The notes beneath the pieces are model-generated. The model worked only from the letters and a program-made list of their open reading frames with translations. It was not told the origin of the DNA and did no database searches. From IMG/VR virus record IMGVR_UViG_3300009132_000026, positions 1 through 26,440 of that record: a DNA stretch of 26,440 nucleotides; one strand, written 5' to 3'. Source of the DNA: a virus. The position numbers were made by a program, and so were the translations under genes. Shown here piece after piece: positions 1 to 26,440 of this stretch. Every line of letters starts with the position of its first letter. The stretch's first letter is position 1.

Positions 1-683
1 GCATAGGCAGGTACTCTCATAGCTGTTATACCACCAGCATCTGCTTTGACTTGATATGATGGGTCACCAACAGCTACTCGTATTGTTTCTATAGCCATAT
101 TCGGATATACTTCCTCACCTATCTTCATAAGCAATGGTACTCGTCTTACAACACCATCAATTTCAGGAGCGGTATTAATAACACCAACACCTCCAGCACA
201 TTCAGCTAATTGAGGTAATGGACCAACCATACCGTCCCACTCAAAGAGATATGGAAGAGGGTCTCCTATCTTTGCCACACCTCTTGGCACTGGATTAGAT
301 ATTCTTTTTTGTGCTGTACCAACTTGAGCAATAACTGTGCCATACGTTAATGTTTCACAAAATGCATCATCACTACCAAACCTATCCTCTTCACTAAACA
401 ATATAGGCATAACAATAATACCTGTTTGTGCATTTCTTAATTGAAGTATAAGGTTAGCAAGTACATCACGGTCCCACGGCCATTGACCATGTTTCTCTAT
501 TGCTTGCTCATCTATGGTGACAATTGATATTGCTTGGGAAGGTGTTTTCTCTTCATTTTGAAGTACATAATCAAATGATTTGAGTCTAAGTATTTCTTTA
601 ACCCACGGGTCTTGAAGTCCAATATAGGTTAATGCTATAAGAGTAATAAATGCTATTGTCCAATGTGATAGTATTTTCTTCAT
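1..683 (-). CDS. CHASE2-domain protein, partial (C-terminus off the left edge)
   Basis: The first 227 codons are visible, from the ATG at 683-681 leftward. Residues about 8-23 are one hydrophobic segment (IAFITLIALTYIGL). The following region fits a CHASE2 extracytoplasmic sensor domain: SFDYVLQ, then ISIVTIDEQAIEKHGQWPWDRD, then IIVMPILFSEEDRFGSDDAF, the usual order of an IDE..G.WPW.R motif and an f.E....D motif. In bacteria CHASE2 normally precedes cyclases, kinases or extra membrane helices. Whatever follows here lies outside the window, so signalling output cannot be judged. It is the last visible gene of the leftward curli-like operon, right after a curlin-like gene and near a FecR gene, a partner often found with CHASE2. 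A TATAAATA box ends six bases before the ATG and there is no Shine-Dalgarno, so it may be translated from a leaderless late transcript. Confidence 0.85.
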   Translation of the reverse strand, partial: MKKILSHWTIAFITLIALTYIGLQDPWVKEILRLKSFDYVLQNEEKTPSQAISIVTIDEQAIEKHGQWPWDRDVLANLILQLRNAQTGIIVMPILFSEEDRFGSDDAFCETLTYGTVIAQVGTAQKRISNPVPRGVAKIGDPLPYLFEWDGMVGPLPQLAECAGGVGVINTAPEIDGVVRRVPLLMKIGEEVYPNMAIETIRVAVGDPSYQVKADAGGITAMRVPAY

Positions 684-688
684 TATGC

Positions 689-696
689 TATTTATA
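689..696 (-). promoter_or_regulatory. T4-type late promoter for the CHASE2 gene
   Basis: The minus strand reads TATAAATA-GCATA-ATG. The box is a perfect match to the T4 late consensus and lies in the 13-base gap between the curlin-like stop (697-699) and the CHASE2 ATG. With T4 spacing (box at -13 to -6) the start site would be the A of the ATG. Confidence 0.65.
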
Positions 697-1491
697 CTAA
701 TTTTGTGTAACAGTAATTGAGCAACCAGAAGAGGTCTGGCAATTATTTGTTAGTGTGTATGTTTGATTTGAATTACTATTTTGTGTTAGGTCTAGGTCTG
801 TTGTGTAAGAGCCTGTTAAATCTATTGTAGCTGTATGAGCACCATCTCCTTTTTGTACCATAGACTGCTCTCCATTATCGGTTCGTACTGTGAAATGTAA
901 TGTCTTATTTCCATTACCTTTTTGTTTAAAGAAGATATCGTTATTATCGCCTCCATAAGTATAAATTCTGGCATAATGGTCTGCATTACCTGTACCCGTC
1001 TCTTGAGAACCTTTTAAGTCTGTGTTGCCGGAATGAATATCTAAATCAATTGTATGACCACCATATTCAGCTGTTGTAGATTCCTCACAAACTGAATCAT
1101 TTGCATCGACATATGTTTTACCTTGACAAAGGTCTATAGTATTATTACTACTTGGTATATGAAATCCTATTTTATTTGCATCTGAACCTGTTGTATTATA
1201 TTGCATTAGCTTGAGCGTATTATTTGAACCATCTAAGTCACCACCCCAACCAGCACCAGACCCCCAATAAGAAACCCAGCTTATTGTATTATTCTCACCT
1301 ATTTGGTCAATGTCAATATTATTACTGTCATGTGATACAGATAAGCGAACTTCATTATCATCACCATCTTGTAAGATATTAAGTGTGAAACTATTGCTTG
1401 TACCAACTTGGTCAATGTATATTTCATTAGCCGCAAATACAGGTAGGCACAATAGTAAAATACTACTGACTTTGAATAATGTTAATTTCAC
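697..1491 (-). CDS. Curlin-like repeat protein 2, secreted
   Basis: A 264-residue protein with a clear signal peptide (MKLTLFKVSSILLLCLPVFA) followed by curlin-type motifs. Examples are IDQVGTSN (26-33), LQDGDDN (40-46), IDQIGENN (61-68), and later QKGNGN and QKGDG, the Q-x-G-x-x-N pattern typical of CsgA/CsgB repeats. The N-terminus resembles that of the other curlin-like gene in this operon (N-x-IY-xx-Q-x-G-x-S and LQDGD-x-N), so they are paralogues. The repeats are irregular, as in a minor or nucleator subunit, but that role is inferred. It contains two cysteine pairs (C122/C135 and C251/C257), unlike E. coli CsgA. The start is GTG at 1491-1489, preceded by AGGAGG eight bases upstream, and lies 29 bases inside the end of the FecR gene, suggesting coupled translation. 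Confidence 0.78.
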   Translation of the reverse strand: MKLTLFKVSSILLLCLPVFAANEIYIDQVGTSNSFTLNILQDGDDNEVRLSVSHDSNNIDIDQIGENNTISWVSYWGSGAGWGGDLDGSNNTLKLMQYNTTGSDANKIGFHIPSSNNTIDLCQGKTYVDANDSVCEESTTAEYGGHTIDLDIHSGNTDLKGSQETGTGNADHYARIYTYGGDNNDIFFKQKGNGNKTLHFTVRTDNGEQSMVQKGDGAHTATIDLTGSYTTDLDLTQNSNSNQTYTLTNNCQTSSGCSITVTQN

Positions 1492-2575
1492 TTTCCGTTC
1501 CTCCTAATTCAAAATCTATTAGTTCAAAATCTCCAACTTGTATATTCATTAAATAACTATTTGCCTGTTCGAGCCTTAATTCTATAACACTACCACTTGC
1601 TGCTTCCCTGTGCCAATACCATTCTGGGTCCTCATCTAATATTGTGATTCCTGTTTCTTTATCTGTACCTAATACTATATCACCCTTTGCTTTTTTCTTT
1701 TTATCAAGTTTATCACCTAATTGTAATGCTAATTGTAAGTTCAATTGGTCTAAAATATTGCCTAAAAAGTTTTGTGCTAAAAAATCTCTGTCAAGTTGAC
1801 CTACACTATCATCTTCATCTAATTCTTCAAGATAGTCTTCCATTGATTTATCTAATTCATCAAATGCTAGTAAATCAACATCAAGCGCGGTAGCAGTCTT
1901 TTGGAACTCTTCTTCTCTTACTGCCTCTTCAATCTCTCTTGGTGGTGAAAAAATTAATAGGTTAGTAATAAAATTTTCTTCTAAACTTAAAATAATAGGC
2001 TTTAATGGTGGACTACTAATTGTATCTACAACCGTGGCCTGAAAAGCTGTATTCATAATAACCTGACCAGCATCAGACTCAACCGTTATTTCACCAACAA
2101 AGCAATAACCATTTGTATCACATGATGGCAATAGAATAATAGTTGAAGAACCAATCTCGTCTACCGTCATCGTAAAATCTGTACCACGGACACCAATTGT
2201 TGCAGTTGGTGTCTTTATTTGTACTTCGGTTGGGCTGGTCTTTGCAATCTGGCCAGATGCATATCGTATTGTACCTAGCGCTGCTTTAAGTGATAACGAA
2301 CCTGTCTTTGTATTTGGGTCATAAACAAATTCGTCAATAATTAATTTAGAATGTTCAGTTACATCAACTCTCGTATCATCAATAAACCCAATAGCAACTT
2401 TACCCTTACCAGTTTTAACAGTATTATATGAAAATACATCTAAATCTTTTTCAGCCTCAACGTCTTCACCATCTTGTTCAATAACAGCATTACCTGTATG
2501 TAGTATAACATCACCAATTACATCATCAGCAAATGCATTAAAAGTTAAGCACCATAATATAATGAAGAGTCGCAC
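1463..2575 (-). CDS. FecR-domain periplasmic protein
   Basis: A 370-residue protein with an N-terminal signal peptide (MRLFIILWCLTFNAFA, cut before DD) and a FecR domain over about residues 20-140. The diagnostic stretch is TPTATIGVRGTDF at 122-134, preceded by GKVAIGFIDDTRVDV and LGTIRYASGQI. The remainder (about 210-370) is acidic and helical with a lysine run (DKKKKAKGD), then a short beta-rich tail. FecR domains without a sigma/anti-sigma partner are common in secreted bacterial proteins and often occur near CHASE2. Here the gene lies between two curlin-like genes, so a role in fibre anchoring or surface sensing is a reasonable guess, not more. The start is GTG at 2575, one base after the upstream stop. 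It carries a C152/C158 pair. No TonB or sigma factor gene is visible. Confidence 0.85.
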   Translation of the reverse strand: MRLFIILWCLTFNAFADDVIGDVILHTGNAVIEQDGEDVEAEKDLDVFSYNTVKTGKGKVAIGFIDDTRVDVTEHSKLIIDEFVYDPNTKTGSLSLKAALGTIRYASGQIAKTSPTEVQIKTPTATIGVRGTDFTMTVDEIGSSTIILLPSCDTNGYCFVGEITVESDAGQVIMNTAFQATVVDTISSPPLKPIILSLEENFITNLLIFSPPREIEEAVREEEFQKTATALDVDLLAFDELDKSMEDYLEELDEDDSVGQLDRDFLAQNFLGNILDQLNLQLALQLGDKLDKKKKAKGDIVLGTDKETGITILDEDPEWYWHREAASGSVIELRLEQANSYLMNIQVGDFELIDFELGGTESEINIIQSQ

Positions 2576-2576
2576 A

Positions 2577-3692
2577 TTAATCTCGTTGAATAATATCTAC
2601 ATTTGCCGAAGAACCATTTACTTCTAAATCTATTATATCACCACTTCCACCAGTTTGTAATATAACATAATCTGCACTAGCACCATCATGGTGTAATGAA
2701 AGCGTACTCGCATTGTCTTGGTCGATATCAGCTGTGAAACTTGCTCCAGCAGCATCTATATGAACTGTACCTGTACTTGTTTGTTCAATACTAACATTCG
2801 CACTTGCACCATTCACATCTAAGTTAATAGTACCTGTACTTGTTTGGTCAATATCATATGAACCACCAGCACCAGCTAGACCAGATGAAGTTTGTCCAAG
2901 AATGGTTCCATCAGTATTAAATGTTGCATGACCTGTTTGGTTAATATTAATTGTCTTCACAGCAGAGGCTGTACTTCCAGTAGATGTTACAGTTATACTA
3001 CCACCAGCGGTCTGGTTAATATCAATATTTTGTGAATCACCTGTTGTTGTTACAGTTGCTATATTGTCATAGTTACCTGATTGGACTACATCCACATCGG
3101 CTGTGATACCAGTTTGGGTCATAATTAAAGTATGACCATTGACATCTCCATTGTCATCAATGTTAATTAAATAGTTATTTGTATCTCCATCAATTGTTAA
3201 TCTTAATATTGCACTTGTACCATCAATTGTGGCAGCAACAACAGTACTATCCGTACCTGAGGCACCAACAATATCAATATCAGCGCTATCACCTGACTTT
3301 GACGAGGTAAGACCTACATCAATATCAATGTCTTGTGAGTTACCTGCAAAGGTGATTGTAGCATGAACACTATCACATCCTGAAGTAGCATCGGCGGAAT
3401 CACAATTGAAATCAATATTGTTACTATTACCTGTTGTACTCCACACACCGGTAAAGCTATCACCATGAATATCAAAAGTAATTATATTACTATTACCGAC
3501 TTGGTCAATATTAAAGTTTGTTGCTGAACCACTAGCGGTAGATGCAGTTGTACTATTGCCAATCATATTGCCATCACCGTCTTGTAGCACATCAAATACT
3601 AATGAAGCGCCAGCTTGCGTTACATAAATCTTATTTGTTGCCATTACTGACAAGCTCATCATTACCATAACAAAGAAACTGAAAATTTTCAA
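2577..3692 (-). CDS. Curlin-like repeat protein 1, secreted, major-subunit candidate
   Basis: A 371-residue protein with a signal peptide (residues 1-18, ending SVMA) and a long Ser/Thr/Gly/Asn/Asp-rich beta-repeat body with almost no Lys or Arg. Early curlin motifs are LQDGDGN and IDQVGNSN. Towards the C-terminus Gln residues form a ladder: Q204, Q227, Q252, Q283, Q304, Q325, Q346, Q369. Those at 283-346 are spaced exactly 21 residues apart and flanked by repeats such as QTSTGT and NGASAN. Curlin repeats are normally 19-23 residues with conserved Gln and Asn, so a stacked beta-solenoid amyloid subunit is the best reading. CsgG lies immediately upstream and would export it. The start is TTG at 3692, six bases after AAGGAG, which lies inside the csgG end. 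A C97/C106 pair is present. It is acidic and much longer than E. coli CsgA (151 residues). Confidence 0.8.
   Translation of the reverse strand: MKIFSFFVMVMMSLSVMATNKIYVTQAGASLVFDVLQDGDGNMIGNSTTASTASGSATNFNIDQVGNSNIITFDIHGDSFTGVWSTTGNSNNIDFNCDSADATSGCDSVHATITFAGNSQDIDIDVGLTSSKSGDSADIDIVGASGTDSTVVAATIDGTSAILRLTIDGDTNNYLINIDDNGDVNGHTLIMTQTGITADVDVVQSGNYDNIATVTTTGDSQNIDINQTAGGSITVTSTGSTASAVKTININQTGHATFNTDGTILGQTSSGLAGAGGSYDIDQTSTGTINLDVNGASANVSIEQTSTGTVHIDAAGASFTADIDQDNASTLSLHHDGASADYVILQTGGSGDIIDLEVNGSSANVDIIQRD
2588..2846 (-). repeat. Tandem 63-base coding repeats in curlin-like gene 1
   Basis: Imperfect units encode the 21-residue Gln-to-Gln repeats (Q283 to Q346), followed by a longer 23-residue unit to Q369. 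Two units keep nucleotide identity in the plus-strand string gtacctgtacttgttt, at 2767 and again 63 bases on at 2830. That suggests recent duplication of a unit within the gene. Confidence 0.7.
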
Positions 3693-3693
3693 A

Positions 3694-4599
3694 TTATTCT
3701 CCTTGTTTTTCTTGATTTGGATGTTCTACCCAACTGTCTAGTGGTATACTAGAATCTATTATATTTATAGTTTGAACCTCTTCTTTTGGTAGTTCCCACT
3801 CCCATAAGCCTAATTCTTTACCTTCATATACCATTTGCAATACTGCATATTCTATTGCAGTACGGATTGCATAATTCACTGGCTCATTAGCCGCATTACC
3901 AGATTCTATCTCTAATGCTTTTGTACCTAAATCTAAAAACCTAAATACATCTGCACCATTGCTAGTACTCGCAATTGTTTTTGAGACCTGTACAGTTAAT
4001 AAAATCTCTCCTGTTTGTACTCCAACAAGTCTTAATGAAACTGTCACTTGGTCTGTTCTATATTCTTCGGAAGCACCTAAACCAAAATATCTCATACCAG
4101 CACCACCAGAAGTTGTGTTAGTATCATAGCCAACAATGCCACCCTCTAATATTAGGCCGGCAAATAACATAGGTTGTAATGAATCTACTCCGGTCGCACC
4201 ATCATATAATTCCCTTGTACTTCTTATTAGTTGCCGCTCTTTAACTACGTTATCTAAACTTGCCCTTTCAACAACTGTAAACCAATCACCTCTGCTAACT
4301 GCCATCAATGCTTGTATAACCCAAACATCAGCTCCTTGTGAAACCGCTGTGGATAACCCAGTTTGTTTCCTTTGTCCTGTGACATCAGGAAATTTATAAA
4401 CAGCAACAGTAATCTTTACTGGATTACCATTACCATCTGTTGGTACGTTTATCAAGTCAGGCACTTCGTGTAATAATGTCTTAGTTGGTGTACCTTCTAT
4501 AAATGGCATATCACCTTGTATTGGTTCTGCCTTTTGATTCATACTACACGCGCCGACTAAGCACGATAATAAAGCCACTGCTAAATATTCCATATTCAT
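3694..4599 (-). CDS. csgG: CsgG family curli secretion pore lipoprotein
   Basis: A 301-residue protein matching CsgG along its length. It has a lipoprotein signal with lipobox VGAC (Cys18), then VAVYKFPDVTGQ, LSTAVSQGAD, ERQLIRSTRE, ILEGGIVGYDTNTTSGGAGMRYFGLGA and LVGVQTGEILLTVQVSKTI, with YEGKELGLWEW near the end. In E. coli CsgG forms a nonameric outer-membrane channel for curlin subunits. The two transmembrane-hairpin regions and the C-terminal helix look intact. The loop between TGQ and STAV, which in E. coli carries the constriction residues Y51, N55 and F56, is only RKQTGL (residues 77-82). That is three residues shorter and lacks all three side chains. The start is ATG at 4599; a second in-frame ATG at 4593 has a better-placed AGG and could be the true start. 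It lies between csgF and curlin-like gene 1. Confidence 0.92.
   Translation of the reverse strand: MNMEYLAVALLSCLVGACSMNQKAEPIQGDMPFIEGTPTKTLLHEVPDLINVPTDGNGNPVKITVAVYKFPDVTGQRKQTGLSTAVSQGADVWVIQALMAVSRGDWFTVVERASLDNVVKERQLIRSTRELYDGATGVDSLQPMLFAGLILEGGIVGYDTNTTSGGAGMRYFGLGASEEYRTDQVTVSLRLVGVQTGEILLTVQVSKTIASTSNGADVFRFLDLGTKALEIESGNAANEPVNYAIRTAIEYAVLQMVYEGKELGLWEWELPKEEVQTINIIDSSIPLDSWVEHPNQEKQGE
3762..3769 (-). promoter_or_regulatory. Possible internal late promoter within csgG
   Basis: A perfect TATAAATA on the minus strand, inside the last codons of csgG. It would start transcription near 3756 and give curlin-like gene 1 a leader of about 64 bases that includes its AAGGAG. A dedicated promoter for an abundant fibre subunit would make sense. 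At this AT content a few in-gene matches are expected by chance. Confidence 0.3.
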
Positions 4600-4606
4600 A
4601 ACCTAT

Positions 4607-5110
4607 TTAAAATTTAAAGTCTCCAACCGGTACTATTAATTGAGTTATACTACCAGCAGCATCAGTAACGGTTAATGTAATTGTTTCTGCTGTTGTATCT
4701 TTTGACCAAACAACCGTTGCACCATCAGGTAAAGTTGCACTACCACTTAATGGACATTGTTTATCTTTATCTGGAAGCGTCGCTTCAAGGTCAGGGTCAT
4801 CAGGGGTACAATTAGTACCAAACATATTGTCAACCATTTGTTTGGATAAGTTTGCAAAGATACGACTCTCAACGTTTGTTACAAACTTAGCAAGAGTTGT
4901 ATTTGCTTCTGCTCTAGCAGCTGCTTTTTCTGCCGCTGTTGCATCATCTTTTACTGCCTCTTTTCTTTGAAATTGCAATTGCTCAATTGATAACACATGA
5001 GTAGAATAACCTTGTCCACTAAAAGCTGGATTCTTAAAGCCAAAGGTTAATTCACTAGCATTACCAATCGTCGTCAGTATTATTGCTATTATTGCTATTA
5101 TTTTTTTCAC
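4607..5110 (-). CDS. csgF: CsgF family curli assembly factor
   Basis: A 167-residue protein with a signal peptide (MKKIIAIIAIILTTIGNA) followed by SELTFGFKNPAFSGQGY, the counterpart of the E. coli CsgF mature N-terminus TMTFQFRNPNFGGNP that inserts into the CsgG channel. The C-terminus, ITLTVTDAAGSITQLIVPVGDF, matches the CsgF end (LNVTDRKTGQTSTIQV). The middle (about 45-100) is an Ala/Glu-rich helix. In E. coli CsgF sits on the outer face of CsgG and couples secretion to nucleation. It is longer than E. coli CsgF (138), with a loop carrying C101 and C119. The start is GTG at 5110 with GGAG ten bases upstream. The first 50 bases overlap the end of the upstream membrane-protein gene, so the signal peptide is encoded in an overprinted region. 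The stop lies seven bases before csgG. Confidence 0.87.
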   Translation of the reverse strand: MKKIIAIIAIILTTIGNASELTFGFKNPAFSGQGYSTHVLSIEQLQFQRKEAVKDDATAAEKAAARAEANTTLAKFVTNVESRIFANLSKQMVDNMFGTNCTPDDPDLEATLPDKDKQCPLSGSATLPDGATVVWSKDTTAETITLTVTDAAGSITQLIVPVGDFKF

Positions 5111-5366
5111 GTCTGGCTTTCTCCTGTAATATTATATCCAACTTAGCATTAAGTCGAATTAAATCATTATCTAACATTCTAACTCTATCAATTAACGCAA
5201 TCAAAGTAAAATGACTTTTACCAATGACTGGGTCCACCTTTGTTGATACCCATGTCCATATAAAATATATAAAATAGGCCATTGCAAATGCAGCAATAAT
5301 GGGAAAACCATAATCGCTAATTAATGTACCAATTGTGGTTCCTTGTTCTACTACTACTTCATCCAT
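5061..5366 (-). CDS. Small membrane protein, paralogue of the 5662-5940 product
   Basis: A 101-residue protein with one N-terminal transmembrane segment (GFPIIAAFAMAYFIYFIWTW, about 20-39), an amphipathic helical region containing ALIDRVRMLDNDLIRLNAKLD, and a polar tail of Asn/Ser repeats ending TDDDW. It aligns without gaps over about 61 residues with the other small membrane protein of this operon, sharing GFPI, YF-x-Y, AL-xx-RV, LIR and K (about a third identical). One helix plus a charged amphipathic tail is an architecture shared with BhlA-type holin-like phage proteins, but there is no sequence motif to prove that. Its 3' end is dual-coding with the csgF signal peptide. The start is ATG at 5366, three bases after the upstream stop. 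Confidence 0.7.
   Translation of the reverse strand: MDEVVVEQGTTIGTLISDYGFPIIAAFAMAYFIYFIWTWVSTKVDPVIGKSHFTLIALIDRVRMLDNDLIRLNAKLDIILQEKARREKNNSNNSNNTDDDW
5079..5102 (-). repeat. Nine-base tandem repeat in a dual-coding overlap
   Basis: The minus strand carries AATAATAGC twice plus a partial third copy (AATAAT). One frame encodes the Asn-Asn-Ser tail of the small membrane protein. The other encodes the Ile-Ile-Ala hydrophobic core of the CsgF signal peptide. Confidence 0.85.
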
Positions 5367-5368
5367 AA

Positions 5369-5662
5369 TTAATTCTTCCCTATTCCAAATGCGCTACCTG
5401 TTAAAATAGCTCCAAAGGCCAAATGAAATAATCCACCACCCATAAGGGTAAATGGATTATGCTGACCTGTCAATTTTTTCATTAATTCTAATTGTATCAA
5501 TGGGTCTTCAACTGTATTAAGTATATCAATAAACATTGCTAAATCCGGTCTATTCAATCCATACCAGATAGGTACAAACATAAAGTCATAAAAACAAATA
5601 GCAAGATATAATATTAGCGCACTCCAGCGCCATCTCATTGTGCTTTTTTCCATCGCAGTCAT
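5369..5662 (-). CDS. Small membrane protein, holin-like candidate
   Basis: A 97-residue protein with two or three hydrophobic segments: WSALILYLAICFYDFMFVPIW (about 13-33) and FTLMGGGLFHLAFGAILTGSAFG (about 71-93), separated by a polar stretch with IDILNTVEDPLIQLELMKK. Size, multiple membrane spans and the FH-x3-GAILTG end recall phage holins of the GTA_holin_3TM type. This is a resemblance only, not a recognised family match. It lies between two mutually paralogous single-span proteins and shares their late transcription unit. It starts with ATG at 5662 overlapping the previous stop (TAATG), with AGGAGA five bases upstream. If it is the holin, the curli genes would be co-expressed with lysis. 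Confidence 0.65.
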   Translation of the reverse strand: MTAMEKSTMRWRWSALILYLAICFYDFMFVPIWYGLNRPDLAMFIDILNTVEDPLIQLELMKKLTGQHNPFTLMGGGLFHLAFGAILTGSAFGIGKN

Positions 5663-5940
5663 TAATCTCTCCTAGCATCTGTCTTACCATCAGCTCTTGC
5701 GATTCTATCAACGTCAGGTCTTATATTAAATGCCTGGCACATCTTTACATCAATCCTAATTAACTCACTATTCATTGTTTTAACCCTATTGTCAAGAGCT
5801 TGTGCAAACATTTTTTGTTGTTTAATATCATCTAACACACCATCTAATATAAAATTAAGTGTTAAATATACAAAATAACCTGCTGCTCCTGCTCCAACTA
5901 TAGGAAAACCTACTTCAGCAACTAAATCTAAATACTCCAA
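5662..5940 (-). CDS. Small membrane protein, first gene of the leftward late operon
   Basis: A 92-residue protein with one transmembrane segment (GFPIVGAGAAGYFVYLTLNFIL, about 11-32), then a charged helical region (ALDNRVKTMNSELIRIDVK) and a basic tail. It is paralogous to the 5061-5366 product. The start is inferred to be TTG at 5940-5938, because AGGAGA sits six bases upstream and a late promoter lies about 30 bases upstream. The open frame extends further, to an ATG at 6048, but that would cross both divergent promoters and the ferredoxin start, so it is unlikely. Function is unknown; a BhlA/holin-like or inner-membrane role is possible from its architecture. Confidence 0.68.
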   Translation of the reverse strand: MEYLDLVAEVGFPIVGAGAAGYFVYLTLNFILDGVLDDIKQQKMFAQALDNRVKTMNSELIRIDVKMCQAFNIRPDVDRIARADGKTDARRD

Positions 5941-5968
5941 ATCAATTCTCCTAATCTGTACATACCTA

Positions 5969-5976
5969 TATTTATA
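5969..5976 (-). promoter_or_regulatory. T4-type late promoter for the leftward curli-like operon
   Basis: A perfect TATAAATA on the minus strand, in the gap between the divergent genes. With T4 spacing transcription starts at about 5963, giving a 23-base leader that contains AGGAGA before the TTG at 5940. No other promoter or terminator was seen between here and csgG, so it probably drives the whole leftward cluster. Confidence 0.75.
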
Positions 5977-5977
5977 A

Positions 5978-6262
<285 letters not shown>

Positions 6263-6271
6263 GAGAATGTC

Positions 6272-6424
6272 ATGGGTGAAACTCCCGATGAAGGTAACCT
6301 GGAAGAAGTAATAAAGCAAGACAATTTTATGAAAGAAGTATATAAGAAAGAATTAGGCGATTCATTTGAATCATACGACAATGGTGTTTGCACCGGTAAA
6401 ACAGGAGAAGAAGAAGATGTTTGA
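6272..6424 (+). CDS. Small acidic hypothetical protein (50 aa)
   Basis: An ATG at 6272 preceded by AGGAG opens a 50-codon frame (starts MGETPDEGNLEEV, ends TGEEEDV). The product is hydrophilic and acidic with no recognisable domain. It begins nine bases after the ferredoxin stop, and its end overlaps the next gene's start by eight bases. Tight spacing and a good ribosome site argue that it is real; function is unknown. Confidence 0.6.
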   Translation: MGETPDEGNLEEVIKQDNFMKEVYKKELGDSFESYDNGVCTGKTGEEEDV

Positions 6425-6677
6425 AGATAGACTATGGATTTATACTAGTATTGCAGGTGCATTACTAGGTGCAGCCTTTTTAGCATATATTAAAGATACA
6501 CGTGTAGGGCTATGGGCTTATGGTAAAGTTGATGCAACAGTAGATTATTTTAGAGACAAGTATGGTTGGACTTGGTTAAATCAAGATGAGGATGCTTGGA
6601 AAAAAGTTAATCCAAAAATTGCTGCTAAGATTGAGCAATTAGAGGACCGTTTAAAAAATTTAGAGGAGAAAGTATAA
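6417..6677 (+). CDS. Small membrane-anchored hypothetical protein (86 aa)
   Basis: Start chosen at ATG 6417 (MFEDRLWIYTSIAG), nine bases after AGGAG. An upstream in-frame ATG at 6366 lies inside the previous gene and lacks a ribosome site. Residues about 7-23 form one membrane helix (WIYTSIAGALLGAAFLAYI), followed by an aromatic-rich region (VDYFRDKYGWTWL) and a C-terminal coiled-coil-like helix (IAAKIEQLEDRLKNLEEKV). This is a membrane anchor plus an oligomerising helix. Family unknown. Confidence 0.65.
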   Translation: MFEDRLWIYTSIAGALLGAAFLAYIKDTRVGLWAYGKVDATVDYFRDKYGWTWLNQDEDAWKKVNPKIAAKIEQLEDRLKNLEEKV

Positions 6678-6808
6678 TGGGAAGTAATTTAGGTTTAATA
6701 GGAATTGGTTTGGTTGGATTATTTGCTACATCAATGATTAAGTTTGTTGCTATTGCAGCCATAGCATGGGGTGCATATAAAGCATGGAAAGATTGGGGAG
6801 CGATGTAA
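6677..6808 (+). CDS. Tiny hydrophobic protein (43 aa)
   Basis: ATG at 6677 overlaps the previous stop (TAATG), with GGAG eight bases upstream. The 43 residues are almost entirely a hydrophobic helix pair (LGLIGIGLVGLFATSMIKFVAIAAIAWGAY, in two segments) ending KAWKDWGAM. Its stop overlaps the lipase ATG in the same TAATG fashion. The overlaps on both sides make it a credible gene. A small membrane peptide next to a lipase could belong to a lysis set, but this is only contextual. Confidence 0.6.
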   Translation: MGSNLGLIGIGLVGLFATSMIKFVAIAAIAWGAYKAWKDWGAM

Positions 6809-7563
6809 TGAGCATAAGTGATATGAATATAAAGCAGCAAAGTTTGCTTTTTGCTAAGCTTGCGGCTGATGCATACGGAGAAAAGAAAGCCGTAACAGCA
6901 CTTGCTAAGAAACATGGTTTTACTAAAACAAAATTTTATGATAATGGCGGTGCTCAAGCATATAGATTTGAGAGCAAAACCGATGTTGTTGTCGCATGTC
7001 GTGGCACACAACCTACAGAATTTAATGATTTAAAAGCAGACCTTAAAGCATTTCCCGTTAAATCAGAGACTGTTAGTAGAGTTCATAGGGGATTTAAGGC
7101 TGAGGTAGATGAGCTTTGGCCTATGGTAAAACCTGATATTGAGACAACTGATAAAAAATTATGGTTCTGTGGTCATTCACTTGGAGCTGCAATGGCTACA
7201 ATTATGGCTAGTAGGTGTCATTTAAGATGGGAATTTGCTAACGTAGAAGCTTTATTTACTTATGGTTCACCTAGAGTTGGGTGGCCTGCATACGTTAAGC
7301 ATTTAAAGCTTACTCATTATAGGTGGCAAAATAATAATGATATAGTCACAAGGGTACCTCTTAGGATTATGGGTTATAGGCATGATGGTCATTTAATGTA
7401 TATAAGACATGATGGTTCTATTGATGATGATGGTAAATTTAAATGGCATAGACGATTTAAAGACCGTATGAAAGGTATGTGGGGCGGTATAAAACATGGT
7501 AAAGTTGATAATTTTTCAGACCATGCAATGACTGAATATATCACACACTTAGAAAATTGGTAG
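6808..7563 (+). CDS. Class 3 lipase (alpha/beta hydrolase)
   Basis: A 251-residue class 3 lipase-like protein. It has the nucleophile elbow GHSLGAAMA with Ser124, the acid Asp178 in NNDIVTRVP, and the catalytic His239 in DHAMTEY. Upstream are VVVACRGTQPTEFNDLKADL, typical of the family's oxyanion region, and VHRGFKAEVDELW. It has no signal peptide. The ATG at 6808 is chosen over an in-frame ATG at 6784 because GGGGAG sits seven bases before it and it overlaps the previous stop. Class 3 lipases hydrolyse acylglycerols or phospholipids. In a late phage operon it could weaken host membranes at lysis or act on lipids after entry; I cannot tell which. Confidence 0.88.
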   Translation: MSISDMNIKQQSLLFAKLAADAYGEKKAVTALAKKHGFTKTKFYDNGGAQAYRFESKTDVVVACRGTQPTEFNDLKADLKAFPVKSETVSRVHRGFKAEVDELWPMVKPDIETTDKKLWFCGHSLGAAMATIMASRCHLRWEFANVEALFTYGSPRVGWPAYVKHLKLTHYRWQNNNDIVTRVPLRIMGYRHDGHLMYIRHDGSIDDDGKFKWHRRFKDRMKGMWGGIKHGKVDNFSDHAMTEYITHLENW

Positions 7564-7565
7564 TG

Positions 7566-7573
7566 TATAAATA
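7566..7573 (+). promoter_or_regulatory. T4-type late promoter
   Basis: A perfect TATAAATA two bases after the lipase stop. It predicts a start near 7579 and a 27-base leader with GAGGAG before the ATG at 7606. Confidence 0.75.
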
Positions 7574-7605
7574 TATACATAAATTGTTGTATCGAGGAGA
7601 TATAA

Positions 7606-7962
7606 ATGGCTAATGGCGACCTTCTCGATATCGAGAAAAGATTAGAGAGAATGCATCTTGCTTTAAAGCGGCAAGAAAAGGAATTAGAATCTTGGAGACA
7701 TAGGTCAACAAGGATTCCAAACTGGATAAGGAACAGCGGTGTTGCTTTATTTATGGCTATATTTGCACAAACTATGGCCGCAGTTTGGTGGGCATCATCA
7801 ATAGCAAACACACAAATGAATATTGTTGAAGATGTTAGAACCAATACAGAATACCGATTGGCTTCAGCTGAAAGGTATAATGAAATTATGATAGAATTAG
7901 CAAAAATAGAAGTGATGTTAGAAAATCACTTTAATGCACATTTTAACGAACAGGATAATTAA
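7606..7962 (+). CDS. Membrane protein with flanking coiled coils
   Basis: A 118-residue protein. Residues about 7-33 form a charged heptad-like helix (LLDIEKRLERMHLALKRQEKELESW). A single membrane helix follows (GVALFMAIFAQTMAAVWWASSIA, about 45-67), then a second long helix (NIVEDVRTNTEYRLASAERYNEIMIELAKIEVMLEN). No enzyme motif is present. The topology, an N-terminal cytoplasmic coil, one membrane pass and a periplasmic coil, would suit a spanin-like, holin-regulatory or exclusion role, but no family is recognised. It is the first gene of a late unit that continues into probable head proteins. Confidence 0.68.
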   Translation: MANGDLLDIEKRLERMHLALKRQEKELESWRHRSTRIPNWIRNSGVALFMAIFAQTMAAVWWASSIANTQMNIVEDVRTNTEYRLASAERYNEIMIELAKIEVMLENHFNAHFNEQDN

Positions 7963-7963
7963 T

Positions 7964-9316
7964 ATGAAAACACTTTCACACATTAGAGAAGCAAGCGGTG
8001 GTAAAGAAGCCTACCAAAAATTCTTCAATTCTCTTCTAAAAAAATATGGAGTCGATTCCCCATCTGAATTGTCAGGGGATAAGAAGAAAAAATTCTTTAA
8101 TGATGTTGACAAGGGTTGGGAAGGTGATGACCCAAGTGATGCAAATGAACACACTATCCATTTACCAAATGAACTAACAGAAAAATTAAGAGCTGGTCGT
8201 GGTAAGCTTGCTGGAAAGAAAGCACTTGATGTTGATTTTATGGGTGATAAGAAAGATGCAAAATTTGCTTCAACTAAATGGAAAATTAAAATTAAAGTAA
8301 CTGGAGTAGGTGCAGATATTACTGGTGATAAAGCTAAAATTTTAGCATATTTACGAAGTGATGATTATGGTATGGATGATTCAGATATTGAAGAATTATT
8401 CCCAGAGTTATTTGAGGCTCATGCTGATGATGAAGATGATACCGATGTTGGTGATTATGAAGGTAACTTTACATTAGATGAAATCCATATGCCTGGTCAT
8501 GATGATGATGACGATGAGGATGATGAAGACGACTTAGACCCAGATACCACTACCGACATTGATGAATTGGTTAATGCTGATTCTGAAGATTACTATGATT
8601 CAAAACAAGAAAAAGCTCCACCTGGGATGGAAGATGTTGTAAAAAAGCTTAAGGCCGATGGCAATACTGACGAAGAGGCCTTTAAAATTGCTTGGTCAAT
8701 ATATAACGATGCTAAAAGAACTAAAACCAGACATGGTGATGCTGAACATGAATCAACTAAAAAGGAAGGATTTTTCAAAAAATCATATCCTGTAATGAAC
8801 GCAGGTCAAAAGAGAAAAATTACAGCCATTGCTAAAAAGCATTCTGGTAATATGCAACAAGCAATTAAAGATATTGAAAAAATTAAAAAGGGTATGTCAG
8901 ATAATCCTGATGTAATGGATATTCTTAAAAAAGCTAATGAAGACTTGGACTTACAGAAGACTGGCGATACTGGTTCCAGTAAGTCAGTCAATGAAAAAGT
9001 TAGTGTTGACCGTAGAACTAAAGGCTTTAAAGAAGCAATGCTTAGACGTGAAAAGGCTAAAGCAAAGCGTGAAGCTAAGAAAAGAGCAGAAGCTAAAAAA
9101 CCAAAATATGATTCAAACTCTTATATAGATAAAGGGAATTATGAGTATGATGGTGAGGTTGAAGAGGTAATTAAAAGAACATCTAACCAAGTTATGTATG
9201 GTAAAAATGAAGATGCCGCGGCTAATGCGGTAGCTCATAGTGGTGTTGATATGGCTCCTAATGCTGGTAAGAAAAAGAAGAAATCTTTAGAAGTTATAAA
9301 ACGAGCTAATTACTAA
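7964..9316 (+). CDS. Probable internal head / prohead core protein with protease sites
   Basis: A 450-residue highly charged protein starting MKTLSHIREASGG. I recognise no enzyme domain. The N-terminus resembles the short capsid-targeting propeptides of T4 internal proteins, and IRE|A at 7-10 fits the gp21 cleavage consensus (L/I-x-E, often before Ala). A second site, LFE|A, occurs at 149-152. An Asp/Glu run occupies about 180-195. Residues about 218-250 contain PPGMEDVVKKLKADG and EEAFKIAWSIYN, a short motif that recurs in phage proteins. The C-terminal third is very basic (about 345-380). The start is ATG 7964, one base after the previous stop; an in-frame ATG at 7934 is less likely. A packaged, DNA-binding or ejected protein is inferred. 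Confidence 0.62.
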   Translation: MKTLSHIREASGGKEAYQKFFNSLLKKYGVDSPSELSGDKKKKFFNDVDKGWEGDDPSDANEHTIHLPNELTEKLRAGRGKLAGKKALDVDFMGDKKDAKFASTKWKIKIKVTGVGADITGDKAKILAYLRSDDYGMDDSDIEELFPELFEAHADDEDDTDVGDYEGNFTLDEIHMPGHDDDDDEDDEDDLDPDTTTDIDELVNADSEDYYDSKQEKAPPGMEDVVKKLKADGNTDEEAFKIAWSIYNDAKRTKTRHGDAEHESTKKEGFFKKSYPVMNAGQKRKITAIAKKHSGNMQQAIKDIEKIKKGMSDNPDVMDILKKANEDLDLQKTGDTGSSKSVNEKVSVDRRTKGFKEAMLRREKAKAKREAKKRAEAKKPKYDSNSYIDKGNYEYDGEVEEVIKRTSNQVMYGKNEDAAANAVAHSGVDMAPNAGKKKKKSLEVIKRANY

Positions 9317-9591
9317 TGAATAATTTTAAAGAGCATTTAGCTGAAGCTAGAATTGCTCCATCACCTGCAACGCAGAAAAAATTAACCAAGCCACTAGACC
9401 GAGCGGCAGGTGCAGCTTTAAAAAGAAGTTTAAATTTAGCTGTTGATGGTCTTGATGATTTAGCTTGGAAATTAGAATTTCAATATAAAGGAGTTGACCC
9501 TAAAGCAATAGCCAATTTAAAAGCTTTGCATAAGCAAGGTTTAAAAATGCAAAGGTCAGTTATAAGTGCAATTGACAAGGCGAAAACTTAA
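9316..9591 (+). CDS. Small probable head-packaged protein (91 aa)
   Basis: A 91-residue basic, helical protein beginning MNNFKEHLAEARIAP. LAE|A at 8-11 fits the T4 prohead protease consensus, and the F-K-E-H/F-L pattern resembles T4 internal-protein targeting sequences. The rest contains two helical stretches (LDRAAGAALKRSLNLAVDGLDDLAWKLEF and PKAIANLKALHKQG) with no known domain. The ATG overlaps the stop of the preceding probable head protein (TAATG). An internal head protein is inferred from the N-terminus and the neighbour. Confidence 0.6.
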   Translation: MNNFKEHLAEARIAPSPATQKKLTKPLDRAAGAALKRSLNLAVDGLDDLAWKLEFQYKGVDPKAIANLKALHKQGLKMQRSVISAIDKAKT

Positions 9592-10483
9592 ATGTGGTAT
9601 TATACTTTTAATAATGGCATCAACAATATCAACCCCAGCGGCAACTAATATTAATGTAGTAGCAACTACAGCTCAATACCCACAAAAATCAAATTTAAAA
9701 GAGCAACCTGGTTCTTGGTTAACCCAGGCTACTATATTAGTGTATGATGATATAGTAAGAGCTCAAGGTGTTAGGTTTACACATGGAATGACCCAAGCTG
9801 ATTATGATTTACTTAAAGAACCTTATATCTATGCTCAATTTGAAGGTAATGTAAAATGGTTTATGGATGAGTTAGTTGGTATGGAATCAGATTGGAAAAA
9901 GGATGCAGCAGCAGGTAGTACTACCGCTTATGGTTATGTGCAATTCACAGAAGCTAGTGTTGAAACTGCTGTACAATTATATATTAATCATTTAGATAGA
10001 TTTAATGCAAGAAGTAAAACTAGAGTTTGGAATACTAATTTGGGAACTATTGCAATCCCTGCATGGTTAAGAACATTAAGAGCAGCAATTAAAAATGGAA
10101 CATATGTTCATAAAGTAAATTTAGACTTTTTAAGTTATGACCAAGTATTAGCTTTAGCACTTATTCATATGCATGGAGAAAATGCAAAGGATTTTGAATT
10201 TATAAAAATGGGTAGAGGTGAGGTTGCTGCCGCAAAAGGAATTTATTTATCAGAACATTATAAAGAAACTAGTAAAAAACCAGCAACACCAGAAACATTA
10301 GAGAGATTAAATGTTACTAATGGAGGATTTTTTAAAATTCATTATGTTCAAGCAGTAAGCTTAACTCAAAAAGTAATTGAGCTTACACCAGCTGCCACTT
10401 TGGCTAAAGCTATTTTAGCTCAAATAAAAGATTCAAAGTATGCTAAGCATATAGAGACCGTCAAAGGGTGGTTTGGATGGTAA
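9566..10483 (+). CDS. Lysozyme-like transglycosylase, putative endolysin
   Basis: The central region is lysozyme-fold: GMESDWKKDAAAGSTTAYGYVQFT, where the Glu of MESDW is the likely catalytic acid and AYGYVQF is the G-x-x-Q motif of SLT-type muramidases. It would cleave peptidoglycan. The start is uncertain. A GTG at 9566 gives 305 residues with a credible signal peptide (RRK, then CGIILLIMAST, then STPA), with AAGG upstream. An ATG at 9614 gives 289 residues without it and has no ribosome site. The signal favours an exported endolysin; without it, it could be a virion-associated enzyme. The C-terminal part (about 200-305) has a second helical region with no motif I recognise. It is the last gene before the gp13 promoter. 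Confidence 0.68.
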   Translation: MQLTRRKLKCGIILLIMASTISTPAATNINVVATTAQYPQKSNLKEQPGSWLTQATILVYDDIVRAQGVRFTHGMTQADYDLLKEPYIYAQFEGNVKWFMDELVGMESDWKKDAAAGSTTAYGYVQFTEASVETAVQLYINHLDRFNARSKTRVWNTNLGTIAIPAWLRTLRAAIKNGTYVHKVNLDFLSYDQVLALALIHMHGENAKDFEFIKMGRGEVAAAKGIYLSEHYKETSKKPATPETLERLNVTNGGFFKIHYVQAVSLTQKVIELTPAATLAKAILAQIKDSKYAKHIETVKGWFGW

Positions 10484-10489
10484 GAATTA

Positions 10490-10497
10490 TATAAATA
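10490..10497 (+). promoter_or_regulatory. T4-type late promoter for the neck/terminase unit
   Basis: A perfect TATAAATA seven bases after the transglycosylase stop. Predicted start is near 10503, with AAGGAAA in the 18-base leader before the gp13 ATG. Confidence 0.77.
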
Positions 10498-10520
10498 AGT
10501 CTATAGAATAAGGAAATGAT

Positions 10521-11264
10521 ATGGCAAAACCGAATACTAGAGCTACATTACAAGAATATTGCTTAAGAGCTTTAGGCTCACCAGTGATTGAAATCAATGT
10601 AGACGACGACCAAATAGAAGACCGCACTGATGATGCAATACAATTCTATCAAGAATTCCATTCAGACGCTGTTATTCGCACATATTTAAAGCATGAACTT
10701 ACTGCTACTGATATAACAAATAATTATATCACTGTTAGTGATAACGTTACGGCCGTTTTACAGATGCTAAGTGGTGGTCAATCATCTGGTAGTTCTTTAT
10801 TTGACATGGGTTATCATATGAGACTTAATGATGTATTCATGACACGAGGAATGGCAACTCAAATTCAGTCATACGAACAATCATTACAACATTTATCATT
10901 AATTGAAAGCCGTTTAAATAGTGTGGAACAACTTAGGTTCAGTAGACATATGAATAGGCTTCACATGGATGAAGGGTTTGGTGACCTTGGTGCAGGAAGT
11001 TTTATAGTTATTGAAGCATATTCAATTATAGACCCAACGACATATACCGATGTTTATAATGACTTATACTTAAAAAAATATCTTACTGCATTAATTAAAC
11101 GCCAATGGGGTGCTAATATGATGAAGTTTGAAGGGTTTCAATTACCTGGTGGTATAACAATGAATGGCCGACAAATGTTTGATGATGCAATAGAGGAACT
11201 CAAAGAGTTAGAAGAAGAATGCAGGTTGACTTGGGCTATGCCAGACAACTTTTTAATGGGATAA
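10521..11264 (+). CDS. 13: gp13 neck protein
   Basis: A 247-residue homologue of T4 gp13, the head-completion/neck protein that joins the filled head to the tail. It opens with RATLQEYCLRALGSPVIEINVDDDQIEDRTDDAIQFYQEFHSDA, the conserved gp13 N-terminus, and ends ECRLTWAMPDNFLMG. It is shorter than T4 gp13 (about 309). It heads the gp13-gp14-gp15 order found in T4-like phages and has its own late promoter and ribosome site. Confidence 0.93.
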   Translation: MAKPNTRATLQEYCLRALGSPVIEINVDDDQIEDRTDDAIQFYQEFHSDAVIRTYLKHELTATDITNNYITVSDNVTAVLQMLSGGQSSGSSLFDMGYHMRLNDVFMTRGMATQIQSYEQSLQHLSLIESRLNSVEQLRFSRHMNRLHMDEGFGDLGAGSFIVIEAYSIIDPTTYTDVYNDLYLKKYLTALIKRQWGANMMKFEGFQLPGGITMNGRQMFDDAIEELKELEEECRLTWAMPDNFLMG

Positions 11265-11267
11265 TAA

Positions 11268-12215
11268 ATGGCTACATCAGTATACTTTTCAGGCGCTGTA
11301 CAATCTGAACAGAACCTTTATGAGGATTTGGTTTTAGAGAGTATAAAAATATTTGGACAAGACATTGTCTATATTCCGCGTGAGCAGATATATGAAGATG
11401 CAATTCTAAATGAGACTCTAAATCAATATCGTCACGCCTATCCAATAGAAATGTACATAGAAAACACCGAAGGATTTGAAGGTGATGGTAACTTATTGGG
11501 TAAATTTGGCTTAGAAATTAGAGACCAAGGTACATTTATTTGCCCTAAAAAGCGTTGGCATAGTGTAATAGGTGAAAATTTAGATAGCTCATTAGGAAAT
11601 GTGGTCACGAGTATGCCCTCAGAAGGTGATTTATTGTGGATGACAATGACCAATAGGCTGTTCGAAATAAAGTACGTAGAGCCTAAGCTACCGTTCTATC
11701 AGTTGGCCGACCTTCCAATTTACACTTTTACGGCTGAATTATTTGAATATAATGACCAAAATTTTGATACTGGTATGCCTGAAATAGATAATATAGAATT
11801 AATAAATGCTAACTCATATAGCTATACTACCACTGCAGCCTCTAATTCGAACCATTTTGAAATTGGTGAGTATGTTCATCAATGGACAGGAAGTCAAGAT
11901 GATGGCAGCACTAATATTAATATAATTTCTAAAGTAGCGGCCTATGAAAAAGTGGATGAAGAGACTTATACAGTTATGCTAGTCTCTCCACATCAATCAT
12001 CAAATGGTGATGGTACATTTATGCAGAACTCTGTTCATGCCACACGATTGCTTGTTGGTCAAAAATCTGGTAGTTCAAGACAAATTACAGCTGACTTAAC
12101 AGGTACCACTAAGACCGAATATAACTTGGATGTATATGCTGATAATGATGAATTTGAATTAGAAGGTGATTCAATTATAGACTTCACAGAAATTAATCCA
12201 TTTGGAGACCCATAA
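11268..12215 (+). CDS. 14: gp14 neck protein
   Basis: A 315-residue homologue of T4 gp14, the second neck protein, working with gp13 in head-tail joining. Recognisable regions are VQSEQNLYEDLVLESIKIFGQDIVYIPREQ near the start and CPKKRWHSV further on, with a beta-rich C-terminal half. The stop overlaps the gp15 ATG by one base. It is longer than T4 gp14 (about 256), mostly in the middle and C-terminal part. Confidence 0.92.
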   Translation: MATSVYFSGAVQSEQNLYEDLVLESIKIFGQDIVYIPREQIYEDAILNETLNQYRHAYPIEMYIENTEGFEGDGNLLGKFGLEIRDQGTFICPKKRWHSVIGENLDSSLGNVVTSMPSEGDLLWMTMTNRLFEIKYVEPKLPFYQLADLPIYTFTAELFEYNDQNFDTGMPEIDNIELINANSYSYTTTAASNSNHFEIGEYVHQWTGSQDDGSTNINIISKVAAYEKVDEETYTVMLVSPHQSSNGDGTFMQNSVHATRLLVGQKSGSSRQITADLTGTTKTEYNLDVYADNDEFELEGDSIIDFTEINPFGDP

Positions 12216-12982
12216 TGTTTGATAATTGGTGGTATAATCAATCAACTCGTCGAATGGTATCTGTATTTGGTTCTCTATTTAATGACTTAGAGGTCCATAA
12301 AATGGATTCTAATGACAAGGTATTACAAAAAATTAAAGTTCCTTTAGCATATGCACCTAGACAAAAGGTTATTGCGCGATTAACTGAACAAACCCGTAAC
12401 CCTAATGTAGCTCTTAGGCTTCCACGCATATCCTTTGAAATAAATGAGATGTCATATGACGCTAATGCGCGTGTATCTAAACATAAAAATTATAGAAAGG
12501 TTGTGACGGGTGATACACTTCAATTGCATAAGTTAGGAGCACCAGCCGTATATAAGGTTGGATTTGAATTAAATATATTGGCTGCAACTCAAGATGAGGC
12601 ATTACAATTATTGGAACAGATACTCCCAATGTTTCAGCCAGAATATACAGTAACAATAAAAGATATTCCAACTATGGATATCAAAACAGATACACCTATT
12701 GTATTGGAAAGTGTTACATTAAATGATGATTATGAGGGTGACTTAGTTACGAGGAGAGCTATTATATATACATTACAGTTCTCAACTCGTATTCGTTATT
12801 ATAGAGGTATTGGTAAAAGCAAACAAATTCTTGAAACTGAAGTTGATTTTTCAGAAAATGTTGACCCAACAACTCATAAGTTTGAGACATTAGCTATAGA
12901 TGGTACCACAACATCTGATGGTGCGGGCGGTTTCAAAGAACCGTATACAGAGACAATTAACTTTTTTGACACGGACGTATAA
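12215..12982 (+). CDS. 15: gp15 tail sheath stabiliser / tail terminator
   Basis: A 255-residue homologue of T4 gp15, the hexameric ring at the head-proximal end of the tail that locks the sheath and binds the neck. It opens MFDNWWYNQSTRRMVSVFGSLFNDLEVHK and contains KVPLAYAPRQKVIARL and ISFEINEMSYDANAR, all recognisable gp15 stretches. Length is close to T4 (272). It starts directly on the gp14 stop. Confidence 0.93.
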   Translation: MFDNWWYNQSTRRMVSVFGSLFNDLEVHKMDSNDKVLQKIKVPLAYAPRQKVIARLTEQTRNPNVALRLPRISFEINEMSYDANARVSKHKNYRKVVTGDTLQLHKLGAPAVYKVGFELNILAATQDEALQLLEQILPMFQPEYTVTIKDIPTMDIKTDTPIVLESVTLNDDYEGDLVTRRAIIYTLQFSTRIRYYRGIGKSKQILETEVDFSENVDPTTHKFETLAIDGTTTSDGAGGFKEPYTETINFFDTDV

Positions 12983-12984
12983 CA

Positions 12985-13416
12985 ATGTATAATTATAAAG
13001 CAACATTACTTAGAGTCGTTGATGGTGATACCGTTGACGCAGAGATAGACTTAGGATTTAAAATATTCATTAAGGAGAGGATTCGTTTAATGGGTATAGA
13101 TACTCCTGAGAGTAGAACAAGAAACCTAGCTGAGAAATCGTGGGGTAAAGCTTCTAAAGCTAGACTAGAAGAATTACTAGCAGAAAATGATGGTGAATTT
13201 ACTTTAATTACTAAAAAACAAAAGAAAGGAAAGTTTGGACGAATATTAGGAACAATTTCAGTCTCAACAAAGGACGGTATCGTTGATGCCAACCAAGTTT
13301 TAATCAATGAACAACTTGCTATACCATATATGGGCGGTAATAAAGAAGAGAGTAGAACCGCAGCAGGAGTATTAGATTTATGGAACACATATTATGAGCA
13401 CCCTACAGAAGGTTGA
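12985..13416 (+). CDS. Thermonuclease (staphylococcal nuclease family)
   Basis: A 143-residue SNase-fold nuclease. VDGDT (12-16) supplies the calcium-binding Asp. IRLMGIDTPESR supplies Arg34, Asp39, Thr40 and Glu42, and KFGRILGTI supplies Arg86. These match SNase D21, R35, D40, T41, E43 and R87 in order and nearly in spacing, so activity is expected. No signal peptide, so it acts in the cytoplasm or virion. It is inserted between gp15 and gp16, which are adjacent in T4, and its last 23 bases overlap the small terminase start. The location suggests a role in genome degradation or packaging, but this is inference. Confidence 0.92.
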   Translation: MYNYKATLLRVVDGDTVDAEIDLGFKIFIKERIRLMGIDTPESRTRNLAEKSWGKASKARLEELLAENDGEFTLITKKQKKGKFGRILGTISVSTKDGIVDANQVLINEQLAIPYMGGNKEESRTAAGVLDLWNTYYEHPTEG

Positions 13417-13723
13417 CCAAGATTACGAGGACGTAAGGAAACAACTTTTTGATTTAGCCGAGCAAGGAGATGAAGCCATTGAGCTTATGCTTGAACTTGC
13501 TCGTGAATCAGAACATCCAAGAGCCTTTGAGGTATTAGGTCAACTAATCAAAAATAACGCCGAAATCGGGGAGAAAATTCTTAAACTTCACAAAAGTAAA
13601 AAGGAAGTTGATAAAGAAGACCTACCAGCTCTTACCAAAGACCCCACAAATAACGTATTCATAGGCTCAACAGCTGAGTTGCAAAAAATGTTAAGAGATG
13701 AAATAGTAATAGAGCAAGAATAA
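13394..13723 (+). CDS. 16: gp16 small terminase subunit
   Basis: A 109-residue homologue of T4 gp16, the DNA-recognition ring of the packaging motor. The core SEHPRAFEVLGQLIKNNAEIGEKILKLHKSKKEV corresponds to T4 gp16 [33 protein letters not shown]. It is followed by NNVFIGSTAELQKML, matching T4 ATVFMGSPTELM. It is shorter than T4 (164), mainly at the N-terminus. The start overlaps the nuclease gene by 23 bases; the stop is one base before gp17. Confidence 0.9.
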   Translation: MSTLQKVDQDYEDVRKQLFDLAEQGDEAIELMLELARESEHPRAFEVLGQLIKNNAEIGEKILKLHKSKKEVDKEDLPALTKDPTNNVFIGSTAELQKMLRDEIVIEQE

Positions 13724-13724
13724 T

Positions 13725-15290
13725 ATGGGTAGAGAAAGTATGTATCTTGGCAACCCTAATGTTAGGGGAGCTGATGTAGAACACGCATGGACTAAAGAAG
13801 AATTAGTAGAATATTCAAAATGTTTGAATGACCCTAGCTATTTTGCTTTAAAGTACTGTAAAATAATCCACCTTGATAAAGGTTTAATACCATTTGAATT
13901 ATATCCATATCAAGAACAGATGTTTGAGCAATTTAATACTAATAGGTTTAATATTGTTCTTGCCTGCCGTCAAAGTGGTAAGTCAATTGCTGTTGTAGCA
14001 TATCTTCTGTGGTATGTTATATTTAAAGGTGAACAAGTGGTTGGTATTCTAGCTAACAAAGAAGCTATTGCTAGGGAAATGCTTGGTAGGATTACTCTTA
14101 TGTTAGAGAATCTGCCATTCTTTTTACAGCCTGGATGTACTGTTTTAAATAAAAGGTCTATTGCATTTTCTAATAACTCAAGACTTGTAGCTTCTGCTAC
14201 ATCATCAAGTTCCATTAGGGGTATGTCACTTAACCTAGTATACCTTGATGAGTTTGCATTTGTTGATAATGCTACTGAATTTTATACTTCAACATATCCA
14301 GTAATCTCATCTGGTAAAACATCTAAAATTATTATAACCTCAACTGCTAATGGTATAGGTAACATATTCCATAAGTTATATGAGGGAGCTCTTCAAGGTA
14401 CCAATGAATTCAAATCATTGCGGGTTGATTGGTGGGATGTACCAGGAAGAGATGAAGCATGGAAGAAGATGACTATTGAAAATACTTCCCAATTGCAGTT
14501 TGACCAAGAGTTTGGTAACTCATTTCATGGTACAGGTAATACTCTTATATCTGCTGATTGTCTATTAGCTTTAAGAGCACAAACCCCTGAGGAAATAATT
14601 AATAATGTTAAAATATGGAAACAACCTGAAGAGGGACATAATTATTTAATGTTTGTGGATGTATCTAAAGGTAGAGGAATGGATTATTCCACATTTACTA
14701 TTATAGATGTTAGTACAAATCCATTTGTTCAAGTGTGTACATTTAGGGATAACTTAATGTCACCTTTATTATTCCCTGACCTATTATATAAATATGCCAC
14801 ACACTATAATGAATGTTATATTGTGGTTGAATCAAATGACGCAGGCCAAGTGGTATGTAATGGCTTATATTATGACCTAGAATATGAGAACGTATTTGTT
14901 GAAAGTATGATTAAAGCAAACGCCATTGGTGTAACCATGACCAGAAAAATTAAAAGAATGGGTTGTTCAAACATAAAAGATATAATGGAACAACATAAGT
15001 TAATAATAAATGATGAGGAAACCATAAGAGAGATGAGTACATTTGTAGCAAAAGGCTCTTCTTATGAGGCAGACCACAATTCACATGACGATTTAATGAT
15101 GAATTTGGTTATGTTTGGGTGGTTCACATCCACTCCGTTCTTTGCTGAGTCAACGGATGTTGACTTAAAACGTATGTTATACTTAGAAAAAGTTAAACAA
15201 TTAGAAGATGAAGTGATACCAGTAGGTGAAATGCCTCAAAAAGAACCAGAACATCCGTTTGGAACTGGGTGGCAAGTCTGGAGAGGTTGA
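13725..15290 (+). CDS. 17: gp17 large terminase subunit
   Basis: A 521-residue packaging ATPase/nuclease. Walker A is CRQSGKS (81-87), Walker B LVYLDEFAFV (171-180), and the coupling motif is TSTANG (205-210). The nuclease domain follows, with VDVSKGRGMD (Asp312), VVESNDAGQ, and the acidic end motif HNSHDDLM. All motor and nuclease residues are present. It is shorter than T4 gp17 (610), lacking much of the N- and C-terminal extension. A TATAAATA inside the gene at 14787-14794 encodes LYKY and is probably chance. Confidence 0.96.
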   Translation: MGRESMYLGNPNVRGADVEHAWTKEELVEYSKCLNDPSYFALKYCKIIHLDKGLIPFELYPYQEQMFEQFNTNRFNIVLACRQSGKSIAVVAYLLWYVIFKGEQVVGILANKEAIAREMLGRITLMLENLPFFLQPGCTVLNKRSIAFSNNSRLVASATSSSSIRGMSLNLVYLDEFAFVDNATEFYTSTYPVISSGKTSKIIITSTANGIGNIFHKLYEGALQGTNEFKSLRVDWWDVPGRDEAWKKMTIENTSQLQFDQEFGNSFHGTGNTLISADCLLALRAQTPEEIINNVKIWKQPEEGHNYLMFVDVSKGRGMDYSTFTIIDVSTNPFVQVCTFRDNLMSPLLFPDLLYKYATHYNECYIVVESNDAGQVVCNGLYYDLEYENVFVESMIKANAIGVTMTRKIKRMGCSNIKDIMEQHKLIINDEETIREMSTFVAKGSSYEADHNSHDDLMMNLVMFGWFTSTPFFAESTDVDLKRMLYLEKVKQLEDEVIPVGEMPQKEPEHPFGTGWQVWRG

Positions 15291-15294
15291 GAAT

Positions 15295-15302
15295 TATAAA
15301 TA
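15295..15302 (+). promoter_or_regulatory. T4-type late promoter for tail sheath and tube
   Basis: A perfect TATAAATA four bases after the gp17 stop. It gives a 56-base leader before gp18, the longest in the window. The leader holds a ten-codon reading frame (15317-15349) and ends in AGGAG before the ATG at 15364. Confidence 0.77.
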
Positions 15303-15363
15303 AGTATATTGAGAAAATGTCTTATTATGCAAATCTTATAACAAAATGACATAGGAGTTATAC

Positions 15364-17046
15364 ATGGCAAGTCTAGTTTCACCTGGAGTACAGGTAAAAG
15401 AAATCGACTTAACTAACGTCGTACCGTCTACATCAACAACTGTGGGAGCCATAGCAGGAAGTTTTGCTTGGGGTCCATGTGATGTAATCACTACCGTGAG
15501 TAGCGAAACGGAGTTAATCGACAAATTTGGAAAGCCAGGAGCGGAAACTTTTGAGACCACTCTTAACGCGGCCCAATTTTTAAGCTATGGCAGTGCTTTA
15601 CGCGTTGTCAGAGCGGTTGGAAGTTCAGCACTTAATGGAACAGCATCAGGTACTGGTATTCTAACAAAAAACAAAGATATATTCGATACGCAAACACCTG
15701 CGGCTGGAGACTGGGCACAAGCCAGATATCCTGGAGTTACAGGCAATGCTGTCGGAATAGCATACGCAACAGACCCAACGAGTTTTCAAGGGTCGTCTTG
15801 GTGGACAGATAATGTGGAAGGTGCACCAGGTACATCAGCGGGAGCAGCAGCGGTAGGAGGCTCGAATGATGAAATTCACTTACTTGTTTATGATAAAGAT
15901 GGTACAATTACAGGTACGGCTAATAGCATACTTGAATATTGGACTTATTTAAGTCAGGCAAGTGATGTGAAAGGACCAGATGGCAGTTCTTTATACTATA
16001 GAGACGTCATTAACAACAATTCTGAATGGGTATATGTCGGAAATCATCCAGCAGCTTTAACAGATGCTGGTGAATCAGCCACAAGTAATGCATTTACGCG
16101 AGTTAACCATGCGTTTAATGAATTTACTGGTGGTGCCGATGATAACGTATTGACAGCAGCAGAGACAAATACAGCTTATAATATGTTTAGCGACAAAGAA
16201 ACTGTAGATGTTGACTTAATTTTCCAAGCTAATACTTCATTAGCAAGAGCTGATAACCTGACAATTACTAATAATCTAATATCCATTGCGGATTCAAGAA
16301 AAGATGTGGTGGCATTTGTTTCACCTTGTGGAGCAGAATTTGTTACTTCTGCAAGTACTACATCAAATAATTTATCAACAAACAGAGATACTGTTACATC
16401 ATCTTCTTATGCATTTATGGACACAGGTCGATTATATGTATATGACAAATACAACGATGCACATCGTTGGATTGGTGGCGCAGGAACCTGTGCAGGACTA
16501 ACAGCAAATGCCGACCTAGTCGCAGATGCATGGTTCTCACCGGCTGGATTTACACGCGGTAACTTAAGAAATGTTACTAAACTAGCGTTTAATCCTGACC
16601 AAGCAGCAAGGGATACTTTATATAAAAAGGGTATTAACCCAGTTGTTACTTTCCCTGGTGCAGGTACGGTTCTATTTGGTGATAAAACATTACAAGCTAA
16701 ACCATCAGCATTTGATAGAATCAATGTGCGTAGATTGTTTATTGTAATGGAAGAGGCTATAAGCGTAGCATCTAAAGCATCATTATTTGAATTTAATGAT
16801 GAGTTTACACGGGCTCAATTCAGAAACATGGTTGAACCTTTTTTAAGAGATGTTAAAGGACGTAGAGGTATTACAGACTTTAAGGTTGTTTGTGATGGAA
16901 CCAATAACACTGGAGCTATTATAGATACTAATAAGTTTGTTGCAGATATTTATGTTAAGCCTGCACGTTCTATTAACTATATCACACTTAACTTTATTGC
17001 CACTCGAACTGGTGTAGAGTTTAGTGAAATCGCGGGAGGTAATTAA
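15364..17046 (+). CDS. 18: gp18 tail sheath protein
   Basis: A 560-residue contractile sheath protein. It opens SLVSPGVQVKEIDLTNVVPSTSTTVGAIAGSFAWGPCDV, the conserved sheath N-terminus. The C-terminal domain contains RINVRRLFIVMEEAISVASKASLFEFND and the closing RSINYITLNFIATRTGVEFSEI. The middle, variable domain is shorter than in T4 (659 residues). It is followed by the tube gene two bases later, and both are presumably made in large amounts from the upstream late promoter. Confidence 0.95.
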   Translation: MASLVSPGVQVKEIDLTNVVPSTSTTVGAIAGSFAWGPCDVITTVSSETELIDKFGKPGAETFETTLNAAQFLSYGSALRVVRAVGSSALNGTASGTGILTKNKDIFDTQTPAAGDWAQARYPGVTGNAVGIAYATDPTSFQGSSWWTDNVEGAPGTSAGAAAVGGSNDEIHLLVYDKDGTITGTANSILEYWTYLSQASDVKGPDGSSLYYRDVINNNSEWVYVGNHPAALTDAGESATSNAFTRVNHAFNEFTGGADDNVLTAAETNTAYNMFSDKETVDVDLIFQANTSLARADNLTITNNLISIADSRKDVVAFVSPCGAEFVTSASTTSNNLSTNRDTVTSSSYAFMDTGRLYVYDKYNDAHRWIGGAGTCAGLTANADLVADAWFSPAGFTRGNLRNVTKLAFNPDQAARDTLYKKGINPVVTFPGAGTVLFGDKTLQAKPSAFDRINVRRLFIVMEEAISVASKASLFEFNDEFTRAQFRNMVEPFLRDVKGRRGITDFKVVCDGTNNTGAIIDTNKFVADIYVKPARSINYITLNFIATRTGVEFSEIAGGN

Positions 17047-17048
17047 AG

Positions 17049-17576
17049 ATGGCAATATTAGGCGTAGATGATATGAAAGCCAAACTAGTTGGCGGTGGTG
17101 CTAGACCTAATTTATTCAAAGTGACAATGGCTTTTCCAAGCTATGTTACTGCGGATGTATCTTTAGCATCTTACATGTGTAAGGCAGCATCATTACCTGC
17201 TTCAACTATTGCAAACATTGAGGTTCCATTTAGGGGTCGCAAATTGCAAATAGCTGGTGACCGTTCGTTTGAACCATGGTCAATAACTGTAATTAATGAT
17301 ACTGACTTTAATGTACGTAATTCTTTTGAACAATGGATGAATGGCATTAATCAGCACCAAGAGAATACTGGGTTAACACAACCAAGCTCTTATATGGCTG
17401 ATATGAGCATTGAGCAATTAGATAAAGATGGTACAGTAAAGAAAACTTATAACATGAGGGGAACATGGCCAACTTCTTTAGGAGCTATTGAAGTGGGTTA
17501 TGAGAACGAAAGTGTTATTGAGGAATTTCCAGTTGAGTTACAAGTACAGTATTGGGAATCTAATAAGACAACGTAA
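17049..17576 (+). CDS. 19: gp19 tail tube protein
   Basis: A 175-residue tube subunit. The family pattern is clear: RPNLFKVTMAFP, KAASLPASTIANIEVPFRGRKLQIAGDRSFEPWSITVINDTDF, and the end EEFPVELQVQYWES. Length is close to T4 gp19 (163). It follows the sheath gene and is closed by a strong terminator. Confidence 0.95.
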   Translation: MAILGVDDMKAKLVGGGARPNLFKVTMAFPSYVTADVSLASYMCKAASLPASTIANIEVPFRGRKLQIAGDRSFEPWSITVINDTDFNVRNSFEQWMNGINQHQENTGLTQPSSYMADMSIEQLDKDGTVKKTYNMRGTWPTSLGAIEVGYENESVIEEFPVELQVQYWESNKTT

Positions 17577-17597
17577 ATCATCATATAATAACTTAAG

Positions 17598-17621
17598 GAG
17601 TGCCCTCGGGCACTCTTTCTT
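17598..17621 (+). terminator. Intrinsic terminator after gp19
   Basis: Perfect seven-base stem GAGTGCC / GGCACTC with loop CTCG, extendable by AAG-TTT pairs, followed by TTTCTT. It ends the sheath-tube transcript seven bases before the gp20 late promoter. Confidence 0.9.
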
Positions 17622-17627
17622 AAGTGT

Positions 17628-17635
17628 TATAAATA
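17628..17635 (+). promoter_or_regulatory. T4-type late promoter for gp20
   Basis: A perfect TATAAATA directly after the gp19 terminator. Predicted start is near 17641, about 30 bases before the gp20 ATG. AGGA lies in the leader. Confidence 0.77.
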
Positions 17636-17670
17636 ATATTTAAGAAAGGGTGTTATTAGGAATTATTTAA

Positions 17671-19179
17671 ATGGCAGAAGATAAGAACAAATTTTTTGGC
17701 TTTAGTTTTAAAAGAAAAGCCATAGAAGACAAAAAGAAACCGGTATCGTTCGCAGTAGATAACGAGGACGGCGCGTTTGAAATCTCTCCCACTGGCGGAT
17801 ACTTTGGCCAATATATGGATTTACAAGGAGATAAGTTTCAAAACGATAAAGAATTAATAATGAAATATCGTCAAATAGCTTCATATCCAGAGGTGGATAT
17901 GGCTATTGAGGACATATGTAATGAAGCTATTACAGAAGAGTCAGGGGTTATTGTACAATTAAACCTTGATAACCTTGACCAAGCAGATAATGTTAAGGAT
18001 TTAATTCAAGAAGAATTTAATAGACTTCTTAATTTACTTGACTTTAAAAATGTAGCATACGACCTATTTAGACGTTGGTATACCGATGGACGTCTATTTT
18101 TCCATGTTATTATTAATGAAAATAAAACAGACGCAGGTATACTTGAACTAAGACAAATAGACCCAACCAAGATTCGTAAGGTTAAAGAGGTTGAAAAGGT
18201 TAAGGACCCTAAGACGGGTGCCGAACTTACTAAAGAGGGAGAGGAATACTACATATATCAAGATGAGATGCTGGTACAAACCGGTGAAGGCTTACGTATA
18301 CATCCTGATTCTATTATCCAAGTTAATTCAGGTCTATTAAATGAAGAACGCAATAAGGTTGTAGGCTATTTAAATAAAGCTCTTAAACCTTTAAATCAAC
18401 TTAGTATGATGGAAGACTCTCTTGTCATCTATCGTATATCCCGAGCTCCTGAAAGACGTATATTTTATATAGACGTTGGTAACCTACCTAAGGGTAAGGC
18501 TGAGGAATACCTTAACAATACTATGAATAGGTATCGCAATAAGATAGTATATGACCCAACCACAGGTAATCTTAAAGATGAAAAAGTTCATAGGAATGTT
18601 ATGGAAGATTTTTGGCTACCACGTAGAGAGGGTGGTCGTGGAACTGAAATTGATACTCTACCAGGTGGTGCAAATCTTGGAGAGATTGAAGATATACAGT
18701 ATTTCCAAAACAAATTATATAGAGCTTTAAATATTCCAATGTCAAGATTAACAGAAGCAGATGCATTTTCGGTTGGTCGTTCCTCAGAAATTACACGTGA
18801 TGAGCTTAAGTTCCAAAAATTTATTGATAGAATTCGTAATAAATTTTCAAAAATATTTTATGAAGCACTTAAAAGACAGTTGGTCCTTAAAAAGATTATT
18901 GTTCCAAGTGATTGGGTAAACATTAGAGAAGGTATGATGGTTGAGTATTCACGTGATAACTACTATGCTGAACTTAAAGATAGTGAAATCCTTAAGGAAA
19001 GAATAGAAACAATCCAAATGATGGATGAATATATTGGTCTATTCTGGTCTAAAGACTGGGTACGTCGTAATATTCTTAAGTTAAATGACGAAGAAATTAA
19101 AGATATTATCAAGCAAAACAAAGACGACCCATTATTACCAGGTGAAATTAACCCAGATTTATCAAACGCACCAATATAA
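17671..19179 (+). CDS. 20: gp20 portal protein
   Basis: A 502-residue portal protein of the T4 type. Conserved stretches are YRQIASYPEVDMAIEDICNEAI, YDLFRRWYTDGRLFFHVII, RRIFYIDVGNLPKGKAEEYL, and EDFWLPRREGGRGTEIDTLPGGANLGEIEDI. The last is the signature used to survey marine T4-like phages. It forms the dodecameric DNA gate at one capsid vertex. Length is close to T4 (524). Confidence 0.96.
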   Translation: MAEDKNKFFGFSFKRKAIEDKKKPVSFAVDNEDGAFEISPTGGYFGQYMDLQGDKFQNDKELIMKYRQIASYPEVDMAIEDICNEAITEESGVIVQLNLDNLDQADNVKDLIQEEFNRLLNLLDFKNVAYDLFRRWYTDGRLFFHVIINENKTDAGILELRQIDPTKIRKVKEVEKVKDPKTGAELTKEGEEYYIYQDEMLVQTGEGLRIHPDSIIQVNSGLLNEERNKVVGYLNKALKPLNQLSMMEDSLVIYRISRAPERRIFYIDVGNLPKGKAEEYLNNTMNRYRNKIVYDPTTGNLKDEKVHRNVMEDFWLPRREGGRGTEIDTLPGGANLGEIEDIQYFQNKLYRALNIPMSRLTEADAFSVGRSSEITRDELKFQKFIDRIRNKFSKIFYEALKRQLVLKKIIVPSDWVNIREGMMVEYSRDNYYAELKDSEILKERIETIQMMDEYIGLFWSKDWVRRNILKLNDEEIKDIIKQNKDDPLLPGEINPDLSNAPI

Positions 19180-19231
19180 ACTTTAGGTAATACGAAATGT
19201 ATACAAAAAGTTTACTGGAAATAAACAATTT

Positions 19232-19239
19232 TATAAATA
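19232..19239 (+). promoter_or_regulatory. T4-type late promoter for the prohead core genes
   Basis: A perfect TATAAATA in the 73-base gap between gp20 and the gp67-like gene. The predicted start at 19245 leaves only eight bases before the ATG and no clear Shine-Dalgarno. Confidence 0.68.
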
Positions 19240-19252
19240 CTATACAAAGATT

Positions 19253-19477
19253 ATGAGCACAAGAAATTTAATTGATAACATAAAAAAGGGTGATGCGCAA
19301 AAAAGTAATAATGTTTTTAATAGCATTATGCATGATAAAATAATTGACGCATTGGATACACATAAACAAGAAGTTGCTTCAACGATGTATGGAGCATCAA
19401 ATAATGATACTCCAGCAGTCGAAGAGCCTGCTGCGGAGACAGAAGCAGGAGAAGAAGCAACAAATGTTGACGTTTAA
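19253..19477 (+). CDS. 67: gp67-like prohead core protein
   Basis: A 74-residue protein, MSTRNLIDNIKKGDAQKSNNVFNSIMHDKIIDALD..., with an acidic tail (EEPAAETEAGEEATNVDV). The position directly after gp20, the small size and the N-terminal pattern match T4 gp67 (80 residues), a prohead scaffold component needed for correct head shape. The acidic C-terminus is also typical. The next gene starts inside its end. Confidence 0.78.
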   Translation: MSTRNLIDNIKKGDAQKSNNVFNSIMHDKIIDALDTHKQEVASTMYGASNNDTPAVEEPAAETEAGEEATNVDV

Positions 19478-19694
19478 AGAATCATTTAACGAAGTATTAG
19501 AAGCTAAGTTAAAATTACCCTCAGGTGAAAAGGTAGCCAAGCACTTAACCAAGCTTGGAAGAAAAAAGAAAACTACAGCAACAATTACAAATAAATTTAA
19601 TTTGTATATTGATGGTATAAAGATGGATACCTATAAATCAATGAAAGATGCTGAGCGTTCTTTAAAAGATTTCATCAATTTAATGGGAGCTTAA
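19464..19694 (+). CDS. Prohead core protein, gp68 candidate
   Basis: A 76-residue basic protein starting MLTFKESFNEVLEAKLKL. The ATG at 19464 overlaps the gp67-like gene by 14 bases. A much longer in-frame start at 19344 would run inside that gene and is unlikely. It occupies the T4 gene 68 position between 67 and 21, and the N-terminus resembles other head-targeted proteins. Sequence similarity to T4 gp68 (about 141 residues) cannot be claimed by eye. The second half (YIDGIKMDTYKSMKDAERSLKDFINL) looks like a small beta-helix domain. Confidence 0.6.
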   Translation: MLTFKESFNEVLEAKLKLPSGEKVAKHLTKLGRKKKTTATITNKFNLYIDGIKMDTYKSMKDAERSLKDFINLMGA

Positions 19695-20348
19695 ATGAAG
19701 TTAATTGCAGAATATACAGACCATTCCCTTGGTTATTCAATCCAAGAGGGTAAGAATGGTAAAAAGAGTACCTTCTTAGAAGGTATTTTCATGCAAGCTG
19801 AGAATAAGAATAAGAATGGTAGGATTTATACCAGGGAAGTTCTTACTCAAGCTGTTGACAAATTTGTCAATGAACAGGTTATTACAGGCCGTGCGGTAGG
19901 TGAGCTTAATCACCCTGACGGTCCTTCCATTAATTTGGATAAAGTTTCTCACAGAATTACCGAACTTAATTGGGACGGTAATAATGTGATGGGAAAGGCA
20001 CTTATTTTAGATACCCCTATGGGTCAAATTGTTAAAGGTTTGGTCGAAGGTGGAGTCCAACTCGGAGTGTCAAGTCGTGGTATGGGAAGTTTGGATTTTA
20101 AAGATGGCGCTAATTATGTTAGGGATGATTTTATGCTTAACACAATTGATATTGTACAAGACCCATCAGCACCTAATGCATTTGTAAATGGCATTATGGA
20201 AGGTGTTAACTGGGAAGATGATGGTACTGGCCATTTTATAAAAAGTCAAGCAAGTGAAAAAGGTGAGACAGAAGTGATAGAACCTAAAGAGTGTTTCTCG
20301 GAAGAGCAACAATCTGCAGGTTTTGAGCATTTCCTCTCTAAACTATAA
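19695..20348 (+). CDS. 21: gp21 prohead core protease
   Basis: A 217-residue serine protease of the herpes/T4 prohead family. The catalytic His is in AVGELNHPDGPSI (His73) and the nucleophile is in GVSSRGMG (125-131). FLEGIFMQAENKNKNGRIYTREVL near the start and DIVQDPSAPNAFV are family landmarks. It matures the scaffold and capsid proteins after L/I-x-E. Length matches T4 (212). The start immediately follows the preceding stop. Confidence 0.95.
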   Translation: MKLIAEYTDHSLGYSIQEGKNGKKSTFLEGIFMQAENKNKNGRIYTREVLTQAVDKFVNEQVITGRAVGELNHPDGPSINLDKVSHRITELNWDGNNVMGKALILDTPMGQIVKGLVEGGVQLGVSSRGMGSLDFKDGANYVRDDFMLNTIDIVQDPSAPNAFVNGIMEGVNWEDDGTGHFIKSQASEKGETEVIEPKECFSEEQQSAGFEHFLSKL

Positions 20349-20366
20349 TCTCTAAAGGAGAATACA

Positions 20367-21530
20367 ATGTCTGATATTAAAGACGAAGTTGTTGAAGAAA
20401 CTGTAGACGAGGTTATTGTGGAGGATACGCAAGTAGAAGCGGAAGAAGTCATTGAGACTCCAGATGCACCTCTAACAGCAGCTCGTACAGTATCAGCAAT
20501 TCAAGCTTCTTTGGCTGAAATGTCAAAAGAGGGACTGGATTCGGTCTTTGAAGCCGCAGAAAAAGCTAAGGCGAAAGCTAAAGTGGAAGATGAGGAAGAA
20601 GAAGAGGACGATGAAGGTGATGAAGATGAAGGCGATGTAGAAGTAGAAGGTAAAAAGTCTAAGAAGGAAAGTAAAAAATCCAAAGAGACTGATGAAGCTA
20701 AAGAAAAGGACCTTAAAAAAGAAGACCAACCAGCAAATAAAGCAAAACCATTGAAGAAGAAGAAAGTGAAAGCTGACGACGGAAGCGAAGGTGAAGTGGT
20801 TGAGAAGGAAGGTAAATTTAAGGAAGATATCGATGCTCTAATTAAAGACGAGGACACATTGTCTGAAGGCTTTAAAGAGAAAGCTGCTACTATCTTTGAA
20901 GCTGCAATAAATTCAAAACTAAATGCTGAAACAGCAAAATTGGAAGAGCGTTATGAGTCCGATTTGGCTGGTGAAGTTGAAGCTATTAAGGAAGATTTAG
21001 TTGACAAAGTAGATGGATACTTAACGTATGTTGTCGAAAATTGGATGAAAGATAATGAGGTTGCAATTGAGCATTCTCTGAAGTCTGAAATCACTGAATC
21101 ATTTATACAATCACTAGGTCAGTTATTTGCTGAGCATCACATTAATGTTCCTGCTGATGCAGGAGATATCTTGGATAATCTATCCGAGGAAGCTAAAGAT
21201 GCTAAAGCTCAGTTAAATGATGCAACTGAAAAGAATATTGAATTGTCAGAGAAAGTGAAAGCTTATGCAAGACAAGACATAATTCGTGATGCATGTAAAG
21301 GTTTGGCCGCAACTGAAACTGCGAAATTGACTGAGTTGTGTGAAGCTGTTGAAGCTGATGACAATGAGCAATTTTCAACTAAAGTAGCTACAATTAAGGA
21401 ATCTTACCTTAACAAAGATACCCCGGCTGAATCTACTGATGAAGTAGATGCAATTACCGAGGATTCACAAGAGACCCAAGAAGTTTCTGCTCAAATGCAG
21501 AAGTACTTGGACGCGATGTCGCGAACTTAA
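20367..21530 (+). CDS. 22: gp22 prohead scaffold protein
   Basis: A 387-residue, very acidic scaffold protein between the protease and the capsid gene, as in T4. The C-terminal half is helical, with FKEKAATIFEAAINSKL and the end QMQKYLDAMSRT as recognisable scaffold stretches. Cleavage sites for gp21 include IFE|A and LCE|A. Residues about 66-135 form a charge-segregated block, a Glu/Asp run followed by a Lys-rich run, which helps explain the excess length over T4 gp22 (269). GGAG lies upstream of the ATG. Confidence 0.9.
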   Translation: MSDIKDEVVEETVDEVIVEDTQVEAEEVIETPDAPLTAARTVSAIQASLAEMSKEGLDSVFEAAEKAKAKAKVEDEEEEEDDEGDEDEGDVEVEGKKSKKESKKSKETDEAKEKDLKKEDQPANKAKPLKKKKVKADDGSEGEVVEKEGKFKEDIDALIKDEDTLSEGFKEKAATIFEAAINSKLNAETAKLEERYESDLAGEVEAIKEDLVDKVDGYLTYVVENWMKDNEVAIEHSLKSEITESFIQSLGQLFAEHHINVPADAGDILDNLSEEAKDAKAQLNDATEKNIELSEKVKAYARQDIIRDACKGLAATETAKLTELCEAVEADDNEQFSTKVATIKESYLNKDTPAESTDEVDAITEDSQETQEVSAQMQKYLDAMSRT

Positions 21531-21557
21531 TTAATCCATAAATAGGAGATATCAATA

Positions 21558-22838
21558 ATGGAAGAAATTAATCAAATACAACTACAGGAAAAATGGGCAC
21601 CTGTACTTGATTCTGAAGATGCCGGCAAAATTGCTGACGCTCACAAGCGTGCAGTAACCGCGGTAGTCCTTGAGAACCAAGAAAAAGCTTTTGCTCAAGA
21701 AAGAAGCAATATGGAAGGTCTTTCTGAAGCCGCTGCTGCTAATAAAACTGGTGGTGGTGTAGATAATTGGGACCCTGTCCTAATTAGCCTAGTAAGACGT
21801 GCGACTCCTGCACTTCTAGCATTCGATTTAGTTGGCGTACAGCCAATGACTGGTCCAACTGGTCTAATCTTTGCTATGAAGAGCCGTTATAGCACACAAG
21901 GTGGTACAGAAGCATTATTCAACGAAGCTGATACAGCTTTCGGTGGTGCTGCTACTGGTTCTGCTACAGCAAGCGCAGATATGTTTGCTGGCGACTCAGG
22001 CGATGCTGACGCCGTAGATGACTACACTCCAGGTGCTGGTCTTGCTACAGCAGACGCTGAAGCATTGGGTACTTCTGGTAGCCCAGCTATTGCTCAAATG
22101 GCGTTTTCAATCGATAAGACTACTGTGACTGCAAAGTCTCGTGCTCTTAAAGCTGAATACACAATTGAGTTAGCTCAAGACCTTAAAGCGGTACATGGTC
22201 TTTCTGCAGAAACTGAATTGGCAAACATTTTGTCAACTGAGATTCTTGCTGAGATGAACCGTGAAATCATCCGTACAATTAACCTTAACGCTGTGACTTC
22301 AACTCACGCCTACGGTACTGCTGGTACATTTGCTGTTGCAACTGATGCCGATGGACGTTGGTCTGTTGAGAAGTTTAAAGGGTTAGTAACTGCAATAGAG
22401 CGTGAAGCTAATATTATTGCTACTAGCACTCGTCGTGGAAAGGGTAACTGGGTGATTTGTTCACACGGTGTAGCCGCAGCTCTAAATGCTGCTGGTGCAT
22501 TGGATACTGGCCTAGGTATTTCAGGTGGTGATAACTTTGACAGTGATGTCACAGGTTCACTATTTGCTGGTACTATTCATGGTCGTACCAAGGTCTATAT
22601 TGACCCTTATGCAGGCTTAGACTATTTCACAGTTGGTTATAAAGGTTCTAACCCTTATGACGCTGGAATGTTCTATTGCCCATACGTGCCATTAAGCATG
22701 ATGAAAACAATTGGTGAGTCTGACTTCCAACCACGTATCGGATTTAAAACCCGTTATGGTTTGGCTGATAACCCATTTGTTACAGCGGGTAAAAACGCTA
22801 ACGTATACTACAGAAAGATTAAAGTCACTGGAGTATAA
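21558..22838 (+). CDS. 23: gp23 major capsid protein
   Basis: A 426-residue T4-type major capsid protein. VDNWDPVLISLVRRATPALLAFDLVGVQPMTGPTGLIFAMKSRYS is the hallmark N-domain. ELAQDLKAVHGLSAETELANILSTEILAEMNREIIR and KTRYGLADNPFV follow. The predicted gp21 cut is GLSE|AAAA after Glu57, removing a propeptide like that of T4 (after Glu65). It has more GC-rich third positions than its neighbours, as often seen in highly expressed phage genes. AGGAG precedes the ATG. A one-mismatch late box (CATAAATA, 21537-21544) overlaps that region but would cut off the ribosome site. Confidence 0.97.
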   Translation: MEEINQIQLQEKWAPVLDSEDAGKIADAHKRAVTAVVLENQEKAFAQERSNMEGLSEAAAANKTGGGVDNWDPVLISLVRRATPALLAFDLVGVQPMTGPTGLIFAMKSRYSTQGGTEALFNEADTAFGGAATGSATASADMFAGDSGDADAVDDYTPGAGLATADAEALGTSGSPAIAQMAFSIDKTTVTAKSRALKAEYTIELAQDLKAVHGLSAETELANILSTEILAEMNREIIRTINLNAVTSTHAYGTAGTFAVATDADGRWSVEKFKGLVTAIEREANIIATSTRRGKGNWVICSHGVAAALNAAGALDTGLGISGGDNFDSDVTGSLFAGTIHGRTKVYIDPYAGLDYFTVGYKGSNPYDAGMFYCPYVPLSMMKTIGESDFQPRIGFKTRYGLADNPFVTAGKNANVYYRKIKVTGV

Positions 22839-22856
22839 TACTTTTAAAAGTATATC

Positions 22857-22881
22857 AAACCCGCCGCAAGGCGGGTTTTTT
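22857..22881 (+). terminator. Intrinsic terminator after gp23
   Basis: Perfect nine-base stem AAACCCGCC / GGCGGGTTT closed by a GCAA (GNRA) tetraloop, followed by a T run. It is the strongest terminator in the window and ends the capsid transcript. Confidence 0.95.
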
Positions 22882-22885
22882 CTTA

Positions 22886-22893
22886 TATAAATA
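22886..22893 (+). promoter_or_regulatory. T4-type late promoter after the gp23 terminator
   Basis: The sequence reads TATAAATA-GATAT-ATG. The predicted start site coincides with the A of the next gene's ATG at 22899, with no ribosome site. Confidence 0.72.
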
Positions 22894-22898
22894 GATAT

Positions 22899-23354
22899 AT
22901 GCCAAATTATTTAAATCCATCATCATTTGTATTAACACTGGATAGCCAGACTTATTCTGGTGCTGAGTTTACTATTCAAACAATGATGTTACCAGATGTT
23001 ACTGGTACGGGTGCACCTCTTCCGTGGCAACAAGTAAATGTTGCAATGGTTTCAGATAAATTAGAGTTTGGTTCATTTGAAGTATCATATCTAATTGACG
23101 AGGACCTCTTAAATTATAAAGAAATATTTGATTGGTTAAAATCTAATGTAGAAACAAATCATACAGCAACTAATCATGTTAGGGACCTAACTCTAACCAT
23201 AATGAACTCAGCTAATAACGTCACTAAACAAATCAAGTTTATTGACGCTTATCCAACAAGCCTTGCATCTTTACCATTTGATATAACAATAACTGATGTA
23301 GAATATCTTACTGCAGTTGTTACATTTTCTTATTCCTACTATGAATTCTTATAA
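22899..23354 (+). CDS. Tail-tube-fold protein (gp19 superfamily; gp3 or tube-terminator candidate)
   Basis: A 151-residue beta-rich protein with the layout of the T4 gp19 superfamily: PSSFVLTLDSQTYSGAEFTIQTMMLPDV at the start, then LEFGSFEVSYLIDEDLLNYKEIFDWLKSN. It closes with FIDAYPTSLASLPFDITITDVEYLTAVVTFSYSYYEFL. It is clearly different from the gp19 at 17049. A gene in this place in marine T4-like phages is often labelled gp3 (tail completion); a baseplate tube initiator such as gp54 is another possibility. The promoter predicts a leaderless transcript. Confidence 0.75.
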   Translation: MPNYLNPSSFVLTLDSQTYSGAEFTIQTMMLPDVTGTGAPLPWQQVNVAMVSDKLEFGSFEVSYLIDEDLLNYKEIFDWLKSNVETNHTATNHVRDLTLTIMNSANNVTKQIKFIDAYPTSLASLPFDITITDVEYLTAVVTFSYSYYEFL

Positions 23355-23357
23355 ATC
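23350..23357 (+). promoter_or_regulatory. Possible weak late promoter (TATAAATC)
   Basis: One mismatch from the late consensus, overlapping the stop of the tube-fold gene. It would start at about 23363, six bases before the next ATG, which lacks a Shine-Dalgarno. Suggestive only. Confidence 0.35.
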
Positions 23358-23368
23358 CAATCTATATT

Positions 23369-23827
23369 ATGAGGGACTTGATAGAAAAATGGATTGACGA
23401 ATTTGTCTCAGTTCATAATGAAGACTATGGGCAAATACCTTGTCCATACGCTAGAGCTGCGCAAATTAAATATATAAAAACAGATAATATTGATTTGGAA
23501 TTAAAAAAGATATTAGATTGTGGCCTCTTACATGAGGTCATTTGCATATATACGGACACAAGAAATTATACCCCTGATGAGTTCCATGATAAAGTAATGG
23601 AATGGAATAATATGGCCATGAAAAAAGATTTGGTTGCTTTAGAAGACCACCCTGAAAGTGTAGAGATTATTAATGGTACAAAAATGAACTTTGGCTATTG
23701 TAGTTTAATATTAGTACAAAAGTTAAGTAAGTTAACCGCGGCTAGTAATATACTTAAGAAAAAAGGTTATTATGATAATTGGACCCAAGAAAATTTAGAT
23801 GAAGTGGTTACTTGGAGAGAGAAATGA
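23369..23827 (+). CDS. Hypothetical protein with CPYA motif (152 aa)
   Basis: A 152-residue soluble protein. Near the N-terminus it has WIDEFVSVHNEDYGQIPCPYARAAQIKYI, with a Cys-Pro-Tyr-Ala-x-x-Ala motif. Later it has VICIYTDTRNYTPDEFHDKVMEW and LVALEDHPESVEIINGTKMNFGYCSLILVQK. I have an impression of similar proteins in other marine myophages but know no function and recognise no domain. It overlaps the next gene by four bases (ATGA) and so belongs to the same unit as the GNAT-like and amidinotransferase genes. Confidence 0.72.
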   Translation: MRDLIEKWIDEFVSVHNEDYGQIPCPYARAAQIKYIKTDNIDLELKKILDCGLLHEVICIYTDTRNYTPDEFHDKVMEWNNMAMKKDLVALEDHPESVEIINGTKMNFGYCSLILVQKLSKLTAASNILKKKGYYDNWTQENLDEVVTWREK

Positions 23828-24297
23828 GTTACTCATATGCTAGAATAAACCTAGAGAAAACAAATTATAGGAAAATGAAAGGTGGTTGGAAATTTAGTTC
23901 GTTAGCATCGCCTGAGGAATATAATAAAATATATTATAAATATTGTAACTATCATAAATTTAATAGTGTCATGCCTATATTTGATATTGAATATGAAGAG
24001 AATGACATTATAGAATATTATGATGGCTTTAACTTAGTAGCTTTTAGTATGATAGGAAGATATGATGAACACAATGCTGAATGCTATCAATTTGCTTGGG
24101 ACTATGACAACCCTAAGTTGCATTTAGGTATAAAGAGTTTACGTAATGAGTGTGCGATATATAAAGAACTAGGATTTAAATATCTTTATATTGGTGGAGC
24201 AGATGAATATAAACAAAAAATAAATGGTTTTGAAGTGATGGGACCAGTAAATTGGATTGAAGATAGATGGTCAATAGATGGATTTGAAAAAATATAA
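23824..24297 (+). CDS. GNAT-fold protein resembling arginyl-tRNA-protein transferase C-domain
   Basis: A 157-residue protein. The region LVAFSMIGRYDEHNAECYQFAWDYDNPKLHLGIKSLRNECAIYKELGFKYLYIGG follows the pattern of the ATE/Bpt aminoacyltransferase C-terminal domain. That pattern is a strand, then a D-P..slG...l..ei..akelG..Y.YlG motif. YYKYCNYHKF upstream may match the Y..Y...RH region. The N-terminal Cys-containing ATE domain is missing, so arginyl transfer to proteins is not assured; it may transfer another acyl or aminoacyl group. The start at ATG 23824 overlaps the previous stop, with GGAG upstream. The end overlaps the amidinotransferase by 20 bases. The family call is by eye only. Confidence 0.55.
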   Translation: MSYSYARINLEKTNYRKMKGGWKFSSLASPEEYNKIYYKYCNYHKFNSVMPIFDIEYEENDIIEYYDGFNLVAFSMIGRYDEHNAECYQFAWDYDNPKLHLGIKSLRNECAIYKELGFKYLYIGGADEYKQKINGFEVMGPVNWIEDRWSIDGFEKI

Positions 24298-25384
24298 AGT
24301 AACTAAAGCTAACTCATGGAATGGTTGGGACCCTTTAAAGCAAGTAATCCTTGGTAATGTATTTGACCCAGATTTTTTTGAGGATATTCAAGACCCTAAG
24401 CTTAGAGATTTATTACAAAGATTATTATATGAAACCCATGAAGACTTAATGGGTATTAAAAAAACCTTAGAGGACTTAGGCGTTGAGGTAATACAACCAC
24501 CAAGAAATACTATAGCGAGTTATGGAGAAATTGATAATTCAAATAAATTTAGTGGTATTACAGAAGCTATTAATACTGACTGGGAAGGAAAGGTACGAGG
24601 GTTACCTAAACCATGCCTTATGCCAAGAGATTATTATGTTACCCTTGGTGATAAAGTATTATTTACTGGATTTTTACATGAGAAATCAAAGGCTCATTTT
24701 ATGTTTGAGCCTGGTGTTGTTGATTATTGGGATAATAAAGAATTAATTAATAGAGAGAATGGTGAACTATCTAATGATTTTTGGGCACCTCAACTTATAC
24801 GATTAGGCAATAGACTTATTATTGACCAAGAGGATTATAGTAATCTTGCTGAAAAAGTCTTAGAAAGATATCCAATATTTAAAGGTAGCAAAATAGCAGT
24901 GGGAGGACATACCGATGGTTCTATGAATTTGCCAAAACCAGGATTGGTTGTTAGTGGTCCGTGGATACCTAAAGAAACTTTTAAAGATACATTACCTGGT
25001 TGGGATGTCCTACATATAAAGAATCCAAATTATTATGGAAATGAATGGAAGGATAGTTGGTGGGATGAGAGAAATCTTACTAGAGGTAGATGGTGGCACC
25101 CTGAAGCTAAATCAAATCCAGATTTAGTTAACTATGTAGATAAGTGGTTAAATGAATGGGTTGGTTATGCAGAAGAAACTATGTTTGAAGTCAATATGCT
25201 TTCAATATCTGAAGAAGTTATATTAAGTTTAAACTATCATAAAGACGTCCATGATAAATTAAAACAACATGGAATAGAACCTATATATTGTAGGTTTAGG
25301 CATAGAAACTTTTGGGACGGTGGATTGCATTGTTTAACATTAGATACTGTTAGAGAAGGTGGTATGCAAGATTATTTTAAATAA
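24278..25384 (+). CDS. Amidinotransferase-family enzyme
   Basis: A 368-residue enzyme of the glycine/inosamine amidinotransferase and arginine deiminase superfamily. Catalytic candidates are Cys352 in GGLHCLTLDT, His211 and Asp213 in VGGHTDGSMN, and Asp118 in MPRDYYVTLGDKVLF. The N-terminus NSWNGWDPLKQVILGNV and the strongly conserved GGLHC-T-D end are typical of amidinotransferases. It probably moves an amidino group from arginine to an amine acceptor, or hydrolyses a guanidino compound; the acceptor is unknown. Coupled to the GNAT/ATE-like gene by a 20-base overlap, which hints at a shared small-molecule or modification pathway. It is unusual for a phage morphogenesis region. Confidence 0.85.
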   Translation: MDLKKYKVTKANSWNGWDPLKQVILGNVFDPDFFEDIQDPKLRDLLQRLLYETHEDLMGIKKTLEDLGVEVIQPPRNTIASYGEIDNSNKFSGITEAINTDWEGKVRGLPKPCLMPRDYYVTLGDKVLFTGFLHEKSKAHFMFEPGVVDYWDNKELINRENGELSNDFWAPQLIRLGNRLIIDQEDYSNLAEKVLERYPIFKGSKIAVGGHTDGSMNLPKPGLVVSGPWIPKETFKDTLPGWDVLHIKNPNYYGNEWKDSWWDERNLTRGRWWHPEAKSNPDLVNYVDKWLNEWVGYAEETMFEVNMLSISEEVILSLNYHKDVHDKLKQHGIEPIYCRFRHRNFWDGGLHCLTLDTVREGGMQDYFK

Positions 25385-25387
25385 CTA

Positions 25388-25416
25388 TGTACATTCAACT
25401 TAAACTATGATATAAT
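25388..25416 (+). promoter_or_regulatory. Sigma-70-like (early) promoter
   Basis: A TGTACA (-35, four of six) and a perfect TATAAT (-10, 25411-25416) are separated by 17 bases in the gap after the amidinotransferase. The expected start is near 25423, only about two bases before the next ATG. No MotA box is seen, so host-polymerase early transcription is inferred for the basic protein, kinase and UvsY unit. Confidence 0.65.
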
Positions 25417-25424
25417 ATAGGTAT

Positions 25425-25550
25425 ATGTTTGTAAAAAATAAATGGCGTGGTGTCCGTAAAAAAACCAGTATTGGAAGGCGTTGGATTAAAACCTCGTCTA
25501 TGAACAAAAGTAAAAGAAAGTCGTTCAAAAAATATAGAGGCCAAGGGTGA
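25425..25550 (+). CDS. Small highly basic protein (41 aa)
   Basis: A 42-codon frame from ATG 25425 encodes a 41-residue protein (starts MFVKNKWRGVRKKTS, ends SFKKYRGQG). More than a third of its residues are Lys or Arg and there are almost no acidic residues. It looks like a nucleic-acid-binding peptide. Its stop overlaps the GTG start of the kinase-like gene. It lies immediately behind the early promoter and has no ribosome site, so it may be leaderless. Function unknown. Confidence 0.6.
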   Translation: MFVKNKWRGVRKKTSIGRRWIKTSSMNKSKRKSFKKYRGQG

Positions 25551-26101
25551 GTGATTATATTAATGTTAAGACCATAAAAAAAGTTAAAATTAATGAAAAT
25601 GGTAGAATATTTAAACCGTGGACAGATAAAGAAAAAAAGAAAAAAGGTTATATAGAGAAAAAATTAGAGATTTTAGATATTCTTGGGACATATGACTTTG
25701 ATTTTTTTCCTAAGCTTTTGGCATGGGATGAAAAGGGTTATAGTTATGAATATGTTAAAGGTATGGTCTTAAATGATTATGTAGCAGAATGGAATCCGAG
25801 GCATATGGACCTAAGTATGAGATTTATCTATGAATTAAAAATAGCTATGGATAAGATTCATGAAGAATTATATCATGCATCAATGGAGCAATGGAATGGT
25901 AAACAATGGTTATACCATAGAGATTTATGGCTAGGTAATATAATATGGAATCATGAATTGAGAGAATTAAAAATAATAGATATAGATAGTATTGAAAAAA
26001 TTCAAGTCCCACATATTTGTAATGGAATTAATTTTTGGTTGTTGCAATTAGAACAAATGTTTATTGAAAGAAAATTAAGTGGTTATAGAGCAAGATTATG
26101 A
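25547..26101 (+). CDS. Protein-kinase-fold phosphotransferase-like protein
   Basis: A 184-residue protein with the catalytic half of a kinase/aminoglycoside-phosphotransferase fold. QWLYHRDLWLGNIIW gives the H-R-D-x4-N loop with Asp126 and Asn131. LKIIDIDSIE supplies the metal-binding Asp (145 or 147). Before it, FFPKLLAWDEKGYSYEYVKGMVLNDYV fits the hinge region. The N-lobe is short and no glycine loop is evident, so ATP binding may be atypical. The start is GTG 25547 overlapping the previous stop. The substrate is unknown and may be a small molecule or a protein. Confidence 0.72.
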   Translation: MSDYINVKTIKKVKINENGRIFKPWTDKEKKKKGYIEKKLEILDILGTYDFDFFPKLLAWDEKGYSYEYVKGMVLNDYVAEWNPRHMDLSMRFIYELKIAMDKIHEELYHASMEQWNGKQWLYHRDLWLGNIIWNHELRELKIIDIDSIEKIQVPHICNGINFWLLQLEQMFIERKLSGYRARL

Positions 26102-26440
26102 ATATTGAGCAAGTGCTAGAGATGTGGAAAAAAGATTCCATAATAGATGATTTAAAATTAGATGATACAACCGTAAAGATGGCGCGTATCCATAGTAAAT
26201 ACTTAGAGTTAGTTACCATTGCTAAGATGAGTAAAAAGAAAAAAGACTTAGAGTATAAAACATTACTTAAAGATAAGTGGCTATATTATAATGGTAAGTT
26301 ATCTAAAGAACAGATTGATTCATTTGGTTGGGAGTATGACCCATTCAAAGGATTAAATAAACCTCTTAAAGGAGATATGAATTATTACTATGATGCAGAT
26401 ACTGACATACAAAAAATGCAAGCATTAGTAGAATATGATA
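26098..26440 (+). CDS. uvsY: UvsY recombination mediator, partial (C-terminus off the right edge)
   Basis: The first 114 codons are visible, starting MNIEQVLEMWKKDSIIDDLKLDD and continuing with IHSKYLELVTIAKMSKKKKDLEYK and WLYYNGKLSKEQID. These match the start, the SK(Y/W)L region and the LDYYSG region of T4-type UvsY. UvsY loads the UvsX recombinase onto single-stranded DNA coated with gp32. T4 UvsY is 137 residues, so only a short tail is missing. The start overlaps the kinase stop (ATGA). It is probably transcribed from the early promoter upstream rather than from a late promoter. Confidence 0.85.
   Translation, partial: MNIEQVLEMWKKDSIIDDLKLDDTTVKMARIHSKYLELVTIAKMSKKKKDLEYKTLLKDKWLYYNGKLSKEQIDSFGWEYDPFKGLNKPLKGDMNYYYDADTDIQKMQALVEYD

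Follow-up and report, generated by a model that had tools for sequence, protein, structure and literature searches.

The closest described system is the type VIII secretion (T8SS, curli) module of pelagiphages. It has been published for SAR11 and OM43 phages (PMC7029224, PMC9004378 and most fully PMC9599517), and the legend of Fig. 4A in PMC9599517 states that the organizations in each lineage are shown. That paper reports that the cassette occurs widely among phages infecting abundant ocean bacteria and that these hosts lack curli. HTVC008M and Melnitz carry the order a-b-CsgF-CsgG-curlin-FecR-curlin-CHASE2/adenylate cyclase (AC). The E. coli csgBAC-csgDEFG system has CsgG, CsgF and, putatively, two curlin-type subunits in common with the phages; FecR and AC are additional in the phages, and CsgE was not found in any of seven phage records, nor in seven of seven bacterial genomes. 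Other bacteria, Campylobacterota for example, encode FecR near a CHASE2 adenylate cyclase (PMC9239204). FecR lay within 3 kb of a CHASE2 cyclase in 21 of 75 bacterial loci without csgFG, and a scan covering csgF and csgG gave no match to either in these loci. In Sinorhizobium, CHASE2 cyclases are known to receive input from an outer-membrane barrel (PMC13001267).

The window analyzed here is a stretch of 26,440 nucleotides from the viral record IMGVR_UViG_3300009132_000026. It carries nine tightly packed minus-strand open reading frames, with intergenic gaps of -50 to +13 nt (Table 1), so the nine-gene block described in the earlier note is real. The gene order is shared with the pelagiphage module. 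The window copy differs in adjoining the head-gene cluster in divergent orientation, in having an extra 97-aa ORF, and in the length of curlin-like protein 1, which has 371 residues compared with 228 in HTVC008M.

Table 1. Coordinates of module genes and late promoter motifs in the window
Feature	Position	Strand	Match or basis
Gene a, 92-aa one-TM protein, TTG start	5662..5940	-	phrog_18771, 5.3e-30
97-aa membrane protein	5369..5662	-	no family match
Gene b, 101-aa one-TM protein, same family as gene a	5061..5366	-	phrog_18771, 8e-27
CsgF with N-terminal FKNPAFSG segment	4607..5110	-	PF10614, 2.1e-11
CsgG outer-membrane pore	3694..4599	-	PF03783, 9.3e-48
Curlin-like protein 1, 371 aa, predicted beta-solenoid	2577..3692	-	structure prediction, orthologue matches
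FecR-domain protein, probably exported, terminal curlin kernel SEINIIQ at residues 362-368	1463..2575	-	PF04773, 6.2e-9
Curlin-like protein 2, 264 aa, five curlin-kernel heptads	697..1491	-	heptad count
CHASE2 half of CHASE2-adenylate cyclase, gene cut by contig end	3..683	-	PF05226, 3.6e-27
T4-type late promoter motif TATAAATA, 28 nt before gene a	5969..5976	-	
TATAAATA within csgG 3' end, 69 nt before curlin-like 1	3762..3769	-	
TATAAATA 5 nt before cyclase (CHASE2) start codon	689..696	-	

Scans of relatives covered the best 80 of 186 and the best 80 of at least 550. Among the best 80 relatives, FecR and AC were found beside csgFG in all 20 CsgG-seeded contigs that extended at least 6.5 kb beyond CsgG (not dereplicated), and 18 of the 20 had two curlins. 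A FecR retention of 45/45 mixes in FecR-seeded contigs, and the CsgG-seeded count is therefore quoted instead. Compared with a near relative, dN/dS was 0.34 for CsgF and 0.08-0.17 for the other genes compared (CsgG, FecR, CHASE2 and the two curlins); judged from these ratios, these genes are under purifying selection. The earlier note had held that the cluster itself was not new, which the SAR11 and OM43 publications bear out, and that the coupling to FecR and CHASE2 deserved a test. This coupling is real and retained, but it was already published in 2022 (PMC9599517). The proposal is not overturned, because FecR and the cyclase are kept beside csgFG and curlin-like 1 is a predicted beta-solenoid.

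The CsgG match spans residues 62-264 of 301, and a profile of three phage CsgG proteins matched solved CsgG at 3.3e-59. Of the 92 distinct CsgG sequences from phages, 89 have a lipobox-like cysteine. CsgF had been said to match along its length. By Pfam it does not, since PF10614 covers residues 4-101 of 167, but phrog_35372 spans residues 4-167. In an alignment with the CsgF of 6l7a (E 0.2), FKNPAFSG falls over FRNPNFGG. The F.NP.F motif, part of the segment lining the CsgG channel (PMC7304575), recurs in 84 of the 90 distinct CsgF sequences from phages. None of the nine window proteins matched CsgC, CsgD or CsgE, in agreement with the reported absence of CsgE and CsgC.

Of 79 contigs among the best 80 relatives, 63 had gene a, gene b or both no more than 2.5 kb from csgF, and the other 16 had neither. 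A scan of 143 sequences matched the 97-aa ORF in 10, counting the window and the repeat loci of one contig. The small genes had been called holin-like, a label that was not supported: the phage-holin matches were to phrog_4898, at best with E 0.033 and otherwise 0.2, and YvrJ was matched in 3 of 25 small-protein relatives, at best with 0.059. A link to holins and lysis thus has weak resemblance behind it. A reading as holins or kinases found little support, the small proteins having no convincing family and weak, mostly coiled-coil matches to solved structures; no kinase family was matched in 25 members of 79-115 aa. The gene before csgF is labeled a histidine kinase in PMC9599517; the correspondence of the genes is putative, and no kinase core was found.

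CsgG belongs to the outer membrane; the site of holin action is the inner one. Both points bear on an explanation proposed partly in PMC9004378 and partly in the earlier note, in which CsgG, perhaps with CsgF, would be repurposed as a pinholin- or secretin-like pore for lysis or depolarization, with the small membrane proteins as holins and the curlins secondary. Late motifs, the position of small one-TM proteins ahead of csgF and their weak similarity to holins and YvrJ speak for such a pore. We nevertheless regard it as unlikely: the curlins, FecR and AC are kept and under purifying selection, the channel-lining motif of CsgF is intact, the membrane is the wrong one for a holin, and the 16 contigs mentioned above lack genes a and b near csgF.

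The block had also been described as running from a single late promoter. A single-promoter operon was rejected because the module strand carries three TATAAATA sites (Table 1) and internal sites recur in relatives. The whole window contains 12 sites on both strands, 9 of them on the plus strand, compared with a shuffle mean of 5.0; 12 sites were reached in 0 of 100 shuffles. In 64 dereplicated contigs of relatives, 96 sites were on the module strand and 10 on the other, where shuffles (first-order Markov, not exact dinucleotide) gave a mean of 37.3 and a maximum of 48. Sites within 150 nt of an ORF start were found for csgF (37/58), gene a (20/46), the cyclase (8/50), curlin 1 (8/61) and curlin 2 (3/49), and in no case for gene b (0/46), csgG (0/62) or fecR (0/58). 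Near csgF, 36 of 38 sites were separated from the start codon downstream by exactly 5 nt; the window itself has no csgF site. The total excess is modest, whereas the fixed csgF spacing is strong evidence of late control. The claimed late timing is thus supported by the strand bias and the constant spacing, and the motifs argue for a function at the end of infection.

Timing also bears on a second alternative. Exclusion genes are usually expected early in infection, which counts against the idea that the fibers coat the infected cell as a late surface remodeling directed at superinfection or re-adsorption. This idea, put forward in PMC9599517, agrees with a surface export set and late timing; on balance we consider it improbable.

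The identity of the putatively exported curlin-like proteins was less firm than the earlier note implied. Both curlin-like proteins have the reported signal-like N-termini, seen as a hydrophobic start by hydropathy alone and with no signal-peptide program; the same applies to FecR. Curlin-like 2 matched Curlin_rpt at 0.01, below the cut-off, and curlin-like 1 had no Curlin_rpt match in the Pfam-type search of window proteins. Curlin-kernel heptads numbered five in curlin-like 2 and one in curlin-like 1. On the window's own proteins the curlin identity is therefore weak. Support came from orthologues of curlin-like 1, where 11 of 36 alignment rows matched Curlin_rpt at E<=0.1 (best 8.6e-6), and from its predicted beta-solenoid structure (pLDDT 82.7, pTM 0.81), which gave Z 22.6 to EtpA. 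Foldseek with this model returned no match at E<=0.001, and none of the solved-structure sequences matched the protein.

The FecR protein ends in a motif of the curlin kernel, N-x-psi-x-psi-x-Q (PMC10192328). The kernel heptad formed the C-terminal end in 78 of 78 distinct phage FecR sequences. Among control phage proteins it was terminal in 0 of 92 CsgG, 0 of 90 CsgF and 1 of 50 AC sequences; for curlins the count was 102 of 132 with the [IV]x[IV]xQ form. Related sequences are not independent, and 76 of them fell into seven clusters under 70% identity, all seven with the end motif. Residues 364 and 368 were invariant across 44 rows, including bacterial ones of 34-35% identity. In bacterial genomes, loci with neither a csgF nor a csgG match, some of them short, contained 82 complete FecR ORFs, paired with a cyclase or not. 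Of these, 78 lacked a curlin-type end, and the other four ended in the kernel in another context (ATGVVVGQ). Beside csgFG the motif was present in three of three, one of which, L143, is a phage-like contig; L144 also carries it (4/4 linked, with L143, L146 and L147), but its csgFG side is off the locus. The heptad also occurred 93 times within 28,623 residues of FecR bodies. The C-terminal 85 residues showed no homology to curlin profiles, the last seven residues alone matching; the FecR structure prediction was not confident (pLDDT 47.4) and was set aside, and the heptad has no strict counterpart in E. coli CsgB. No description of the end motif was found in the open-access literature. The conserved end suggests that FecR terminates in a fiber-type strand and so contacts the curlin fiber.

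FecR of the FecIR type has a cytoplasmic sigma-binding N-terminus ahead of a transmembrane segment. In the window protein the sole hydrophobic 19-mer above threshold is at residues 3-21, leaving no cytoplasmic N-terminal domain, and no sigma-factor match was found among the nine window proteins; a regulator of this type, for iron or as an anti-sigma factor, was thus rejected.

The earlier note described a plain CHASE2 protein. The window gene carries CHASE2 alone since the contig end cuts off the rest; the HTVC008M and Melnitz homologues continue into a cyclase domain. In relatives, the catalytic positions read D,D,K,S,N,R in 47 of 51 cyclases and D,D,K,D,S,R, with two changed catalytic-site residues, in 4 of 51; we take the catalytic set to be two metal-binding Asp, Lys, Asn and Arg. 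No cNMP-binding protein was found in seven phage records. In the apparent host family, defined as that of the MAG containing L145 (uncultured Candidatus Pelagibacter), 4 of 99 genomes had receptor matches; these genomes may be incomplete and the window's host may differ. The cyclase is thus without a visible receptor. The cyclase family itself was matched in 3 of the 99 genomes, and the two matches above cut-off, which fit the phage cyclase profile, may be phage DNA in MAGs.

These results also weigh on one option from PMC9599517, nutrient or iron uptake through an open CsgG pore, with FecR as iron regulator and a histidine kinase and AC regulating the system. The FecR domain and the absence of CsgE from seven phage records fit it. 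We consider it very improbable, given a FecR without a cytoplasmic N-terminal domain, small proteins that match no kinase model in 25 members, a near absence of cNMP receptors in the apparent host family and a timing that argues against feeding replication.

The interpretation we prefer, to which we give an even chance, is a late fiber exporter in which FecR is a fiber-end partner that feeds the cyclase. A phage-borne curli cassette would be switched on with the late genes, and a CsgG-CsgF pore in the outer membrane would export two curlin-like beta-solenoid proteins. FecR would enter the envelope and, because of its C-terminal curlin-type strand, most likely dock on or cap the fiber in the manner of CsgB; it may then report fiber or export status to the periplasmic CHASE2 of the inner-membrane cyclase. 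As a guess at the benefit, sticky fibers on the dying cell or its remains could hold nearby hosts or progeny. No clumping was seen for Melnitz (PMC9004378), which counts against this reading. Since the cassette is reportedly widespread and its hosts reportedly lack curli (PMC9599517), infected cells would gain a new surface function. A bolder version, rather doubtful in our view, makes FecR a curli subunit of a new kind that senses from the envelope: its curlin tail would plug the growing end or the base of an amyloid fiber, and FecR would relay fiber status to the CHASE2 cyclase. Curli assembly would then be wired to a second messenger, through an operon of bacterial origin that phages took over intact and express late, in hosts seemingly without a receptor.

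A bacterial curli-cyclase operon was found in two Caulobacteraceae MAGs (L146 and L147), and no FecR/AC-curli bacterial operon was found described in the open-access literature. Its order is csgF-csgG-curlin-curlin-fecR-CHASE2/AC, and its FecR likewise ends in a curlin kernel; both curlins precede fecR, unlike in the phages. In trees of CsgG and AC the Caulobacteraceae operon was sister to the phage sequences; L004 (93% identical in CsgG) stood in for the window genes, and long branches were flagged among the bacterial rows, three for CsgG and two for AC. The phage set may have been acquired as a unit from a bacterial curli-cyclase operon of this kind, or may share a common ancestor with it; the midpoint root was for drawing only, and transfer could therefore have run from phage to bacterium. 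The L147 operon is flanked by ordinary metabolic genes, with a cyclic-nucleotide-phosphodiesterase-like gene upstream (below equivalog cut-offs), and the L146 and L147 genomes have six and seven cNMP-binding domain matches, respectively.

The window is a complete viral contig of 26,440 bases and probably a genome fragment. T4-like head and tail genes are encoded on the plus strand of the window, and its start is occupied by a minus-strand curli (type VIII secretion) module (table). The CHASE2 protein is cut off at the contig end. In the homologues of the phages HTVC008M and Melnitz, an adenylate/guanylate cyclase domain follows CHASE2; the CHASE2 assignment of the earlier note is therefore retained for this part of the gene, but not as a stand-alone CHASE2 protein. 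An assembly chimera is unlikely, because a close relative (L007, on a 44.7-kb contig) is collinear with window positions 7-5325 at 86% DNA identity and the divergent arrangement relative to the plus-strand lipase side is also kept in two further relatives, L004 and L035. The module is of a published kind and thus not new. A csgFG cluster is described from pelagimyophages with 'sibling capture' as a suggestion (PMC7029224), csgFG was found in Melnitz, where clumping was not seen and a lysis-pore role was proposed (PMC9004378), and the order HK-CsgF-CsgG-CsgA/B-FecR-CsgA/B-AC (AC, adenylate cyclase) is given for podo- and myophages (PMC9599517). The earlier observation was partly confirmed overall, and the new points, all computational and testable, are a bacterial operon, a curlin-type end of FecR, a fixed spacing of the late motif and a missing host receptor.

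Features of the window
Feature	Positions	Strand	Remarks
Nine ORFs of the curli module	3-5940	-	intergenic gaps -50 to +13 nt
Two related one-TM proteins (genes a and b), 97-aa membrane protein between them		-	one-TM proteins both phrog_18771
Then CsgF, CsgG, curlin-like 1, FecR-domain protein, curlin-like 2, CHASE2 protein		-	
Putative divergent late-promoter pair, TATAAATA	5969-5976; 6004-6011	-; +	between curli block and ferredoxin gene
Ferredoxin gene	5990-6262		Fer4_7 1e-6
Class 3 lipase	6784-7563	+	Lipase_3 8.5e-18; phrog_21992
305-aa protein	9566-10483	+	stretch resembling lytic transglycosylase by eye; zero matches in Pfam and PHROG searches
161-aa protein, followed by 368-aa protein	within 23812-25384	+	161 aa: slightly below ATE_C cut-off (5.8e-5); 368 aa: amidinotransferase-like by eye, no Pfam match

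Conservation of the module was investigated in two viral scans, in which the best 80 relatives each were kept (80 CsgG-seeded and 80 FecR-seeded loci, some common to both). Among the best 80 CsgG-seeded relatives, which were not dereplicated, FecR was present in 38/38 loci with at least 3 kb beyond CsgG. Where at least 6.5 kb was available, FecR and cyclase were both found in 20/20 loci and two curlins in 18/20, so that the proposed coupling of FecR and CHASE2 to csgFG held. The gene order was almost invariant. Gene a lies between csgF and csgG in L044, L047, L049, L052, L055, L056 and L083. The cyclase is placed first in L016, L017, L020 and L022, and the a/b pair or the cyclase is moved and turned in L120 and L142; the latter two kinds of rearrangement suggest that {a,b}, {csgF-csgG-curlin-fecR-curlin} and {AC} act as separate blocks. 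Compared with a near relative, dN/dS was 0.14 for CsgG, 0.13 and 0.12 for the curlins, 0.17 for FecR, 0.08 for CHASE2, 0.34 for CsgF and 0.18 for gene b (gene a gave no score).

The FecR protein matches the FecR domain. In distinction from anti-sigma FecR, the phage protein is probably exported, because its sole hydrophobic stretch is at the extreme N-terminus. In each of the 78 distinct complete FecR sequences from phages, the heptad [SNTGD]-x-[ILVM]-x-[ILV]-x-Q lies at the end, at most 5 residues from the C-terminus. This heptad agrees with the curlin kernel as defined in PMC10192328 and occurs five times each in E. coli CsgA and in curlin-like 2. An [IV]x[IV]xQ end was found in 102/132 curlins, 0/92 CsgG, 0/90 CsgF and 1/50 cyclases. 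The heptad also occurs inside FecR bodies (93 copies in 28,623 residues, ~0.3% of positions); the window FecR has a single copy, at its end. Among 44 aligned FecR sequences, two of which are bacterial (34-35% identity), no variation occurs at positions 364 (I) and 368 (Q); position 366 holds I or V, and 365, 367 and 369 are variable, a pattern that would correspond to the in-out alternation of a strand. On contigs from bacterial genomes, the end was present in 3/3 complete FecR beside csgFG, from two Caulobacteraceae and from the phage-like contig L143. It was also present in L144, likewise phage-like and cut on its upstream side, and in 4/82 FecR elsewhere, all four with another sequence context. 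We infer that FecR may join the curlin fibre, to which it would contribute a strand as cap, nucleator or anchor. Against a fibre strand count the poor FecR structure model and the search for wider FecR homology to curlins, which found none. The E. coli nucleator CsgB lacks the strict heptad, but terminates in AIRVTQR.

For curlin-like 1 itself no Pfam curlin match was found, and 11/36 proteins of its alignment matched (E<=0.1, best 8.6e-6). Its AlphaFold2 model is all-beta (pLDDT 82.7, pTM 0.81); Foldseek yielded zero matches at E<=0.001, and VIA-align superimposed it on the beta-helix adhesin EtpA (Z 22.6, 299 residues, rmsd 2.8). The segment F.NP.F is present in 84/90 phage CsgF and, by alignment, falls inside the 27 residues of E. 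coli CsgF that line the CsgG channel according to PMC7304575. Its retention makes it less likely that phage CsgF has lost its fit to CsgG.

A corresponding bacterial operon was found in two Caulobacteraceae MAGs, L147 and L146, both with the order csgF, csgG, two curlins, fecR, CHASE2-AC. Around the L147 row lie genes for methylmalonyl-CoA mutase, acyl-CoA dehydrogenase and amidohydrolase, and a cyclic-nucleotide-phosphodiesterase-like gene precedes it. Trees were built from 20 CsgG and 34 cyclases; in both, the 13 phage sequences cluster as a single group (support 99/96 and 100/99), with both MAGs as its neighbours. The bacterial csgFG-FecR-AC arrangement looks rare. CsgF exceeded the cut-off in 6/385 sampled genomes of the class and, the query genome apart, FecR and AC were absent from the 17-18 kb around CsgF in the other five. 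A FecR profile matched 27/385 genomes at E<=1e-25, at full length only in the query genome, whose own FecR was included in the profile; in the family of the query genome, 2/149 genomes matched, namely the two MAGs.

Of the 51 distinct phage cyclases that include a catalytic domain, 47 keep D,D,K,S,N,R, the residues that we take to form the catalytic site. In the other four (L003, L098, L117 and L142; Melnitz-like, with Melnitz itself among them), S is replaced by D and N by S to give D,D,K,D,S,R, changes that might alter activity or substrate. Matches to cNMP-binding domains numbered 6 and 7 in the two MAGs. Such matches were obtained in 4/99 genomes of the apparent host family compared with 10/14 control genomes, and in 0/7 phage records; the conserved phage cyclase is therefore without an obvious receptor. 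Either its output is used elsewhere or an unrecognised receptor exists. FecR and CHASE2 cyclase are neighbours without csgFG in 21/75 bacterial loci and, according to PMC9239204, also in Campylobacterota. The closest working model for a possible action of the phage set would, by analogy, be Sinorhizobium, where CHASE2 cyclases are activated by the outer-membrane barrel NsrA (PMC13001267).

Transcription from a single late promoter, as proposed earlier, was not borne out: three copies of the T4-type late promoter motif TATAAATA lie on the module strand within the window. In 64 dereplicated relatives the module strand has 96 copies and the opposite strand 10; first-order shuffles gave an expectation of 37.3. 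The motif lies near csgF in 37/58 relatives. Of 38 spacings measured at csgF, 36 are precisely 5 nt from the start codon, and 7/8 cyclase sites share this spacing. The motif pattern supports late-gene control of the module with very short leaders. The set of sites varies among relatives, and the window has no csgF site. On the plus strand, the class 3 lipase, with small proteins around it, is a possible envelope-exit enzyme.

Follow-up and report, generated by a model that had tools for sequence, protein, structure and literature searches.

In curli secretion the CsgG constriction restricts what can be exported, and in commercial nanopores it determines the signal. A csgG gene in IMG/VR virus record IMGVR_UViG_3300009132_000026 (the window is the whole stretch of 26,440 nucleotides analysed here) encodes a constriction loop of only six residues, which raises the question of what becomes of the gate when this loop is cut so short. 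The gene lies in the following group:

4607..5110, minus strand: csgF, 167 aa (Pfam CsgF, E 2.1e-11)
3694..4599, minus strand: csgG, outer-membrane curli channel lipoprotein, 301 aa (Pfam, phmmer, Foldseek)
2577..3692, minus strand: curlin1, the CsgG-adjacent curlin-like secreted repeat protein, 371 aa (AF2 model, Pfam matches of relatives)
1463..2575, minus strand: FecR-domain protein of the phage curli cluster (Pfam FecR, E 6.2e-9)
697..1491, minus strand: curlin2, second curlin-like protein, 264 aa (Curlin_rpt at 16.2 bits, below cut-off)
3..683, minus strand: CHASE2-domain protein, cut by the window end (Pfam CHASE2, E 3.6e-27)

The CHASE2 protein is the start of the cluster's adenylate/guanylate cyclase and occupies the same place as the cyclase in Pelagibacter phage HTVC008M and Methylophilales phage Melnitz. 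The resulting order, csgF-csgG-curlin1-fecR-curlin2-CHASE2/cyclase, is that of a phage type VIII secretion cluster (PMC9599517), and its part from csgG to the cyclase (csgG-curlin1-fecR-curlin2-cyclase) is conserved in related loci. The CsgE, CsgC and CsgD families had no match among the cluster proteins scanned in this 26-kb fragment; CsgE was likewise not found in published phage curli clusters (PMC9599517). Capsid, portal and terminase assign the window to the T4-like phages, and its nearest relatives by capsid protein (54-58%) include Melnitz, HTVC008M and other marine phages. The CsgG of HTVC008M (KC465899) belongs to the same CsgG clade, with the same operon order and ~64% identity over 85% of the protein; it differs in having a 10-aa loop (RKPSTKFSQL), no linker insertion, a curlin1 of 228 aa and a curlin2 of 441 aa. 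Melnitz (MZ577095-98) likewise has a phage curli cluster, encoding CsgF, FecR, a cyclase and two curlin repeat proteins; its CsgG is 48% identical and also carries a 10-aa loop (RKPSQRFSQL). Phage curli clusters were already known (PMC7029224, PMC9599517), and modelled CsgG-like pores, some of them viral, have been gathered in a resource (PMC13397529); in the literature searched we found no report of a short CsgG loop. The short-loop CsgG is best described as a real, lineage-specific variant of an already known phage-borne protein.

Several other genes of the window were recorded. Upstream of csgF lie three small, apparently membrane-bound proteins (5061-5366, 5369-5662 and 5662-6048, minus strand), two of which match phrog_18771, a family of unknown function, and so appear to be duplicates retained alongside the curli cluster. 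On the plus strand, 5990-6262 encodes a small protein resembling ferredoxins, in which 4Fe-4S motifs are present (Pfam Fer4_7, E 1e-6), and 6784-7563 a protein with a class 3 lipase domain (Pfam Lipase_3, E 8.5e-18; PHROG esterase/lipase). A 368-aa protein at 24278-25384 (plus strand) has a C-terminal part that matches structurally characterised amidinotransferases, namely SxtG and arginine:glycine amidinotransferase, with E 5e-7 to 6e-4; such an enzyme looks unusual in a T4-like marine phage.

Family searches place the window protein in CsgG. The ORF matches Pfam CsgG (PF03783) with E 9.3e-48 and 162.8 bits against a cut-off of 20.8, and phmmer aligned it to the E. coli CsgG structure 6lqh with E 1.9e-45. 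The lipoprotein signal and cysteine expected of a CsgG are present as a lipobox, LVGAC, with Cys18 at least 90% conserved in alignment A1. Two stretches of the protein are of interest here:

4417..4458, minus strand: lengthened linker before strand beta-1, residues 48-61, DLINVPTDGNGNPV, ~8 residues longer than in sister phages
4354..4371, minus strand: RKQTGL, the shortened constriction (C-) loop, residues 77-82; 6 aa long, where E. coli has 9 and sister phages 10

Residues 74-86 read TGQ-RKQTGL-STAV, and in the phmmer alignment to E. coli CsgG a 3-residue gap falls precisely between TGQ and STAV, opposite the E. coli sequence FKPYPASNF. Translation and alignment therefore bear out the observation of a preliminary description of this DNA that six residues stand here in place of nine; the interval it gave for them, 4351-4372, contains the loop (4371-4354) but is off by one to three bases. 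E. coli CsgG (PDB 4uv3, 6l7a, 6si7) shares the fold, the lipoprotein cysteine, the TGQ...STAV frame of the C-loop and the adjoining CsgF partner gene; it differs from the window protein in its 9-aa loop with rings of Tyr51, Asn55 and Phe56 and in lacking the long pre-beta-1 linker.

To place the loop among its relatives, CsgG sequences were collected from IMG/VR (five viral queries), phage records and bacterial genomes, with divergent CsgG paralogues below 100 bits excluded, and 260 distinct proteins were aligned. Loops of 10, 9 and 6 residues occurred in 221, 9 and 30 of these phage and bacterial proteins, respectively. An alignment-free pattern count agreed: loops of 6, 9 and 10 residues were found in 32, 1 and 174 segments of virus records, and loops of 9, 10 and 11 residues in 22, 50 and 1 genome sequences, with none of 6. 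The two 6-residue cases met among genome sequences were phage-like contigs binned in MAGs; a genome-contig scan with the window CsgG returned two such contigs, a probable chimera and two bacterial CsgG. The preliminary description had named a short loop common in ordinary bacterial curli CsgG as evidence against its idea, and it proposed comparison with phage and bacterial homologues; in an enlarged genome sample none of the 82 CsgG of the bacterial set had a short loop (lengths 9-11), and the 6-residue form was confined to one clade of the alignment. Loops of 7-8 residues may exist elsewhere, since sampling followed similarity to the chosen queries. In all other CsgG sampled the constriction loop has 9-10 residues and ends in a bulky one, though this is no published family criterion; the window protein departs from it in length (6) and keeps the bulky last residue (Leu). 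Loop length is a variable sub-feature, and the short loop marks a variant of CsgG, not a non-member.

For phylogenetic analysis, a tree of 136 rows was built with the loop columns omitted and with twelve representative short-loop proteins. All twelve formed one branch (SH-aLRT 100), requiring one change, and the nearest relatives of this clade, including HTVC008M, have 10-residue loops; a single loss of four residues is the simplest history. Between the window csgG and eleven short-loop relatives dN/dS was 0.11-0.21, so the short form has been retained as a working protein. Because the window is a metagenome-derived virus record, a sequencing, assembly or alignment artefact has to be considered; with TGQ and STAV intact, dN/dS low, and the 6-residue loop present in 30 different CsgG proteins and on 53 stretches of IMG/VR (matches to a short-loop DNA pattern, reading RK[QAPE][VT]GL), this explanation is ruled out for practical purposes. 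Individual records deserve separate mention. On one 140.5-kb contig (L452) a short-loop csgG apparently stops prematurely after LILEGG, which could be a sequencing error or a decaying copy. A Bacteroidetes MAG contig (DLYY01000199.1) joins a stretch that by eye resembles ribosomal protein L3 to a phage csgG at RKQVGL and looks chimeric. Brevundimonas phage Kabachok and H8-H10, all large Brevundimonas phages, encode a divergent member of the CsgG family, at 27-28% identity, which lies outside the marine clade.

The residues at the E. coli gate positions were compared across the same 260 proteins. It had been pointed out that none of Tyr51, Asn55 and Phe56 is present in the phage loop; this holds letter for letter, but it would fit many phage CsgG, since Tyr at the Tyr51 position is limited to E. 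coli and a single Salmonella-derived sequence that is nearly identical to it, and Leu occupies the Phe56 position (the last loop residue) in 121 of the 221 ten-residue loops. Neither Tyr51 nor Asn55 is a feature of CsgG in general. Within the loop, its length and Gly at the Asn55 position, found in 30/30, are what set the short-loop clade apart. OR851715.1 (Salmonella phage S.Kent 1-2-1), a 1.5-kb entry submitted as phage DNA, contains a csgG of enterobacterial type whose loop is that of E. coli, and is probably host contamination.

A second change accompanies the deletion. Only with the 6-aa loop is the linker before strand beta-1 ~8 residues longer (PTDGxGNPVKITVAVY versus DLDNQPKITIAVY): Pro47 and TGQ are spaced by 26-27 in 30/30 short-loop CsgG and by 15-18 in the others, except for two rows with a spacing of 25 in which the reference Pro looks misplaced. 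The extra residues could fill the CsgG lumen. The AF2 monomer of the window CsgG (mean pLDDT 67.8, pTM 0.58) has a CsgG fold, with CsgG chains 6l7c/6l7a as top Foldseek matches (TM 0.69-0.71 on target), which at the level of the monomer upholds the earlier premise that the fold is kept. Two transmembrane hairpins were predicted with moderate model confidence (strands 149-165/174-193 and 199-218/233-237), and residues 81-84 of the loop, at pLDDT < 50, are the least certain part of the monomer core.

Whether the pore retains a constriction depends also on CsgF. In E. coli, the CsgG-CsgF complex has two constrictions (PMC7304575); Phe5, Phe7 and Phe12 of CsgF are required to bind CsgG and Asn17 forms the second ring, with curli still made by N17Y and none by N17R (PMC6957492). 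The mature N-terminus of the window CsgF, SELTFGFKNPAFSGQGYS, keeps Phe5, Phe7 and Phe12 and has Tyr17 in place of Asn17 at the constriction position. By position-by-position comparison the same four residues are present, with small exceptions, in the CsgF of short-loop relatives, and the long-loop sisters have mostly His5 and likewise Tyr17. A second ring, formed by CsgF, is expected in the phage pore because these residues are kept, which argues against a simply open pore. We considered a compensating change in CsgF specific to the short-loop clade and rejected it at the constriction, as Tyr17 is common to the long-loop sisters; the differences lie mainly at positions 4, 5 and 15.

From these data we favour, with a probability of roughly 0.6, a CsgG-CsgF channel that exports curlin-like proteins through a shorter, probably wider CsgG eyelet, with CsgF as the likely main gate. 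On this reading the window CsgG serves as the channel in the outer membrane for a curli-type (type VIII) secretion cluster encoded by the phage. Four residues were lost once, in one T4-like marine phage lineage, and purifying selection has maintained the short form since then. The protein would still form a ring with CsgF, its eyelet lined by Leu82 next to Gly81 and free of Tyr, Asn and Phe rings; nine CsgF Tyr17 residues would then become the main narrow point, and unfolded curlin-like repeat proteins would pass this ring to reach the surface of the infected cell. A bolder version, which we put forward as a tentative possibility, is a single-gate export pore that has in effect dispensed with the CsgG eyelet, gating having moved to the CsgF tyrosine ring, and that evolved along with a larger curlin-like substrate and the new pre-beta-1 loop.

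The substrates bear on what drove the change. Curlin1 is longer in the short-loop clade (318-387 aa in 26 loci) than in FS[QN]L long-loop loci (224-256 aa in 55), and alignment attributes the difference to a C-terminal repeat extension of ~140 aa, which in the window protein is:

2583..3011, minus strand: curlin1 C-terminal repeat extension, residues 228-370 (short-loop clade only; alignment A2)

The AF2 model of curlin1 (pLDDT 84, pTM 0.83) has ~28 short strands in a regular repeat, and Foldseek found no significant match to a solved structure in the PDB. Pfam Curlin_rpt matches curlin1 in 5/28 relatives (best E 1.6e-4) and does not match the window copy, so that its curlin nature rests on position, composition, the weak Pfam matches of relatives and predicted strands. 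One locus near the base of the clade (L022) has a curlin1 of intermediate length, 318 aa, with a shorter repeat extension, suggesting stepwise repeat growth. Curlin2, whose position is conserved across related loci, is often 432-503 aa in 10-residue-loop phages (441 in HTVC008M).

That the loop was shortened so that the enlarged curlin1 could pass is a doubtful explanation. The C-terminal extension speaks for it, and the preliminary description's link of the loop to longer curlin-like substrates agrees with the length of curlin1 in this clade. A long chain nevertheless seems not to need a short loop, because phages with 10-residue loops encode the long curlin2 just described, and such unfolded chains presumably already cross the 10-aa-loop channel; as the sole cause of the shortening, a longer substrate is weakened by this. 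Short loop, linker and curlin1 extension, moreover, all sit on a single branch and so count as one event, and the link may be coincidence. Neutral shortening, in which a ring of Leu82, the extra linker or a rearrangement of the loop keeps the eyelet equally narrow and gating unchanged, is a possibility we take seriously while thinking it unlikely. Long-loop phages commonly carry Leu at the Phe56 position, and the linker insertion, being present in every short-loop protein, could be compensation. The preliminary description had named a constriction restored by another loop as evidence against its idea, and the longer linker or CsgF Tyr17 may play such a part. In the known topology, however, the linker should lie far from the eyelet, because it joins strand beta-1 at the end opposite the loop, and Gly has replaced the usual residue at the Asn55 position throughout the clade.

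Pinholins are small hole-formers that act by depolarising the inner membrane. The preliminary description also raised a leaky pore assisting lysis, and that, or a pinholin-like device, is improbable for a 301-aa predicted outer-membrane lipoprotein with a CsgG fold. Gene position and a monomer model led to the proposal of a lysis/secretin role for Melnitz CsgG (PMC9004378), and CsgE has not been found in phage clusters (PMC9599517), which is compatible with such a role. Melnitz, the source of the idea, has a 10-aa loop, so a lysis role would leave the shortening unexplained; no result here supports a leaky pore. The CsgF of these phages also keeps its binding residues and its own constriction, and curlin-like genes stay beside csgG across the clade.

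The natural four-residue shortening, standing beside a long-loop sister group, is a ready comparison for the function of the loop, and the short-loop lineage bears on why marine phages carry curli clusters that are absent from their hosts.
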